This document shows positions 1-64,000 of a stretch of DNA of 64,000 nucleotides, piece after piece. The first letter of the stretch is position 1, and every line of letters begins with the position of its first letter. The notes under the pieces are model-generated. The model ran no database searches. It had not been told where the DNA came from and saw only the letters and a list, made by a program, of their open reading frames with translations. Source of the DNA: Ensifer sp. LC163 (lineage in GTDB: Bacteria; Pseudomonadota; Alphaproteobacteria; Rhizobiales; Rhizobiaceae); NCBI RefSeq assembly GCF_001695855.1, contig NZ_MBSS01000001.1:248001-312000 (forward strand). Reading direction: 5' to 3'. Made by a program: the position numbers and the translations under genes.

Positions 1-1438
1 CCAGCGCATCGAGCACTGTCGGCACCATGTCGATCCCATGGCAGTACTGGCTGCGGATCTCGCCCCTGGTCTTGATGCCCTTGGGCCAGACGATCATGAA
101 CGGATCGGACACGCCGCCGCGATAGGTCTCCCGCTTCCAGCGGCGGAAGGGCGTGTTGCCGGCATGGGTCCAGCCGAAGGCATAGTGGTTGAAATATTTC
201 GGGCCACCGAGATCATCGATCGCGGCGAGGTTCTGCTGGAGATCGTCAGGCACGTTGTTGAAGAACTTGCCTTCGTTGACCGAGCCGTTCGGCCCGCCTT
301 CGGCACTGGCGCCATTGTCGGAAACGACCATGATCAGCGTGTTTTCGTATTCGCCCATGTCCTTCAGGAAGGCGATCAGCTCGCCGATATAATGGTCGGT
401 GTGTTCGAGGAAGCCTGCAAAGACCTCCATCATTCGGGCAAACAGCCGCCGTTCGTCGGCCGACAGTTTCTGCCAGTCCTGCACATCCGGGTCGTGGCGC
501 GACAGAACGGTATTCTCCGGGATGATGCCGATCTGCTTCTGTTTGGCGAAGACCTTTTCGCGATAGGCATCCCAGCCGTCGTCGAACTGGCCCTTGTATT
601 TGTCGGCCCATTCCTTCGGCACGTGATGAGGCGCGTGCATCGCGCCGGGGGCGAAGTAGACGAAGAAGGGTTTGTTGGGCGCCACCTGCTTGGAGTCAGC
701 GATCATCGACTTGGCCTTGGCGACCAGATCCGGCGTCAGGTGATACCCCTCTTCCGGCGTCTTGTCCGGCTCCGTCTGGCTGTTGTCGCGCACCAGTTCC
801 GGATAATACTGGTGGGTATCGCCGCCGAGGAAGCCGAAGTAGCGCTCGAACCCCCGCCCCAGTGGCCAGCGGCTGTAGGGCCCGGCCGCCGAAGTCTGCT
901 CGGCCGGCGTCAGGTGCCACTTGCCGAGCGCATAGCAATTGTAGCCGTTCTGCTGCAGGATTTCCGAGAGGAAGCCGTTTTCGAACGGTATCTGGCCGTT
1001 CGCACCGGGGAACCCCTCCGAGCCCTCGGTGATGCAGGCCATGCCGTTTGAGTGGTGGTTGCGTCCGGTGAGAAAGCAGGATCGCGAGGGCGAGCAAAGC
1101 GCCGTCGTGTGCATGTTGCTGTAACGCAGACCGTCGGCGGCAAGCGCATCCAAGTTGGGCGTGTGGATCGGGCTGCCGAAACAGCCGAGCTGGCCGAAGC
1201 CCGTGTCGTCGAGAACGATGAACAGCACATTGGCGGTCCCCTCGCGCGCCCTTGTCGGCGCCGGCCAGGCGGGCTGCGAAACATCGAACGTGCGCCCGAT
1301 GACGCCGGAGAATGCCTGTCCCGGCGGGTATTCCTTCAGTTCGGCCTCAGCCGGGCGGGCGCTGAGCCCTGCAGTCGCGGCAATGGCTGTGCTGCCAAGC
1401 AAAACGCCGCGACGTGTCAGTTTGATATCGTCACTCAT
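1..1438 (-). CDS. Arylsulfatase (type I, formylglycine-dependent), C-terminus beyond window
   Basis: Hydrolyses sulfate esters, probably in the periplasm. About 479 residues are visible, reading out of the left edge, so the C-terminus is missing. Residues 8-32 form a Tat-like signal (TRRGVLLG, hydrophobic stretch, then an Ala-rich site). The metal-binding DD is at 77-78. The sulfatase signature CSPSR is at 115-119, with Cys115 the residue converted to formylglycine, followed by TGRNHHS. The ATG at 1438 is followed directly by the Tat motif. No formylglycine-generating enzyme is in the window, so maturation must depend on one elsewhere. A second, Sec-exported sulfatase lies at 14974. The substrate cannot be read from sequence. 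Confidence 0.93.
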   Translation of the reverse strand, partial: MSDDIKLTRRGVLLGSTAIAATAGLSARPAEAELKEYPPGQAFSGVIGRTFDVSQPAWPAPTRAREGTANVLFIVLDDTGFGQLGCFGSPIHTPNLDALAADGLRYSNMHTTALCSPSRSCFLTGRNHHSNGMACITEGSEGFPGANGQIPFENGFLSEILQQNGYNCYALGKWHLTPAEQTSAAGPYSRWPLGRGFERYFGFLGGDTHQYYPELVRDNSQTEPDKTPEEGYHLTPDLVAKAKSMIADSKQVAPNKPFFVYFAPGAMHAPHHVPKEWADKYKGQFDDGWDAYREKVFAKQKQIGIIPENTVLSRHDPDVQDWQKLSADERRLFARMMEVFAGFLEHTDHYIGELIAFLKDMGEYENTLIMVVSDNGASAEGGPNGSVNEGKFFNNVPDDLQQNLAAIDDLGGPKYFNHYAFGWTHAGNTPFRRWKRETYRGGVSDPFMIVWPKGIKTRGEIRSQYCHGIDMVPTVLDAL

Positions 1439-1609
1439 CTGCCTTCCTCCGTTATCCGGTCATGCTTGATTAGAGGTCATGGGGAGTAGGAAAGACTGCG
1501 CGCCCATTGGGGGCGTATCGATGCGGCGCGAAATTTAGCACAAACTAAACTTAAGGGCTATGTTTACCCCCTTCATCACCACTGCAAGTGTCGCGCGGTG
1601 AGCGCATCG

Positions 1610-1644
1610 ACAAAAAGAAAAGCCGAGGTTTTCACCCCGGCTTT
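1610..1644 (-). terminator. Intrinsic terminator downstream of ilvC
   Basis: Read on the minus strand, AAAGCCG pairs with CGGCTTT around a short loop and is followed by a T-rich tail (TTTTCTTTTT). It lies 129 bases past the ilvC stop, so the repeat at 1663-1764 is part of the ilvC 3' untranslated RNA. Confidence 0.7.
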
Positions 1645-1662
1645 CCGCATGTGTCTGATGGC

Positions 1663-1764
1663 TACAGCGCCGCGCGTCAAATATGACGCGCAAAGGACGC
1701 TGTAACGCTTTAAACTTGCTGCATAATTTTATCCTTAAATCGGATCCGATTTAAGGAATTATGC
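1663..1764 (+). repeat. RIME-like two-palindrome repeat, copy A (full)
   Basis: Palindrome P1 (1663-1704; arms TACAGCG/CGCTGTA, inner GCGCGTC/GACGCGC) is followed by P2 (1721-1764; arms GCATAATT/AATTATGC, core AAATCGGATCCGATTT). This is taken as the reference copy; '+' orientation means P1 then P2. It lies 8 bases after the ilvC stop codon. Length and two-palindrome layout match the known RIME family of rhizobia. Confidence 0.9.
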
Positions 1765-1772
1765 CGTAAGGC

Positions 1773-3020
<1,248 letters not shown>

Positions 3021-3040
3021 GGCGAGGTCCTCCCTCGCCG

Positions 3041-3688
3041 TTACCCTTTCGTGCCGTAGAGCGTGAGGAAGGCGCTGACCGCCTGCTCCGCCTTGCGGCC
3101 AAAACCCTTTTTCATCTCGCCGGCCTCTTCGCCCAGCAGCATCTTCAGGTGCCAGTCGGAAACGATCAGCCCGTAAAGCGCGCCATAGGCCTCGTCGGCA
3201 TCGTCAAATGCCAGCAGCCCCGCCTTGCGGCCGGCCTCCAGCAGCGCGGCGGCACGCCGCCCGATCTGCCGGCGCCCGCGCTCCTGCAGCATGTGGCCGA
3301 GCTTGGAGCCTTCGCGGCTCGCCTGGCCGATCGCCAGCCGGTTCAGCGCCAGCGACACGTCGCCGGCCAGAACCTCGAGCAGATCCTTGGCAAAGACCAC
3401 CAGGTGCCGGCGCAGGCTCTCCGCGTTCAGCGCGTCGGCGGCGGGATCCTGGGTGCGAACCTTGCTCGCCTGGAACCCGATCATCGCCGACAGGAGCCCG
3501 TCGCGATCGCCGAACCACTTGTAGAGGCTTTCCTTCGAACAGTTGGCAGCCCGCGCCACACCGGCAGTCGTCAGCGCCTTCTCGCCGCCGTCGACCAGCA
3601 GACGCAACGCCTCTTCGAGAACGACGCCCTGACGCTCGGTCAGGCCGCTCCCGGCATTCGCCTCTCTTGTCGCAGCAACGCTTTGCAC
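3041..3688 (-). CDS. TetR/AcrR family transcriptional regulator
   Basis: DNA-binding repressor-type protein of 215 residues. The helix-turn-helix lies at about 35-65 (LTTAGVARAANCSKESLYKWF), the classic TetR N-terminal layout, with an all-helical ligand/dimer domain after it. The start is GTG at 3688, preceded by GGTGGAG at about 5 bases. A perfect 14-bp palindrome sits 18 bases upstream (3706-3719), suggesting autoregulation. The divergent neighbour is the LysE exporter at 3892, a plausible target by position only. The inducer is unknown. Confidence 0.92.
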   Translation of the reverse strand: MQSVAATREANAGSGLTERQGVVLEEALRLLVDGGEKALTTAGVARAANCSKESLYKWFGDRDGLLSAMIGFQASKVRTQDPAADALNAESLRRHLVVFAKDLLEVLAGDVSLALNRLAIGQASREGSKLGHMLQERGRRQIGRRAAALLEAGRKAGLLAFDDADEAYGALYGLIVSDWHLKMLLGEEAGEMKKGFGRKAEQAVSAFLTLYGTKG

Positions 3689-3705
3689 TTGGCTCCACCC
3701 ATTCA

Positions 3706-3719
3706 GTACCGTACGGTAC
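3706..3719. promoter_or_regulatory. Palindromic operator GTACCGTACGGTAC
   Basis: Perfect 14-base palindrome between the TetR gene start (3688) and the divergent LysE gene (3892), embedded in repeating CCGTACGG-type sequence. Position and symmetry fit a TetR dimer site; binding is inferred. Confidence 0.6.
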
Positions 3720-3891
3720 GGTTCGCATTCTTCTAATGAAGCGCGGGCGGACCGTCAAGGCGATTTTACGGACCATTGGAAATTTTGTCGGCGCGGGATT
3801 GCCGCCGGCAGCCGGCGGCCAAAGGTCACTACCCCTAAACCGGGGCCGATGCTAAAAGCGCCCCATCGACGACAAGCGACAGGGTGTCCCC

Positions 3892-4506
3892 ATGCACGAG
3901 GTGTTTCAGCTTCTGACGATCGCAGGCGTGTTCGTTCTAAGCGTGGTCAGCCCGGGGCCGAATTTCGCCATCGTCACCTCGACAGCGATGAGCGTTTCCC
4001 GCCGCACCGGCGTTGTCGCGGGCCTGGGACTGGCGGCAGCCTCCCTCACCTGGGCGCTGCTGGCGGTTGCCGGCATCGGCATCATCCTGACGCAGGTGCC
4101 CTGGATCTATACTGCCGTGAAGCTGGCCGGCGCCGCCTACCTGATCTGGCTCGGTGTCAAGATGGTGCTTGGCGCGCGCAAGCCATTGGTATCGACCAAC
4201 GGCCAGGGCATCACCGGCGCGACCGCCTTTCGCAAGGCCTATCTGGTCTCGATGACCAGTCCCAAGTCGATCGCCTTCTATGGCAGCATCTTCTCCGTCA
4301 TGGTGCCTGCACATGCCGCACCGTGGTTTTACGTGGCAGTCGTGCTGATGGCAGCCCTTGTTTCCTGTGTCTGGTATTGCGGCCTGGCGCTCCTGTTCTC
4401 GCATGGAGCCACACGACGGATCTTTGCCAGGGCGAAGACGGGAATAGAGACCACGATGGGTGTGGCCCTGATGGGCATGGGCGGAAAGTTACTGTTCAGC
4501 CGCTAA
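3892..4506 (+). CDS. LysE/RhtB family amino-acid or metabolite exporter
   Basis: Inner-membrane exporter of 204 residues with about six hydrophobic segments. The family's N-terminal SPGPNFAIV motif is at about 20-28 and the AYLIWLGVKM segment at about 79-88. RhtB-type proteins export amino acids or derivatives; the substrate here is not predictable. It lies divergent to the TetR gene with a palindromic operator between. A second, different LysE paralogue is at 46995. Nothing looks broken. Confidence 0.9.
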   Translation: MHEVFQLLTIAGVFVLSVVSPGPNFAIVTSTAMSVSRRTGVVAGLGLAAASLTWALLAVAGIGIILTQVPWIYTAVKLAGAAYLIWLGVKMVLGARKPLVSTNGQGITGATAFRKAYLVSMTSPKSIAFYGSIFSVMVPAHAAPWFYVAVVLMAALVSCVWYCGLALLFSHGATRRIFARAKTGIETTMGVALMGMGGKLLFSR

Positions 4507-4624
4507 GGCGTGAGACGAGGGTCGGCCCCGCCCTCCGCCGCCGAAACATTACAATAATATAATGATCTCAATGCTTCCCGCCCGGGCCGTTTGTCCCTAT
4601 TTGCTGCTAGGATGAAGCGCGCCT

Positions 4625-6001
4625 GTGACTTTGGCGCTGGCAAAGCCAGGTATGGGGCCAGGTATGGGCATGAACAAGACAGGCAAGACGGCACGCACGG
4701 AGACCACCGCACGCGAGGACGTGACGCCCAATGTCACCTTCATTCCCGGTGCAGCGCCCGTCCGGCGCAAGCGGCGCACGCGCAGCTGGCTGTGGATCCC
4801 CGTCGTTCTCGCCGTCGTCGGCGCCGGTTATTACGGCTGGACGCGTTATGCCACGAACCCGACCTCCGCCGCCATGGTCACCCAGGCTGTGGTGCGCGGC
4901 GACATCGAAAACAGCGTCACCGCCGTCGGCACGCTTGATGCGGTCAAGTCGGTCGATGCCGGCGCCCAGGTCTCCGGCCAGTTGAAGGCGCTGCATGTCG
5001 ATATCGGCGACAAGGTCGAGCAGAACCAGCTCGTTGCCGAAATCGACCCGGCGACCATCGAAAACCGGATCGAGATCGACCAGGCCGAGCTTGCCAATCT
5101 GCAGGCCCAGCTCATTTCCAAGAAGGCCCAGCTCGTGCTGAAGCAGGCCAATATCGATCGCCAGCGCAATCTGGTGGCCGCCAACAGCATCGCCCAGTCG
5201 ACGCTCGATCAGGCGATCGCCGATCTCGCCGCCGCCGAAGCCGACGTCAACGCCATCGAAGCGCAGATCCGCAAGCAGCAGGCGACCCTTGCCGGCGACA
5301 AGGTCGATCTCGGCTACACCAAGATCTTCGCGCCGATGGGCGGCACCATCGTTGCCAACCCGGCCAAGGAAGGTCAGACGCTCAACGCCAACCAGACGAC
5401 GCCGACCATCGTCACCATCGCCGATCTGTCGACCATGACCGTCAAGGCGCAGGTGTCGGAGGCCGATGTCGGCAGGCTCAAGGTCGGCATGGACGCCTAT
5501 TTCACCCTGCTTGGCCAGCCGGGAAAACGCTTTGCGGGCAAGCTGCGCCAGATCCAGCCGATGCCGGACACGGAAAACAACGTCGTGCTCTATTACGCCC
5601 TCTTCGACGTTCCCAATCCGGATGGCGAATTGATGATGTCGATGAGCGCCCAGGTGTTCTTCCTGCAATCCTCCGCCAAGGACGTGCTGATCGTGCCGAG
5701 TGCTGCGCTGCACACGGCCGGTGGGAAAGCGGGCGGCCAAGGCTCGGCCAAGCGCGGCGACAAGGCGGATGCTGCCGGCGGCAGGCCGGGCGCTGCCGGC
5801 GGCAGCGCCGAGGTGACCGTGGTCACATCCTCGGGCGCGCTTGAAACCCGCGCCGTCGAGGTCGGCATCCGCAACCGCGTCAATGCCGAGATCAGGAGCG
5901 GCTTGAACGAGGGCGACACCGTCGTCGTCGCCGCCGGCTCCGACGCCCCGGCGAGCGCCCGCGGCAGCCAACGCGGCATGCGCATGCCGCCGATGTTCTG
6001 A
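4625..6001 (+). CDS. macA: MacA-like periplasmic adaptor (membrane fusion protein)
   Basis: Links a MacB-type ABC pump to an outer-membrane channel; up to 458 residues. A basic cytoplasmic N-terminus is followed by one membrane anchor (about 53-70, SWLWIPVVLAVVGAGYYGW), a lipoyl half-motif (about 104-140), a long alpha-helical hairpin (about 145-210), then beta-barrel and proximal domains. A Gly/Ala/Lys-rich insertion near 366-395 (GGKAGGQGSAKRGDKADAAG) is unusual. The reading frame opens with GTG at 4625; ATGs at 4652, 4664 and 4670 are alternative starts and none has a strong ribosome site. macB follows 20 bases later, so the two form an operon. No TolC-like gene is in the window. Confidence 0.92.
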   Translation: MTLALAKPGMGPGMGMNKTGKTARTETTAREDVTPNVTFIPGAAPVRRKRRTRSWLWIPVVLAVVGAGYYGWTRYATNPTSAAMVTQAVVRGDIENSVTAVGTLDAVKSVDAGAQVSGQLKALHVDIGDKVEQNQLVAEIDPATIENRIEIDQAELANLQAQLISKKAQLVLKQANIDRQRNLVAANSIAQSTLDQAIADLAAAEADVNAIEAQIRKQQATLAGDKVDLGYTKIFAPMGGTIVANPAKEGQTLNANQTTPTIVTIADLSTMTVKAQVSEADVGRLKVGMDAYFTLLGQPGKRFAGKLRQIQPMPDTENNVVLYYALFDVPNPDGELMMSMSAQVFFLQSSAKDVLIVPSAALHTAGGKAGGQGSAKRGDKADAAGGRPGAAGGSAEVTVVTSSGALETRAVEVGIRNRVNAEIRSGLNEGDTVVVAAGSDAPASARGSQRGMRMPPMF

Positions 6002-6021
6002 GGACAATTTAGAGATTGGCC

Positions 6022-7965
6022 ATGACCCCGCTCCTCTCGCTCCGGCACGTCAGCAAGACCTATTTCAACGGCGATCTCGCCGTCGAGGTGCTGCACGGCG
6101 TCTCGCTCGACATCGAGGCTGGCGAGTTCGTCGCGATCATCGGCCAGTCCGGTTCGGGCAAGTCGACGCTGATGAACATCCTCGGCTGTCTCGACCAGCC
6201 GACCGAGGGCGATTATCTCATCGACGGCGAGCGGGTCTCCGGCTTCGACACCGACGAACTGGCAGCACTCAGGCGGCGCACCTTCGGCTTCGTCTTCCAA
6301 AGCTACAATCTCATTCCGACCGCAAGCGCCCAGGAAAACGTCGAGGTTCCGGCCGTCTATGCCGGCATGTCGGCGCGCGACCGCCACGACCGCGCAGGCG
6401 CCCTGCTGCAGCAGCTGAAGCTCGGCGAGCGGCTCGGCCACCGCCCAAACCAGCTTTCCGGCGGCCAGCAGCAGCGTGTGTCGATCGCCCGCGCGCTGAT
6501 GAACGGCGGCCGCGTGGTGCTGGCCGACGAGCCGACCGGCGCACTCGACAGCCAGAGCGGCTCCGATGTCATGGCGCTCCTGCGCGACATGAACGACAAC
6601 GGCCACACGGTCATCGTCATCACCCACTCGCGCGAGGTCGCCGAACAGGCCGACCGGCTGATCGAGATCCATGACGGCCGCATCGTCGCCGACCGCACCA
6701 AGAAGAGCCGCAGCAATCCGGAGGCGGCGCGGGCGCTGAGCCGGACGGTGAGCGAGGGCTCGGCGGCAATTGCCGACGTCACCGAAGCCGTGAAGATGGC
6801 GTTTAGGGCGCTGCGCGCCAATCTCTTCCGTACCATCCTCACTTTGCTCGGCATCGTCATCGGCGTCGGCTCGGTGGTCGCCATGCTGGCGATCGGCACC
6901 GGCGCGCAGGATTCCGTGCTCAACCGCATTTCCTCCATGGGCTCCGACCTCCTGGTGGTGCGGCCGAGCATGGCCAACTTCCGCGGCAGCGCCGGCGGCA
7001 GCAACGTCACCCTCGTTCCCGCCGATGCCGACGCCATCCTCGAGGTGCCGAACGTCGCCTTTGCCGTGCCCGAACTGACCAGCAATGTCACGGTCCGGCG
7101 CGGCAATGTCGACTACCAGACGAGCGCCAACGGCACCGTGCCGCAATTCACCACGGCAAAATCCTGGAAGATGCAGCAGGGCGAGTTCCTCACCCAGGAC
7201 GACATGGACACCTATGCGCCGGTGGCGGTCCTCGGCCAGACCGTGGTCAAGACGCTGTTTCCCGACGGCGACAACCCACTCGGGCAATATGTGCTCGTCA
7301 ACAAGATCCCGTTCCAGGTCATCGGCGTGATGGCCGAGATGGGCGCCACCTCCTTCGGCAACGACCAGGACGACGTCGTGCTCGTGCCGCTGACGACGGG
7401 CAGCATGCGCCTCTTCGGCCAGCGCAACGTGCGCACCATCACCGTGCAGGTGAAGGACGCAGCCGCCATCGACATCACGCAGCAGACGATCCAGTCCCTG
7501 CTCGACCAGCGCCACAAGCGTCAGGACACCCAGATCACCAACATGTCGTCGGTGCGCGAGGCCTTCACCGAAACCTCCAATACGATGAAGCTGTTCCTGG
7601 GCTCGGTCGCCGCCATCTCGCTGCTCGTCGGCGGTATCGGCGTGATGAACATCATGCTCGTCTCGGTCAGCGAGCGCACCCGCGAGATCGGCGTGCGCAT
7701 GGCAACCGGCGCACGCCAGCGCGACATCCTGCTGCAGTTCATCATCGAGGCACTGGTCGTCTCGGCGATCGGCGGCACGCTCGGCGTCCTGCTTGGCCTC
7801 GGCGTCGGCGCGCTCGCCGGCCAGTTCGGCATGCCCGTCGCCTTCACGCTCGGCCCGGTGGCGCTCGCCTTCGCCTGCGCCTTCCTCACCGGCCTCGTCT
7901 TCGGCTTCCTCCCCGCCCGCAACGCCTCGAGGCTGCAGCCGGCCGTGGCGCTCAGTGCTGATTGA
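6022..7965 (+). CDS. macB: MacB-like ABC transporter (fused ATPase-permease)
   Basis: Energises tripartite efflux of macrolides, peptides or siderophore-like molecules with MacA. The nucleotide-binding domain comes first: Walker [10 protein letters not shown] near 44-52, signature [15 protein letters not shown] near 143-157, Walker [13 protein letters not shown]. Then follow the first membrane helix (about 272-298, [18 protein letters not shown]), a large periplasmic domain, and three C-terminal helices. At 647 residues it has the normal MacB length. The ATG at 6022 is preferred over an in-frame TTG at 6016. A small hairpin follows at 8004-8018 (GCCACC/GGTGGC, tail ATTTTG), a weak terminator candidate. 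Confidence 0.96.
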
Positions 7966-8046
7966 GGCATGGCGCGCGGCGGCCAGTGGACAAAACGCGC
8001 CGCGCCACCCAAGGTGGCATTTTGCAGCCTGTGGGTGTGATTCGCT

Positions 8047-8442
8047 ATGTGGAAGGTCTTTGCAGTTCTTTATAGCCTGGCCTTTGCCATCGGGCTGGTA
8101 TTTGCCGGCTACGTCATGCTGAGTTTAGGAGTGCAGTTGACGTCGAGCACCAAGATCATCGGCGGCGCAATCAAGGCCATGACACTTGTCACAGCAATCG
8201 GCCTCGTCGCCTACGCCTTCAACCTGCATGTCCCTCCCTTCGGGTTCTGGCGACCGTTCGGCTGGCTCCTCGGCATCGCGCTCGGATGCCTTTCATTGCT
8301 CAACATCGTTCGATTTGTCGGCCTGCTCGAAGGCGGCGATAACTTCACCAGCCTGCTCTGGATCTCGATGTCGCTTCTCGTCAACTACTTCAGTTGGCTT
8401 GGCGTCTGGCGATATGGCCGCCGCTTGTCGGCCATCGCCTGA
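8047..8442 (+). CDS. Small four-helix membrane protein of unknown function
   Basis: 131 residues, not recognised. Four hydrophobic segments are visible at about 3-27, 38-58, 70-90 and 100-118, with a basic C-terminal tail (RYGRRLSAIA), so it is an integral inner-membrane protein. It lies 81 bases after macB on the same strand, past a weak hairpin, and could be cotranscribed or separate. No catalytic motif was seen. Confidence 0.65.
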   Translation: MWKVFAVLYSLAFAIGLVFAGYVMLSLGVQLTSSTKIIGGAIKAMTLVTAIGLVAYAFNLHVPPFGFWRPFGWLLGIALGCLSLLNIVRFVGLLEGGDNFTSLLWISMSLLVNYFSWLGVWRYGRRLSAIA

Positions 8443-8624
8443 TAAAGCGAAAGCGAACGTTCAAGTATCTGAACAGCCTTCTTGTGGTGTCTGCTACATG
8501 ACGCCGGACTGCCTTTGCAGAAGAAGCGGGCGAACCTCCAATCCTACTCACACCATCTCGCCCGCCGCGGACCGGACTTGACCACGGCTCGCCTGTTGAT
8601 CGACAAAGCTCTCTGCACAGCGTG

Positions 8625-9371
8625 ATGGTGGTTCGGCGCAAATCGGACGGCGCCGCGACGCAAGAGGCCAAGTTGCTCAACCTCATCCTCTACAGCGATC
8701 AACTTTTCCCCGACTGTTCGGCAATCGACCGCAGGCTTGCGGACTTGCTGAAGGCGCGAGGAACCGGAAATCGGCTTGCCTATGTGGCCTCCGGCCCGGA
8801 GCCGGATCGCAACTTCTTCCAGAGCGGCCAAGCCTATTACGGCCGATCCTGCCTTGATCTCCAGCTGTTCTTCGATCTCGACGAACCGCGTTCGGCAGAG
8901 GACATCGCCGCACTCTTTGCCTGCGACGCCATTCATCTGTCCGGCGGGCATACGGGCGATTTCCTCGAGCGGCTGCGACGAAGCGGGCTGATCCAGCCGC
9001 TCCGGGACTGGGCGCTCTCGGGCGGCACCCTGATCGGTGTCAGCGCCGGCGCCATTCTCATGAACCCGACGATCGCGACAGACGGGCTCTTTATCGGCCG
9101 GAGACCCGAGGACATAACGGATGGAGATGCGCTCGATCTCCTACCATTCGAATTCTTCCCGCACCTCAATGACGACGCCACCTACCTGCCCGCACTGCTG
9201 CGCTACAGCGCCCATACGCCGAGGCCGATCCTCGCCTGCAACGACAGCGACGGTGTCGTTGTTACCGACGGACGGATTGAGTGCGTGGGAAGTCCGCTTT
9301 GGATCTCCGGTGGCGCCGTGCGCGCGCCAGGCGAAGTCGAACTCGGCGGTTTCTCGATATCGCCGTCCTGA
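8625..9371 (+). CDS. Peptidase S51 family protein (dipeptidase E-like)
   Basis: Serine peptidase of the class-I glutamine-amidotransferase fold; the family includes aspartyl dipeptidase PepE and cyanophycinase. The nucleophile elbow GVSAGA lies near residues 140-145 and the upstream glycine-rich HLSGGHTGDF fits the family. At 248 residues it is close to PepE-like proteins. The ATG at 8625 directly follows an in-frame GTG at 8622 and either could be used. It stands alone after a 180-base gap in which nothing was recognised. The substrate (Asp-X dipeptides or other) is inference. Confidence 0.82.
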   Translation: MVVRRKSDGAATQEAKLLNLILYSDQLFPDCSAIDRRLADLLKARGTGNRLAYVASGPEPDRNFFQSGQAYYGRSCLDLQLFFDLDEPRSAEDIAALFACDAIHLSGGHTGDFLERLRRSGLIQPLRDWALSGGTLIGVSAGAILMNPTIATDGLFIGRRPEDITDGDALDLLPFEFFPHLNDDATYLPALLRYSAHTPRPILACNDSDGVVVTDGRIECVGSPLWISGGAVRAPGEVELGGFSISPS

Positions 9372-9446
9372 GTTTGCCGCTGGCGGCACCAGCGCTGGAG
9401 CCCGCACGCTAAGGGACGGCCCGCAAAACGTGAGCGTCCGCGGCGA

Positions 9447-9854
9447 TCAGAGATGCCGTATCTCTGATGGTGTCGAACCCCAATCGTCGTTGAGGCCATC
9501 AAAATAGGTGACGGGTGCGGCGACCAGTTCGTCGATATCGACGCCGTCGAGGCAGGCTACATTGACGTTGAAATATTTATGGCCGCTCATATTCGGCACA
9601 TCGACCCATTCGAACGGCCTGACGCCGCAATGGCTGCAGAACAGGTGATGCGCGACCGGGTTGCTGCCGCGATAGTCCGCCATTTCGGCTCCGCCGGCGA
9701 TGAGGCGAAATGCCTCCGGTTGCACCTCGACGCACCAGAGCCGGATCTTGGTGCAGAGCGTGCAATTGCATTTCCCCGTCCCGGCACTGATGTCGATATC
9801 CGCTTCGAAGCGCACCGCGCCGCAATGGCAGCTGCCAGTGTAGGTCTTCAGCAT
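9447..9854 (-). CDS. GFA (glutathione-dependent formaldehyde-activating enzyme-like) family protein
   Basis: 135-residue zinc protein of the GFA/CENP-V fold. The cysteine pairs are visible: GSCHCGAVRF near 8-17, CNCTLC near 39-44, and FCSHCGVRPF near 83-92. The ATG at 9854 has GGGAGGGGTGGA just upstream. Most members have no proven formaldehyde activity and the function here is unknown. No formaldehyde dehydrogenase is adjacent, although a formate dehydrogenase is at 52475. Confidence 0.88.
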   Translation of the reverse strand: MLKTYTGSCHCGAVRFEADIDISAGTGKCNCTLCTKIRLWCVEVQPEAFRLIAGGAEMADYRGSNPVAHHLFCSHCGVRPFEWVDVPNMSGHKYFNVNVACLDGVDIDELVAAPVTYFDGLNDDWGSTPSEIRHL

Positions 9855-9897
9855 TCCACCCCTCCCGCCTCGCGTGAAAAGCACCGCGAATTTAAGG

Positions 9898-9940
9898 TGT
9901 TACGACGCGCGCGCGTAATATCCGACACGACGCTGTTAAG
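9898..9940. repeat. Possible very decayed P1 half of the RIME-like repeat (copy Q)
   Basis: A TTACGACGCGCGCGCGTAAT segment followed by GACGCTGTTA keeps the outline of P1 but with many changes. It lies upstream of the GFA gene. Confidence 0.35.
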
Positions 9941-10166
9941 CCGTGCGACTATGGCACCGGCCGCAGCGTTTGAAAATCGCGGCGCTATGTAGCAAATGCC
10001 ACAAAGCTGGCACGATGCGGTCTGGTTCCTGTCAGCGGTGTCGCGAGGCAGATGGCGCCAATGGTCTTCGACCTGGCTCGTGCAAACGCCCGCGCGATGG
10101 TACATTGCCGTGCCTTGGACAATTCCCTCTCGACCCGGGCCACCGAGTGCGCAATGGAGGTTTCTC

Positions 10167-11159
10167 GTGATCAATCCTGCACCGGCACCCGCTTTGCTGC
10201 GCATCCCGACCTTCGACGATGTCCGGGCCGCGCGGGCACGCATCGCTGGCGCGGCTCACCGCACGCCCGTTTTGACGTCGCGAACTGCGGACGCACGAGC
10301 CGGAGCGGCCGTCTTTTTCAAGGCTGAGAATCTGCAGCGTGCGGGGGCTTTCAAGTTCCGTGGCGCGTACAATGCCATCGCTGCGCTGGACACACGGTCC
10401 CGGCAAAATGGTGTCGTCGCCTATTCCTCCGGCAATCACGCCCAGGCACTCGCCTATGCCGCGAGACTCCAGGGTGTTTCGGCAACGGTGGTGATGCCGC
10501 AGGACGCTCCGGAGATAAAGGTGGCGGCGACCAGGGGCTATGGAGCCGAGGTCATCTTCTATGACCGGTATACGGAAGATCGTGCGGAAATAAGCCAGCG
10601 CCTTGCCGCCGAACGAGGAGCAGCGCTGATTCCGCCTTATGACCATCCGGATGTCATCGCGGGACAGGGCACCGCAGCACTGGAACTGATCGAGGATGTC
10701 GGGGAGATCGATTTGCTCGCCGTTCCGCTGGGCGGCGGCGGTCTGCTTGCGGGCAGCGCGCTCAGCACCAGGGCGCTGTTGCCTGCCTGCGCCATTGTTG
10801 GCGTCGAGCCCGAGGCAGGCAACGACGGCCAGCAATCATTGCGAAAGGGCGAAGTGGTCCAGATCCCGGTGCCTAAGTCCATCGCTGATGGTGCGATTGT
10901 CACCCATGTCGGCAACCACAACTTCGCCATCCTGAAAAACAAGGTCGATGACATTGTCACGGTTACCGATGCCCAACTGGTCGAGACGATGCGGTTCTTT
11001 GCCGAGCGCATGAAGATCATCGTGGAACCGACCGGCTGCCTGGCCGCGGCGGCCGTTTTGCATGGCGCAATCGCCTGTGGCGGCGCGCGGGTCGGCATTC
11101 TGTTGAGCGGCGGTAATATCGATCTGAAAACCTTCAGCGCACTTCTGGACGGGCGCTGA
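10167..11159 (+). CDS. PLP-dependent threonine/serine or threo-3-hydroxyaspartate dehydratase
   Basis: Fold-type II PLP enzyme of 330 residues that deaminates a hydroxy-amino acid to a keto acid. The PLP lysine is K63 in AFKFRGAYNA, the substrate loop SSGNHAQA is at 88-95, and the phosphate-binding GGGGLL is at 189-194. There is no C-terminal ACT regulatory domain, so it is of the catabolic/serine-racemase/hydroxyaspartate-lyase type rather than biosynthetic IlvA. The start is GTG at 10167 with GGAGG six bases upstream; the longer frame has no such site. The family cannot be resolved further without alignment. A truncated RIME-like repeat follows. Confidence 0.88.
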   Translation: MINPAPAPALLRIPTFDDVRAARARIAGAAHRTPVLTSRTADARAGAAVFFKAENLQRAGAFKFRGAYNAIAALDTRSRQNGVVAYSSGNHAQALAYAARLQGVSATVVMPQDAPEIKVAATRGYGAEVIFYDRYTEDRAEISQRLAAERGAALIPPYDHPDVIAGQGTAALELIEDVGEIDLLAVPLGGGGLLAGSALSTRALLPACAIVGVEPEAGNDGQQSLRKGEVVQIPVPKSIADGAIVTHVGNHNFAILKNKVDDIVTVTDAQLVETMRFFAERMKIIVEPTGCLAAAAVLHGAIACGGARVGILLSGGNIDLKTFSALLDGR

Positions 11160-11197
11160 AGCGGCGTGTCAGCTTATCCTTCGTTTGCATCAATGCT

Positions 11198-11281
11198 ACT
11201 GCATAATTCCTTAAATCGGATTCGATTCAAGGACAGAATTATGCAGCCACTCAAAGTGTTACAGCGACCTTTGCGCGTCTA
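11198..11281 (-). repeat. RIME-like repeat copy C, truncated in P1
   Basis: P2 is complete (11199-11246; arms GCATAATT/AATTATGC) and P1 begins normally (TACAGCGACCTTTGCGCGTC) but stops at 11280, where unrelated sequence starts. The break marks the left edge of a stretch unlike its surroundings. Confidence 0.8.
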
Positions 11282-11641
11282 ATACCAACGTGCGCTGGTC
11301 ATGACCGATGCGCCCAATCGCGCAGCCCGATGGACATGATCTTCCACGACTGATCGGCGAGACTGTTCCCGCCTCCATCTATGATCCGAAACGTTTTCTA
11401 CATCCCCCGCCCCGATATTCCGTCTGAGCATCATCCCCAACTGCAGGCCGCAGCCTTGCAGATATGGTCCCAGATTGTTCGCCTTCAGACTGCGTGAACA
11501 CCGGCTGCGGTCCATTTCCGCGACGCAAGCTCATTAAGTTTACAGTGCCCCGCTCCGACCACCCCGCCAGGCCGACCAGATGACGATAAAACCAGCCTGA
11601 CACTGATAGTCATTCCACAGTATAAATCCAAAACTCGCTAT
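11282..11641. other. Gene-free stretch between truncated repeat and AT-rich island
   Basis: About 360 bases with only short, unconvincing open frames on both strands. No family was recognised; it may be remnant DNA brought in with the AT-rich segment that follows. Confidence 0.4.
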
Positions 11642-12073
11642 TTACTTTTTCCTCAACATTTCATCACTGTATATCCCATCACATCTATTCAGGAATGTTA
11701 AAAATACATTTCGATTACCCGCGTCATACATTTTTGATATTCCATCAATATGGTTCTGTACCTCCTTATCTAATTCATTTTTACTCTTATTCAATGCATT
11801 AAAATACTCTACGGCAAACTCGCTTGTTAACTTAAGCTTGCCGACATACTTTTTGTACAACTACTTTCGATCCGAATCTTTTAGACTTTCGGACGCAATA
11901 AAGTAAGTTGCTTTGCACTCTATCGACAGAGCCCGCATGTTTTCCATAGGAACATCAGCTGACGCGTGAGTATTATGTGGTAAAAAAGCACTACCTAACA
12001 AAAACACCGTTCCGAGCCACAGAGAGCATAGTTTCCCGCGCATTAATACGCCTGCGAGATTTGACGTTGGCAT
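11642..12073 (-). pseudogene. Secreted small protein interrupted by an in-frame amber codon
   Basis: One continuous frame of 143 sense codons, apart from a TAG at 11861-11863. The ATG at 12073 has GGAGGGG just upstream. The first ~38 residues are a signal peptide (basic start, hydrophobic LWLGTVFLLGSAFL, then HASA). The mature part is Lys/Asn/Tyr-rich with one cysteine (IECKATYF) before the stop and one after (NRCDGIY). Base composition is strikingly AT-rich compared with all neighbours, indicating horizontal origin. The family is not recognised. It is either a decayed gene or one needing amber readthrough; decay is the simpler reading. Confidence 0.6.
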
Positions 12074-12303
12074 AATCCCCTCCATAGACCGACAATCGTC
12101 TACGCTACCTACGACACAAACTACGCGCCACCTACAATCTAATGTTGAGGCTATGTTTATGAGTAATATAAATAGACGCGCGACGCTGTAGCCCTTCAAA
12201 TCCTCGATGACCACCATCACTCAGCTGCACCCCATCGGAAATCGGGTGGGCGCTGCTCCTCGCCGAAGATACTCAGGGCGCCTCAACCAAGAGGAGCAAG
12301 TCC

Positions 12304-13053
12304 ATGTCCATGCTGCAAGACAAGATCGTCATCGTCACCGGCGCCTCGTCGGGTATCGGCAGAGCGGTAGCAGAACTCTTCGCCGCCGAAGGCGCGAAGG
12401 TCGTTTTGAACGCCCGCAACGAAGCGCCGCTCGCCGCCGTGGCGGAGGCCATCCGAGCCTCCGGCGGCGAGGCGATCGCCGTCAGCGGCGACGTCACAGA
12501 GGAAGACACACACGCCCGGCTGGTCGAAGCCGCCGTCAACCGGTTCGGCGGCCTCGATATCGCCGTCAACAATGCCGGTGCCGTTGGCGCCATGAAGCCG
12601 CTCGCCGAGATCACGGCCGCGGAATGGCAGGAGACGCTGGCCGCCAACCTCACCTCCGCCTTCCTCGGCACCCGCCACCAGATCCCGGCAATGCTCACGC
12701 GCGGCGGCGGATCGCTGGTCTTCACCTCCACTTTCGTCGGAACCAGCGCCGGCATCCCCGGCCTGGGCGCATACGGTGCAAGCAAGGCCGGGCTGATGGG
12801 GCTCGTAAAGGGCATCACCGCCGATTACGGCGCGAGCGGCATCCGCGCCAACGCCCTGCTTCCGGGCGGCGTCGACACGCCGATGGGCGGCAGCAAGGAG
12901 CAAAAGGAATGGGCCGCCGGCCTGCACGCTATGAAGCGCATCGCCCAGCCCGACGAGATCGCCCGGGCGGCGCTGTTCCTGGCAGGCCCGATGGCAAGCT
13001 TCGTCGCGGGCTCCGCGCTCTACGCTGACGGCGGGAATGCCGCGGTCAAGTGA
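12304..13053 (+). CDS. Short-chain dehydrogenase/reductase
   Basis: NAD(P)-dependent oxidoreductase of 249 residues, the classical SDR length. Cofactor motif TGASSGIG is at 13-20, NNAG near 90-93, and the catalytic YGASK near 157-161 (Tyr/Lys) with an upstream Ser. The C-terminus YADGGNAAVK is typical of SDRs annotated as 3-oxoacyl-ACP or glucose dehydrogenase homologues; the true substrate is unknown. ATG at 12304 follows AAGAGGAGCAAGTCC. It converges on the Lrp gene, with a strong hairpin between. Confidence 0.93.
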   Translation: MSMLQDKIVIVTGASSGIGRAVAELFAAEGAKVVLNARNEAPLAAVAEAIRASGGEAIAVSGDVTEEDTHARLVEAAVNRFGGLDIAVNNAGAVGAMKPLAEITAAEWQETLAANLTSAFLGTRHQIPAMLTRGGGSLVFTSTFVGTSAGIPGLGAYGASKAGLMGLVKGITADYGASGIRANALLPGGVDTPMGGSKEQKEWAAGLHAMKRIAQPDEIARAALFLAGPMASFVAGSALYADGGNAAVK

Positions 13054-13077
13054 CGACAACGGCAGCGCCGATTTCGC

Positions 13078-13102
13078 GCGCCGGGGCGATTTGCCCCGGC
13101 GC
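13078..13102. terminator. Bidirectional hairpin between convergent genes
   Basis: Perfect 10-bp stem GCGCCGGGGC/GCCCCGGCGC with loop GATTT, between the SDR stop and the end of the Lrp gene. There is no T-tract, so its terminator strength is uncertain. Confidence 0.6.
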
Positions 13103-13156
13103 CTGCTGCTTGGACCGTCATCGAAAAGGCGAAGGCCCCGCAGCAAACTGCAAGCC

Positions 13157-13609
13157 TCACAGCGGAATCGCCGTCGTCTCCTTGCCCGTGCGGATCACGA
13201 ACATCGTGTAGTAGCGGGCGACATTGCTCTCGTCGCGGAAGAGCCGCTCGGTCAGGGCATCGAGTTCTTCCATGTCCTTTAGCCGCAGCATCAGAAGCGC
13301 ATCGGTCTCGCCGCTGACGCTATAGGCCTGAACCACCGCAGGCTCCTTGGCGGCAAGGTCGAGGAAGCGACGCACATATTGTTCGCCATGGCGCTCCAGC
13401 TCGACGGTGATGATCGCCTTCACCGACCGGCCGGCCTTGGCCGGATTGAGGACGGCGACCACCCGGTCGATGACGCCAGCCGAGTGAAGCCGTCGGATAC
13501 GGCGCAGGCAGCTCGACGGCGACAGCCCGACTTCAACCGCAAGATCGGCATTGGTGCGCGACGCATCCTGTTGCAGCAGCGTGAGCAGCTTTCTGTCGAT
13601 CTTGTCCAT
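13157..13609 (-). CDS. Lrp/AsnC family transcriptional regulator
   Basis: 150 residues: N-terminal winged helix (about 1-60, with [20 protein letters not shown] as recognition region) and C-terminal RAM/ACT ligand domain. It is divergent to the Gate-domain membrane gene at 13727 with 117 bases between, so control of that gene is likely by analogy with other Lrp-transporter pairs. A second Lrp gene is at 27738. The effector is probably an amino acid or related metabolite. Confidence 0.93.
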
Positions 13610-13726
13610 GCCGATTCCCCATTCATGTGGCGCCGTGCAATTTTATTGCACAGATTCGCATATTTTGACCACAACTGCGAACGGCCCCGCGCTAGTCCTT
13701 GGATGACAACTCAGGGAGACACCGTC

Positions 13727-14722
13727 ATGGCCGTTCACATCATCCTCTACCGCAAGACGCTCGCGACACTCGAAGTCTATTGGGAGCTGGTGCGCATCAT
13801 CGTTCCCGTCACCATCGCCACGCACGTCCTGCAGGAGCTGGGCGTGATCCGGGCAATCGCGCCGGCCTTCGAGCCGCTGATGACCCTGGTCGGGCTGCCG
13901 CCCGAACTCGCCTTTGCCTGGCTCACCGGTTTGCTGGTCGGCATCTGGGGGGCGGTGGTGGTGGTTTTTGCGCTGGTGCCGGTTTCGGAGCTGACGACCG
14001 CCGACATGACCGTGTTCTCGGCATTGATGCTGGTGGCGCACGCCATTCCGATCGAACAGCGCATCATCCAGAAAGCGGGCCCAAGCTTCGTGGTCACAGC
14101 GGCGCTGCGTATCGTTGGCGGCCTCATCTTCGCAGCACTCCTGCACCAGCTGTTCGCGGCGACCGGATGGCTCGCCGCACCTCTGAGCCCGGCATGGACA
14201 CCGGTCAACCAGGGCTCCGACTGGATCAGCTTCACTTTCAGCACGCTGAAGACGCTTGCGACCATGCTCGTCGTCCTACTGGCCTTGAGCTGGATGATCG
14301 AGATCCTCAAGATGGTGGGCATCCTCGGCTGGCTGAACCGGGCAATGGCGCCGCTCTTCCGCCTCGCCGGGATCCAGCCGCAGACAGTGCCCTTCACCGC
14401 CGTCGGCGTGCTTCTCGGGATCTCCTATGGTGGCGCGCTGTTGATCCGCGAGGCGCGCACGGCAAGCGTCGAACCGCGCCAGGTCTTCCTCGCCTGCGTC
14501 TTCATGGGCTTCGGCCACAGTCTCGTCGAGGACACGTTGGTCGTCGTCGCGCTCGGCGCGGATTTTGCCAGCGTGTTCTTCGGCCGGCTTATCTTTGCAA
14601 TCGTCGCGACGGCCTTGATCGCCAGGGTCATCGGCTCGGCGCCCGACGCGGTGTTTTTCAGGACATTCTTCCGCAAGGAAGGTTTCAAACTTGCTCCATC
14701 GGAAGCCGGTCTTGGCGGATGA
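13727..14722 (+). CDS. Nucleoside-recognition (Gate) domain membrane protein
   Basis: 331-residue integral membrane protein with about eight hydrophobic helices arranged as two similar halves, each with a Gate-like segment (for example [14 protein letters not shown] and [19 protein letters not shown]). Gate proteins are related to nucleoside transporters and spore-maturation SpmA/B; transport is inferred. ATG at 13727 has GGGAGA eight bases upstream; a longer frame from 13379 overlaps the divergent regulator and is rejected. The adjacent Lrp gene is the likely regulator. Confidence 0.8.
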
Positions 14723-14754
14723 AAACTTCGGCGGGGCGGCTCCTGCCGCCCATC

Positions 14755-14857
14755 TACAGCGCCGCGCGTCTTATCAGACGCGCAAGGGTCGCTGTAGCAC
14801 TTTGAGTTGCTGCATGTTTTTATCCTTAAATCGGATACGATTTAAGGAAACATGCAG
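14755..14857 (+). repeat. RIME-like repeat copy D (full)
   Basis: P1 14755-14796, then P2 ending at about 14857. The P2 arms are the alternative pair GCATGTTT/AAACATGC and the core is AAATCGGATACGATTT. It lies 32 bases after the Gate-protein stop. Confidence 0.9.
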
Positions 14858-14973
14858 TAGCATCGAAGCCTTGCTTCACCCGACGACACGCCAAAACCAG
14901 CTTCGTAACTGTTACATCCTTGCCTAATTTTAGCATTCTGTAATCCTCCCCGTTTCACCGGAGGAGAAGCGAC

Positions 14974-17364
14974 ATGCTAAGACTTGGAACGCTATTTCTC
15001 GCCACGTTGAGTTTGACGGCAGCGTCGAATTTCAACGCTCATGCGCAGGAAACCACAGGTGAGTTGGGTTCGCCCAGCGCAACAACGACGATCGACGGCC
15101 GATACTTGCCCAACCCGCCAGCGGCCTTCGGTGGAGATATCGGACTCGACGCGAAAACCTCGAAACCCTACTGGCCGCCTCAGATCGTGCCGCGAAAGGG
15201 CGCTCCCAACATTCTGCTGATCATGACCGATGACGCCGGCTACGGCGTTGCGGGCACATTTGGCGGCGTTATTCCGACGCCGGCGCTTGACCGGGTTGCC
15301 AACGCCGGCTTGCGCTTTACGCAGTTCCATTCCACCGCGCTGTGCTCACCATCGCGCGCCGCCCTTATCACCGGCCGTAACCATCATTCGTCAGGCTTCG
15401 GCGTTATCTCCGAGCAGGCCACCGGTTATCCCGGCTATGACTCGATCATCGGCATCGAGAACGCTACGATTGGTGAAATCCTGAAGCAGAATGGCTACGC
15501 CACGTCCTGGTTCGGAAAGAACCACAACACCCCCGCCTTTCAGTACAGCACCGCTGGTCCGTTCGATCAGTGGCCGACGGGTATGGGCTTCGATTACTTC
15601 TATGGCTTCATGGGTGGCGATAGCAATCAGTGGGAGCCGTACCTGTTCCAGAACACGACCCAGATTTTCCCCTGGACCGGCAAGCCCGGCTACAATCTCG
15701 TAACGGACATGGCCGACAACGCGATCGATCATATCAAGCAGCTGAATGCGGCAGCACCTGACAAGCCGTTCTTCGTCTACTACGTGCCCGGCGCCACGCA
15801 TGCACCCCACCATCCCACGAAGGAATGGATCGACAAGTTCAAGGGCAAGTTCGACATGGGCTGGAACGAGCTGCGCGAGCAGATTTTCGCCAATCAGAAA
15901 AAGCTCGGCGTTATTCCCGCAAACACGCAGCTGACCGAATGGCCGGATACCCTGCCGAAATGGGACACTTTGGACGCAGAAAGCAAGAAGCTGTTTGCGC
16001 ACCAGGCTGAGGTCTTCGCTGCCTATGTTGCCTATTCGGATCACGAAATCGGCCGGGTCATCCAGGCCGTCGATGATCTCGGGAAACTCGACAATACCCT
16101 TGTCATCTACATCGAGGGAGACAACGGCACCAGCGCCGAAGGAAGCGCGATAGGAACCCCGAACGAACTGATCACGATCGAAGGCATGCAGATGCCGGTC
16201 GCAGAGCAGATGAAATTCTATGATAAATGGGGCTCCAACCAAACCTATCCGCACATGTCGGTTGCCTGGTCATGGGCCTTTGACACGCCGTTCAAGTGGA
16301 CGAAGCAGGTTGCTTCACACTTCGGCGGCACGCGCCAGGGCATGGCGATGTCCTGGCCGGCACGGATCAAGGAAGCCGGTGGCGTTCGGACTCAGTTCCA
16401 CCACATGATCGATATCGTTCCTACGATCCTCGAAGCAACAGGCACGACGGCCCCGGCGATGGTCGATGGCGTCGCGCAAAAGCCGATCGAAGGCGTCAGC
16501 ATGGCCTATAGCTGGGACAACGCCCAGGCACCATCTGCCCGCAAGACCCAATACTTTGAAATGTTCGGCAATCGCGGCATCTACAACGACGGCTGGTATG
16601 CCTGCACGACACCGCCGGCAGCGCCGTGGTTGATGGGCAAGACAGCGATGCCCGACGTCGTCGACGGCTATAAGTGGGAACTGTACAACCTCACGGAGGA
16701 CTATTCCCAGAACAACGACCTTGCTGCAAAAATGCCCGAAAAATTGCACCAGATGCAGGAACTGTTTCTGATGGAAGCGGCAAAATACGACGTCTTCCCC
16801 TTGGACAACTCGATCCTGGAACGCCTTCTTACGCCACGGCCGAGCGCCACCGCCGGACGGAAGGAGTTCAGCTACGCCGGCGTGATGTCAGGCATTCCGA
16901 CAAGCAATGCACCGAGTGTCATCAACAAGTCCTATACGATCACCGCAGAGGTAACCGTTCCTGAAAACGGCGGCGAAGGTATGCTCGTCACCACAGGGGG
17001 GCGCTTCGGTGGATACGGGTTCTATCTCCTCAAGGGCAAACCCGTGTTTCTGTATAACTTCGTCAATATGGAGCGCTTCCGCTGGGAGGGTCAGGAAACC
17101 CTTTCATCCGGCAAGCACACGCTGGTCTTCGATTTCAAATCCGACGGACCCGGCATGGGCAAGGGCGGCACTGGCGTCCTGAAGGTGGACGGCAAGGAGG
17201 TTGCGAACACGAGAATACCGCACACGATCCCGGCATTGATGCCCTGGGATGAGACCTTCGATGTGGGCGTCGATACGCGCACAGGTGTCGAAGAAACTGA
17301 CTATCAGGTGCCGTTCGCCTTCAACGGTGAAATTGCAAAGCTGACCGTCAATCTGCAGCCGTAA
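14974..17364 (+). CDS. Arylsulfatase (type I), long form, Sec-exported
   Basis: 796-residue sulfate-ester hydrolase. A Sec signal peptide spans residues 1-24 (hydrophobic core, site AHA before QE). Metal-binding DD is at 86-87. Signature CSPSR is at 124-128 (Cys124 to formylglycine) followed by AALITGRNHHSSGFG. The catalytic core runs to about 610; the last ~180 residues form a beta-rich tail (YTITAEVTVPENGGEGM...). ATG at 14974 has GGAGGAG upstream. It resembles the partial sulfatase at 1-1438 in core motifs but differs in export signal. The target ester is unknown. Confidence 0.95.
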   Translation: MLRLGTLFLATLSLTAASNFNAHAQETTGELGSPSATTTIDGRYLPNPPAAFGGDIGLDAKTSKPYWPPQIVPRKGAPNILLIMTDDAGYGVAGTFGGVIPTPALDRVANAGLRFTQFHSTALCSPSRAALITGRNHHSSGFGVISEQATGYPGYDSIIGIENATIGEILKQNGYATSWFGKNHNTPAFQYSTAGPFDQWPTGMGFDYFYGFMGGDSNQWEPYLFQNTTQIFPWTGKPGYNLVTDMADNAIDHIKQLNAAAPDKPFFVYYVPGATHAPHHPTKEWIDKFKGKFDMGWNELREQIFANQKKLGVIPANTQLTEWPDTLPKWDTLDAESKKLFAHQAEVFAAYVAYSDHEIGRVIQAVDDLGKLDNTLVIYIEGDNGTSAEGSAIGTPNELITIEGMQMPVAEQMKFYDKWGSNQTYPHMSVAWSWAFDTPFKWTKQVASHFGGTRQGMAMSWPARIKEAGGVRTQFHHMIDIVPTILEATGTTAPAMVDGVAQKPIEGVSMAYSWDNAQAPSARKTQYFEMFGNRGIYNDGWYACTTPPAAPWLMGKTAMPDVVDGYKWELYNLTEDYSQNNDLAAKMPEKLHQMQELFLMEAAKYDVFPLDNSILERLLTPRPSATAGRKEFSYAGVMSGIPTSNAPSVINKSYTITAEVTVPENGGEGMLVTTGGRFGGYGFYLLKGKPVFLYNFVNMERFRWEGQETLSSGKHTLVFDFKSDGPGMGKGGTGVLKVDGKEVANTRIPHTIPALMPWDETFDVGVDTRTGVEETDYQVPFAFNGEIAKLTVNLQP

Positions 17365-17415
17365 CCCTTAATTTGCAGGCCCTGGACAGCCAGTTTCAGG
17401 GTCCGCGGTTCCGCT

Positions 17416-17519
17416 ACTGCATGTTTCCTTAAATCGGATCCGATTTAAGGATAAAAACATGCAGCAATTCAAAGTGCTACAGCGACCTTTGCGCGTTTGA
17501 TAGGACGCGCGGCGCTGTA
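17416..17519 (-). repeat. RIME-like repeat copy E (full)
   Basis: P2 then P1 on the plus strand, with P2 arms GCATGTTT/AAAACATGC, core AAATCGGATCCGATTT, and P1 ending CGGCGCTGTAG. It sits 52 bases after the sulfatase stop. The remaining 165 bases to the next gene show nothing recognisable. Confidence 0.9.
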
Positions 17520-17684
17520 GGTCGGCGCTACGCGGCTTGAAACAGCCGCAGAGCCTCGAACGACACGGCCAGAAAACAGCAAGGTCGCCAAGACTGGCGG
17601 CTTTTGAGCAACAGGTCGTACTTGACGCACGGCGTTGTCGAAGCCGAGGCCGCCGTCGTCCGACCAGCGCGGCCCCAGGATGGG

Positions 17685-18722
17685 TCATTCCGTGCCTGCC
17701 TCGGCGGTCCCGTTCGCAGGCGCCGCCGTCCGTCCGAACGTGGCGCGATAGGCGGCGGGCGTCGTCGAAAGCTGCTGGCGAAAATGGTGGCGCAGCGTCT
17801 GGGTCGAGCCGAAGCCCGAAACTTCCGCCACCTGCTCCATGCCCAGCGTGCTTTCCTCCAGCAGTTGCCGCGCCCGCGCCAGCCGTTCGCCAAGCAGCCA
17901 GCGCGCCGGCGTCGTGCCGGTGGCCGCTTCGAAGCGGCGCAGGAAGGTGCGTTCGCTCATGCCCACGGATTTGGCCAGCGCCGCGATCGAAAAATCCTCG
18001 CCGAGCCGCGCACGCATCCGGTCGATCAGCGGCCCGAGGCGCGCGCTCTCGTGCACCTCCGGCACCGCCCTTTCGATATATTGCGCCTGCCCGCCATCGC
18101 GGTGCGGCGGCACGACGAGGCGGCGCGCCACCCGGTTGGCCGCATCGCTGCCGAAATCGCGGCGAATGAGATGCAGGCAGAGATCGATGCCGGCGGCACT
18201 GCCGGCAGACGTCAGCACCGCGCCGCTATCGACATAGAGCACGTCGGGCACCACCTCGATATCGGGGTAGAGTGTCTTGAGCTTGTCGGTATAGCGCCAG
18301 TGGGTCGTCGCGCGCAGGCCCGAGAGAAGGCCGGCTGCCGCCAGCACGAAGACGCCGGAGCAGATGGAAAGCACCCGCGCACCGCCGGCATGCGCCGCGC
18401 GCAGCGCCCGGCACAGGGCTTCAGGCACCGGCGTATCGGCACCGCGCCAGCCCGGCACGATGATGGTGCCGGCCTCTGCCAACAGATCGAGCCCGCCATC
18501 GGCCACCAGCCTGATGCCGCCGGTCGCCCTCAGTTCCCCCGGCTCGATCGCCGCGACGGCGAAGCGATACCACCCCTCGCCCATCTCAGGCCGCGGCAGG
18601 CCGAACATTTCCACCGCCACGCCAAACTCGAAGGTGCAGAGACCGTCATAGGCGAGAGCGACGACAAGGGGATTGGCGGGCGATGGTGAGGTGGCAAGCG
18701 GTTTTGGCATGATCTTGAGCAT
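17685..18722 (-). CDS. FtrA-like AraC family regulator with DJ-1/PfpI domain
   Basis: About 345 residues. The N-terminal half is a class-I amidotransferase-like domain (VVALAYDGLCTFEFGVAVE..., nucleophile-elbow region VLSICSGVFVLAAAGLL). The C-terminal ~100 residues are the AraC double helix-turn-helix (FSIAALAKSVGMSERTFLRRFEAATGTTPARWL). This layout is that of FtrA/GlxA regulators. The start is either ATG 18722 or ATG 18710; neither has a strong ribosome site. It is divergent, 88 bases away, from a rhodanese gene, a common pairing for FtrA-type regulators. Confidence 0.9.
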   Translation of the reverse strand: MLKIMPKPLATSPSPANPLVVALAYDGLCTFEFGVAVEMFGLPRPEMGEGWYRFAVAAIEPGELRATGGIRLVADGGLDLLAEAGTIIVPGWRGADTPVPEALCRALRAAHAGGARVLSICSGVFVLAAAGLLSGLRATTHWRYTDKLKTLYPDIEVVPDVLYVDSGAVLTSAGSAAGIDLCLHLIRRDFGSDAANRVARRLVVPPHRDGGQAQYIERAVPEVHESARLGPLIDRMRARLGEDFSIAALAKSVGMSERTFLRRFEAATGTTPARWLLGERLARARQLLEESTLGMEQVAEVSGFGSTQTLRHHFRQQLSTTPAAYRATFGRTAAPANGTAEAGTE

Positions 18723-18810
18723 ATATGGCGAACCTGCCATCTGCCAGCCCTTTCCTGTGCTTGCTACAACCCTCCGCGTCAACCGCCCACTTCGACCAAA
18801 GGAGAGCAAG

Positions 18811-19242
18811 ATGAGCTACGTCACCGAAACCCCAGCCGCAGCACCCGAGATCGCCATTGCCCATTTCGCCCAGCGCCTGAGTGTCGAGACCGATTGTGCC
18901 GACGTCGCCCATGCCCTGAAGAGCGGCGAGCAGGACTTCGTGCTGCTGCACGCAGTCGGCACCGAGGCCGCCTATGCCCGCCGCCATGTGCCGGGCGCCA
19001 TCCACCTGCCCCACCGCGAAATCACCGCAGAGCGTTTGGCCGAGTGGCCGGCCGATACCCTGTTCGTTGCCTATTGCGCCGGGCCGCATTGCAACGGCGC
19101 CGACCAGGCGGCGCTGAAGATCGCCCGACTCGGACGGCCGGTGAAGATCATGATCGGCGGCATTACCGGCTGGGAAGACGAAGGTTTCGCTTTCGCCTCG
19201 GGCAGCGCCCCGGGCGAGCCGAAGCTGCTGCTTGCCGCCTGA
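18811..19242 (+). CDS. Rhodanese-like domain protein
   Basis: 143 residues with a single rhodanese fold. The active loop CAGPHCNGADQAALK (about residues 88-102) has Cys at its start and a second Cys in the loop; rhodanese marker HVPGAIHLPHREI is also present. It probably transfers sulfur or binds thiols in the cytoplasm; the substrate is unknown. ATG at 18811 has AGGAGAG seven bases upstream. It is divergent from the FtrA-like gene, which probably controls it. Confidence 0.88.
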   Translation: MSYVTETPAAAPEIAIAHFAQRLSVETDCADVAHALKSGEQDFVLLHAVGTEAAYARRHVPGAIHLPHREITAERLAEWPADTLFVAYCAGPHCNGADQAALKIARLGRPVKIMIGGITGWEDEGFAFASGSAPGEPKLLLAA

Positions 19243-19401
19243 AGGCACCGCTGACGAGGCAGATGGCCCGCGGATCAGGCGATCGGCGGGCCATTGCATG
19301 GCTCCCCGGGCCGGATTCGATCGCGCGAAGCAATGCCGATCGCCAAACGGCAGCCTTGGCGGACCCGTGCGAACGCGCCAAGGTAGCCGGCAGGAACAAC
19401 A

Positions 19402-19899
19402 ATGCTTGAAGGCCCCGTGATGAGCCCGATGACGAATGCCCTTTCCACCCGCCCGTTCGAGCATCGCGACGTGCCTGCGGTGCTGACACTGATGCGTGGC
19501 CTTGCCGTGTTCGAAGGCTATATCGACAAGTTCGCCGTCACCGAAAAGGATCTGATCGACCACGGTCTGTGCGATGCCCCACGCTTCGGCGTCTTCGTGG
19601 CCGAACTCGACGGCCGTGTCGTCGGCATCGCCGTGCACTATGTCATTCCCTGGACCTACGACCTGAAACCGACGGTGGTTTTGAAGGAACTGTTCGTCGA
19701 GGAAGCTGCACGTTCCTCGGGCGCCGGCGCTGCCCTCATCGCCGCCCTGAAGCGCCACGCCGCCGCCATCGGCGCGCCGCGCATCAACTGGACGGTGCTT
19801 GCCGGCAACGCGCCGGCCAAGCGCTTCTACCGGCGCCAGGGCGGCGGTCCCGACGAGGTATGGGAACCGTGGACGATGCCGGTATCATCGGGCAGCTAA
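19402..19899 (+). CDS. GNAT family N-acetyltransferase
   Basis: 165 residues with the GNAT acetyl-CoA fold: VVLKELFVEEAARSSGAGAALIAAL is motif A (variant of the usual R/QxxGxG/A), and NAPAKRFYRRQG is motif B. It resembles diamine/ectoine-type small acetyltransferases, but the substrate is not assignable. ATG 19402 and ATG 19420 are both possible starts; the first has CAGGAAC upstream. Confidence 0.85.
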   Translation: MLEGPVMSPMTNALSTRPFEHRDVPAVLTLMRGLAVFEGYIDKFAVTEKDLIDHGLCDAPRFGVFVAELDGRVVGIAVHYVIPWTYDLKPTVVLKELFVEEAARSSGAGAALIAALKRHAAAIGAPRINWTVLAGNAPAKRFYRRQGGGPDEVWEPWTMPVSSGS

Positions 19900-20021
19900 C
19901 GAACTTCGAGGCAGTAAGGACAGCACTTTCGCAGAGACACTCATAAGCGGGCGGCCAGCACAGTGCGGCGGCGCAACGGCGCTGCGCTTCACGATGTAGA
20001 GGCGCCGCAACACATTAATCC

Positions 20022-20068
20022 TGCCGCATAATACCTTGAATCGATTCCGATTTGAGGCATTGTGCGGT
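20022..20068. repeat. RIME-like repeat copy F, P2 half only
   Basis: CCGCATAATACCTTGAATCG pairs imperfectly with CGATTTGAGGCATTGTGCGG. The CTTGAA/TTTGAG change relative to other copies keeps most pairing (one G-T). It lies just upstream of the DUF1801 gene. Confidence 0.65.
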
Positions 20069-20116
20069 GACGCTTGCGCCGCCCAGGCGATCGAGGAGCC
20101 GGAGGACCGAGAGCCA

Positions 20117-20536
20117 ATGAACGCATCGGAACACATCGACCAGTTGATCGCAGGGATCACCGACTGGCGTGGTGAAACGCTCGCCAGCCTGCGCAAGATC
20201 ATCCTCGGAGCAGACAAGGAAATAGCAGAGGAATGGAAATGGATGGGAAGCCCGGTGTGGTCTCGCGATGGCATAATCGCCGTCGGCAATGCCCACAAAG
20301 ATAAGGTCAAGCTTACCTTCTCCCACGGCGCCAGCCTGCCGGACCCTGAAAATCTGTTCAACAACGGCCTCGGCGGCAAGGTGTGGCGCGCGATCGACGT
20401 CTTTGAAGGTGACGAGATCGACGAGCGCGCGCTGCAAAACCTCATCCGCGCCGCCATCGACTACAACCAGGCCAAGTCGAAGAAGAAAAAGCCTTCGGCC
20501 AGCCGGGCGAAGACGGCCAAAAGCAAGGACGCGTGA
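20117..20536 (+). CDS. DUF1801 domain protein
   Basis: 139 residues. The DUF1801 core (about 5-115) shows the typical WKWMGSPVWSRDG and KVKLTFSHGASLPDPENLFNNGLGGKVWRAI. A lysine-rich tail (KSKKKKPSASRAKTAKSKDA) could bind nucleic acid. The biochemical role of the family is unknown. ATG 20117 follows GGAGGACCGAGAGCCA; the longer frame from 20036 would begin inside repeat copy F and is rejected. Confidence 0.85.
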   Translation: MNASEHIDQLIAGITDWRGETLASLRKIILGADKEIAEEWKWMGSPVWSRDGIIAVGNAHKDKVKLTFSHGASLPDPENLFNNGLGGKVWRAIDVFEGDEIDERALQNLIRAAIDYNQAKSKKKKPSASRAKTAKSKDA

Positions 20537-20641
20537 CGCCGCCGCCTCCTTGCACGCATCGACCCGACCTGCCGCTTCGCCAAGCACGAGACGGCAGGCG
20601 TGGTTCGAACACGCGCCGCGCCGTTTCGACGTCGCGATCGA

Positions 20642-21874
20642 TCAGTGGCCGCCGAGCACCAATGTCTGCACCGGCAGCATCACCGCCTGCATGCGGAGAA
20701 TCATCGCATGCACCAGGCCGACCGCGTCGACCACATGCAGATAGAACCAGCGCAGCGTGCTCGTGCCCGGCGCTTCCATCTCGTCATGACTGTTGGTGTA
20801 GGCGTTGGCGATGCAACTGCTGCCGGGCGGAACGTCATCGAGCACGCCGGGGTAAAGCGGCTCCATGACCACGGTGAGTGTGCCGGGCTTTGATATCTGC
20901 GTGACGTCGATGAGTTGATCGCTGGCTCTCACCTGTCCGGAGGCGATCACCTCCTGCACCTCTGTGACGACAAGGGGGATGATGGTGAAGGGCTTGCCGA
21001 CGCAGGTGGCCTCTCCGATCATGCCGACCTTCATCACCTGCGTCTCGATCTGCCCGAAGCCGGCAACCAACCGCGCCCGGCCGGCATCTTCAGGCACCAG
21101 AACGCCTGCCGGCCGCAAGAGCGGATTGACGACTTCGCCGACCCGGAGCGTGAACTGCTGCACCGTACCGGACACGCCGGCACGTACCGTGGTCTTGGTG
21201 ATATCGACCTCCGCCTGCTTCAGCGCCGCTTCCGCGCTTGACTTTTGCGAGGGCAGCAGGGACGAGATCTTCGTCTCCAGCGTCTGCTTGCTGGAAAGGG
21301 CAGCAGTGAGCGCGCCTTTGCGTCCTTCGAGCGCGACCTGCCGGCGTTCGATTTCGCGCCGCGCGACGACGTTGGGATTGAGCCGGTTCAGTTCCACCTG
21401 GGTGTCGTACTCGTCCTGAGCCTGCCGCACAGCCGCCTCTGCCTGCGTGATCGCGCCATCGGCGGCGACAAGCTCGGTGCGCGCAACGGTCATCTGTGCA
21501 TCGACCTCGGCGATCTGGCGGCGCGCGACCTCGGCGGTGGCCTCCTCCTCGGTGCTGTCGAGCTTGAAAAGGGGCTGGCCAGCCTGCACCTTCTCAAAGA
21601 GCGTGGCATAGATTTCCGTCACGCGGCCGCCTGCCTCCGGCAGGATCGCCACCGTACGAAACGCCGAGGTGACGCTCTTGGTCGACGGATGGAAATAGAA
21701 GATGAGCGTGATCAGCGAGATCGTCAGGATGATGCAGGCGGTGATACCCCAGCGCAGTTCGAACCACACCGAATAGAGGGTAATCTCGCGTCCGAACCGC
21801 TTGCCCTGGACATAGCGCCGAAAGAGATAATCCGGAAAGATCGTCAGGAGCGAGCAAAGCAGAAACTCGAACAT
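20642..21874 (-). CDS. HlyD-family membrane fusion protein
   Basis: 410 residues: a membrane segment near 44-62 (ITACIILTISLITLIFYF), a lipoyl domain (about 70-110), a long coiled-coil hairpin (about 110-225) and a barrel domain. N-terminal residues 1-20 are also hydrophobic. The layout and C-terminus resemble the E. coli YiaV/YibH type rather than MacA. It starts 3 bases after the upstream small membrane gene, with a ribosome site (GGAAGGGAGGG) inside that gene's end, so the two are coupled. No ABC or RND pump gene is adjacent. Confidence 0.85.
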   Translation of the reverse strand: MFEFLLCSLLTIFPDYLFRRYVQGKRFGREITLYSVWFELRWGITACIILTISLITLIFYFHPSTKSVTSAFRTVAILPEAGGRVTEIYATLFEKVQAGQPLFKLDSTEEEATAEVARRQIAEVDAQMTVARTELVAADGAITQAEAAVRQAQDEYDTQVELNRLNPNVVARREIERRQVALEGRKGALTAALSSKQTLETKISSLLPSQKSSAEAALKQAEVDITKTTVRAGVSGTVQQFTLRVGEVVNPLLRPAGVLVPEDAGRARLVAGFGQIETQVMKVGMIGEATCVGKPFTIIPLVVTEVQEVIASGQVRASDQLIDVTQISKPGTLTVVMEPLYPGVLDDVPPGSSCIANAYTNSHDEMEAPGTSTLRWFYLHVVDAVGLVHAMILRMQAVMLPVQTLVLGGH

Positions 21875-21877
21875 GTA

Positions 21878-22366
21878 TCACGCCCTCCCTTCCACCGATT
21901 GAACTGGCGACGACTGATCTGGCGACGATTGACTGGCCGATGCTTTCGGCTCGCTCGCCACCGGGTCCGTCGCCATGCCCCCCGGCTCAGCCATAGTCGA
22001 CTGATCGACCTTGCCCGCAATCCGCTCGAGCGAGCGGGAGATTGACGAGAGCGGCGAGGAGAAATCGGGCAGATCGATCAGCGCCAGGATCAGCGCCGCG
22101 ATCCAGAAGATGTTGTTGTGGGTGAACAGGGAGATCAGCCCCAGAACCGCCACCAGCTCGTATTGGGTCTTGTGGCTCTTGTGCGCCAGCGTCTCGGGCA
22201 GAGAATGCAGCCGCAGATAGAAGGTACCGACCGCGAAGATCGCAACCACCAGAAAGATGACGACGAAATTGAATAGAAGGTCGGTTTCACCGGGTGCGGT
22301 GATGAAGACCGGCAGGTGCTCGATGGCCTTGGGATGCGCTAATTCTGCCAACTCCGTCTCCCCCAA
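21878..22366 (-). CDS. Small two-helix membrane protein, partner of HlyD protein
   Basis: Up to 162 residues. Two hydrophobic segments (about 31-51 and 70-97, LVAVLGLISLFTHNNIFWIA) are followed by a Ser/Pro/Gln-rich soluble tail. The GLISLFT...FWIA segment is reminiscent of DUF3302 proteins (YiaW/YibI) that pair with YiaV/YibH; this is a weak, by-eye match. The frame opens with TTG at 22366; a TTG at 22351 behind GGAGACGGAG is an alternative. It is the first gene of a two-gene operon with the HlyD protein. Confidence 0.65.
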   Translation of the reverse strand: MGETELAELAHPKAIEHLPVFITAPGETDLLFNFVVIFLVVAIFAVGTFYLRLHSLPETLAHKSHKTQYELVAVLGLISLFTHNNIFWIAALILALIDLPDFSSPLSSISRSLERIAGKVDQSTMAEPGGMATDPVASEPKASASQSSPDQSSPVQSVEGRA

Positions 22367-22694
22367 CGCAGATCAGTTCATCGCCCGTTACGCCGCGTCC
22401 GAACGGATTCAGGCGGCATGCTCGAGGCTCTTGTTCCCAGATATGCCGCCGTCCCGACCGCTGCACACTCTCGGGCGACATGCATTATATCAGATGGTTA
22501 GCATACAATTGATGCTTGTAAAGAAAAGTCTTTCTTGCCGCGTAGCCGATCACGGTTGTTATCAATCGGCCGCATCCGGGCTGAGCTGCCGATCTCTGCA
22601 ACGCGCCATCCGTCAACGCGCCGCAAGGCGATCCGTGCCTTGCAACGGCGCGTCCCTCGCCCGCGCTGCTCAACCAGCCGCCGTTGCCGCGACG
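22367..22694. other. Intergenic region upstream of HlyD pair
   Basis: 328 bases with AT-richer patches near 22480-22560 that may hold the promoter of the HlyD pair. No gene, repeat or clear promoter was recognised. Confidence 0.35.
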
Positions 22695-23969
22695 CTATTG
22701 CCCGTCGCGCAAGGTTTCCTTCTGGGTGATCAGCCGGGCGCTGTGCTGGCCGCTGAGATAGGTCCAGAACCAGCTCCAGGCGACGGCAAAACGACTGCGC
22801 GTGCCGATGAGGAAGTAGATATGGGCAATGCCCCAGATCCACCAGGCAAGCGCGCCCTTGAGCTTGAACGGACCGAAATCGATGATCGCCGCCCGCCGGC
22901 CGATCGTCGCCAGGCTGCCCTGGTGACGGTAGCGAAAATCGCCGGGCGGCTTGCCGCCGGCAAGGCGCGCGCGGATAACCTTGGCGACATAGGCGCCCTG
23001 CTGCTTGGCGGCCGGCGCGATGCCCGGCACCGGCTTGCCGCCGTCATAGGTCACGGCGGCCGTATCGCCGATGACGAAGATATCGTCATGACCGGGCGCC
23101 TGCAGATCGGCGCCGACGATCGCGCGGCCGGCCCGGTCCTCTGCAATGCCCAGCCAGCGGGCGGCGGGCGACGCCTGGACGCCGGCCGCCCAGACGAGTG
23201 TACGGCTGGCGACGAAGCTTTCGCCGATCGTCACGCCTTCAGCAGTGCAGGCCGTCACCGGCGTTCCGGTCCTCACCTCCACGCCCAGCCTTTCCAGTTC
23301 GCGCTTGGCATAATCGGACAGGCCCTCGCTGAAGGCTGCCAGAATGCGCGGCCCCGCCTCCACCAGCATCACCCGGGCCTGACGCGTATCGATGCGGCGA
23401 AACTCGGCCGGCAGCGTACTATGGGCCATTTCGGCGATGATGCCGGCAAGCTCGACGCCGGTCGGCCCGGCGCCGATCACCGTGAAGGTCAGAAGCGCCT
23501 CGCGAACGGCGCGGTCCTCCTCGAGTTCCGCCTGCTCGAAGGCAAGCAGCACGCGGCGGCGAATGGTAGTCGCATCCTCCAGCGTCTTCAGCCCCGGCGC
23601 CACCGGCTCCCATTCGTCATGGCCGAAATAGGCATGCGTCGCGCCGGTGGCGATCACCAGCGTATCGTAGCCGATCGCCTGCCCACCCCTAAGCGTCACG
23701 GCTTTGGCGGTAGCATCCACGCCGGTCACCTCGCCCAGAAGCGTCGTCACCTCCGGCCGGTCGCGATAGAGATGGCGGATCGGCCAGGCGATCTCGGAAG
23801 TGGCGATCAGCGTGGTTGCGACCTGGTAGAGCAGCGGCTGGAACAGATGGTGGTTTCGCCGGTCGATCAGCGTGATGCGCACCGGCGCGCCCGCAAGCCC
23901 GTTGACGAGCTGCAGCCCGCCAAATCCTCCACCGACAACGACGACATGATGCCTGTCCTGCATGGCCAT
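22695..23969 (-). CDS. ndh: Type II NADH dehydrogenase / NAD(P)-FAD oxidoreductase
   Basis: Single-subunit, non-proton-pumping quinone-reducing dehydrogenase, peripheral on the inner membrane; about 424 residues. FAD-binding VVVGGGFGGLQLV lies near the N-terminus, the NADH-binding TVIGAGPTGVELAG in the middle, FVIGDTAAV is the second FAD motif, and the C-terminus has the amphipathic WWIWGIAHIYFLIG membrane region. The start ATG 23969 (or 23963) replaces a longer frame. It stands alone. Carotenoid-type oxidoreductases share the fold, but the C-terminus favours NDH-2. Confidence 0.92.
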   Translation of the reverse strand: MAMQDRHHVVVVGGGFGGLQLVNGLAGAPVRITLIDRRNHHLFQPLLYQVATTLIATSEIAWPIRHLYRDRPEVTTLLGEVTGVDATAKAVTLRGGQAIGYDTLVIATGATHAYFGHDEWEPVAPGLKTLEDATTIRRRVLLAFEQAELEEDRAVREALLTFTVIGAGPTGVELAGIIAEMAHSTLPAEFRRIDTRQARVMLVEAGPRILAAFSEGLSDYAKRELERLGVEVRTGTPVTACTAEGVTIGESFVASRTLVWAAGVQASPAARWLGIAEDRAGRAIVGADLQAPGHDDIFVIGDTAAVTYDGGKPVPGIAPAAKQQGAYVAKVIRARLAGGKPPGDFRYRHQGSLATIGRRAAIIDFGPFKLKGALAWWIWGIAHIYFLIGTRSRFAVAWSWFWTYLSGQHSARLITQKETLRDGQ

Positions 23970-24621
23970 GATCCCGATTTGACTTTTCTCAAATGTGGGA
24001 CAGCAGCGCGCCAACACAACCGTCGGCTTTGTATGTCACCCTTGCAAAATCGATGATGGCGTTTGCTACGGCACTGCAATAGTGTGGTTGGCTATCGGGG
24101 CCAGACCCTGCGCCGGAGCCGTCGCCGACCTTCCGGCACCGTCACTCCATCGACACGCCGCTGCCGTCACGAAACCCAATCAAAAACATCTCGCGTAATG
24201 TCGTGCGATCGCGCGTTTGCACACGTCGCGATGCGGCAGGAGCGGTGTCGGCCGCAAGCTCACCGGTGCGAGACGACAGGCACGCCATCATTGCGCAGCT
24301 GAGGCGGCAAAAGCCGTCCCCCTCAGATTGCTGACGGCAAATCATGTATCTTGCACCACCGAGCGTTACGCTGTGCGGCGGAACGTTGAAAACCCAAGCT
24401 CACTGATGCTGACATAGGCGCAGTTAAGTACTCAAGGACCCTGGAATAAACGCGACGTATCGGTTTCCAGAAGAATTCTGCACGGATCGTTTCCTTGTAA
24501 GACGAATTCGGCCGTCCGATGCCGACGCTATCTTCGCTGGTTGGGCTACTGATCGTGAAGTGACGAAATATCCGACCTGGCGTCCGGATGCCGACGTTTC
24601 CCGACCGTCCACCGCCGATCC
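23970..24621. other. Gene-free intergenic region
   Basis: About 650 bases. Short open frames exist on both strands (for example minus 24323-24625), but none has a ribosome site, family motif or coding-like composition. No repeat copy was seen. Confidence 0.4.
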
Positions 24622-25146
24622 TCACCCCTTCTCAGAGCCGGCCTGCGTTGCATGAAGGAGATTGTCGCGCAACTTCACCACCGTTTGCTGCACGACCGGA
24701 AAATCATCCCCGAGGCCGATCGCATCCGTCAGCGCTGCACCAGGGTCTGTTTCGACCAGCTTGCGGCCGGCCGGCGTCAGCGTCACGCGGACCTGCCGTT
24801 CGTCGGCCGGATCGCGCCGGCGTTGCAGATAGCCCTCGGATTCGAGTTTCTTGAGGATGGGCGTCAGCGTGTTCGACTCGAGAAAAAGCTTCTCGCCAAG
24901 CGTGCCCACGGTCTGGCCGTCTTCCTCGGAAAGCGCCACCATCGCCACGTACTGGGTATAGGTCAGACCGAGCTTGTCCAGGATCGGCTTGTACGCGCGA
25001 CCGAAGGCAAGGTTGGCGGAGTAGATCGCAAAGCACAGAAAGTTCGAAAGTTTCCTGCCGCCGTCTTCGGCTTGCGGTGAGGAAGGTCCGGTCGTCTCCG
25101 CACCTTTCGCTGCTGGGGATGTGGGCATGGGCATATCCTCTTCCAT
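24622..25146 (-). CDS. ohrR: OhrR, MarR-family organic peroxide sensor
   Basis: Repressor of ohr that is inactivated when its reactive cysteine is oxidised by organic hydroperoxides. The sensing Cys38 lies in NFLCFAIYSANLAFGRAYKPIL, the OhrR hallmark. The winged helix (about 75-120, LGEKLFLESNTLTPILKKLESEGYL and RRRDPADERQVRV) follows. At 174 residues it has an N-terminal extension compared with typical OhrR; ATGs at codons 5 and 7 are alternative starts. It is divergent from ohr, with repeated operator-like sites between. Confidence 0.95.
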   Translation of the reverse strand: MEEDMPMPTSPAAKGAETTGPSSPQAEDGGRKLSNFLCFAIYSANLAFGRAYKPILDKLGLTYTQYVAMVALSEEDGQTVGTLGEKLFLESNTLTPILKKLESEGYLQRRRDPADERQVRVTLTPAGRKLVETDPGAALTDAIGLGDDFPVVQQTVVKLRDNLLHATQAGSEKG

Positions 25147-25170
25147 TGTCCTCGCTGTCCATCCCTATAT

Positions 25171-25256
25171 AAATCGTATCCGATTAAATCGCAACGGTAT
25201 TGACATCCGGATCGAGCCCGCATATTTACATCGCATCCGATTGAAGCGGATACGCT
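25171..25256. promoter_or_regulatory. Repeated operator-like sites in ohrR-ohr intergenic region
   Basis: The 13-mer ATCGTATCCGATT (25173-25185) recurs as ATCGCATCCGATT (25230-25242), followed by the inverted half AGCGGATACGCT (25245-25256). Two spaced copies between divergent regulator and target fit OhrR binding. The first site with its flank, AAATCGTATCCGATT, differs by one base from the core of the RIME-like P2 palindrome. Confidence 0.6.
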
Positions 25257-25282
25257 AAAAATTAACCAGAAAGGATACCACC

Positions 25283-25678
25283 ATGACCGAGAAGCTTCTT
25301 TTCACCGGCAAGACCCACAACACCGGCGGCCGCAACGGCGGCACGCGCAGCAGCGACGGCATGCTCGACCTCAAGCTGGCGCAACCGCACCCGGCCGCCG
25401 AGAACCTCTTCGGCGCTGCCTGGTCCGCCTGCTATATCGGCGCGATCGAGGTCGCCGCCCTGCAGAGAAAGATCAAGCTTCCGGCAGGCCTGGCGGTCGA
25501 CACCGAGATCGATCTGAACGTCGATGACGGTTCCTACTTCCTGGGGGCTCGGCTCAATGTCAGCCTGCCGGAGCTGGACCGCGACGTCGCCCACGAGCTG
25601 ATCCATGCTGCCCACGACATCTGCCCCTATTCCAAGGCGACACGCGGCAACATCGATGTCGAGACCAACCTCGTCTGA
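25283..25678 (+). CDS. ohr: Organic hydroperoxide resistance protein Ohr
   Basis: Thiol peroxidase of the Ohr/OsmC family, reducing organic and lipid hydroperoxides in the cytoplasm. 131 residues. Peroxidatic Cys50 (WSACYIGAIE) and resolving Cys114 (HDICPYSKATRGN) are both present, with the C-terminal NIDVETNLV. ATG 25283 follows AAGGATACCACC. It is paired with ohrR. A hairpin 125 bases downstream (25803-25826) may terminate it. Confidence 0.97.
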   Translation: MTEKLLFTGKTHNTGGRNGGTRSSDGMLDLKLAQPHPAAENLFGAAWSACYIGAIEVAALQRKIKLPAGLAVDTEIDLNVDDGSYFLGARLNVSLPELDRDVAHELIHAAHDICPYSKATRGNIDVETNLV

Positions 25679-26154
25679 GGCGGATCGTCTCTCCATTCGG
25701 CGAGAACCGTCGGCACATGCATGCAAATGAACCGGAACAATCGAAGGACGATCATGTCTGGCCCATCGCTATCGACAACACGATGGCCTGGTTGCCAGCA
25801 CAGGGCGGCCCCGGAAGGGGCCGCCCAAGCCCTCCATGTCAAGCTTGCGGTTGCCTAGGGATAGGCGCTTCGCACCCGAGCCCTCACCCAAGCTCACCAT
25901 TTCATCCCTGTCGCGACTGTTGGTGAAACAGCCAACGCCACCGGGTGAAATTCGCCGTGGAAATCACCCCGAAGTTCAGCCACGGCAGAACTGGCCACCG
26001 AATGTATTATCTTCGAATTAATCCGAAGTGATGGCAGAAATATCTTTCGGATACACAGATAAAAAACAGCCACATTCGTAGCATCATTGAAATGAACGCC
26101 ACCAAACGCAGATATGTACTTAGCTCTTACTTTTGACCCACAAGGGAGGGCATC
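25679..26154. other. Intergenic region with hairpin and AT-rich tail
   Basis: 475 bases. The left part holds the GC-rich hairpin at 25803-25826. The right part (about 25960-26140) is AT-richer, contains a loose inverted pair ATCCGAA...TTCGGAT (about 26021-26053), and probably carries the promoter of the small gene at 26155. Confidence 0.4.
25803..25826. terminator. GC-rich hairpin downstream of ohr
   Basis: Perfect 10-bp stem GGGCGGCCCC/GGGGCCGCCC with loop GGAA and no T-tract. Terminator role inferred. Confidence 0.5.
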
Positions 26155-26418
26155 ATGCCTACCGTCATGGTCTATCACGATGTCAAAGACGCCAAACACT
26201 GGCTCGCTTCACCTCTCCGCAAGCAGATACTCGAACCCATCGGCGTCACGAACATTCGCACCTTTGTAGACCGCCAGGCGTCCAACCGGGTCGGCTTGGT
26301 CATGGACGTTGCCGACATGGCCAAACTGGACGCCTTCATGCAAACCAAAGCGGCAGCGGATGCGATGGCGCATGACGGCGTGCTGCCGGAAACCCTGGTG
26401 TTCCTCGTTCAATCCTAG
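26155..26418 (+). CDS. Small cytoplasmic protein, ferredoxin-fold-like
   Basis: 87 residues, family not firmly recognised. The pattern of alternating beta strands and helices (PTVMVYHDV..., IRTFVDRQASNRVGLVMDVADMAKLDAFM, LPETLVFLV) suggests a dimeric alpha-beta barrel subunit like antibiotic-biosynthesis-monooxygenase proteins. ATG 26155 has AAGGGAGGG at ideal spacing. A similar-sized protein of comparable layout follows at 26590, so they may be a functional pair. Confidence 0.75.
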   Translation: MPTVMVYHDVKDAKHWLASPLRKQILEPIGVTNIRTFVDRQASNRVGLVMDVADMAKLDAFMQTKAAADAMAHDGVLPETLVFLVQS

Positions 26419-26589
26419 CAATCGACGCCTCGCTGAGCCGGAACGGTTTTGCGGCTTCCATGACCAAGCCTCGGCACTGCAAAGCATCCCAAACGTGTTC
26501 CGAATTGGCTTTCTCCGCCCTGGATCAGATGCGTCCCGGACAGGACGCATGTCTCAAGCAGCTTTGGAAATACTACGCGGGAGGATGAT

Positions 26590-26859
26590 ATGACGACATT
26601 GTTCGTGAGGCACGAGGTCTCCGATTACGCGGCCTGGCGCCGTGTGTACGACGCATTTTCGCCCATGCAAAAGGCAAACGGGGTTCTGGCGGAGGCGGTT
26701 TATCAAGCCGCCGACAATCCCAACGATGTGACGGTAACGCATGAATTTGCGACGCTGGAAGCGGCTCAGGCATTCGGCAAGCTGGACGAGTTGAAGGCAG
26801 CGATGCGCCAAGGCGGCGTGCTGGGCACACCAGCCGTATGGTTTGCCAACAAGGCGTGA
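26590..26859 (+). CDS. Small ferredoxin-fold-like protein
   Basis: 89 residues. Start TTLFVRHEVSDYAAWRRVYDAF is typical of dimeric alpha-beta barrel proteins of the monooxygenase/cyclase type; the rest (ADNPNDVTVTHEFATLEAAQAF) fits the same fold. No catalytic residue can be named. ATG 26590 follows GGGAGGATGAT. It lies 171 bases after the related small gene, same strand. Confidence 0.78.
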   Translation: MTTLFVRHEVSDYAAWRRVYDAFSPMQKANGVLAEAVYQAADNPNDVTVTHEFATLEAAQAFGKLDELKAAMRQGGVLGTPAVWFANKA

Positions 26860-27043
26860 AGAAACCGGAAATGACATCTGCTTGGTCGGCCGGCCTCCGG
26901 AGCGCAGCAAACGCTCTTGCGCAAGGCCGCAGTCATGGCAACAGCGCATTCAGTTGCGTGTTCTCCGCCACTTGCGCCCGCATGGATCGTCGCTCGCAAA
27001 GCAGAGATTGCCTGACCTGATCATGCGGCCGGGTAGCCCCGCA

Positions 27044-27741
27044 TTACCCCGCCTGCGCCAGCGCCGGCTCGAAGCCGATCTCGTCAACGGTTCCCACCAG
27101 TATGATCTCGTCGCCGAGCGACCATTCGGCCGCCCGCGCCGCCATGCGCGCCGGCACTCTTTCCGAGCCGCCCGGCCCCGGCGGCACATCATAGGTGGCG
27201 TGCGCATCATGGGCGAGGATCACCTTACAGCGCCGCGCGTCAAATATGACGCGCAAAGGACGCTGTAACGCTTTAAACTTGCTGCATAATTTTATCCTTA
27301 AATCGGATCCGATTTAAGGAATTATGCAGTAAAGCCGATATCCATCACCCGGCGCGCCGTTGCCGCCAGGCACATTTCCGACAGCATGCCGCAGATCGCG
27401 AGGGTTTCGACCCTGTGCCTCCTCAGTTGCGCCTCGAGATCGGTGCCGTCAAAGCCATCGTCGACAGACTTGCGCACGACCGTTTCACCGGGCCTTGCAT
27501 CGAAGAACAGCTGCCAGCCGTCCGTGCCCGGCTCATCCGGGGTGCCCTCGGGCGCGTCGTTCTGCAGGAACAAGACGGGGGCTTCCCTCTCCCGCGCCCG
27601 CTCCAGCAGCCGACCGACGGCCCGCTGCAGCGACAGGTGATCCGGCACCGCATCCCCGCCCGAGATGAAGGCGCGCTGCACATCGACGACCAAAAGCGCC
27701 TGCGCCAGTTTGACGTCGTTCTCGCTCACCGCCTCAATCAT
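27044..27741 (-). pseudogene. Isochorismatase-family hydrolase gene split by a RIME-like insertion
   Basis: The 5' part (27741-27330) encodes the start of a cysteine hydrolase with the whole catalytic triad: D20 (LLVVDVQRAF), K91 (VRKSVDDGF), C124 (GMLSEMCLAATARR). After MDIGF the frame enters repeat copy G and stops two codons later (TA then TAA, from the repeat). Beyond the repeat the missing C-terminus resumes as VILAHDAHATYDVP...AEWSLGDEIILV, ending at 27044. Joined, the two parts make a normal-length family member. The 5' end overlaps the Lrp stop (ATGA), so the pair was an operon. A restart on a TTG inside the repeat is possible but has no clear ribosome site. Confidence 0.85.
27226..27329 (+). 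repeat. RIME-like repeat copy G (full), inside a coding sequence
   Basis: Practically identical to copy A: P1 27226-27267, P2 about 27282-27327, arms GCATAATT/AATTATGC. It interrupts the isochorismatase gene between the codons for GF and the resumed VILAHD. Near identity to copy A suggests recent movement or gene conversion. Confidence 0.92.
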
Positions 27742-28202
27742 TCCGCATAATCGACCGGCACCGCCGTGCCGCTCTTCAGGATTTCCATCGAGATCGAAGC
27801 GGAAACGTCGAAGAGCTCCACCTTGCGCACGATCTGCTTGTAGACCACATCGTAATGCTCGACCCGCGGCAACACGACCTTGACGATATAGTCGTAGTTT
27901 CCGGTCAGTCGGTGCGCCTCGACAATCTCGGGAATGTCGCTGATCGCCCGCCGGAAGGTCTCGATCCACTCGTCGGAGTGATGCGCAGTCTTGATCATCG
28001 CGAACACGGTGGTCGGCACGCCCATGCGCTCGCGGTCGAGAACGACGATGCGCTTGGCGATATAGCCCGCCTCCTCCAGCCGCTGGATGCGGCGCGAACA
28101 GGCGGAAAGCGAAAGGTTCACCCGGTCGGCAAGTTCGCCGACCGCCATGCTCCCATCCTGCTGCAACAGCGCCAAAAGCTTCCTGTCACGCTCATCCAGC
28201 AC
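27738..28202 (-). CDS. Lrp/AsnC family transcriptional regulator
   Basis: 154 residues from GTG 28202, which has GGGAG eight bases upstream; a longer frame exists but exceeds the family length. Winged helix (about 1-60: LDERDRKLLALLQQDGSMAVGELADRV..., SACSRRIQRLEEAGYI) and RAM ligand domain follow. Its stop overlaps the ATG of the isochorismatase gene (ATGA), implying translational coupling. The divergent neighbour is aspartate racemase at 28403, a probable target. Confidence 0.9.
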   Translation of the reverse strand: MLDERDRKLLALLQQDGSMAVGELADRVNLSLSACSRRIQRLEEAGYIAKRIVVLDRERMGVPTTVFAMIKTAHHSDEWIETFRRAISDIPEIVEAHRLTGNYDYIVKVVLPRVEHYDVVYKQIVRKVELFDVSASISMEILKSGTAVPVDYAE

Positions 28203-28402
28203 GCTCACCACTCCCACTTCATCGATATGCCACGCTGCATGTTTGCATAACATTGCTCTCCAGCGCAATTGGATCGCGTCAAAATACCGTCCTCGCGCCA
28301 TCAAAGCGAACCATTGCCGATGAAGGTCCGGCATAGTGTCCGCATCGAACAACAGCTGGCCGCATCTCGATGCGGATGGCGACAGGATCAGGGAAACAGA
28401 CG

Positions 28403-29122
28403 ATGGAAATGCGCAAGATCGGCCTCATCGGCGGCATGAGCTTTGAAAGCTCGGTGGTCTATTACCGCATGGTCAACGAAGCCGTTCGCGAACGGCTGGG
28501 CGCGCTGCATTCGGCCGAGGTGCTGCTGCACTCCGTCGACTTCCAATCGATCGTCGACCTGCAGAAGGCCGGCCGTTGGGACGACGCCGCAAGAAGGCTC
28601 GCCGATGTTGCCCGCGGGCTGAAGGCAGCCGGCGCCGACTGCGTGCTGATCTGCACCAACACCATGCACCTGATCGCCGATGCCGTGCAGGCGGCCGTCG
28701 ACATTCCGCTGATCAACATCATCGACGAGACTGCCGCCCGCCTCAAGGCCGCCGGCATCCGCAAGCCGCTGCTGCTCGCCACCCGCTACACCATGGAGCA
28801 CGGCTTTTACGCCGAGCGCATGAAGAGCCACGGCATCGAGGTGATGGTGCCCGATGCGGACGGCCGCACGCTGACGCACAACGTCATCTTCGACGAGCTT
28901 TGCGCCGGCAAGGTCCTGCGCCCTTCCCGCAAGGCGTTGATCGAGCTGATCGACAAGGCCGAGGCCGAAGGGGCTGACGCCGTCATCCTCGGCTGCACCG
29001 AGATCTGCCTGATCCTCGACCCGAAGGCGCTGCCGCTGCCGGGCTTCGATTCCACCGCGATCCACGCCGACGCCGCCGTCGAATTCGCCCTCGGCGTGCA
29101 GGATTTCCGCCGCGCCGCGTAA
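28403..29122 (+). CDS. Aspartate/glutamate racemase family protein
   Basis: Cofactor-independent racemase of 239 residues. The two catalytic cysteines are in CTNTMH and GCTEICLIL, and the N-terminus MRKIGLIGGMSFESS is typical of aspartate racemase-like (YgeA-type) proteins. The start is set at ATG 28403 (or 28409) after AGGGAAACAGACG; a longer frame from 28370 has no better site. It is divergent to the Lrp gene. Exact substrate not determinable. Confidence 0.9.
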   Translation: MEMRKIGLIGGMSFESSVVYYRMVNEAVRERLGALHSAEVLLHSVDFQSIVDLQKAGRWDDAARRLADVARGLKAAGADCVLICTNTMHLIADAVQAAVDIPLINIIDETAARLKAAGIRKPLLLATRYTMEHGFYAERMKSHGIEVMVPDADGRTLTHNVIFDELCAGKVLRPSRKALIELIDKAEAEGADAVILGCTEICLILDPKALPLPGFDSTAIHADAAVEFALGVQDFRRAA

Positions 29123-29166
29123 GGCTGGCAATCGCCGCCGCCTGCATCCATTCATCGCAACTGAAA

Positions 29167-29194
29167 ATGGCCTCCAGCCTGCGTTGGGGGCCAT
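29167..29194. terminator. Hairpin downstream of racemase gene
   Basis: ATGGCCTCCA pairs with TTGGGGGCCAT around a short loop, 45 bases after the racemase stop. No T-tract. Confidence 0.4.
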
Positions 29195-29282
29195 CGCCCG
29201 TTGGTCCACACCGAACGGTCCCTGAGAGGTAATCGCCGCGTCGTGCGCACGGCGTTCGCCGCCGTTCAGGCGCGACGAAGAC

Positions 29283-29657
29283 TCAAGCGGTTTCCTGCCC
29301 GATGCGTGGCCCGCGCAGGCCGATGCAATTGCCCCAGGGATCGCGAACCTGGCACATCCACAATTCGTCTTCGATCGCCAGCGGACCGCGATAAAGCGGC
29401 GCGCCGAGATCGTTGAAGTGGGCAAGCGCCCGGTCGAAATCCTCGACCTGCCAATAGACGACCGAACCGGCCGCGCCGCTTGCCACCTTCTCGTCCGCCG
29501 GCACGATTTCCAGATGGGTCGAACCGATCTGCAGATACTCGAAATCGAAGGCGTCCAGCCGGCGCCGTTCGGCCCGTGGGAAGGCACGCTGGTACCAGGA
29601 AAGCCCAGCCTCCACGTCGGCGACATGCACCAGAACCGCAGCCACAAAATCAGTCAT
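29283..29657 (-). CDS. VOC (glyoxalase/bleomycin-resistance) family protein
   Basis: 124 residues with one vicinal-oxygen-chelate domain: N-terminal LVHVADVEAGLSWYQRAF, central HLEIVPADEK, and C-terminal MCQVRDPWGNCIGLRGP, where the DPxGN motif is diagnostic. Metal-dependent function or resistance role not assignable. ATG 29657 (MTDFVAAV) is the better start; the longer frame adds seven residues. It precedes the FAD monooxygenase gene on the same strand, with a 135-base gap to that gene's coding end. Confidence 0.86.
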   Translation of the reverse strand: MTDFVAAVLVHVADVEAGLSWYQRAFPRAERRRLDAFDFEYLQIGSTHLEIVPADEKVASGAAGSVVYWQVEDFDRALAHFNDLGAPLYRGPLAIEDELWMCQVRDPWGNCIGLRGPRIGQETA

Positions 29658-29791
29658 CGCAACACCTCGCCAGCGCAAAGAATCATTTGGGGATCGGTAT
29701 CACCGCCCCTGCAGGGAGCGGGCCTTATACAGGGTTTCATCCGGCGTCCAAGACGATGCGTTGCACGCTGATGCGGGGGCTCGCGGTGCGC

Positions 29792-31063
29792 TCAGGCCGA
29801 CATGGCGAGAGCGTTTTCGGCGAGAGGCTGCGCGCGAACGGCGTGCCAGTCGCACTCCTCGAGCCCGGCAGCCGCGAAGGGGTCGATCAGCGTGCCCGAG
29901 ACGATTGAGGCCAGCAGCGCCGGTGCCGGCGGGATGCGTGCGATGGTCGCCACCAGCCGGTCGCGCAGCCAGGCAAGGGCTGTCGAATCCGACTGGTAGA
30001 AGGGTGTGAAGGCCAGCGACAGCAATTGGAACAGCGCCATATGATTGCGCCTTGCGCGGCCATAGGCGGCAAGTGCTGCATTGATGTTGTCGGTCACCGA
30101 CAACGCCTGGGCAAGGGTCGCGGCATCGATCAGCGCCATGTTCGCGCCCTGCCCCAGTTGCGGACTGGTCGAATGGGCGCTGTCGCCGACAAAGGCGACA
30201 CGGCCCGACACGGGCGGGCGCATGGTGCGGTGGGCATAGCGCGCCAGCGTCAGCTGGTCCCAATCATCGATCTGGTCGAGCAGGGGCGCGCAATCCGGCC
30301 AGTAGCCGCGAATGCCCGCCTTCCATCTGTTGAGGCCCGCCATCTTCACGGCGTTGGCATCGCAGACCTTGACGCTCCAGAAGAAGGCAACATGGTCGCG
30401 CGCTGCCGGCCGTGCCCGGCCCGCCGGCAGAATGCCGATCATCACCTTGGCGCGGTCGTAGCGCTGTGTCAGCGCGTTTCGGTCATGGGTCAGGCCGTCG
30501 CTGTCGAGCGTCGCCCAAAAGGCGCCATAGGCAAGCTCGCGCACACCGGGCGCCGTCGTTGCCCCCGCCGCAATTGTCGAGCGCGCGCCAGTCGCGTCGA
30601 TGACGAGATCATAGCATCCGGTTTCCCGGCCGGAGGCATCCACCAGCACCGCCTTTGCACCAAGGGTCGTGGCCGCGGCAAGCGTCACCCCGGTGTGAAC
30701 AGGGATGCCGGCCGCCGCGACGGCATCGTGCAGCACCCCGAACAGCGCCGCGCGCTGCACCGCCAGCCCGAAACGGCCGCCCGAAAGTGCGTCATAGCGC
30801 ACGTCGAGCACGGTGCGGCCGCTCGTCGCGTCGGCGCCGTGCAGCCGGTCGATGCGGCTGCCGAGCGTCATCATCGCCGGCAGCAGCCCGAGCGCGTCGA
30901 GCGCCGTCAGCCCGGTCGGCTGCAACATCAGCCCGGAGCCGACAGGCGAGGCTTCCGCGAAACGTTCCAGAATTTCAACGCGGTGGCCCTGCCGGGAAAG
31001 CATGAGCGCTAAGGCGAGCCCGGCCGGCCCGGCGCCGGCAATGCCGATATCGAGTCTCTTCAT
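29792..31063 (-). CDS. FAD-dependent aromatic-type monooxygenase
   Basis: 423-residue group A flavoprotein hydroxylase. FAD dinucleotide motif GIAGAGPAGLALALML is at about 7-22, followed by the ILERF acidic end; the second FAD motif GRVAFVGDSAHSTSPQLGQGAN (GD motif) is near 280-300. A conserved DG-type motif (DLVIDATGARS) lies in between. It probably hydroxylates an aromatic or quinone-like compound using NAD(P)H. The HxlR gene ends just before it on the same strand (18-base gap), so the two may be cotranscribed. Confidence 0.9.
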   Translation of the reverse strand: MKRLDIGIAGAGPAGLALALMLSRQGHRVEILERFAEASPVGSGLMLQPTGLTALDALGLLPAMMTLGSRIDRLHGADATSGRTVLDVRYDALSGGRFGLAVQRAALFGVLHDAVAAAGIPVHTGVTLAAATTLGAKAVLVDASGRETGCYDLVIDATGARSTIAAGATTAPGVRELAYGAFWATLDSDGLTHDRNALTQRYDRAKVMIGILPAGRARPAARDHVAFFWSVKVCDANAVKMAGLNRWKAGIRGYWPDCAPLLDQIDDWDQLTLARYAHRTMRPPVSGRVAFVGDSAHSTSPQLGQGANMALIDAATLAQALSVTDNINAALAAYGRARRNHMALFQLLSLAFTPFYQSDSTALAWLRDRLVATIARIPPAPALLASIVSGTLIDPFAAAGLEECDWHAVRAQPLAENALAMSA

Positions 31064-31081
31064 GAGGTCGGCAATAGCCGC

Positions 31082-31486
31082 TCACGGCGCGCCGTCATAG
31101 GTGTCGCGGGCCGTGCGGATTGCCGCATGGTTGGCAAGCGACCAGTCGACGAAATGCTTCAGCAATTCCAGGAGTGAGCGCCCAAGATCGGTCAGCGCAT
31201 ATTCCACGCTCGGCGGCTGCGTCGGAAAGACCGTGCGGCTGATATAGCCGTCGCGCTGCAGGTCGCGCAGCGTCTGCGTCAGCATGCGCTGGGAAATATC
31301 CGGGATCAGCCGCCTGAGCCCGGAAAACCTTAAAGGCCCGTCGGCCAGGGACAGGATCATCAGCGAATTCCACTTGCCGCCGATATTGTCCATGACATCG
31401 CGCACCGGACAGTTCTCGACATCCATCGGCACGCCGCAGACCATCGCCACGCGCTTGCCCTTCACATCACCGGTCAGCTTGTTCAT
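31082..31486 (-). CDS. HxlR/DUF24 family redox-type regulator
   Basis: About 134 residues from ATG 31486 (148 from the in-frame ATG 31528). HxlR winged helix with [16 protein letters not shown] and [22 protein letters not shown]. Cysteines in [16 protein letters not shown] precede the helix; the CP(V) cysteine is the redox/electrophile switch in QorR/YodB-type members. It is divergent from a quinone reductase gene at 31709, the classical partner. Five ATG triplets spaced exactly 14 bases precede or include the start (see the repeat at 31487-31542), so the true start is uncertain. Confidence 0.9.
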
Positions 31487-31542
31487 GCCAGCCTGCCCAT
31501 CTCGGTTTGCCCATCTCGGTTTGCTCATCTCGGTTTGCTCAT
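31487..31542 (-). repeat. 14-bp tandem repeat, each unit beginning with ATG, at the HxlR start
   Basis: On the minus strand the units are ATGAGCAAACCGAG (31542-31529), the same (31528-31515), ATGGGCAAACCGAG (31514-31501) and ATGGGCAGGCTGGC (31500-31487), followed by the ATG at 31486. Fourteen is not a multiple of three, so successive ATGs fall in different frames; only 31528 and 31486 match the HxlR frame. An 8-G tract (31544-31551 on the plus strand) abuts the array. Confidence 0.9.
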
Positions 31543-31708
31543 TGGGGGGGGCGGTACCCTTTGTGTAACCACAGCAGAAAAAACTGCCTCCTTTACAGCT
31601 CTTACCAGATTACTAGATTAGAGCAACTCTCAAAAAGAGACCTACAATCAGCATGGATGCTCTACACGGGGCAAATCGGCTGACATCACAGAGAAGAAGG
31701 AAAAGTTC

Positions 31709-32596
31709 ATGTCCGAAACATTGCTCGTGACCGGCGCCACCGGCCAACTCGGCAAGCTCGTGCTTGATGCGCTGCTGGCATCCGGCAAGGTCGAGCCGGC
31801 CAACATCATCGCCACCAGCCGCGATACGGCAAAGCTTTCCGACTATGTCGGCAAGGGCGTACAGGCACGCGTTGCAGACTTCGACGCTCCGGCCTCGCTC
31901 GACGCGGCTTTTGCCGGCGCCGATCGCATCCTGATCATTTCCACCGACGCGTTGGACCAGCCGGGCAAGCGCCTACGTCAGCACCTGGCTGCCGTCACGG
32001 CCGCCCAAAAGGCCGGCGCGAAGCACATCCTCTACACCTCGATGCCGAATCCGGAGACCTCGGTCATTCCGTTTGCGCCTGATCATCTGGGCACCGAAAA
32101 CGCCATCAAGGCAACCGGCATCCCCTACACGATCCTTCGCAACGGCTGGTACATGGAGAACCTGTTCATGGCGCTGCCGCATGCGCTTGAAACCGGACAG
32201 TGGTACTCGTCCTCGGGCAAGGGCCGCCTCGCCCACCTCGCGCGCGCCGATGCGGCGCAAGCCGCCGCCGCCGCCCTGCTTTCGGCCGGCAATGAAAGCC
32301 GCATTTACACGCTGACCGGCCCGGAGCTGCGCTCGACCGACGAGATCGCCGCTCTCGTCTCCAAGGCGGCCGGCAAGCCGCTCGATGTCGTGCACATTTC
32401 CGACGACGCGCTGGCCGGCGGGTTGAAGGGGGCGGGCCTGCCCGACTTCCTCATCCCGATCGTCGTCTCCTTCGACGCCAACACCCGCGAGGGCCATATC
32501 GACATGGTGACAAGCGACGTGACGACCCTGACCGGCACCACGCCGCTGCCGCTCGCCGCCTTCCTCGAAGCCAGCAAGGCAAGACTTGCCGGCTGA
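31709..32596 (+). CDS. NAD(P)H:quinone oxidoreductase, NmrA/SDR atypical type
   Basis: 295 residues, similar in layout to QorB/QOR2. N-terminal NAD(P)-binding LLVTGATGQLGKLVLDAL; central YTSMPNPETS and the ILRNGWYMENL segment characteristic of the NmrA-like QorB family; C-terminal DVTTLTGTTPLPLAAFLE. It reduces quinones, giving protection from redox-cycling compounds. It is divergent from the HxlR gene, known in other bacteria as a QorR-Qor2 pair. ATG 31709 follows AGAAGAAGGAAAAGTTC. Confidence 0.92.
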   Translation: MSETLLVTGATGQLGKLVLDALLASGKVEPANIIATSRDTAKLSDYVGKGVQARVADFDAPASLDAAFAGADRILIISTDALDQPGKRLRQHLAAVTAAQKAGAKHILYTSMPNPETSVIPFAPDHLGTENAIKATGIPYTILRNGWYMENLFMALPHALETGQWYSSSGKGRLAHLARADAAQAAAAALLSAGNESRIYTLTGPELRSTDEIAALVSKAAGKPLDVVHISDDALAGGLKGAGLPDFLIPIVVSFDANTREGHIDMVTSDVTTLTGTTPLPLAAFLEASKARLAG

Positions 32597-32616
32597 GCGG
32601 TTACCATTGAAACGAA

Positions 32617-32640
32617 GAGGGCCGGCAAATGCCGGCTCTC
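32617..32640 (+). terminator. Terminator hairpin of quinone reductase gene
   Basis: GAGGGCCGGC/GCCGGCTCTC, 10-bp stem with AAAT loop, 21 bases after the stop codon; tail AATCTGT. Confidence 0.6.
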
Positions 32641-32700
32641 AATCTGTCGACAACCCATCGCCTGCAGACTTTTCGCAGGGTCTGTCGAGCTTCGCCCCGT

Positions 32701-33915
32701 CTATCGTATGGCTTCCACCGGTGAGGCATCTGCCCGCACCGCTATTTCGGCCAGAGCGAGCGCGCTGACACCCGCGATAAAGAACCCCGCCGACAGGTTA
32801 AGCGTCGAACCATCGTAAAAGGCGCCCATCGCGATCGCGAACAGGGTGGCGACAAGGCTCGATCCGGAGGCGATCAGCGACGCCCCCAGCCCCGCAACCT
32901 GTCCAAGCGAGCGCATCGCCATGGCATTCAGGTTGCCAAACAGCACCCCGATCGCAAAGAACGCCGCAAAGCCGAGCACCATCAGCACGGTCAGTGGCGG
33001 CCGCCCGCCCCAGAAGGTTGACGCTGCCAGCATCACCAGTCCCGCCGCCGCCAGGCCAACAAAGCCGGAGCGCGCCATGGTCTCCGCGCCAAAGCGTTGC
33101 ACGAGCTTCGCATTGAGGAACGAGGCAAGTCCGATGCCTGCGGCCAGCATCGCAAAATACAACGGGAAGGTTTGTCCGATCCCATAGGCATCAAAGAAGA
33201 GATCGGCCGCCGTGCTGAGATAGAGGAGCTGCGCACCGAAGACGAGCCCGGTCGCCACGATCAGCAGCGTCACGCGCCGATTTGACAGGATACGCCGCCC
33301 GTTCAGCAGGAGAAATCTCGGGCGAAAGGGAATGCGCTTGGCGGGGGGCAATGTTTCCGGTTGCCGCATGACCAGCCATAGCCCGAGAAGGCCCGCCACC
33401 CCGAGATAGACCGCGAAGACGCTGCGCCAGCCTCCGATGGCAATGATGCCCTGCGCCAAGGCAGGAGCCAGCATCGGCACGAGAATGAAGAGCGTGAACA
33501 TGAACGACATGACGCGGGCCATCGCATCGCCCTCGAACTGGTCGCGGATCATCGCCCGTGTGGCGATCTTCGGCCCTGAAACCCCGATCCCCTGAAGAAA
33601 CCGGCCGAAGATCACCATTTCGAGTGATCCAGCCGCCATGGCGACGACCGTTCCGAGCGCATAGACGCCAAGGCCGAGAACCAGCGCCTTCTTTCGTCCC
33701 ATCGCGTCGGAGAGCGGCCCCAGCAGCAACTCTCCGAACGCCATGCCAAGGATGAAAAGGGAAATGATGTGCTGGGTGGAGAGTGGCGGCGCAACGCCGA
33801 CATCAGCCCCGATCTGACGCAACCCCGGCAACAGCGCATCGATGCTGATGGAGGTCAGCGAGGTCAGAAGGGCATAGAGAGCGATGCGCTCGCGGAAACT
33901 GGTGGGAAATGTCAT
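32701..33915 (-). CDS. MFS multidrug/small-molecule exporter (Bcr/CflA type)
   Basis: 404-residue, 12-helix major facilitator. N-terminal region SLTSISIDALLPGL and the loop GPLSDAMGRKKALVLGLGVY (MFS motif A) plus ATRAMIRDQF match drug:H+ antiporters of the Bcr/CflA family. The start ATG 33915 matches family length; the annotated upstream extension (to 34116) is non-coding-like. Substrate unknown. No regulator adjoins it. Confidence 0.9.
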   Translation of the reverse strand: MTFPTSFRERIALYALLTSLTSISIDALLPGLRQIGADVGVAPPLSTQHIISLFILGMAFGELLLGPLSDAMGRKKALVLGLGVYALGTVVAMAAGSLEMVIFGRFLQGIGVSGPKIATRAMIRDQFEGDAMARVMSFMFTLFILVPMLAPALAQGIIAIGGWRSVFAVYLGVAGLLGLWLVMRQPETLPPAKRIPFRPRFLLLNGRRILSNRRVTLLIVATGLVFGAQLLYLSTAADLFFDAYGIGQTFPLYFAMLAAGIGLASFLNAKLVQRFGAETMARSGFVGLAAAGLVMLAASTFWGGRPPLTVLMVLGFAAFFAIGVLFGNLNAMAMRSLGQVAGLGASLIASGSSLVATLFAIAMGAFYDGSTLNLSAGFFIAGVSALALAEIAVRADASPVEAIR

Positions 33916-34367
33916 TGGCCGCACACAAGGGAAAAGATAGGCTCGACCTATAGCAGTCCTGCCGCAAAATGCGCGCGCCAGTCGCAAGACCGTCCACAAA
34001 ACTTTGTTTTTTGCCGCTGATATTTGCGACAGACATGGTCCCGAAAATTCAGCACCGCCTGCGGGATTTCTGCCGCGCTTAGAAATTGAGGTGTGAAACA
34101 TCCACCAGGCTGACAACCGCCCGATTTTGTCGCAAGGACGCTGTAAGCGAAAGCTTCACCGACCGGTTTTCAGGGCGCAGCGACTGCATGCCTCCGTAAA
34201 TCGAAATCGATTTATGGAGAAAATTATCCAGCAATTTTAAAATGTTACAGCGCCGAGCGGCGCTGCCGGAATGAGCATTCCGCCGCAGGCAGGCTCTGTG
34301 CCCGCCAGCCGCCTCATCCGGCAGCCCGGTCTGCAGCGGCGTCGGGCGTCGCGGGCAACCGGTCAGG
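33916..34367. other. Intergenic region with decayed repeat copy H
   Basis: 450 bases upstream of the MFS gene and downstream of pdxJ. It holds the worn repeat at 34131-34260; the rest carries only short open frames. Confidence 0.45.
34183..34260 (-). repeat. RIME-like repeat copy H, decayed
   Basis: P2 survives as CTCCGTAAATCG...CGATTTATGGAG with AAATTAT arm remnants, followed by the start of P1 (GTTACAGCGCCG). A detached P1 end (GCAAGGACGCTGTA) lies at 34131-34145, so two elements or a rearranged one are present. Confidence 0.65.
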
Positions 34368-35120
34368 TCAAACCGTCTGGCCGCAGGCGCGGCGGAAGCG
34401 GCGCACGGTTTCGGCCATGCCGTATTCCAGCGCATCCGCCGTCAAGCCGTGGCCGATCGACACTTCGGCCAGGTTCGGGATGTGCTTGGCAAGCAGCGGC
34501 AGGTTGGCGACCGTCAGGTCGTGCCCGGCATTGACCTCGAGCCCGAGGCTGGCGGCGATTTCCGCCGTGCGGCCGAGTTCGGCGGCGATCTTTTCCGCCT
34601 TCTCCGGGTCGTCATAGCAGCCGCCATAGGGGCCGGTATAAAGCTCGATGCGGTCGGCGCCGGTTTCCTTGGCGATGCGCAGCGCCTCCGCGTCCTCGTC
34701 GCCGTCGGCAAACAGCGAAACGCGAAAGCCCTTCTTCTTCAGCCGGCCGACGACATTGCCCAGAAGATTGTGGTTCTTACGAAAGTCCCAGCCGTGGTCC
34801 GAGGTCGCCTGCGCCGGATCATCAGGCACCAGCGTCACCTGCTCCGGCTCATGGCTTTCGACGAGGCGCAGAAATTCCTCGTTCGGGTAGCCCTCCATGT
34901 TGAATTCGGTCGAAGCGAATTCGTCGTCGATGAGATCACGGATCGGCTGCAGATCGGAAAAGCGCACATGGCGCTGATCGGGGCGCGGATGCACCGTCAG
35001 CCCGCTTGCGCCGGCTTCGAGAGCGATGCGGCCGAGCGCGGTGACGGACGGCCAGGGGAGATCGCGCCGGTTGCGCAGCATGGCAACGGCATTCAGATTC
35101 ACGGACAGTTTTGCGGGCAT
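34368..35120 (-). CDS. pdxJ: Pyridoxine 5'-phosphate synthase
   Basis: Final condensing enzyme of DXP-dependent vitamin B6 synthesis (3-amino-1-hydroxyacetone phosphate plus deoxyxylulose phosphate). 250-residue TIM barrel: start [25 protein letters not shown] near 45-53, [22 protein letters not shown], and [13 protein letters not shown] near the C-terminus are all PdxJ landmarks. ATG 35120 is used; a second ATG 15 bases upstream adds five residues. Monocistronic, with repeat copy I in its upstream region. Confidence 0.97.
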
Positions 35121-35161
35121 GTCGGAACTTTCCAAAGGCGGGCAATGTCAATGCAATCTTC

Positions 35162-35218
35162 TACTGCATAATTGCAAAAACCGAAAACGGTTTGAGGCAG
35201 GATTATGCAGCAATTCCA
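35162..35218 (-). repeat. RIME-like repeat copy I, P2 half only
   Basis: GCATAATTGC...GGATTATGCAGCAATTCC with a changed core (AAACCGAAAACGGTTT, still palindromic). P1 is absent. It lies 42 bases upstream of the pdxJ start, inside its promoter region. Confidence 0.7.
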
Positions 35219-35559
35219 AAGAGTACGTCCGCCGACAAAAGTCGGCTCCCGACACCGCTCGTTTGTCAGCCGTGTCTTGACGAAACCTTGACATTGGTGA
35301 GGTCTGACATGCAAGGCGTCCCATCCGGCCCTGTGGATCAAGGCAGCAACCAGCGCGGATGCTGCCCGTTCCGGGCCGAAAATGTCGCGCCGCTACGTTC
35401 TGCCACAGGGGAAGGACGCAATTCCTGCGTTTATTTCAGATAAAACTCAAGTTTAGAGACGAGCACTCCTGACAACACCTTTTTTTGGGCCTAAATTTCC
35501 GAATCATATCGAAGTGCGGCAGTCTGCCCTTCGATCACATTGATAAAGTTTCGCGGCGA
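35219..35559. other. Intergenic region
   Basis: About 340 bases between pdxJ (divergent) and the next gene. AT-richer sequence near 35440-35500 may be promoter. No gene recognised. Confidence 0.35.
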
Positions 35560-36693
35560 ATGAACCTGGAGCAACAACCGATGACGACGGTCGAAAGACC
35601 CTGCGACGAGACGATACGGCGGAACCTTCGCCGCATCCTCGAGAGCAAGGCTTTCGCGCGTTCCGAACGCCTGCGCGCCTTTCTCGCCTATGTCGTCGAA
35701 AAAGAGATGATCGGCGAAGGCCCCCAGTTGAAGGGCTATTCGATCGCCATCGACGTCTTCGATCGCCCTCAGGCGTTCAATGCCGACAGCGACCCGCTGG
35801 TGCGGGTGCATGCGGGCAAGCTGCGCAAATTGCTCAAGGCCTATTACGAGACCGACGGCGCCGAAGACGAATGGCACCTGATCATTCCGAAAGGCACCTA
35901 TGTCCCGGAATACAGCCGTCAGCCGATCGACGCGGCCAGCCCCGCCCAACCGCGGGCCCGCCAGCCGAAGCTGACGAGGAAGCGCCTTCCCGGCCAGAAA
36001 TCGGCCTGGCCGCCGGCACCGTTGTCATCGCCGCTCGCCGTCCTATCGGTGCTGCCGCTGCTCTTGTTTGCGCCCCTGCCCTCGCCGGAGATGACGCTGG
36101 ACATCGATGCACAGGCGAAGCTCTTCAACGGCCGCCATTCGACCGAGCGCGTCCTGCCCTCCGTCAACGTCACCATATCCGGCGACCAGAACAGCGATGT
36201 CAAAGCCTTCGCCACCGCCCTTCGCACCGCCGCCCAGCGCCACAAGACGCTGGCGCGCGCGACCGACGGCGACACCGGGCGACCGGAATCGCGCAATGCG
36301 GCGCTGTCGTTTTCGCTGGATCTGACTTGGTACGATGTGCCCGCAGCCGGTGTGCGCGTGACCCTCAAGCATGACGGCGAAGGCGTGCCGCTGCGGCAGG
36401 ATTTCATCACCCTCGAACGGCTGAAGAGCGAACCGGACCTGCTGTTTGAAAGCATGTCGCTGGCATCCGAACTGTTCTCTCTCGATGGCGATATCTACAC
36501 CCATGCGAGCGAGGAACAGATCCAGAGCCCGCTGATGGATTGCATGACGGCGACCGCTCAGTATCGCAAGCTTTTGACGCGCGACAGCTTCGAGCGGGCC
36601 TGGTCCTGCCAGCAAAGCCTGGCACCGCTGCGCGGCGATGAGCCTCTGTTCATCCTCAGCGCAAACAGCCCGCTCCGGGTCATCGGCCACTGA
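35560..36693 (+). CDS. Membrane-anchored protein with cyclase-associated N-terminal DNA-binding-like domain
   Basis: About 377 residues. The N-terminal ~110 (IRRNLRRILESKAFARSERLRAFL..., ADSDPLVRVHAGKLRKLLKAYYE) match the domain seen at the N-terminus of many rhizobial adenylate-cyclase-like TPR proteins. A proline/basic linker and one membrane segment (about 154-172, PLAVLSVLPLLLFAPL) follow, then a periplasmic-like domain. Relatives often continue into TPR repeats; here the protein ends at GHSer-free VIGH soon after the RAWSCQQSLAP helix, suggesting C-terminal truncation. Start ATG 35560 or ATG 35581 (GGAG upstream). Function unknown; no cyclase catalytic domain. Confidence 0.65.
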   Translation: MNLEQQPMTTVERPCDETIRRNLRRILESKAFARSERLRAFLAYVVEKEMIGEGPQLKGYSIAIDVFDRPQAFNADSDPLVRVHAGKLRKLLKAYYETDGAEDEWHLIIPKGTYVPEYSRQPIDAASPAQPRARQPKLTRKRLPGQKSAWPPAPLSSPLAVLSVLPLLLFAPLPSPEMTLDIDAQAKLFNGRHSTERVLPSVNVTISGDQNSDVKAFATALRTAAQRHKTLARATDGDTGRPESRNAALSFSLDLTWYDVPAAGVRVTLKHDGEGVPLRQDFITLERLKSEPDLLFESMSLASELFSLDGDIYTHASEEQIQSPLMDCMTATAQYRKLLTRDSFERAWSCQQSLAPLRGDEPLFILSANSPLRVIGH

Positions 36694-37111
36694 CGCAAGC
36701 CACGGTTCTCTCGGCCGAAGAGGCCCAGCCGCCACGGCTCAGACCAGAGTTCCCCCTGCAATATTAAGGACTATTCATATATGCGATTCGCGTATACGGT
36801 GTAGTCATGCGTTGGGAATTGGTGCCTGGTTGCTCGTCAGGCAAGCACAATTGTCAGCAGTAACCGCGCCCTTCGCGCGGTGTGCCCCAGCCGAGCAGCA
36901 GGCGCTATCGTCGACGAACGGCGGTGGCCTCGGAGCGTGGATCGGTTCCGCTCCGGTTGCACCGCACGGTCGCGGCAGGTTCCGGATGCCTGCGGCATAA
37001 TCCCGTAAATCGGCAGCGATATCGGGATCAATTATGCAGCAAATCGAAGCGTGACGGCCGCCTTCGCGCCCTGAAGGAGCGCCAAGGCACCGTCAACCGG
37101 GGACAATCGAT
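36694..37111. other. Intergenic region with decayed repeat copy J
   Basis: About 420 bases. Contains the P2-like palindrome at 36991-37046 and an AT-rich patch near 36765-36800; no gene was recognised. Confidence 0.45.
36991..37046. repeat. RIME-like repeat copy J, P2 half only, diverged
   Basis: GCGGCATAATCCCGTAAATC faces GATATCGGGATCAATTATGC. The arms GCATAAT/ATTATGC and CCCG/CGGG remain paired though the core has changed. It lies upstream of the MerR-LuxR gene. Confidence 0.6.
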
Positions 37112-37792
37112 ATGCCGCGAGACTACTGGAAATACGAGGGCGTGCTGGCGGCGCCCGAGCGTGTCGGCTACCTGCCCAAACTGCCGCTTCCTCACCACGA
37201 TCCCTCCAGTCCGCTTGCAATCGCCGATATGGCCGATGCTTTCGGCGTCACCCATCGGGCCCTGCATTTCTATGAGGAGAAGGGCCTGCTGATCGCCGCC
37301 CGCATGGGGCCGATGCGGGTCTATGGTCCGGACCATATCCGGCGCATGGCCGTCATCAACGCCTGCCGCGAAATCGACATGCCGATCGCGGCCATCCAGG
37401 AGTTGCTCTCAAGTCTCGCCGGTGCAGACGACCAGACTGAGGCCGAGCGGCTGTTCAAGGAAGCGTTGCTGTCGCGACGCCGCGAACTGGCCGCCCAGCA
37501 ATCCAACCTGCGCCGCCAGATGCAACGCATCGCCGAACTGCTGGAAAGCGAGGCCGGATATGGCGAGGCCTCGCCCAACGACGGCGAACACGTGCATCTC
37601 TCGCCTCTCGAAAGCGAATGCCTCACCTTCATGGCCGAAGGCTATCCCGCCTCGCGCATCGCCCGGCTGATGGAGATGGACCTGGCGGCCGCCCTCACGC
37701 TCGAGGCAGGAATCATCCGCAAGTTCAGCGCCCACAACCGCTTCCAGGCCATCGCCAAGGCGGTGCTATCCGGCATGATCGCCGCGGAGTAA
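37112..37792 (+). CDS. MerR-family regulator with C-terminal LuxR-type helix-turn-helix
   Basis: 226 residues. MerR winged helix at about 34-75 (LAIADMADAFGVTHRALHFYEEKGLL), dimer helix at about 105-145, then at 163-205 a second DNA-binding-like segment LSPLESECLTFMAEGYPASRIARLM that follows the GerE/LuxR pattern. No metal-binding cysteines of MercR/SoxR type occur at the dimer tip. Two DNA-binding modules in one chain are unusual. ATG 37112 follows GGGGACAATCGAT. It is not linked to any obvious target gene. A strong hairpin follows. Confidence 0.82.
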   Translation: MPRDYWKYEGVLAAPERVGYLPKLPLPHHDPSSPLAIADMADAFGVTHRALHFYEEKGLLIAARMGPMRVYGPDHIRRMAVINACREIDMPIAAIQELLSSLAGADDQTEAERLFKEALLSRRRELAAQQSNLRRQMQRIAELLESEAGYGEASPNDGEHVHLSPLESECLTFMAEGYPASRIARLMEMDLAAALTLEAGIIRKFSAHNRFQAIAKAVLSGMIAAE

Positions 37793-37831
37793 CCGCAGGC
37801 ATCTTTCTTCGCGCCGGCGCGGTTTTCTCGC

Positions 37832-37862
37832 CTTCATCCCTGTGCTCGCCGCAGGGATGAAG
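37832..37862 (+). terminator. Hairpin terminator after MerR-LuxR gene
   Basis: CTTCATCCCTG pairs with CAGGGATGAAG, an 11-bp perfect stem, 40 bases after the stop. No T-tract. Confidence 0.55.
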
Positions 37863-38020
37863 CAGTGCCGCGTCTGCGGTGCGACCAAGGTCAAAAAATC
37901 TCCGGCCATCGGTGGCGGGGTCAATTCGGGCGCAATTCCCCCTGGTTCATCAACAATGTGATGTTCTCAGCACCACGCTCATGTTACGAGGCGCTCAAAC
38001 AACGTAAATGAGATACCCCG

Positions 38021-38695
38021 ATGCTTCCCTGGATCCAGCTAGACCGCGCAACCATTCCCGGTGACGGCGACGAATTGCGCTTGAAGCAGCGCGGCAGCGA
38101 ATTTTCCATCATGCTTGGCTCGACGGAATTGATGAACAGCCGGCTGAGCGGCTCGGAAGAGGCACTGGCGACACTGAGCTGCGAGCGGATCGCAGGCCGG
38201 AAAAACGCCAGCATGCTGATCGGCGGCCTCGGCATGGGGTTTACGTTGCGCGCCGCACTCGGCGCGCTGCCGGACGATGCCCGGGTCGTGGTCGCAGAAC
38301 TCGTGCCCGCCGTCGTCGAGTGGGCGCGTGGTCCCATGGTGGATCTCCACAAGGGCACGCTCGAGGATCCACGGGTCGATATCCATATCGGTGATGTCGG
38401 CGCGCTGATCCGCTCGAAGACGGCCGCTTATGATGCCATCCTGCTGGATGTCGACAATGGCCCCGACGGGCTGACACGCGCCTCCAACGACAGCCTTTAC
38501 AACCATACAGGTCTTCGCGCCGCCAAAGCTGCCCTGCGCGCGAACGGCGTGCTTGCCGTCTGGTCATCCGCGCCGGATAGCGCCTTTACACGCCGATTGC
38601 GCGAGGTCGGCTTTGCCACCGACGAGGTGAATGTGCGTGCCAACGGCAAACGCGGTGGCGCCCGCCATGTCCTGTGGATGGCGACCAAACGGTAG
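38021..38695 (+). CDS. Spermidine-synthase-like SAM/dcSAM-binding protein
   Basis: 224 residues with a Rossmann methyltransferase-like fold: ASMLIGGLGMGFTLRAAL (glycine loop), VVVAELVPAVVEWAR (acidic end), AYDAILLDVDNGPDGL. The overall pattern follows spermidine synthase relatives that lack the N-terminal beta domain. It could be a polyamine enzyme or a methyltransferase; no polyamine gene adjoins it. ATG 38021 follows GAGATACCCCG. Confidence 0.8.
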   Translation: MLPWIQLDRATIPGDGDELRLKQRGSEFSIMLGSTELMNSRLSGSEEALATLSCERIAGRKNASMLIGGLGMGFTLRAALGALPDDARVVVAELVPAVVEWARGPMVDLHKGTLEDPRVDIHIGDVGALIRSKTAAYDAILLDVDNGPDGLTRASNDSLYNHTGLRAAKAALRANGVLAVWSSAPDSAFTRRLREVGFATDEVNVRANGKRGGARHVLWMATKR

Positions 38696-38750
38696 AAAAC
38701 CTGTTCAGCGACCAGCTTTTGGTTTGCCAAGACGCCATTGCGGTCGACTG

Positions 38751-39110
38751 CTACATTTTGCGGAACGCGCGGCTTGAGACCGAGATCGGGTTGTCGTTTG
38801 GGTCCTTCGCGTTGGCGAACTGATAGCCGTCTGCCTGGTGGATCGCTCCGAACACCAGCCCTTCGGCAGCGCTACGCTCGCAGAAGGCCCCGACATCCCT
38901 GACATCGAATACCAGCTTGACCAGCGACTGGCCGCGTCGCTGTCCCTTGGCCGCCGGGTGGATCATCAGGCTGGCGCCGCCCTCCCCTGAGATCAGCTCG
39001 ATGATCCGGTCGCCCGCCTCACGGGATGCCCGAAAGCCGAAGTGCTTCTCGTAAAAGCGAACGGTTGCCTCAACGTCGTGCGCGTAAAGGATGATCCTGT
39101 TGATCGGCAC
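38751..39110 (-). CDS. VOC (glyoxalase) family protein
   Basis: 119 residues, one VOC domain: IILYAHDVEATVRFYEKHFGF at the N-terminus, SLMIHPAAKG in the middle, and KDPNDNPISVSSR replacing the usual DPxGN. The metal ligands are not all obvious, so it may be a binding rather than catalytic member. It follows the helicase gene on the same strand with a 39-base gap and could be in its operon. Confidence 0.85.
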   Translation of the reverse strand: MPINRIILYAHDVEATVRFYEKHFGFRASREAGDRIIELISGEGGASLMIHPAAKGQRRGQSLVKLVFDVRDVGAFCERSAAEGLVFGAIHQADGYQFANAKDPNDNPISVSSRAFRKM

Positions 39111-39149
39111 GGAGGGCTCCTTGCTGGAAGGCTCGGCACCCGCCGGCCG

Positions 39150-40277
39150 TCAGCGAACGATCGTCAGGCGTTCGGCGGCACGGGTGATCGCGGTATAAAG
39201 CCAGCGTTCACGGGTATCGCGGAAGGCCCAGCTTTCGTCGAACAGCACGACGTTGTTCCACTGCGAGCCCTGGGCCTTGTGCACCGTCAGCGCATAGCCG
39301 AAGTCGAACTCGTCGTAGCGCTTGCGCGTCGACCAGGGGATTTCGCCCTCGACCTCTTCGAAGGCCGCCTTCAACAGCTTGATCTTGGCCGCACCGCGAT
39401 CCATGTCGTCGTCTTCCGGGCGGATCATCAGGTTGATGCCCGGCTTCACCGTTTCCTTCGACGAGCTCATGACCTGCCAGAGCGAGCCGTTGAGCAGCCC
39501 CTTGGCCGGGTCGTTGCGCAGGCAGACCAGCTTGTCGCCGGATTGCGGATATTCGCTGGTAAAGCCCTTGAGTTCGCGAAGCCGCTGGTTGTAGCGCCGC
39601 CGGGTCTTGTTGGTGCCGACCAGCACCTGGTCGGCCTCCAGCACCAACTCCTGGTTGACCTGCCCACGGCCGATCACATGCGTGGTGCCGTAGTCGCCAT
39701 GCATGATCTCGTTGCCCTCGCGCACCTGCATCGCCAGCCGGATGATCGGGTTGTCGCGCGCCTGGCGATGGATGTCGGTCAGCAGGTAGTCCGGTTCCTG
39801 GTTGGTGAAATAGCCGCCGCCGGTAACCGGCGGCAACTGGCCGGGATCGCCCAGAACCAGGATCGGCGTGCCGAAGCTCATCAGGTCCTTGCCGAGCGCT
39901 TCGTCGACCATCGAGCATTCGTCGACGATGATCAGTGCCGCCTTGGCGACCGGGCTTTGGCGGTTGATGGAAAACATCGGCGCGATCGAGGTCTTGCCAG
40001 TCTCCTCGTCGGAAACCTCCTCCTCGCCGCGCGGCCGGTAGATCAGCGAATGGATGGTCTTGGCGTTGCTGGCCCCCTTGGAGCGCAGAACCTGGGCGGC
40101 CTTGCCGGTAAAGGCGGCAAACAGCACGTCGCCATCCACATGCTCGGCGAAATGGCGCGCAAGCGTCGTCTTGCCCGTGCCGGCATAACCGAACAGCCGG
40201 AAGAGCTGCGAGCGGCCCTCTTTCAGCCATTGCGAAACGGCCTTGAGGGCCTCGTCCTGTTGCGGTGCAAATTGCAT
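39150..40277 (-). CDS. Superfamily 1 DNA helicase (RecD/Dda-like ATPase)
   Basis: 375 residues. Walker A FGYAGTGKTTLARHF near 30-44, Walker B ALIIVDECSMVDE, motif III LVLGDPGQLPPVTGGGYF, and the C-terminal UvrD-like motif ALTVHKAQGSQWNNVVLFDES with YTAITRAAERLTIV (motif VI). This short form is common in alphaproteobacteria and resembles phage T4 Dda; a role in replication or repair is inferred. ATG 40277 (MQFAPQQDEALKAV) is the natural start; the longer frame is rejected. Confidence 0.93.
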   Translation of the reverse strand: MQFAPQQDEALKAVSQWLKEGRSQLFRLFGYAGTGKTTLARHFAEHVDGDVLFAAFTGKAAQVLRSKGASNAKTIHSLIYRPRGEEEVSDEETGKTSIAPMFSINRQSPVAKAALIIVDECSMVDEALGKDLMSFGTPILVLGDPGQLPPVTGGGYFTNQEPDYLLTDIHRQARDNPIIRLAMQVREGNEIMHGDYGTTHVIGRGQVNQELVLEADQVLVGTNKTRRRYNQRLRELKGFTSEYPQSGDKLVCLRNDPAKGLLNGSLWQVMSSSKETVKPGINLMIRPEDDDMDRGAAKIKLLKAAFEEVEGEIPWSTRKRYDEFDFGYALTVHKAQGSQWNNVVLFDESWAFRDTRERWLYTAITRAAERLTIVR

Positions 40278-40667
40278 GACGCGAAGTGTCAGGATTCGGG
40301 GCGCACAAGCAAGCCCGGATTTTGGACCGTCAAACCGCAACGACCGCCCGGCGCCGGCCGACTTGGCGCCCTCCATTGTGAAATCCTCACCAGATCAAGG
40401 CGATATCGCCGATCTATCGGCGCGAGGATGCACAGCGCGGCTGCACAATGGCGCACGCCATGTCACGGTATTGCGTCTCCCAGCCAGTCGCTCGGCCTCC
40501 CGCCAAATCCGCTGTGGCACTTTCTTGCCCTGTGGCCTGCCTGCCGCTTGAATGCCCGCGCGCAATGCTGCTAACGAGCGGTTGCAGGCGTCTCGATCCC
40601 GAGACGGTCCGCGCCATCCTGATCAGGCAGGCACGAACGCGCCAGCCGACTGAGGCAATGCCGGAGA
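40278..40667. other. Intergenic region between divergent helicase and AbrB-type transporter
   Basis: 390 bases, GC-rich, with only short open frames. It presumably contains both promoters; no clear motif was identified. Confidence 0.35.
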
Positions 40668-41762
40668 ATGCCCTTGAAGCCCGACCAGCCCGCCACGCCC
40701 TCGTCTTCTGAAGCCGTCGGCATCGGCCGCCTTGCACCGGCGCTGCAATGGCTGCTGCTCACGCTGGTTTCCGTGGTCTTTACGGTGGTCCTCGAGCTGA
40801 TCGGCATCCCCGCCGGATTGCTGATGGGGCCGATGCTGGCGGCCGTGCTCTTCGGCATGAACGGCTGCACCATCCGCCTGCCCAAGCAGATGTTCTTCTG
40901 CGTGCAGTTCATTCTTGCAATGATGATCGCCGGCGCGATGACACCCGGTATGCTCGGCACCTTTTCCGGCAATTGGCCGCTGTTCCTCGGCGTCATCCTC
41001 TCCGTCATCGCCGTCAGCACGCTGTGCGGCTGGGTGATCACCCGCATGCGCATTCTGCCGGGCACGACGGCGATCTGGGGCTCGTCGGCAGGTGCCGCCT
41101 CCACCATGCTGCTGATGGCGGATGCCTATGGCGCCGATGCGCGCCTGGTCGCCTTCATGCAGTATCTGCGCGTCATCTTCGTTGCCAGCACCGCAACGAT
41201 GGTCGCCCATCTCTGGGTGACCGGCGCGGCGGCGGAAACCGCGATCGTCTGGTTCGAGCCGGTCTCCGCATTGCCGTTCCTGGCAACGCTTGCCGTCGGG
41301 CTCGGTGCGGCCTTTGCCGGCCGGATGCTGCGTGTGCCGGCCGGCGCCTTCCTGCCGCCGTTCCTCGTCGGCGCCGCCCTCAATGTCAGCGGCGTCATGA
41401 CCACCGAGCTGCCGCAATGGCTGCTGGCGCTCTGTTACGCGCTGCTCGGCTGGAACATCGGCCTCGGCTTCACCCGCTCCATCCTTGCCCATGCGCGCCG
41501 CGCGCTGGTGCCGACGGTGATCTCGATCGTCGTGCTGATCTCGTTTTCCGGCCTGCTTGCCCTGCTCCTGATCAAGGTCGCCGACATCGACCCGCTGACC
41601 GCCTATCTCGCCACCAGCCCTGGCGGGCTCGATTCGATCGCGGTGATCGCCGCCTCCAGCAATGTCGACCTCTCCTTCGTCATGGCGCTCCAGAGCGCCC
41701 GCCTGATGATCATCACCATGATCGGCCCGGCGCTCGCCCGCTTCGTCGCCGATCGCGCCTGA
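40668..41762 (+). CDS. AbrB-family membrane transporter
   Basis: 364-residue polytopic membrane protein with about ten hydrophobic segments, showing the duplicated family landmarks PAGLLMGPMLAAVLFGM and PAGAFLPPFLVGAALNVSG, plus GTTAIWGSSAGAASTMLLMA and YLATSPGGLDSIAVIAASS. This family (Pfam AbrB) is often mislabelled ammonia monooxygenase; transport is inferred. ATG 40668 has CCGGAGA just upstream. Single gene. Confidence 0.88.
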   Translation: MPLKPDQPATPSSSEAVGIGRLAPALQWLLLTLVSVVFTVVLELIGIPAGLLMGPMLAAVLFGMNGCTIRLPKQMFFCVQFILAMMIAGAMTPGMLGTFSGNWPLFLGVILSVIAVSTLCGWVITRMRILPGTTAIWGSSAGAASTMLLMADAYGADARLVAFMQYLRVIFVASTATMVAHLWVTGAAAETAIVWFEPVSALPFLATLAVGLGAAFAGRMLRVPAGAFLPPFLVGAALNVSGVMTTELPQWLLALCYALLGWNIGLGFTRSILAHARRALVPTVISIVVLISFSGLLALLLIKVADIDPLTAYLATSPGGLDSIAVIAASSNVDLSFVMALQSARLMIITMIGPALARFVADRA

Positions 41763-41820
41763 ACGCGGTACAGCTCGTCTGCGTCGGCGCTCGAGAAATT
41801 TGTGACGATGCAACACATCC

Positions 41821-41847
41821 GGGAATAATCCCCGCCCTCCCCGTGTC
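41821..41847 (+). promoter_or_regulatory. Candidate ECF-type promoter upstream of the ECF operon
   Basis: GGGAATAAT at 41821-41829 and CGTGTC at 41842-41847 have the spacing of an ECF promoter and lie upstream of the PF03640-sigma-anti-sigma operon, with repeat copy K between. Autoregulation would be usual for ECF loci. By-eye match only. Confidence 0.25.
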
Positions 41848-41880
41848 TCATGTCAGGATCCGCGCGCCTGCGCGCTCCGC

Positions 41881-41936
41881 TGCAGCGCCGCGGGTCAAAG
41901 ATGACGCGCAAAGGACGCTGAAGAATGATGCAGTAG
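41881..41936 (+). repeat. RIME-like repeat copy K: P1 with deleted P2
   Basis: TGCAGCGCCGCGGGTCAAAG through GGACGCTGA is P1; it is joined directly to ATGATGCAGTAG, the extreme end of P2. The middle of the element has been lost. It lies 26 bases upstream of the secreted-protein gene. Confidence 0.75.
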
Positions 41937-41962
41937 AAACAACTTGAGGAAGGAAAGCTCCC

Positions 41963-42334
41963 ATGAGAACGTTACCCCTAGCGATTGCCATTTCCCTTGT
42001 CGCCGGCGCCGCCTTTGCGGCACCTCCGGTCAAGACGGTGGAAACGGCAAAGGGCAATGTGCTGGCCGCAGCAAACGGCATGACGCTTTACACCTACAAG
42101 GACGACAAGGGCGGCGTTTCCAGTTGCTATGACGAATGCGCGAAGAACTGGCCGCCGTTCATGGTCGAAGGCGATGCGGCGGCCGAAGGCGCCTTTACGA
42201 TCGTCGAGCGCAAGGATGGAGCCAAGCAGTGGGCAAAGGACGGCATGCCGCTCTACTTCTTTATCAAGGACGCGAAGATGGGTGACATTACCGGAGACGG
42301 CTTGAAGGGCGAATGGGATGTCGTCAAGCCGTGA
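41963..42334 (+). CDS. Secreted PF03640-type (lipoprotein_15 repeat) protein
   Basis: 123 residues. Signal peptide 1-20 (site AFA before AP). Two copies of the family repeat: GMTLYTYKDDKGGVSSCYDECAKNWPPF (as GMTLYTYKDD... C-x3-C-x2-NWPPF) and GMPLYFFIKDAKMGD...GEWDVVKP. Exported, function unknown; in rhizobia such genes often head ECF sigma operons. ATG 41963 follows GAGGAAGGAAAGCTCCC. Its end overlaps the sigma gene by 17 bases. Confidence 0.9.
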   Translation: MRTLPLAIAISLVAGAAFAAPPVKTVETAKGNVLAAANGMTLYTYKDDKGGVSSCYDECAKNWPPFMVEGDAAAEGAFTIVERKDGAKQWAKDGMPLYFFIKDAKMGDITGDGLKGEWDVVKP

Positions 42335-42872
42335 CGGCGCAAATGCGGATGCGGGGGAGCATGACCCCGCATCCGACCGGTTCGAGGAGGACGTGCTGGC
42401 GCTGATGCCGGCGCTCCGGCGCTATTCGCGCAGCCTCGTGCGCTCGGATCCGGACGGTGAAGACCTGCTGCAGGATTGTGTCGAGAAGGTTCTGGCGCGC
42501 CGCGCCCAGTGGCGTGGCGTCAACCTGCGCGCCTGGGCCTTCACCATCATGACCAATCTCAGCCGCAACCGGCACCGGCACACGGCGCTGCACCCGCAGG
42601 TCGAGCTCGACGACGATCTCGGCCTGCAGGCGGAAACCCATGAGAGCGATCCGCTCGAACGCTCGCGGCTGGAACGGGCGCTGAACGGCCTTTCGACGGA
42701 AAACCGCTCGGTGCTGATGCTCGTGGTGATCGAGGGATACCGATACCAGGATGTGGCCGACATGCTGGCCATTCCGATCGGCACGGTGATGTCGCGCCTG
42801 TCGCGAGCGCGCCACCAGCTTGCCGAAGCGATGAAGGACGACAACGTGATCAGCATGCGGAGACCGAAATGA
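42318..42872 (+). CDS. ECF-type RNA polymerase sigma factor
   Basis: 184 residues. Sigma region 2: ALMPALRRYSRSLVRSDPDGEDLLQDCVEKVL and WAFTIMTNLSRNRHR; region 4: LSTENRSVLMLVVIEGYRYQDVADML...GTVMSRLSRARHQL. No region 3, hence group IV. It overlaps the secreted protein gene upstream (17 bases) and the anti-sigma gene downstream (ATGA), so translation is coupled. The signal is probably envelope or oxidative stress, by analogy. Confidence 0.94.
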   Translation: MSSSRDGANADAGEHDPASDRFEEDVLALMPALRRYSRSLVRSDPDGEDLLQDCVEKVLARRAQWRGVNLRAWAFTIMTNLSRNRHRHTALHPQVELDDDLGLQAETHESDPLERSRLERALNGLSTENRSVLMLVVIEGYRYQDVADMLAIPIGTVMSRLSRARHQLAEAMKDDNVISMRRPK

Positions 42873-43690
42873 CGGACGAATTGAACACCGTCTCCGACGA
42901 CGACCTCCACGCCTATGTCGATGGCTTCCTGAGCGAGGCGGACCGGGCGCGGGTCGAGTTATGGCTTGGGCGCAACCCCGCGCGCGCCGAGGAAGTCCGT
43001 CAATGGCAGGGCCAGGCAACCGAGCTTCGTGCCATGTTCTCCACCTATGCCCGCAGCGACGAGCGCGACCGGACGCTGCTTTCAGGCGCGAGCGGCAGGC
43101 AGGCTGCCCTTCCTTCGGGCAATCGATGGAATGCGAGCCTTGGTGGCCGTATTGCCGCCGGTCTGCTGCTCTTTGCCGCCGGCGCCCTCACCGGGCTTTA
43201 TGCCCCGCATATCCTCGCCCCCGGACGCCCTGAACAGGTGGCCCAGGTGGGTGAAAGCCTGCCGCGGCAGGCGCAATCGGCCTTCCTGATTTATGCAAGC
43301 GAGGTGCGCCACGCCGTCGAGGTCGGGCCGGACCAGCAGACCCACCTTGCCACCTGGCTCGGCAAGCGGCTCGATCATCCGCTCAACATCCCCGACCTGT
43401 CGAAGCTCGGTTTTTCGCTCGTCGGCGGCCGGCTTCTGCCGGTCAACGGCAAGGCGGGCGCGCTGTTCATGTATGAGGACGCGAGCGGCCAGCGGCTGAC
43501 GGTGCTTCTCGGCCGCAACCCCGACAACCGCGAAACGAGCTTCCGCATCGACAGCAGCGGCGGCGTCGAAACCTTCTACTGGATCGACGGTCCGATCGGC
43601 TACGCCGTCACCGGCGAAGTGCCGCGCGCGCTTTTGCAGAAGGTCGCCGACGAATGCTACCGCCAGTTCGAGAAGACTGTGGCGTCTTGA
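42869..43690 (+). CDS. Membrane anti-sigma factor
   Basis: 273 residues. Cytoplasmic N-terminus with the anti-sigma helix DDLHAYVDGFLSEADRARVELWLGRNP, without the zinc HxxxCxxC motif; one membrane helix at about 93-112 (GGRIAAGLLLFAAGALTGLY); periplasmic domain of ~160 residues. It should hold the preceding sigma factor at the membrane. Start ATG overlaps the sigma stop by four bases. Confidence 0.92.
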   Translation: MTDELNTVSDDDLHAYVDGFLSEADRARVELWLGRNPARAEEVRQWQGQATELRAMFSTYARSDERDRTLLSGASGRQAALPSGNRWNASLGGRIAAGLLLFAAGALTGLYAPHILAPGRPEQVAQVGESLPRQAQSAFLIYASEVRHAVEVGPDQQTHLATWLGKRLDHPLNIPDLSKLGFSLVGGRLLPVNGKAGALFMYEDASGQRLTVLLGRNPDNRETSFRIDSSGGVETFYWIDGPIGYAVTGEVPRALLQKVADECYRQFEKTVAS

Positions 43691-43790
43691 ACGCCGTTCC
43701 TGCGCCGGCGTCTCTCAAGATCGGATATTCGGCTGCGGCGTCCAGGACCTACCTTCGGCGCGCGTCGTGTTCGGTCAACGGCGTGAGCCT

Positions 43791-44060
43791 TCAGGGACAC
43801 CTGTAATAAATCCGCCCGTATGCATCGACAGCCTGCACGCAGCCGGGGGCGTAGACTGCTGCGCCGACCGCAGTTCCCGCGGCAACGGTCCGGCGCGTCG
43901 TCCGGCGCGCCACTCCGGCGTAGCTTACGGGCGTCAGCGGGCGTCCGACACGGGCCTGGGCTTCGGAGATGAAAGAACCGGTCCCATTTGTCGGAAGATC
44001 GCCCAAGAGCATCATGGCAATACCGCCTGTCAGGGCGGCGAGTCTTGTGCGGCGGGTCAT
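43791..44060 (-). CDS. Small exported protein of unknown function
   Basis: 89 residues. Basic start MTRRTRLAALTGGIAMMLLG is signal-like. The C-terminus APGCVQAVDAYGRIYYRCP has two cysteines that could form a disulfide. ATG at 44060 overlaps the stop of the DUF2092 gene (ATGA), so the two are translationally coupled and probably act together. Family not firmly recognised. Confidence 0.75.
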   Translation of the reverse strand: MTRRTRLAALTGGIAMMLLGDLPTNGTGSFISEAQARVGRPLTPVSYAGVARRTTRRTVAAGTAVGAAVYAPGCVQAVDAYGRIYYRCP

Positions 44061-44803
44061 TGGTTCGCTCCTTCTGGAACTTCGTCGATATGGGGCATCG
44101 CCTTCGCATCCACCTGCTTGCTGTCGGCCGGCGGTGCGAACGAGAAATCATCCTTCGCCCCTCCACTCCAGGAATTGATGACGAGCGTATACTGCGGCGC
44201 AGCCCCCACGGCCTTGGAGGTGATGACATACTTGCAGGGAATTGGTTCTGGCCCGGTGCGCACCCACAACTGCCAGTCCGTATCCGCGTTGCGGAAGGCG
44301 AGGTGCTCGCATTCCACTCCGCCAACCACGCCGGTGCCTATATGCTTGGCATCGATGACGCCGGCATTGAGCGCATCGTAGACGTTCGACAGAATCAGGT
44401 CGGCTCCGGGCAACGCATGGCCGTCTGCTTCAAGCTTCGAAACCAGATCGTCGATCGTCCCCGGCACATCGGTCTGCATAAAGACTTTGGCGTCCTTCGC
44501 GTGAATAGTCATCTGCTTGCCGTCGAAAAACATCTCGATATCGGCGAAACCGCCTGTGCGGGCGGCATGCACCTTGTCCGGGCGGCTGACGGAAACCTGA
44601 CCCGAACTCGCGAACTGAACCTTCTGCATTTCGGGCGTCACAACCTCAATGTCGGAGTTGAAGGTTGCAGTGAAGGCCTGCTGCTTCGCCAGGTAATCCG
44701 ACATGGATTTAAGAATGGCGCGGGCATCATCCTCCGCATGCGCAGCAGGCACGAACAGTGCCAAGGCGAGTATTCCTGTGGCTAGTCGACTTTCGGATCT
44801 CAT
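44057..44803 (-). CDS. DUF2092 periplasmic protein
   Basis: 248 residues with signal peptide 1-23 (ALALFVPAAHA before ED). The rest fits DUF2092, related to LolA/LppX-type lipid-binding folds: MSDYLAKQQAFTATFNSDIEVV, SGQVSVSRPDKVHAARTG, GGVECEHLAFRNADTDWQLWV. It may bind lipids or other hydrophobic ligands in the periplasm (inference). First gene of a two-gene operon with the small exported protein. Confidence 0.88.
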   Translation of the reverse strand: MRSESRLATGILALALFVPAAHAEDDARAILKSMSDYLAKQQAFTATFNSDIEVVTPEMQKVQFASSGQVSVSRPDKVHAARTGGFADIEMFFDGKQMTIHAKDAKVFMQTDVPGTIDDLVSKLEADGHALPGADLILSNVYDALNAGVIDAKHIGTGVVGGVECEHLAFRNADTDWQLWVRTGPEPIPCKYVITSKAVGAAPQYTLVINSWSGGAKDDFSFAPPADSKQVDAKAMPHIDEVPEGANQ

Positions 44804-45163
44804 GTCTTCCTCCGCTATTGATACGACCTGAATGGACTCAATCGCTGGGACTTTGCACGGATGGTCTTGAACAACTTGCTGGTCAGGAGGGATGTTGGGA
44901 CGGCCGGCGCCGCATCGCGCAATTCTTTTGGATGTGATCAGCCGGCGACCTCATCCTCGCATTTGATCATCGTTGACAAAGCCGCGTTCGCCAACATCTT
45001 TTCCTTGCCATGGCTCAAGCGCCGGATTGCATTGGCTTCTTTCTTCCCTAGCAGAGGCTATCGGAGGCATGCCCTGGGCCGCGTAGCGCCCTTGACGTTG
45101 CAGTCATCGATGACTGCGCTGCTCGTCCCGTCTTGGCGTCGAGCCAACAACTGCCCGGCACAA
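44804..45163. other. Intergenic region
   Basis: 360 bases between the DUF2092 promoter and the end of the nitrile hydratase operon. A plus-strand frame (from 44861) runs through into the antisense of the next gene and is rejected. Nothing recognised. Confidence 0.35.
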
Positions 45164-45553
45164 TCACCGCAGCGGATCGTTCTCAATGAGGATCGGCTTT
45201 CCGTGCGGGGTCGCTTCGGCCGCGCGCTGCCAGCTCTTCGTCAGGGTGTCCAGCTGACCGTTGGAGGTGATCGAAAGCTCGGTGACGAGCCGCGACAGCG
45301 CCGCCACCCAGCAATCGAAATAATCGCTGGCATCGGCCTTGCGGCCGGGCTTGTAGAGTTCGGCCGAAAGCGCCTCTGCCCATTCGTTCCAGGAAAAGAC
45401 GCCCTTTTCGTGCAGCCGCACGGTCATGGCGAAGGCGGAAGCCTGCCACGGCTCGGCAAAGACCGGATCGCCCTCGGGCGATTTCGGCAGCTCGGCGGAA
45501 GCGGCAAGCGGCGATGTCGTCTTACAGGTGCTCAAGATAACTCTCCCAGGCAT
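45164..45553 (-). CDS. Nitrile hydratase accessory/activator protein
   Basis: 129 residues. It resembles the N-terminal part of nitrile hydratase beta subunits (FAEPWQASAFAMTVRLHEKGVFSWNEWAEALSAEL), as expected of the cobalt-inserting self-subunit-swapping chaperone (P14K/NhlE type). Its frame overlaps the end of nthB by 32 bases if ATG 45553 is used; later TTG starts are possible. Last gene of nthA-nthB-activator. Confidence 0.9.
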   Translation of the reverse strand: MPGRVILSTCKTTSPLAASAELPKSPEGDPVFAEPWQASAFAMTVRLHEKGVFSWNEWAEALSAELYKPGRKADASDYFDCWVAALSRLVTELSITSNGQLDTLTKSWQRAAEATPHGKPILIENDPLR

Positions 45554-46181
45554 CGATCGAGACGATCAGCGTCGGATCGGCGCCCTCGCCCCAGATCTCG
45601 TCGCCGTCGAACACCACGGTATAGAGCCACTGCGCATTCTCACCCCGGCCATGGGCGTTGTCATCGGGAAAGACGAAGGAGCCCTGCACCGCCTCGATCG
45701 TGCCGACCTTGGCGCGCGCGTAACGTGGCAGCCGCGTATGGGTCGTCGGATTGAAATTCTTCGTCCGCACCCGCTCACCGACGACAAAGCGCGGGCGCGC
45801 ATCGACCGGCCGGTCGCAAGGGCCGCCCTTGGCAAGGGCCGCCGGCACCATATCGGCCTTCAGCACGCGCTTGGGCTCGGCGCCTTTTTCGAGCATGTGG
45901 CCGCCGTCGAGCTCGGCCTGGGTGACGAAGCCGTGCCGTTTCAACAGCGCTTCCAGCGCCCGCGTCCAGATCTCGTAATAGCTCGCCGAAAGGTAGGTCG
46001 CCGGCGGCAGGCATTCGCGCGCGTGCCGGCTCTCGTCGATCGTCCAGGCACCGAAAGCGCCGCAGGAGAGCGTCACGCCGAGCGCCCGCTTTTCCCATTC
46101 GGCGTGAAAATAGGGCTCGTTCGTCTCGGGCGCTACCGGACCCAGCCCATGCTGCCCGCCGAGATCGTGCGGGCCGTTCAT
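45522..46181 (-). CDS. nthB: Nitrile hydratase beta subunit
   Basis: 219 residues. The N-terminus [16 protein letters not shown] is the family landmark; the C-terminal SH3-like barrel ([36 protein letters not shown]...VFDGDEIWG) follows. Together with the alpha subunit it hydrates nitriles to amides. The ATG overlaps the nthA stop by four bases (ATGA), ensuring matched synthesis. A longer frame into nthA is a shadow. Confidence 0.96.
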
Positions 46182-46822
46182 CGCTGCGTCTCCGGAGAAA
46201 GCGCAAGCCCGGTGCCGATCATCGAGTCGCGGGTCACGAGGTCGGCAAGCTCTTCCTCGCTGAGACCATCGGTCCCCGCTGGCCGCTCGGGCACCACGAG
46301 ATAGCGCAGCTCCGCCGTCGAATCCCACACGCGGATGCGCCTGTCCTCGGAGAGCGTCAGCCCGAATTCCGCAAGCACGCCGCGCGGGTCGATGACCGCG
46401 CGCGAACGATAGGGCGGCGCCTTGTACCAGACCGGCGGCAGGCCGAGCACCGACCAAGGATAACAGGAGCAGAGGGTGCAGACGACGAGATTGTGCGTGT
46501 CTGCCGTATTGAAGACGGCGCGCATGTGCTCGCCCTGCCGGCCGGTATAGCCAAGGCTGGCGATCGCCGCCGTCGCATCGCGCTTCAGCCACTCGGCGAA
46601 ATCGGGATCCACCCAGGCCTTCGCCACCACCCGGGCGCCGTTGCGCGGGCCGATCTTCGTCTCGTAAGTCTCGACGATGGCATCGATCGCCGCGAGATCG
46701 ATCAACCCCTTTTCCGTCAACACGGTCTCCAGCGCCTTCACCCGCGCTTCCATGTCGGTAAAATGGTTGTCGTGATGATGATCGCCGTGATCGTGGTCAT
46801 GCCCGTGGTCATGCGCAGACAT
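46178..46822 (-). CDS. nthA: Nitrile hydratase alpha subunit, cobalt type
   Basis: 214 residues. The metal claw VCTLCSC (Cys115, Cys118, Cys120) has Thr at the second position, which marks cobalt rather than iron enzymes. [14 protein letters not shown] follows, as in the family. Residues 4-20 form a striking His/Asp tract ([17 protein letters not shown]) that could bind metal. ATG 46822 follows GAGGAGCCACGGA. First gene of the operon; repeat copy L lies 28 bases upstream. No amidase or cobalt transporter is in the window. Confidence 0.97.
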
Positions 46823-46850
46823 TCCGTGGCTCCTCTGCCGGCAACGCCGT

Positions 46851-46955
46851 TACAGCGCCGCGCGTCTAACATTGCGCATCAAGGACGCCGTAACACATTA
46901 AACTTGCTGTATAATTCTATCCGTCATTCGACGCCGACTTGAAGAACTGGGCACT
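46851..46955 (+). repeat. RIME-like repeat copy L, decayed
   Basis: P1 is recognisable (TACAGCGCCGCGCGTCTAAC to GGACGCCGTAA); P2 is worn (TGTATAATTCTATCCGTC...GAAGAACTGGGCA). A further GCATAA/AAACCGG fragment follows to about 46990. It occupies the gap between the LysE gene and nthA. Confidence 0.7.
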
Positions 46956-46994
46956 AGTCCTACCGCATAAACCGAAAAACCGGAATCGTTTTCG

Positions 46995-47588
46995 CTATTT
47001 TAGCATCGGCCAGAGGCTGACGACGAGCAGCACCGCCATGGTGATATTGAACCATTTGAGCCGTGCCGGCTCCGACAGCCATTGGCGCAGGACCGAGCCG
47101 AAGCCGGCCCAGGTCGAAACGCTCGGGAAGTTGACGAGCGCGAAGACGAGTCCGACGACGAGAACGCTGAAGAGATAGCTTGCGCTATCGGTATAGGTCG
47201 CCATCGCCGAGACGGCCATGACCCAGGCCTTCGGGTTGACCCATTGGAAGGCGGCCGCCTGCAGGAAGGTCATCGGGCTCGCACCGGCCGTGCCTTCGCC
47301 AAGCGAGCGCGAGGTGCCGATCTTCCAGGCGATCCAGACGAGATAGGCGCCGCCGGCAAACTTCAGCGCGGTGTAGAGAAGCGGAACGGAATGCAAGAGC
47401 GCCCCGAGGCCGAAGCCGACGGCGATCAGCAGCACGAAGAAGCCGGCACCGATGCCGAGCATATGCGGGATGGTCCGCGTAAAGCCGAAATTCACGCCCG
47501 AGGCAAAGAGCATCATATTGTTCGGTCCCGGTGTGATCGACGTCGTAAACGCGAACAGAAACAGCGCCAGGAGTGTGTCGGCTTGCAT
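46995..47588 (-). CDS. LysE family amino-acid/metabolite exporter
   Basis: 197 residues, six hydrophobic segments, family motif TSITPGPNNMMLFASG near the N-terminus and QAAAFQWVNPKAWVMAVSA in the middle. ATG 47588 has CGGAGGAAG upstream. A 25-base near-palindrome lies in front of it (47606-47630). Paralogue of the exporter at 3892. It may be transcribed towards nthA across repeat L. Confidence 0.9.
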   Translation of the reverse strand: MQADTLLALFLFAFTTSITPGPNNMMLFASGVNFGFTRTIPHMLGIGAGFFVLLIAVGFGLGALLHSVPLLYTALKFAGGAYLVWIAWKIGTSRSLGEGTAGASPMTFLQAAAFQWVNPKAWVMAVSAMATYTDSASYLFSVLVVGLVFALVNFPSVSTWAGFGSVLRQWLSEPARLKWFNITMAVLLVVSLWPMLK

Positions 47589-47605
47589 GGTCTTCCTCCG
47601 ATTGC

Positions 47606-47630
47606 ATTAGGTCAACATAGCTGACCTAAT
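47606..47630. promoter_or_regulatory. Inverted-repeat operator upstream of LysE gene
   Basis: ATTAGGTCA and TGACCTAAT flank a 7-base spacer; 9-base perfect arms, 18 bases from the start codon. Likely the site of a regulator whose gene is not adjacent. Confidence 0.6.
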
Positions 47631-47749
47631 TCCCGCAACCAGCCCGGAATTGTCACGGTGACAACATCAGGCAACCACGAGCCCGATAGAGTTAAACAGG
47701 AGCGAATACCCCCCGCACCTTGGCAAGCAGGTCGCGAGGGGCAGCGCCA

Positions 47750-47980
47750 TCAAAGCGGCTTCTTACCAGCCGGTTGCCTATTCGGGCTCTTGTCCTGCCG
47801 CTCACGCGTGTAGAAGTTTCCCCCCGGCTTCCTGTTTCCGTCGGCGACTTCGACCGCTTGTGACTTGCCCTGATTTACGACAACGTCCGTGTCGTTGAAC
47901 GACACGGACGGGGACGTTGCGGCCAGCGCCGATCCCGCCAGTGCGATCGACGTCAACGCTGCTATGATCACCTTGTTCAT
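47750..47980 (-). CDS. Small exported protein of unknown function
   Basis: 76 residues from ATG 47980 (GAGGAG six bases upstream; an in-frame ATG two codons earlier abuts the ribosome site). Signal peptide about 1-21 (NKVIIAALTSIALAGSALA). The mature part is short, polar and Pro/Lys/Arg-rich at the end (QPAGKKPL). No family recognised. Confidence 0.72.
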   Translation of the reverse strand: MNKVIIAALTSIALAGSALAATSPSVSFNDTDVVVNQGKSQAVEVADGNRKPGGNFYTRERQDKSPNRQPAGKKPL

Positions 47981-48268
47981 TTCCATCTCCTCGGTTCATC
48001 GAGAATGCTCGCTCGCGAGCAGCGTGCCACGGTTGTAGACACCACGTCGCGGTGTACGCTCCGAGGGGGGGACGTGACATACGGCATCTGCCGTATTTCG
48101 GCGCCGGTGTCGGTGGAGAAGCCGGCCATGGTTAGGAATTTGTTGACGCCGCATCATGGCGGACGATCGCAACAAACTGGCCAAATCCAGCGAGCGGTCT
48201 AAATTGCAGGAGGCCCGGCCGATTCCGGTTCGAGCCTTCTCGATCGGTCGTTTACGAGGAAGTCCGCG

Positions 48269-49114
48269 ATGCATGATCCGATACCGACGACCACCCTGCC
48301 CGACGGACGCTCCGTCCCGGTTCTCGGCCAGGGCACCTGGCGCATGGGCGACGAACGCTCGCGCGCTGCAGACGAGGTAAAGAGCCTGCAGGCCGGGCTC
48401 GACCTCGGCATGACGCTGATCGACACCGCCGAAATGTACGGCAACGGCGCCTCGGAGCGCATCGTCGGCGAAGCCGTGCGCGGCCGGCGCGACGACGCCT
48501 TCATCGTCAGCAAGGTGCTGCCGTCCAACGCCAGCCGGATCGGCACCGAGGCCGCCTGCGAGCGCAGCCTGAAACATCTCGGCATGGACCATATCGATCT
48601 CTATCTGCTGCACTGGCGCGGCGGCTATCCGCTCGCCGAAACGGTGGCCGCCTTCGAAGCGTTGAAGAAGGCCGGCAAGATCGGCGCCTGGGGCGTTTCC
48701 AACTTCGATGTCGACGACATGGAGGAGTTGCTGGCGGTTCCCGGCGGCAGACACGTCGCCGCCAACCAGGTGCTCTACAATCTGTCGCGGCGCGGCATCG
48801 AATACGACCTCCTGCGCTGGTGCCAAGAGCGCGGCGTCGCGATCATGGCCTACTCGCCGCTCGACGAGGGTCGATTGCTGCGCAATCCCGACCTAGTCCA
48901 CATCGCCAAGGCGCATCAGGCAACCCCGGCGCAGATCGCGCTCGCCTTCCTCAAAACCCGCCCCGGGGTGATCTCGATCCCCAAGACCGGATCGGCGACA
49001 CGCGCCCGCGAAAACCGCGACGCGATGGACATCCACCTGACGCCTGAAAACCTCACCGCCCTCGACAACGCCTTCCCGCCGCCGAAGCGCAAGCGGTCGT
49101 TGGAGATGATTTGA
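48269..49114 (+). CDS. Aldo/keto reductase
   Basis: 281 residues, NADPH-dependent. Catalytic tetrad visible: Asp52 and Tyr57 (DTAEMYGNG), Lys82 (VSKVLP), His115 (LLHWRG). C-terminal [17 protein letters not shown] is the cofactor-binding signature of small AKRs of the YeaE/DkgA-like group. Substrate (aldehydes, methylglyoxal, keto-acids) unknown. ATG 48269 follows GAGGAAGTCCGCG. Confidence 0.94.
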
Positions 49115-49151
49115 GGAGAAAAGCAGAAAAATCGACGGCTGCAGTCAGGGC

Positions 49152-49270
49152 TCCGCCCGCCCCTCATCGGGCCTGCCGGCCACCTTCTCCCCGCCTGCGG
49201 GGAGAAGGATAGACGCGGCAAACTCGAGGTCGCTACCCCCTCTCCCCGCTTGCGGGGAGAGGCTGGGGGG
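49152..49270. repeat. GC-rich CTCCCC/GGGGAG hairpin repeat
   Basis: Two hairpins, CTTCTCCCCGC/GCGGGGAGAAG (about 49184-49208) and CTCTCCCCGC/GCGGGGAGAG (about 49241-49262), preceded by CCCCTCATCGGGCCTGCCGG. The same modules recur at 62322-62552. This type is common in Rhizobiales intergenic DNA. Here it sits between convergent AKR and ilvH genes and may act as terminator. Confidence 0.75.
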
Positions 49271-49329
49271 AGGCGCACCCCCACCTGCCTGGCTCAGATA
49301 AAGGTCACCCCCTACCCGCTGACCGAAAA

Positions 49330-49902
49330 TCACATGCCCTGCGGGCCGCGGTTCATCGCGGCGATGCCGGTGCGGCAGACTTCGATGAGGCCGAGCGGCT
49401 TCATGATGGCGATGAACTGCTCGATCTTCGAGGGCTTGCCGGTGATTTCGAAGACGAAGTGATCGATGTTGGCGTCGATGACCGAGGCGCGGAAGGCGTC
49501 CGCCAGCCGCAGGGCCTCGACGCGATGGTCGCCCGAGCCATGCACTTTGACGAGCGCCAGTTCGCGCTCGACCGGGCGGTCATGGCCGAGCGTGCCCGCA
49601 CGCACGGTCAGATCGACGACGCGGTGCACCGGAACCAGCCGCTCGAGCTGGTTCTTGATCTGGTCGAGCACGTGCGGCGTGCCGCGGGTGACGATGGTGA
49701 TGCGCGACAGATGCGCCTCATGTTCCGTTTCCGAAACGGTCAGGCTCTCGATGTTGTAGCCGCGGCCGGAAAACAGGCCGATAACCCGGGCGAGAACGCC
49801 CGGTTCGTTGTCGACGAGAACCGAAAGCGTATGCGTTTCGGCGACCTCGGTTTCCTTGGCGATGAAATAGGCGGAACCGGTCGGTTGAAGGTGTGCGCTC
49901 AT
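49330..49902 (-). CDS. ilvH: Acetolactate synthase small (regulatory) subunit
   Basis: 190 residues. N-terminal ACT domain (HTLSVLVDNEPGVLARVIGLFSGRGYNIESLTV) senses valine; C-terminal half carries the ALS-activating domain (ERELALVKVHGSG..., FVFEITGKPSKIEQFIAIM). It stimulates and confers feedback inhibition on IlvI. It starts 22 bases after ilvI in the same operon, under the leader attenuator upstream of ilvI. Confidence 0.97.
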   Translation of the reverse strand: MSAHLQPTGSAYFIAKETEVAETHTLSVLVDNEPGVLARVIGLFSGRGYNIESLTVSETEHEAHLSRITIVTRGTPHVLDQIKNQLERLVPVHRVVDLTVRAGTLGHDRPVERELALVKVHGSGDHRVEALRLADAFRASVIDANIDHFVFEITGKPSKIEQFIAIMKPLGLIEVCRTGIAAMNRGPQGM

Positions 49903-49924
49903 TGTCTTGTTTCCTGTCCCTATC

Positions 49925-51703
49925 TCAAACCAGCTGGCGGCCCTTGGCGTCGATCGCGTTGGCGACCGCTTCGTCGGTGGCTTCGTCCGGCAACAGCATC
50001 TCGTTGTGGGCCTTGCCCGATGGGATCATCGGGAAGCAGTTGGCGAGGTTGGCAACGCGGCAATCGAAGATGACGGGTGCCGGCGTGTCGATCATCTGGC
50101 GGATCGCAGCGTCGAGTTCGCCCGGCTTGTCGCAGCGGATGCCGACGCCGCCATAGGCTTCGGCCAGCTTGACGAAATCAGGCATCGCCTCGGTGTAGGA
50201 GTGCGACAGGCGGTTGCCGTGCAGCAGCTGCTGCCACTGGCGCACCATGCCCATGTACTGATTGTTGAGGATGAAGATCTTGACCGGCAGGCCGTACTGA
50301 ACCGCGCAGGACATTTCCTGGATGCACATCTGGATCGAGGCGTCGCCGGCGATGTCGACGACGAGGGCGTCGGGATGGGCGACCTGGACGCCGATGGCGG
50401 CCGGGAAACCGTAACCCATGGTGCCGAGACCACCCGAGGTCATCCAGCGGTTCGGCTGCTCGAAGCCGAAGAACTGGGCGGCCCACATCTGGTGCTGGCC
50501 GACCTCGGTGGTGATGTAGGTGTCGCGGCCCTTGCTCAGCTCATAGAGCCGCTGGATCGCGTATTGCGGCATGATGACGTCGTCGTTGGCCGCATAGGCC
50601 AGCGAGTTGCGCGCCCGCCACTTGACGATGCCTTCCCACCAGTCGGCCAGCCGCGTCTTGTCGTCGGCCTTCTTGGCCGCGCGCCACAGCCGAACCATGT
50701 CTTCCAGAACCGAGCCGACATCGCCGAGGATCGGCACGTCGACGCGAACGTTCTTGTTGATCGATGACGGATCGATGTCGATGTGGATCTTCTTGGAGTT
50801 GGGCGAAAAGGCGTTGAGGCGGCCGGTGATGCGGTCGTCGAAGCGCGCGCCGATGCAGACCATGACGTCGCAGTCATGCATCGCCATATTGGCTTCGTAG
50901 GTGCCGTGCATGCCCAGCATGCCGAGCCAGTTCTTGCCGGAGGCCGGATAGGCGCCCAGACCCATCAGCGTCGAGGTGATCGGGAAATCGGTGAGCTCGA
51001 CCAGTTCGCGCAGCAGGTGCGAGGCCTGCGGGCCGGAATTGACGACGCCGCCGCCGGAATAGATGATCGGACGGCGGGCCGTCTTCATCAGCTCGACGGC
51101 TTCCTCGATCTTCTTCAGGTCGCCCTGCGTCTTCGGCTGGTAGCTCGTCTGGGCCGGAACGGCGGACGGCGGCGTGTAGGTGCCGGTCGCAAACTGCACG
51201 TCCTTCGGGATGTCGACAACGACCGGGCCCGGACGGCCGGACTGGGCGATGCGGAACGCCTCATGGATGATGCGGGCGAGATCGTTGACGTCGCGAACCA
51301 GCCAGTTGTGCTTGGTGCATGGCCGGGTGATGCCGATCGTGTCGCATTCCTGGAAAGCGTCCGAACCGATCAGCGAGGTCGGAACCTGGCCGGAGATGCA
51401 GACGAGCGGGATGGAATCCATCAGCGCGTCCTGCAGCGGCGTGACGGCGTTGGTCGCTCCGGGACCGGAGGTGACCAGCATGACGCCGACCTTGCCGGTG
51501 GAGCGGGCATAACCTTCGGCCATGTGGCCGGCGCCCTGCTCGTGGCGAACGAGGATGTGCTGGATATCCTCCTGCTGGTGGATTTCGTCGTAGATCGGAA
51601 GCACGGCGCCACCGGGATAGCCGAAGATATGCTCGACGCCGTTGTCCCTCAGTGCCTGGAGAACGATCTCCGCGCCTGTCATCTGGTTCTCTGTACCGCT
51701 CAT
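49925..51703 (-). CDS. ilvI: Acetolactate synthase large (catalytic) subunit
   Basis: 592-residue ThDP enzyme that condenses pyruvate with pyruvate or 2-ketobutyrate. Catalytic Glu55 (RHEQGAGHMAEGYAR), FAD/central domain, and the ThDP-Mg motif GDASIQMCIQEM with NN end (FILNNQYMGMVRQWQ). ATG 51703 is the family start; the extended frame to 51859 would run through the attenuator and is rejected. Expression is controlled by the leader at 51757-51906. Confidence 0.98.
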   Translation of the reverse strand: MSGTENQMTGAEIVLQALRDNGVEHIFGYPGGAVLPIYDEIHQQEDIQHILVRHEQGAGHMAEGYARSTGKVGVMLVTSGPGATNAVTPLQDALMDSIPLVCISGQVPTSLIGSDAFQECDTIGITRPCTKHNWLVRDVNDLARIIHEAFRIAQSGRPGPVVVDIPKDVQFATGTYTPPSAVPAQTSYQPKTQGDLKKIEEAVELMKTARRPIIYSGGGVVNSGPQASHLLRELVELTDFPITSTLMGLGAYPASGKNWLGMLGMHGTYEANMAMHDCDVMVCIGARFDDRITGRLNAFSPNSKKIHIDIDPSSINKNVRVDVPILGDVGSVLEDMVRLWRAAKKADDKTRLADWWEGIVKWRARNSLAYAANDDVIMPQYAIQRLYELSKGRDTYITTEVGQHQMWAAQFFGFEQPNRWMTSGGLGTMGYGFPAAIGVQVAHPDALVVDIAGDASIQMCIQEMSCAVQYGLPVKIFILNNQYMGMVRQWQQLLHGNRLSHSYTEAMPDFVKLAEAYGGVGIRCDKPGELDAAIRQMIDTPAPVIFDCRVANLANCFPMIPSGKAHNEMLLPDEATDEAVANAIDAKGRQLV

Positions 51704-51756
51704 TGACTTGCTTCCGTCCCTTTTCCCAGTTGGGTGCTTAGCTTGTTTGAAGGCAT

Positions 51757-51836
51757 AAAAAAAGGCCCCGTCAGGAGCCTCGTTTAGCGCATGGGTGGCT
51801 ACCGCCGGATGGTTACACCATCCTGCCCATGCGCCG
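51757..51836 (-). promoter_or_regulatory. ilvI attenuator: nested hairpins and intrinsic terminator
   Basis: Reading on the minus strand: arms GCGCATGGG and CCCATGCGC enclose an inner hairpin GGATGGT/ACCATCC that covers the end of the leader reading frame. Then comes a terminator, AGGCTCC/GGGGCCT with loop TGAC, followed by seven T (51757-51763). All lie between promoter and ilvI, 54 or more bases before the ilvI start. Fits transcription attenuation coupled to translation of the leader. Confidence 0.82.
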
Positions 51837-51869
51837 TCCCACCACAAGAATAACCGCAAAATTTATCAT
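51813..51869 (-). CDS. ilvI leader peptide (branched-chain amino acid control codons)
   Basis: 18 residues, MINFAVILVVGRRMGRMV. The run A-V-I-L-V-V places Val, Ile, Leu, Val, Val at codons 6-10, the expected control codons for a branched-chain operon. The stop TAA falls in the loop of the inner hairpin. The ATG is 9 bases downstream of the -10 box, so the transcript probably starts at or within two bases of it, making the peptide leaderless. No ribosome site fits in that space. Leaderless leader peptides are known for trpL in Sinorhizobium. Confidence 0.8.
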   Translation of the reverse strand: MINFAVILVVGRRMGRMV

Positions 51870-51877
51870 GGGACGAT

Positions 51878-51906
51878 TTGATAAACACAAAGAGCTAAAG
51901 CGTCAA
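51878..51906 (-). promoter_or_regulatory. Sigma-70-type promoter of ilvI leader
   Basis: TTGACG (-35, 51901-51906) and TATCAA (-10, 51878-51883) with a 17-base spacer, on the minus strand. Predicted start is at about 51869-51871. Confidence 0.75.
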
Positions 51907-52047
51907 CGCTTTTTCGGAACCGCCGCGCATGACGGCGCCCGGCGCCGAAGCGAGCGTGCATCGTCGGGATGCGCGCCTGCGACGTCTGTTCGCACGCAGC
52001 GTCGGGCCGCGCCACTTGAAACCTTGCGCGGCTCCTCCACTTTCCTT

Positions 52048-52147
52048 ACTGCATGTTTCCTTAAATCGTACCGGATTTAAGGAAACATGCAGTACTTCAA
52101 AGTGCTACAGCGACCTTTACGTGTCTGATAAGACGCGCGGCGCTGTA
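52048..52147 (-). repeat. RIME-like repeat copy M (full)
   Basis: P2 arms GCATGTTT/AAACATGC, core AAATCGTACCGGATTT, then P1 with TGATAAGACGCGCGG end. It lies between ilvI leader promoter and the formate dehydrogenase gene, followed directly by two other palindromes. Confidence 0.9.
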
Positions 52148-52258
52148 GAGCGGGATGAGGAAAAGTGTATGCGGTTTTCCGCCCGCATCCCGCTCGAACT
52201 TATGAGAAGCGATCACGTTTATGATCTTGGGTCGATCCGACCCAAGATGATCGTGATC
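52148..52258. repeat. Two further intergenic palindromes abutting repeat copy M
   Basis: First: GAGCGGGATG (52148-52157) pairs with CATCCCGCTC (52186-52195). Second: GATCACG (52211-52217) with CGTGATC (52252-52258), enclosing ATCTTGGGTCG/CGACCCAAGAT around ATC. With copy M this is a three-module mosaic of ~210 bases, of the kind described as mosaic elements in rhizobia. Confidence 0.8.
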
Positions 52259-52474
52259 TAAGAATGTTGCCAACGCTACGAACATGGGAGCCCTGCTGCA
52301 TCATCCCGAAATTGGCATCGATCGAAGGACATGCAGAAAGCCAAGCGTTACAGCGACCTGCCGGCCACAGATACTTCAACAGAGCACATCGCCCTGCTGT
52401 TCGTCCGCGTTGACCGGCAGCGTTGAGAGTGTCGAGGGCCTCCCTCTTCGTTTTCTCGATGAAGGGAGATGGAA

Positions 52475-53674
52475 ATGGCAAAGGTCGTTTGCGTCCTCTA
52501 CGACGATCCGGTCGAGGGATATCCCACAAGTTACGCGCGGGATGGGCTGCCGAAACTCGAGCGCTACCCCGGCGGCCAGGCGCTTCCCGCGCCCAAGGCC
52601 ATCGATTTTCAGCCGGGAATGCTGCTGGGCAGCGTCTCCGGTGAACTGGGCCTGAGGCCGTTTCTCGAAAGCCTGGGACACAGCCTGGTCGTCACCGCCG
52701 ACAAGGACGGTCCCGACAGCGTCTTCGAACGCGAGCTCGTCGACGCCGAGATCGTGATCTCGCAACCCTTCTGGCCGGCCTACCTGACCGCCGAAAGGAT
52801 CGCCAAGGCGAGCAAGCTGAAACTCGCGATCACCGCCGGCATCGGCTCGGATCACGTCGATCTCCAGGCCGCGATCGACCGCGGCATCACCGTCGCGGAA
52901 GTGACCTACTGCAACTCGATCAGCGTGTCCGAACACGTGGTCATGATGATCCTCAGCCTGGCGCGCAACTATATCCCCTCCTACCAATGGGTCGTCAAAG
53001 GCGGCTGGAACATCGCCGATTGCGTCGCGCGCTCCTACGACATCGAGGGCATGGAGATCGGCACGGTCGGTGCCGGGCGGATCGGCAGCGCCGTGCTTCG
53101 CCGGCTGAAACCGTTCGACGTCAAGCTGCATTATACCGACCGCCACCGCCTCCCCGACACGGTCGAGAAGGAACTCGGCGTTGTCTTCCACAAGACGGCG
53201 GCCGACATGGTGCCCGTCTGCGATGTCGTCACCATCAACGCGCCGCTCCACCCGGAGACGGAAGACCTCTTCGACGAAGCGATGATCGCCAGGATGAAGC
53301 GCGGTGCCTATCTGGTGAACACGGCTCGCGGCAAGATCTGCAATCGCGACGCCGTCGCGCGGGCACTCGAGACCGGCCAACTTGCCGGCTATGCCGGTGA
53401 CGTGTGGTTCCCGCAGCCACCGCCGAAGGACCATGCCTGGCGGTCGATGCCGCACCACGGCATGACGCCCCATATTTCGGGATCGTCGCTATCCGCCCAG
53501 GCGCGCTACGCCGCCGGCACGCGGGAGATCCTGGAATGCTGGTTCGAAGGCAGGCCGATCCGCGAGGACTATCTGATCGTCGCCGGCGGCAAGCTCGCCG
53601 GCACCGGCGCGCACTCCTATAGCGCGGGCGATGCGACGCGAGGGTCTGAAGAGGCGGAGCGCTTCAAGGGCTGA
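52475..53674 (+). CDS. fdh: NAD-dependent formate dehydrogenase (single subunit)
   Basis: 399 residues, metal-free D-2-hydroxyacid-dehydrogenase-type FDH that oxidises formate to CO2 with NAD+. N-terminal MAKVVCVLYDDPVEGYP; Rossmann GTVGAGRIGSAVL with Asp in HYTDRHRLP (NAD preference); TYCNSISVSEHVVMMIL and PHISGSSLSAQARYAAG carry the conserved Asn and catalytic His regions. ATG 52475 follows GGGAGATGGAA. Stands alone; may give energy from C1 compounds. Confidence 0.96.
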   Translation: MAKVVCVLYDDPVEGYPTSYARDGLPKLERYPGGQALPAPKAIDFQPGMLLGSVSGELGLRPFLESLGHSLVVTADKDGPDSVFERELVDAEIVISQPFWPAYLTAERIAKASKLKLAITAGIGSDHVDLQAAIDRGITVAEVTYCNSISVSEHVVMMILSLARNYIPSYQWVVKGGWNIADCVARSYDIEGMEIGTVGAGRIGSAVLRRLKPFDVKLHYTDRHRLPDTVEKELGVVFHKTAADMVPVCDVVTINAPLHPETEDLFDEAMIARMKRGAYLVNTARGKICNRDAVARALETGQLAGYAGDVWFPQPPPKDHAWRSMPHHGMTPHISGSSLSAQARYAAGTREILECWFEGRPIREDYLIVAGGKLAGTGAHSYSAGDATRGSEEAERFKG

Positions 53675-53816
53675 GAGCGGCCGGTTGTCTTGGGCGCTCC
53701 CAGCCGGGCCGACAGGCGGCACCAGGCCATGCTTGCCACCGCCATGGAAACAAAGCCGATGGTCATGGCGCCGGAGACGCCGGTGCCACACGCCTGTTGT
53801 GACCGGGCGCCCCTCC

Positions 53817-54350
53817 TCAGGCCGGAAGGCGCTCCTCGTAGTCCTTCATCAGCCGGCTCCAGCCGTCCCAGAAAGGTTGCGGTTCCTCGCCGTTGGCACG
53901 AGCAGCCAGAACGTCGAGATGCATGTGCCAGCCGGCACCGAACATCAGCATGGTGGCGCGATCGGCAATGCTGCGATGGGTCACGGTCAAGAGCACTTTG
54001 TTGCCCACCGGCGCGAGCTCGAAGGAAACGTCGCCGCTGCCGGCCCAGCTTATGGAGAGTTTTCGCGGCGGGTCGAGTTCGGTGATTTGGCTTGCCATCC
54101 GGTGCTCTTCCGGGAAGCCGGCCGGGCGCTCGCCGGGCGGGTTGCTGAGCTCGTCGTTCCGCCACACGAGCTCCACCGGCGCGCCAACCTGCATCTGCAT
54201 CTGCCCGGACGCCAGCCACTGCTTGCGCAGGTCGCTTTCGGTCAGATAGGCCCAGACCCGCTCGATCGGGCCCGGCAAGAGCCGCGTCAGCTTCAAGGTG
54301 TCGGGTTCGCTCAGCACGCCATAGGCGTCGAGGCTCGCGAGATCGTTCAT
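53817..54350 (-). CDS. SRPBCC/AHSA1 domain protein
   Basis: 177 residues. Start MNDLASLDAYGVLSEPDTLKLTRLLPGPIERVWAYLTE is typical of AHSA1-like START-fold proteins; later KQWLASGQM, LSISWAGSGDVSFELAPVGNKVLLTVTHR and the C-terminal DGWSRLMKDYEERL fit. Small-molecule binding is inferred. Such genes normally follow an ArsR-type repressor; none is present, but matching operator boxes lie upstream (54606-54662). Confidence 0.88.
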   Translation of the reverse strand: MNDLASLDAYGVLSEPDTLKLTRLLPGPIERVWAYLTESDLRKQWLASGQMQMQVGAPVELVWRNDELSNPPGERPAGFPEEHRMASQITELDPPRKLSISWAGSGDVSFELAPVGNKVLLTVTHRSIADRATMLMFGAGWHMHLDVLAARANGEEPQPFWDGWSRLMKDYEERLPA

Positions 54351-54479
54351 CGGTCGTCTCCTTTTTGGGTTTGCGGGGCTTGGGTTTGTCGGGCTTGGGT
54401 TCAGCGGGCCGGGCTCGGCCGGCTGAGTTTCGATTGGACGTGAGCCGGTCTGTCCGCGGCCGATCGGGCCATGGCTTTC

Positions 54480-54599
54480 AGCGGATGGATGCACATGCTG
54501 GCGCAACACCCTTTCGAGACGGTCGAGACGGCTGGTCCAGAAGCGTTCGTGGGCATTCGGCAGGTGATCGGGGTGAAAGACGAACATCATCTCAGGCAC
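54480..54599 (-). pseudogene. Possible remnant of an SRPBCC-type gene
   Basis: In frame with, and upstream of, the SRPBCC gene is a segment HERFWTSRLDRLERVLRQ resembling the C-terminal helix of AHSA1-type proteins (AHExxWTxxLDRL). It begins at a GTG a few bases from the operator box and is followed by a Pro-rich, non-domain linker. A deletion that removed a regulator and most of a first SRPBCC gene would explain it. By-eye match only. Confidence 0.35.
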
Positions 54600-54605
54600 C
54601 TATAA

Positions 54606-54662
54606 TTCAACCAGTTGGTTGAATGTACGCTCGCGCAACCAGATAGTCAACCGTTTGGTTGA
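54606..54662. promoter_or_regulatory. Two operator boxes TTCAACC-N4-GGTTGAA type
   Basis: TTCAACCAGTTGGTTGAA (54606-54623) and TCAACCGTTTGGTTGA (54647-54662), centres 40 bases apart (about four helical turns). Symmetric sites of this form usually bind ArsR-type dimers controlling SRPBCC genes. The cognate repressor gene is not in the window. Confidence 0.65.
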
Positions 54663-54743
54663 ATGATTGATCGTCCCCCTCTCCACCGGCGCGCAAATGC
54701 ACGAAACCACTTGTTAAATCCCCGGCGCTAACATGGAGAACCG

Positions 54744-56810
54744 TTGTGCCGGGGTTTTGCGTTGCTGAACAATGATCTTCATTCCTCGATCCGTGCCGGA
54801 GAGCAGGATCGCCGTGACGGCTTGAAGCGAGGCAACCGCTTTCTCGGGCGCGTCGTCGCCTGCAGCGGCTCGCGCGCAACCATCGCCGCCGTCGCCGAAA
54901 ACGGCGAGACCTCGCTGACGGAACTCTGGTCGGTCGGCCGGCTGATCTCGATCACGGTTGGAAAGAACCGCGTCGTCGCGCTGGTCTATTCCATGCAGAC
55001 GGCCAGCAGCGAATGGGGCGAAGAGACCAACAACACCTTCCGCATCGAGGTCGAGCTGATGGGCGAAGTCCATGTCGGCCCCGGCGGCCGCGAGGAGTTT
55101 TCCGCCGGCATCAGCCAATACCCCTATCTCGGCGCCGTCGCCCACCGCATTCGTGCCGCCGATCTCGCCCGCATCTACGATTCCGGCCAGGATGATTGCT
55201 GCATCATCGGCAAGCTGACCCAGGACGAGAGCCTCGATGCGACGATCCACGTGCCGTCGATGCTGGCCAAGCATTTTGCCATCGTCGGCACAACAGGCGT
55301 CGGCAAATCGACCGCCGTGACGCTGCTGCTGAACAAGGCGATTGCCGCCGATCCGAAACTGCGCGTGCTGATCCTCGATCCGCACAACGAATTCGCCGCC
55401 GCCTTCCCGGAACTCTCAGTCGTCATCGACCCCGATACGCTCGACCTGCCCTTCTGGTTCTTCCGCCTGGAAGAGTTCGCCGAGGTGATCTTCCGCGGCC
55501 GGCCCGCGATCCCCGAAGAGCTCGATATCCTGCGCGACGTCATTCCCGACGCAAAGAAAGCGTTCAAGGGCAGCGCCGAATCCGGCCTCGTGCGCCGCCA
55601 GACGGAAAAAAGCTCGATTACCGCCGATACGCCGGTGCCCTATCGCATCGCCGACCTTTTGGCGCTGATCGACGAGCGCATCGGCCGGCTCGAAGGGCGA
55701 AACGACAAGCCGCACCTGCGCTCGCTCAAGGTCAGGATCGTCTCGGCGATCAACGATCCGCGTTACCATTTCATGTTCTCGTCGAACACGATCTCCGACA
55801 CGATCCAGGACACGATCGCCAAGGTCTTCCGCATCCCCGGCGAAGGCCGGCCGATCGCCACGTTCCAGCTTGCCGGCATCCCTTCGGAAGTCGTCAACTC
55901 CGTCGCCTCGGTTCTCTGCCGCATGGCATTCGAAATCGGCCTTTGGAGCAATGGCGGCATCCATATGCTGGTCGTCTGCGAAGAGGCCCACCGCTATGTG
56001 CCCGCCGATCCCTCGCTCGGCTTCCTGCCGACGCGCCAGGCGATTGCCCGCATTGCCAAGGAAGGCCGCAAATACGGGGTCTCGCTCGGCATCATCACCC
56101 AGCGTCCGGGCGAACTCGATCCGACGATCCTGTCGCAGTGCTCGACGGTCTTTGCCATGCGGCTGGCCAATGACCGCGACCAGGACATCATCCGCTCGGC
56201 GATCCCCAATTCGTCGACCTCGACCACCAGCTTCATCTCGTCGATCGGCAACGGCGAAGCCATTGCCTTCGGCGAGGCAGTCGCCGTGCCGATGCGCATG
56301 CGCTTTGCCCGCGTCAACGAGGAGCGGCTGCCCCGCGCCCACGGCATCACCGACCGGATCGACGAGGACGCGCCGCCGACCGTCGACATCCGCTCGATCG
56401 TCAACCGCATGCGGGCAATCGCCGGCCCGAACATCTCGAATTTTCAACAGAGCTATCTGGCGGCAACCAGCGCCGGCGAACAGGAAGAGCGGCTCTGGGC
56501 CACCGAACTCGGCCCCGAGGCGCGCGACGAGCCCGAGGATGCCAGGTTCGACGAAGCCACAGCCGAGATCGAGCCCTACCGCCTCGATATGCTGCCGCGC
56601 GCACCCGAGCCCAGCAATCCGCAGCTCGAGCGCTTCAACCAGATCCGCCAGCAGCTTCTGACCGAAACACCGGAGCCGACGGCCGGTCATCGCCCACAGC
56701 CACCGGCCGATCCCTATCCTGCCCGCCCCGCTGCCGAACCGCGACGCGAGGGTTCCCTGCGTGACAGCCTGTTCAAGCGGCCGCTCGGCAGCATCATTCG
56801 CAAGCCCTGA
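54744..56810 (+). CDS. HerA-like/DUF87 FtsK-HerA superfamily ATPase
   Basis: Up to 688 residues. N-terminal HAS-barrel-like region (RFLGRVVACSGSRATIAAV), Walker A HFAIVGTTGVGKSTAVTLLL near 180, Walker B IHMLVVCEEAHRYV, sensor-like LGIITQRPGELDPTIL and arginine-rich RLANDRDQ. A long acidic/proline-rich tail (about 600-680) is probably disordered. HerA proteins pump or resect DNA as hexamers, usually with NurA, which is absent here. The frame opens with TTG 54744; true start may be a few codons later (up to TTG 54822), as homologues begin near the RFLGRVVA segment. Confidence 0.85.
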   Translation: MCRGFALLNNDLHSSIRAGEQDRRDGLKRGNRFLGRVVACSGSRATIAAVAENGETSLTELWSVGRLISITVGKNRVVALVYSMQTASSEWGEETNNTFRIEVELMGEVHVGPGGREEFSAGISQYPYLGAVAHRIRAADLARIYDSGQDDCCIIGKLTQDESLDATIHVPSMLAKHFAIVGTTGVGKSTAVTLLLNKAIAADPKLRVLILDPHNEFAAAFPELSVVIDPDTLDLPFWFFRLEEFAEVIFRGRPAIPEELDILRDVIPDAKKAFKGSAESGLVRRQTEKSSITADTPVPYRIADLLALIDERIGRLEGRNDKPHLRSLKVRIVSAINDPRYHFMFSSNTISDTIQDTIAKVFRIPGEGRPIATFQLAGIPSEVVNSVASVLCRMAFEIGLWSNGGIHMLVVCEEAHRYVPADPSLGFLPTRQAIARIAKEGRKYGVSLGIITQRPGELDPTILSQCSTVFAMRLANDRDQDIIRSAIPNSSTSTTSFISSIGNGEAIAFGEAVAVPMRMRFARVNEERLPRAHGITDRIDEDAPPTVDIRSIVNRMRAIAGPNISNFQQSYLAATSAGEQEERLWATELGPEARDEPEDARFDEATAEIEPYRLDMLPRAPEPSNPQLERFNQIRQQLLTETPEPTAGHRPQPPADPYPARPAAEPRREGSLRDSLFKRPLGSIIRKP

Positions 56811-57102
56811 GGCGCGCCTGCGCCTTGGGCGCCGGCTCGGCAGCATCTTGAAGGCGGCTCCGAACTTTGCCGGTCGGATAACCGGCGATAGGGACGCTTC
56901 ACCCGGGTCAAGTATCGCTTTGGCATCTCTTGCAAATCAATCCGCCTGAGCAGACAGGCGGACCGCGCCATCCTTCTACCTCCGGTTTAACCCCCGGTTT
57001 CTTGGCGTTGCTAAATTGCCGCTACGCGCCCAAACTGATGGCATAGAATCACGGCCGGGGTGCACGGAGTCGGTGCATGAAAGCCGACTGAGGGGATCAA
57101 AC

Positions 57103-57903
57103 ATGCGACACGCCGGGTTGAAATGCGCTGTAGCCTTGTCCGCCATCTTCGCCACGACGGCGCAGGCGCAGGATTCGAACCAGGAACTGGCCAAAAAGCT
57201 ATCGAATCCCGTCGCCGCGATGATCAGCGTTCCCTTCCAGTTCAATTATGACCGCGGCTATGGACCGAACGACGGCAGCAAATCGACGCTCAATATCCAG
57301 CCGGTCATTCCCTTGTCGGTGAACGCCGACTGGACCGTGATTTCGCGAACCATTCTGCCGGTGACCTCGCAGAACGACATCGAGGGAGCGAGCGGCTCGC
57401 AGTTCGGCCTCGGCGACACGACGCAGAGCTTCTTCGTCTCGCCGGCCAAGCCGACGGAAAGCGGTATCATCTGGGGTGTCGGCCCGGCCTTCCTGATCCC
57501 GACGGCGACCGACGATCTGCTCGGCAGCGAAAAATGGGGCATCGGCCCGACCGTCGTCGTGCTCAAACAGGAGGGCGAATGGACCTACGGCGCGCTCGCC
57601 AATCACATCTGGTCGTTTGCCGGCAGCGACGAGCGCAACGACATCAGCTCCACCTTCCTGCAGCCGTTCCTGTCCTACACCACGAAGGATGCCTGGACTT
57701 TCTCGCTCAACACCGAATCCACCTATGACTGGAAGGCGGACGAGTGGACCGTCCCGATCAACGTCAACGTCTCCAAGCTGTTCACCATCGACAAACAGCC
57801 GATCAGCCTTGGTGCCGGCGTGCGCTATTGGGCAGCAGCGCCCGACAACGGCCCCGAAGGCCTGGGCGTCCGGTTGACGCTGACCTTCCTGTTTCCGAAA
57901 TGA
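57103..57903 (+). CDS. Outer-membrane beta-barrel-like exported protein
   Basis: 266 residues. Signal peptide 1-22 (LKCAVALSAIFATTAQA before QD). The mature chain is rich in alternating aromatic/hydrophobic strands (FQFNYDRGYG, TLNIQPVIPLSV, TYGALANHIWSFAG, PFLSYTTKDAWTFSLNTESTYDW) and ends VRLTLTFLFPK with terminal hydrophobic strand, typical of barrels. Role unknown. ATG 57103 follows AGGGGATCAAAC; a longer frame is rejected. Confidence 0.8.
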   Translation: MRHAGLKCAVALSAIFATTAQAQDSNQELAKKLSNPVAAMISVPFQFNYDRGYGPNDGSKSTLNIQPVIPLSVNADWTVISRTILPVTSQNDIEGASGSQFGLGDTTQSFFVSPAKPTESGIIWGVGPAFLIPTATDDLLGSEKWGIGPTVVVLKQEGEWTYGALANHIWSFAGSDERNDISSTFLQPFLSYTTKDAWTFSLNTESTYDWKADEWTVPINVNVSKLFTIDKQPISLGAGVRYWAAAPDNGPEGLGVRLTLTFLFPK

Positions 57904-57966
57904 CGCCAGAGAACGGGCGCGCTGCAACGCCGCGTCTGTCGCGGGCATGCGTGCCTATGCGCGAGC

Positions 57967-59067
57967 TCACAAAAGCTTGGGCGGCAGCAGGTAGAGCGTC
58001 ATGGCGAAGATGAGATAGACCATCAGCATCAGCACGCCCACAAACCAGGCGGCACGGCCGCTGATCGTGACGATGATGGCCGTCATCGTGGCGATGAGCA
58101 CCATGATCACCGCGCCCGGCCAAAACTGCAGGTCCATCGGCGTTGGGCCGATTACGTAACTCAACAGCACGAGAACGGGAGCAACGAAAAGGGCGATCTG
58201 GGCCGCGCTGCCGAGCGCAATACCCACGCTCAAGTCCAGCCGGTTTTTGCGAGCACCTGAAAATGCCGAAGCCATTTCCGCGGCCGCTCCCACCAGTGCC
58301 ACGACGATAAAACCCACGAATGCGGGCGTCATTCCGAACGTCTCTGCCGCCTGCTGCACCGATTCCACGAACACTTCGCTGACCAGAGCGACCATGACCG
58401 TCACGGCGGCCAGCGTTGCAAGGGCCACACTCAACGGCCATGGAGCCTCATCCGAGGCAGCGGCGTGGTCTACACTACCGAAGAATTCGCGATGGCTCTT
58501 CAGGGAGAAGAGCAGACCCAGCCCATAGGCGATGATCAGAAGGATCGCCAGACCGAAGCTAAGTTCTTGCATGAAGTCGGGTGCTGCCGCGACACTGTCG
58601 GCCCCCGCCAATGCCGACGGTACGATCAGTGCGATCGTCGCCAGGAAGAGCAGGTTCGTTTGCAGCCGAGCGCTGACGTGATTGTAGTCCTGAACGTGAT
58701 ATTTCAGCCCGCCGAGCAGGAATGAAGCACCGAGCATGAAAAGCGTGTTGCAAACGATAGCGCCGGCCAATGAGGCCTTCACCAGCGTGTATTGACCAAG
58801 CCGCAAGGCGGCCAGCGCAATGATAAGCTCGGTCAGATTGCCGAGCGTCGCGTTGAGAAGGCTGCCAACCGTGTCGCCGGTCCTGGCGGCGACGGCTTCG
58901 GTGGCATGGCTCAACAAGGTTGCCAATGGAACGATCGCCAAGACCGAAAGCAAAAAAAGCAGCGTGTGCGCATCGGGTGCAGCGCTGTGCGCCACAAGCA
59001 CCAGCGGCGCCAGGACCAGGAGCCAGAGAACCGGAGTGTGCCGAATTTCTTTCCAAAGCTGACTCAT
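57967..59067 (-). CDS. cax: Calcium/proton exchanger (CaCA/CAX family)
   Basis: 366 residues, about eleven membrane helices in two homologous halves. The alpha repeats GNLTELIIALAAL (first) and GAAAEMASAFSGARKNRLDLSVGIALGSAAQ (second) carry the ion-binding acidic residues. It exports Ca2+ in exchange for H+. The K+-channel gene ends 60 bases before its coding end in the same strand order and may be linked. Confidence 0.93.
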   Translation of the reverse strand: MSQLWKEIRHTPVLWLLVLAPLVLVAHSAAPDAHTLLFLLSVLAIVPLATLLSHATEAVAARTGDTVGSLLNATLGNLTELIIALAALRLGQYTLVKASLAGAIVCNTLFMLGASFLLGGLKYHVQDYNHVSARLQTNLLFLATIALIVPSALAGADSVAAAPDFMQELSFGLAILLIIAYGLGLLFSLKSHREFFGSVDHAAASDEAPWPLSVALATLAAVTVMVALVSEVFVESVQQAAETFGMTPAFVGFIVVALVGAAAEMASAFSGARKNRLDLSVGIALGSAAQIALFVAPVLVLLSYVIGPTPMDLQFWPGAVIMVLIATMTAIIVTISGRAAWFVGVLMLMVYLIFAMTLYLLPPKLL

Positions 59068-59127
59068 GACACCCCCAACTCATCGAGGCTTCTCGACCGG
59101 ACGGCGGACGGCGACAGTGAACAAGGC

Positions 59128-59469
59128 TCAGTCTAGCGGCTCTCGCTCGGTGCGACCATTCGCCGTGGCCCTCAGCGCCTGGACACTGACGGCTGCAACA
59201 AGGCCAGTGAGCACAATCCCCGTAAGACCGATCATGACGGCCAGCACGCGCGAAGAAGCATGGCTCGGCACCAGATCGCCGTAACCGATGGTCAGACCAG
59301 TGACGAAGGTGAAATACAGGGTGTCGGTCATCCGCCATCCCTCTATCCGCCCAATCAAGAGGCCGCACCCAACCATGATGCAAAGAACGCCGGACAGGAT
59401 TGGCCAGACAACGCCAAGCTGTCGATAGAGCTCGATAAAGAAGATCCGTCTTATGTGCTTAGACCCCAT
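59128..59469 (-). CDS. Small two-helix potassium channel
   Basis: 113 residues. Two membrane segments (about 18-40 and 74-98) flank a pore loop with the selectivity filter TIGYGD at 60-65. No RCK/TrkA-N regulatory domain. It probably forms a tetramer. ATG 59469 (MGSKHIRRIFF) is chosen; the longer frame to 59562 begins inside repeat copy N. Adjacent to the Ca2+/H+ exchanger, same strand. Confidence 0.9.
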   Translation of the reverse strand: MGSKHIRRIFFIELYRQLGVVWPILSGVLCIMVGCGLLIGRIEGWRMTDTLYFTFVTGLTIGYGDLVPSHASSRVLAVMIGLTGIVLTGLVAAVSVQALRATANGRTEREPLD

Positions 59470-59505
59470 CGGACCCTGCCCGAGAAACGAAAGCCGGCTA
59501 TCCCT

Positions 59506-59610
59506 ACTGCATGTCTCCTTAAATCGTATCCGCTTTAAGGACAAAAACATGCAGCAATTCAAAGTGCTACAGCGACCTTTGCGCGTCCGATAAGACGCGC
59601 GGCGCTGTAG
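59506..59610 (-). repeat. RIME-like repeat copy N (full)
   Basis: P2 arms GCATGTCT/AAACATGC, core AAATCGTATCCGCTTT, then complete P1 to 59610. It lies 36 bases upstream of the K+-channel start, so the channel promoter is in or beyond it. Confidence 0.9.
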
Positions 59611-59768
59611 GATGACCGTCTGAAAGACATTTCCAACTTATGCCGACGACCAGATTACCGCTGCAGTCCATATACAATTTAGGGTGATCTAATGTGGATA
59701 AATGTCAACTCGGTAACGGTAACGACCTATGGATTCTGTCATCGTGAGACGATCACATCTGGCAGAGC

Positions 59769-60680
59769 TCACATTGCCTCGGCAGCACTCTCGATGCGCT
59801 GCCAGCTATCGTCGAGCTGGTTGCGGAACCAGGTCATCTGCCGCTTGGCATATTGCCGGGTTGCCGCAGAGCCGGTCTCGACCACCTCGGCCTCATCAAT
59901 CTCGCCGCGCAGGAGTGCTGCAATTTGGGCAACGCCGATCGCCTTCATCACCGGCATGTCCTGATTGAGGTTCAGCGCCAAGAGCGCTCGCACCTCGCCG
60001 ATCGCCCCGCCTGACAGCATCAAGCCGAAGCGGCGGTTGATGCGGTCGTGCAGCACCTTGCGATCCGGTAGCACGACCAGCTTTCGCGCCCGCTGCGGAT
60101 CGATGATCTGAGGGCCGCTTTTCTGCTGGTAGACGCGGATCGACTGGCCGGTCGCCTCCACCACTTCGAGCGCACGCACGATACGCTGGCCGTCGCCGAC
60201 CTTCAGCGTGCCTGCCGTCTGCGGATCGCGCACGGCAAGCTCGGCATGGAGCCCTTCCGGCCCCTCTTGCCTCAGCCGCTCGCGCAGCCCGTCGCGAATG
60301 GCGGCTGGAATTTCGGGCATGTCGGCAAGCCCACCGGTCAGCGCCTTGAAATAGAGCCCAGTGCCGCCGACGAAGACCGGCAGGCGACCGTCCTTGCGCA
60401 GCGCGCCGACCAGCGCCTCGGCCTCGCGCAGCCATCCCCCGGTCGAATAGGCCTCGCCGGCCGGCACATGGCCGTAAAGACAGTGCTCGACACCGCCCAT
60501 GTCGGCCTCGTCGGGGCGCGCCGTCAGCACCCGCAACGTGTCGTAGACCTGCATGCTGTCGGCGTTGATGACGACGCCGCCATGCCGGCGCGCCAATTCG
60601 ACCGCAAGCGCGGACTTGCCGCTGGCGGTCGGCCCGGTTATCAGGATCGCGTCCGTATCGGTTTCAAGGTTGTTGTCCAT
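59769..60680 (-). CDS. miaA: tRNA dimethylallyltransferase
   Basis: 303 residues. Modifies A37 of tRNAs reading UNN codons using dimethylallyl-PP. P-loop GPTASGKSALAVELA at 16-30; INADSMQVYDTLRVLTARP and GGTGLYFKALTGGLA are MiaA landmarks; C-terminal ATRQYAKRQMTWFRNQ. ATG 60680 gives normal length; its start codon overlaps that of serB on the other strand (CATG). Confidence 0.97.
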   Translation of the reverse strand: MDNNLETDTDAILITGPTASGKSALAVELARRHGGVVINADSMQVYDTLRVLTARPDEADMGGVEHCLYGHVPAGEAYSTGGWLREAEALVGALRKDGRLPVFVGGTGLYFKALTGGLADMPEIPAAIRDGLRERLRQEGPEGLHAELAVRDPQTAGTLKVGDGQRIVRALEVVEATGQSIRVYQQKSGPQIIDPQRARKLVVLPDRKVLHDRINRRFGLMLSGGAIGEVRALLALNLNQDMPVMKAIGVAQIAALLRGEIDEAEVVETGSAATRQYAKRQMTWFRNQLDDSWQRIESAAEAM

Positions 60681-61566
60681 GGCTCTCGTTGCCACGCTTA
60701 TCGCCAATCCGTCAAATCCTGTTCTGACGCCAGCGCTCGCGGAAGCCGCCGCTGACGCCGTCAAGGCATCCGGTCTCTATTGGCTTGCCGATGGCATCGC
60801 CTGCGACCTCGCGCTCACCGACGGCACAGATCCCTTTGCCGCCGAGGCGGCGCTGCGCGGCGCCCTCAGCGGCTTGGCCGTCGATGTCGCCGTCCAGGAC
60901 ACCGACACCAGGCGCAAGAAGCTTCTGATCGCCGACATGGATTCCACCATGATCGGCCAGGAATGCATCGACGAACTTGCCGCCGAAGTCGGGCTCAAGG
61001 ACAAGGTCGCCGCCATTACCGCGCGCGCCATGAACGGCGAGATCGCCTTCGAGCCGGCGCTGATCGAGCGCGTCGCGCTGCTGAAAGGCCTGCCCTCGAG
61101 CGTCGTCGGCGATGTCATCGCCAGGCGCATCACGCTGACGCCGGGCGGCCCTGAGCTGATCGCCACCATGAAGGCCAAGGGCTACTACACCGCGCTCGTA
61201 TCCGGCGGCTTTACCGTGTTTACCGGCCCGGTCGCAGACATGCTCGGTTTCCAGGAGAACCGCGCCAATACGCTGATCGAGAAGGACGGCACGCTGACCG
61301 GCGAGGTCGCCGAACCGATCCTCGGCAAGCAGGCCAAGGTCGACGCCCTCCTCGACATTGCCGGCCGGCTTGGTATCTCGACCGACGAAGCGCTTGCCGT
61401 CGGCGACGGCGCCAACGACCTTGGCATGCTGCAGCTGGCCGGCACCGGCGTCGCGCTGCACGCCAAGCCCGTGGTCGCCGAGCAGGCGAAGGTCCGCATC
61501 GACCATGGCGACCTCACGGCCCTTCTCTATCTGCAGGGCTATCGAAAGACCGATTTCATCAGATGA
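60679..61566 (+). CDS. serB: Phosphoserine phosphatase
   Basis: 295 residues, HAD superfamily; last step of serine synthesis. Nucleophile motif ADMDSTMIGQECIDEL (Asp86, Asp88), motif II VSGGFT, motif III GDGANDLGMLQLAG. N-terminal ~75 residues are an ACT-like domain. Start ATG 60679 overlaps the miaA start. Its stop overlaps the following GNAT gene (ATGA). Confidence 0.97.
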   Translation: MALVATLIANPSNPVLTPALAEAAADAVKASGLYWLADGIACDLALTDGTDPFAAEAALRGALSGLAVDVAVQDTDTRRKKLLIADMDSTMIGQECIDELAAEVGLKDKVAAITARAMNGEIAFEPALIERVALLKGLPSSVVGDVIARRITLTPGGPELIATMKAKGYYTALVSGGFTVFTGPVADMLGFQENRANTLIEKDGTLTGEVAEPILGKQAKVDALLDIAGRLGISTDEALAVGDGANDLGMLQLAGTGVALHAKPVVAEQAKVRIDHGDLTALLYLQGYRKTDFIR

Positions 61567-62138
61567 TCGTTTCCGAGACCGAACGGCTGCGCATCCGCGC
61601 CTGGAAGGAAAGCGACCGTGATCTCTTCTTCGAGATCAACAGCGATCCCAAGGTGATGGAATTCTTCCCCCATCGCCGCAGCAGGGAGGAATCCGACGCG
61701 CTGTTCGACCGCGTCGGCCGCGGCATTGCCGAAACCGGGCTCGGCTTCTTTGCGGTGGCGCTCAAGGCCGACGACCGCCCCATCGGCTTCTGCGGCCTCG
61801 CTTATACCGACCTTGAACCCTGTCTGCCGCAAGGCACCGTCGAGATCGGCTGGCGGCTCGCGCTACCCTTCTGGGGCAAGGGCTATATCAGCGAGGCCGC
61901 GCGCGATCTCCTGCGCTACGGCTTCGAGGAGCAGGGTCTTCGCGAAATCGTCTCCTTCGCCATCCCCGAAAACACCCGCTCGACCGCCGTCATGGCCCGC
62001 CTCGGAATGCACCGGGACCCGGCACGCGACTTCAACCACCCGCGCATTCCCGCCGACAAGCCACAGCTCGTTCGCCATGTGCTCTACGCGACGACCAGGG
62101 CGGACTGGCAGGCGCAGCGGGCAAAGCGCGGAGCGTGA
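61563..62138 (+). CDS. GNAT family N-acetyltransferase (RimJ/RimL-like)
   Basis: 191 residues. TERLRIRAWKESDRDLFFEINSDPKVMEFF at the N-terminus and EIGWRLALPFWGKGYISEAARDLLRYGFEEQGLREI (motif A with WGKGY) identify the RimJ/RimL-type GNAT group acetylating amino groups of proteins or small molecules. Coupled to serB by a 4-base ATGA overlap. Confidence 0.92.
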   Translation: MIVSETERLRIRAWKESDRDLFFEINSDPKVMEFFPHRRSREESDALFDRVGRGIAETGLGFFAVALKADDRPIGFCGLAYTDLEPCLPQGTVEIGWRLALPFWGKGYISEAARDLLRYGFEEQGLREIVSFAIPENTRSTAVMARLGMHRDPARDFNHPRIPADKPQLVRHVLYATTRADWQAQRAKRGA

Positions 62139-62172
62139 TCGCGCCATAAGCTGCGGCTTGCGGAGTTCGCTG

Positions 62173-62276
62173 CTGCATGTTTCCTTGAATCGTAGCCGTT
62201 TCAAGGACAAAAACATGCAGCAATTCAAAGTGCTACAGCGACCTTTGCGCGTCTGATAAGACGCGCGGCGCTGTAG
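62173..62276 (-). repeat. RIME-like repeat copy O (full)
   Basis: P2 arms GCATGTTT/AAACATGC with paired changes CTTGAAT/TTTCAAG (from CTTAAAT/TTTAAG), core TCGTAGCCG, then complete P1. It lies 34 bases after the GNAT stop. Confidence 0.9.
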
Positions 62277-62321
62277 TTGCTCGCCGCTTGTCGCCTGGCG
62301 CTTGCCCCTCACTGTCCTGCC

Positions 62322-62552
62322 GGACATCTCTCCCCGCCAGCGGGGAGAGAGACGCAAGCCGCACTCATCTCGCCAACCCGCAACGTTTGAGCGGCGCCAA
62401 CCGGTTGCATCCGGGCCTTCTCCCGCCTGCGGGGAGAGATGTCCGGCAGGACAGTGAGGGCCCAATCCATTGTTTCCGTTGAAACGGTCAAGACCATCGG
62501 CCTTCTCCCCGTGCGCGGGGAGAAGGTGCCGGCAGGCGGATGAGGGGCAGCC
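62322..62552. repeat. GC-rich CTCCCC/GGGGAG hairpin repeats, three hairpins
   Basis: Hairpins CTCTCCCCGC.../GCGGGGAGAG near 62329-62350, CTTCTCCCGC/GCGGGGAGAG near 62418-62440, and CTTCTCCCC/GGGGAGAAG near 62501-62525, interspersed with CCGGCAGGACAGTGAGGG-like modules. Same family as 49152-49270. Together with copy O they fill the 447-base gap between the GNAT and LysR genes; no gene is present. Confidence 0.75.
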
Positions 62553-62585
62553 CCACCCAGCGCACTTCACAGAACCACTCGAAGC

Positions 62586-63488
62586 TCAATTCCCGCGCCC
62601 TGCCCCCGGATATGTCCGCTCGACCCACGCCACAAACGCCTGTGCCGCCTCCGACAATGCGTCGAAACGCCGGACCACCAGCCACAAGGCGCCATAGGGT
62701 ACGGAGATATCGAACGGCTGCAGCAAACGCCCCGCCTCAACGTCGTCGCACACATGATCGCGGTCGATCAGTCCGACACCGTTGCCGCGCAGCGTCGCCT
62801 GCAGCACCATGGCGCCATCGTTAAAGATCGCGCCGCGTTCGATGCGCACCGGCCCCGCCCCGGCGGCGGCAAACCATTGCTCCCAAAGCTCGCGATTGTC
62901 CTCGGACAGGAGCGCATGCTGCATGAGATCAACCGGCGTCAAAAGCGGCCTGCCGGACCGGGTGAGCTCCGGCGCAATCACGGGGATCATCTCGACCTCA
63001 GCAAGTCGTCGCGCTTCGACGCGCGGCCAGGACGAGAACTTGACGCTGTGGCGAATGGCGATATCGGCGTCGCCGCTGCGAAACTCCACCAGCCGTGGGT
63101 CGGCGTCGATCAGCAGGTCGATCTCCGGATGCTCGCCCTGGAACTCAGCCAGATGCGGCACCAGCCAGCAACCGGCAAAGGAAGGCTCGGCGCTCACCCT
63201 CAGCACCTGGTTCGCCTTGCGCCCGGAGAGCGCCTCCAGGCTGTCGCCGACCATGTCGAAGGCAGAGGTCAGCACCGAAAGCAGCGACCGCCCCTCCGCC
63301 GTCAGGCTGACGCTGCGGTGGCGCCGTTCGAACAGCGGCCGGCCGACAAGGTCTTCCAGCTCGCGGATCTGCCGGCTGATTGCGGCCTGCGAGACGAAGA
63401 GTTCGCCCGCAGCCAGCGTGAAGCTTTCGAGCCGGCCCGCCGCCTCGAAACTCCGCAATGCTGTCAGGGGCAGACGGCCGCGCTTCAT
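62586..63488 (-). CDS. LysR-family transcriptional regulator (GcvA-like)
   Basis: 300 residues. N-terminal helix-turn-helix PLTALRSFEAAGRLESFTLAAGELFVSQAAISRQIRELEDLVGRPLFERRHRSVSLT (in shortened form PLTALRSFEAAG... SQAAISRQI), the GcvA-type opening; C-terminal periplasmic-binding-like effector domain. ATG 63488 gives family length. It is divergent from a small ORF at 63583, the usual position for a LysR target. Effector unknown. Confidence 0.93.
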   Translation of the reverse strand: MKRGRLPLTALRSFEAAGRLESFTLAAGELFVSQAAISRQIRELEDLVGRPLFERRHRSVSLTAEGRSLLSVLTSAFDMVGDSLEALSGRKANQVLRVSAEPSFAGCWLVPHLAEFQGEHPEIDLLIDADPRLVEFRSGDADIAIRHSVKFSSWPRVEARRLAEVEMIPVIAPELTRSGRPLLTPVDLMQHALLSEDNRELWEQWFAAAGAGPVRIERGAIFNDGAMVLQATLRGNGVGLIDRDHVCDDVEAGRLLQPFDISVPYGALWLVVRRFDALSEAAQAFVAWVERTYPGAGRGN

Positions 63489-63582
63489 GCATAACCTCAA
63501 GTCATCCGAAGCCGACTGTAAACTCGTTTGAGACCTGGCGGCAAGTGCGTTGAAATGAGGGGACAGAAAGGAGGATCCTGCC

Positions 63583-63720
63583 ATGTCTGCCATCCTCGAG
63601 ATCCTGATCGACGCGTTGCGCCTGTTGACCTTTCAGCCGCCAACGCGCCAGACACGCCACACCGGATCGGACGAGGCAGCTTGTGCGGGTGCACGCTACA
63701 GCGCCGCGCGTCAAATATGA
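63583..63720 (+). CDS. Small ORF whose 3' end runs into a RIME-like repeat
   Basis: 45 residues starting MSAILEILIDALRLLTF, a hydrophobic/amphipathic helix, then a polar tail. ATG 63583 has AAAGGAGGATCCTGCC, an excellent ribosome site. The last nine residues and stop (ARYSAARQI, TGA) come from repeat copy P, so the original C-terminus may have been longer. It is divergent from LysR, 94 bases away. Function unknown. Confidence 0.5.
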   Translation: MSAILEILIDALRLLTFQPPTRQTRHTGSDEAACAGARYSAARQI

Positions 63721-63802
63721 CGCGCAAAGGACGCTGTAACTCCTTAAATCTGCTGCATAATTTTCTCCTTAAATCGATTCCGATTTAAGGAATTATGCAG
63801 TA
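63697..63802 (+). repeat. RIME-like repeat copy P (full)
   Basis: P1 63697-63738, then P2 with arms GCATAATT/AATTATGC and core AAATCGATTCCGATTT. Near identical to copies A and G in P1. Supplies the end of the small ORF at 63583. The final ~200 bases of the window after it hold nothing recognisable. Confidence 0.9.
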
Positions 63803-64000
63803 TGCCGGCGACTGATCTGGCTTGGCCCGCCATGCCGTCCTGCCGGCAAGATGCGGCACGGGGTACCTCAAAGTGATCGGTCGATAAGAGCCCGTCGCCG
63901 CAGCACGCGAACTGCCAAAACGGGACGCGCAAAGGATGCTGTTCACTTGCAGACAGCCGCGTGCCTCCCTCTTCAAATCGATGCCGGCTCAGCGCACGGG

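Follow-up and report, generated by a model that had tools for sequence, protein, structure and literature searches.

The RIME1-like element within an isochorismatase-family hydrolase gene of this Ensifer is very probably a TA-targeting MITE that inserted recently, on this organism's own branch, into a TA of the gene, duplicating the TA and breaking the gene. The label RIME1 for this 102-bp element is our assumption. In the mechanism we propose, an IS630/Tc1-mariner-family transposase would move the element in trans, and the element would land on a TA within the hydrolase gene with duplication of that TA; the TAA carried by the element ends the hydrolase frame early. TA-duplicating transposition is far better supported than the assignment to a transposase family.

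Anatomy of the interrupted locus

The window, i.e. the whole stretch of 64,000 nucleotides analyzed here, comes from contig C1 of an Ensifer genome of 6.5 Mb. An isochorismatase-family gene on its minus strand, extending from 27741 to 27044, holds the RIME1-like element inside it. An earlier note on this DNA had proposed such an element within a single hydrolase gene, nearly identical to a copy designated A, and this is borne out: copy A (1663..1768 on the plus strand, counted from TA to TA) is identical to the hydrolase copy at 105 of 106 positions. The limits proposed there, 27226-27329, placed the element correctly but take in one of the two flanking TAs; empty-site comparisons refine the element to 27228..27329 (plus strand), with the left and right copies of a 2-bp target duplication at 27226..27227 and 27330..27331. 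The element has two palindromes (27226-27267 and 27282-27329), which are kept by paired changes; it has copies elsewhere and is absent at this place in the two relatives G013 and G014.

The insertion lies between the codons for MDIGF and VILAHD, where the note had placed it, as is evident from the open reading frames and flank alignments. The 5' fragment (27322..27741, minus strand; 139 aa) reads from the ATG at 27741 to the TAA at 27322, and its protein ends in MDIGF followed by T, A and the stop. The hydrolase itself contributes the first 137 residues, and the element encodes the final two along with the stop; it does therefore supply the early stop attributed to it. This fragment matches the Pfam family PF00857 (E 3.8e-24, profile positions 2-140 of 175), which is also matched by the intact hydrolase of the relative. 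It keeps D20, K91 and C124, all three of which are invariant in 15 aligned sequences, and which presumably have the catalytic-triad roles of an isochorismatase-like cysteine hydrolase. The 3' fragment (27044..27225, minus strand), recognized from its reading frame and its alignment to intact relatives, encodes 59 residues from VILAHD to AQAG and the stop, in keeping with the roughly 60 residues thought to have been cut off. An ORF of 70 aa (27044-27256) is open from a TTG in the element into this 3' part, and searched alone it matches no Pfam family. Upstream lies an Lrp/AsnC-type regulator gene (27738..28214, minus strand, from the ORFs and a Pfam search; the longest ORF starts at 28352), whose stop at 27740-27738 overlaps the hydrolase ATG as ATGA, the coupling that the note had described.

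The 64-kb window contains thirteen further full or partial RIME copies, at 2831, 11197, 14755, 17415, 19976, 34183, 36993, 46851, 52047, 52295, 59505, 62173 and 63697.

The element as a structured repeat family

Searched with a profile built from the first copies, 712 kb of the contig contain 79 copies, of which 62 are near-full (a profile match starting at or before position 4 and ending at or after 103). As these 62 near-full copies recur in 712 kb, a chance match is excluded for the hydrolase element, and the latter is approximately 99% identical to other copies of the same genome. The same profile finds 55 copies (36 near-full) in 720 kb of G014 and 7 (4 near-full) in 57 kb of G013. In the proposed fold, 36 pairs form 4 helices, and in the 59 distinct rows (out of 60) 95.3% of the cells are paired; both partners have changed in 14 pairs, where shuffling gives a mean of 4.2, and slid structures score worse, figures to be read with the structure having been hand-written from the first aligned sequence, which favors it, and with the copies being mutually related. 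In a blastn search 349 plasmid records match the element, 330 of them over at least 80% of its TA-to-TA length, and 342 of the 349 belong to Rhizobium, Sinorhizobium, Agrobacterium or Ensifer. The Rfam family RF02600 (Brucella sRNA CI27) matches the minus strand of the window at 27217-27339 with 41.5 bits, which does not reach the cut-off of 59.8; the Brucella sRNA annotated as RF02600 may share a repeat family with the RIME-like element. At C1:169713-169815 and 227312-227416, RIME copies are nested within another, apparently repeated intergenic sequence (AAGTGCGAAGCGGTTTTCCG...).

Empty sites in related genomes

The closest genome, G013 (apparently Ensifer adhaerens SD006), has ATCAC-ACTA-AAGCC at the place of ATCAC-CTTA-(102 bp)-TAAAGCC in the window. 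The net gain in the window is thus the 102-bp element plus one TA, and the frame of G013 runs through. In both G013 and G014 the hydrolase is a single ORF across the insertion point, to whose C-terminus the 3' segment of the window aligns, and each flank can be aligned up to the TA, to within one base of its element-side end. The note had regarded the locus as a snapshot of mobility, and the relatives agree with this: the gene of G013 is whole and lacks exactly the element and one TA, which identifies the target duplication as TA. G014 has CTGG at the exact site, with no TA, and the target TA was either gained on the branch shared with G013 or lost in G014.

Across 15 congeners, nine align unbroken over the site to an intact protein, and five yield no hydrolase match within the 1.5-kb flanks beside the regulator gene, these flanks alone having been searched. 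In the remaining one, Ensifer sp. LC11 (G007; L034, L054), a gap interrupts the hydrolase between residues 131 and 162; this strain has damaged the same gene independently. The element is absent from the hydrolase site in all ten congeners in which the gene is detectable, which is at odds with relatives generally carrying two separate genes around a repeat, and the downstream part aligns to its orthologues as an isochorismatase C-terminus should. In a wider set of 24 homologous loci, 21 have an ORF passing through the insertion point into the HATYD motif; of the other three, L054 is frameshifted nearby, L073 passes the point and then diverges, and L074 is a remote relative. Since the hydrolase gene is missing beside the regulator in five of the 15 congeners and gapped in one, it looks accessory, and it looks to have been damaged more than once. 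The comparison is one between species, with one genome for each.

Target-site duplication and target preference

TA is present at the left end of 51 of the 62 near-full copies of this genome, at the right end of 45 and at both ends of 42, against a background in which TA makes up 1.6% of dinucleotide positions; the other 20 copies have no TA at one or both ends. In the 42 copies with TA at both ends, the subset on which the target preference was computed, the base just outside the TA is a pyrimidine (C or T) in 41 cases on the left and a purine (G or A) in 40 cases on the right. Y-TA-R describes the target of 39 of the 42 and CTAG that of 22, as compared to 1057 Y-TA-R and 197 CTAG among 11121 background TA sites of this DNA. 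The base composition of the flanks reveals nothing shared beyond Y-TA-R.

Clean empty sites, taken as those in which each flank aligns to a point no more than 14 bases from the element and the net difference is at most 8, were obtained against G014 for 12 of the 62 own copies, 4 of which also gave one against G013, and against the own contig for 9 of the 36 G014 copies. A single 2-bp target copy accounts exactly for the length in 10 of the 12, in all 4 and in 6 of the 9, amounting to 16 of 21 distinct copies; in the other five, which lie in diverged sequence, the length deviates by 1 to 3 bases. By our reading, TA itself is still recognizable at 9 of the 21 empty sites, with, for example, CA, AA or CG elsewhere. 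Perfect examples are the own copies at 370054 and 169713 (versus G014) and 307505 (versus G013). The own copy at 227312 is matched to a distant location in G014 by way of another repeat, a pairing that is probably paralogous and not clearly orthologous.

These observations bear on other ways in which the locus could have arisen. Cut-and-paste elements can excise, some precisely or nearly so, and an element ancestral to the site could have been removed from the relatives with restoration of the frame. However, this would need repeated precise losses, given the nine of 15 unbroken congeners and the 21 of 24 wider loci that run through, and an ancestral element is hard to reconcile with the approximately 99% identity of the window copy to the other copies of the genome; we consider such a history extremely improbable. 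Movement of the repeat by homologous recombination, gene conversion or template switching, for which 79 copies in 712 kb would offer ample material able to recombine, is very unlikely when the flanks share nothing beyond Y-TA-R, the ends are sharp and most empty sites fit a single 2-bp copy. We give hardly any credence to a repeat misplaced between reads by the assembler: short repeats can collapse in assembly, but one of 102 bp is shorter than ordinary reads, the sequence to either side is collinear with G013 and G014, and misassembly is not expected to give a precise TA duplication. Insertion of the element by TA-duplicating transposition thus remains the preferred reading.

A candidate transposase family

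The TA duplication and the preference for CTAG are traits of the IS630/Tc1-mariner group, and the element is therefore likely to be an IS630-type MITE. The IS630 family inserts into TA and duplicates it, according to PMC2170065, and a preference for TA within 5'-CTAG-3' is given in the title of Tenzen and Ohtsubo 1991, cited there. With the likeness of the ends being partial, we infer that the transposase probably belongs to this family. The 90 best-scoring PF13358 loci of the order yielded candidate terminal repeats in 49, several of them probably due to chance, and 23 of the 49 begin with TAGAGC. The RIME ends are TACAGCG on the left and TACTGCA on the right; the left is partly like TAGAGCG, and the right fits poorly. 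A scan of these best-scoring 90 loci for RIME ends and TA-flanked repeats recovered no autonomous IS with both RIME ends, and the three PF13358 matches of the own genome, which lie together on contig C37, do not show them either. The features to be sought in a partner are IS630-family ends matching CAGCGCCGCG... and CTGCATAATT... beside TA.

L085, one of the three PF13358 loci of the own genome, offered a weak TACAGCA/TACGGCA candidate (14 of 24 matching), which was taken as chance, and L132 and L144 were set aside as partners since their matches are separate palindromes beside the IS. These single RIME-like palindromes, which begin with TAGAGCG and lie near IS630-family genes, are found at L132:3313-3355, L132:2431-2469 and L144:2950; TAGAGCGCCGTGCGTT occurs at L132:3313 and L144:2950, its first seven bases being common to many candidate IS630 ends.

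Consequences for the hydrolase

A structure predicted for the intact protein of G013 (mean pLDDT 89) places a strand (138-147), a helix (163-173) and two short strands beyond the break, and the lost part includes the nearly invariant HATYD and AEW-LGD region. Judged from this model, the 139-aa fragment should be incomplete in its α/β fold and would not be expected to fold normally, and the truncated gene is probably a recent pseudogene. We infer that the broken gene makes no active enzyme now.

In the 5' part the own branch has 10 synonymous and 9 nonsynonymous changes as against 8 and 3 on that of G013, and in the 3' part 3 and 0 as against 4 and 1; comparing the own branch with G013, there is no significant excess of nonsynonymous change that would indicate relaxed selection. 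The case for loss of function hence rests on anatomy, because sequence drift shows no decay yet, and the insignificant drift is as expected of a recent insertion. The hydrolase might alternatively still work, as a functional 139-aa form, by reassembly of its parts or through reinitiation at the TTG of the element. In line with this, neither fragment contains another stop, nonsynonymous changes are absent from the 3' fragment on the own branch and the 70-aa ORF leads from the element into the 3' part. We nevertheless regard it as unlikely, given that truncation removes a core strand together with nearly invariant residues of the C-terminus and that the gene seems accessory, with no match beside the regulator in five of 15 congeners and an internal gap in one. 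Inactivation of the gene by the inserted element is thus the reading that we favor.

Insertions relative to genes

RIMEs had been characterized in the note as intergenic, which holds for most copies, 51 of the 62 near-full ones overlapping no predicted gene, but not for the hydrolase copy, which is inside a gene. The 51, obtained with approximate predictions from a home-made hexamer scorer, include a copy that splits a GGDEF gene, whose pieces the predictor left unjoined. Split genes were sought by requiring both flanks of a copy to match adjoining parts of one predicted protein, using the 62 own copies against the proteins of the G014 and G013 stretches and the 36 G014 copies against the own proteins, a test that misses genes having no counterpart in the compared stretches. 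Two interrupted genes were detected, both in the own genome, namely the hydrolase (between residues 137 and 138) and the GGDEF gene. The latter is split by the RIME at C1:327108-327212 (L145:15108-15212), 52 kb from the hydrolase copy, a few residues ahead of its GGEEF motif and between residues 163 and 164 of the uninterrupted 294-aa protein of G014. The hydrolase copy is not, therefore, the sole coding insertion.

Three further copies lie at stop codons: C1:40147, 229949 and 526069 (L095:147-252, L104:9949-10054 and L155:14069-14173, respectively). The G014 stops at these places coincide with the start of the element-coded tails YSAARHI (40147), YSAARQI (229949) and YCIIP (526069). At C1:110708 the element sits a few codons past the relative's stop. 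Among 875 Y-TA-R sites outside RIMEs, 285 fall inside predicted genes and 92 in stop codons. Interior insertions are strongly depleted (2 of 62 versus 33% expected), and those in stop codons are not clearly so (3 of 62 versus 10.5% expected). Both interior copies are among the 12 whose sites are empty in G014, and 2 of 12 is not a significant depletion. With these small numbers and approximate gene calls, the pattern is consistent with insertion that is blind to genes and purging afterwards. We tentatively entertain the broader possibility that RIME1 is an IS630-type MITE family, recently mobile in Ensifer, that edits proteins both by splitting genes and by landing in stop codons, where it would add C-terminal tails and thus create new C-termini by transposition.

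Relationship to known repeats and implications

RIME1, the Rhizobium-specific intergenic mosaic element, was reportedly described by Osteras, Stanley and Finan in 1995, so that RIMEs are said to have been known for about thirty years. RIME1 is about 105-108 bp long with two large palindromes, and its type locus lies between chvI and pckA. No RIME match was found in 30 pckA loci of another Rhizobiaceae genus, among which the type species was not recognized. The element studied here is like RIME1 in its length of about 105 bp, its two palindromes, its multicopy and mostly intergenic occurrence and its presence on plasmids of Rhizobium, Sinorhizobium, Ensifer and Agrobacterium. It differs in that the hydrolase copy is within a coding gene, though an intergenic position is a habit of the family and not a matter of sequence identity, and in comparison to the RIME1 description the TA duplication and the Y-TA-R target are measured here.

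The IS630/Tc1-mariner MITEs and the TA-type small repeats RUP, ERIC and Correia/NEMIS insert at TA. Our element resembles these MITEs and small repeats in having no transposase gene, a size of tens to about 100 bases, a TA duplication and a CTAG-type target, but no parent IS with matching ends was found for it and its two ends (TACAGCG and TACTGCA) are only weakly alike. Rickettsia palindromic elements insert in coding genes and stay in frame, whereas the hydrolase RIME copy truncates its gene. MITEPsy1 of Pseudomonas syringae, as described in PMC3189936, is 100 nt long, uses CTAG or YTAA as its insertion site and has also turned up within a coding gene; by that description, on which the likeness is based, it differs in duplicating 4 nt and in being tied to another IS. 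The Bru-RS repeats of Brucella (103-105 bp, palindromic and intergenic according to PMC2267715) resemble the element, again by description, in length, palindromes and their related host genus.

Later rhizobial surveys (PMC2573895) list RIMEs as repeats of unknown function. No account of RIME mobility was recognized in the literature searched, which cannot show that none is published. With the hydrolase element, a known repeat family gains one more copy, unusually placed, and what this analysis adds is the exact duplication, the target rule, the second split gene, the stop-codon insertions and the candidate transposase family. The exact empty/filled pair, together with about twenty more empty sites, provides the ends of the element, its duplication and its target rule. 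These footprints point to one transposase family, making mobility directly testable, and they suggest how the old RIME family spreads. Rhizobial genes annotated as short or extended may result from RIME insertions.
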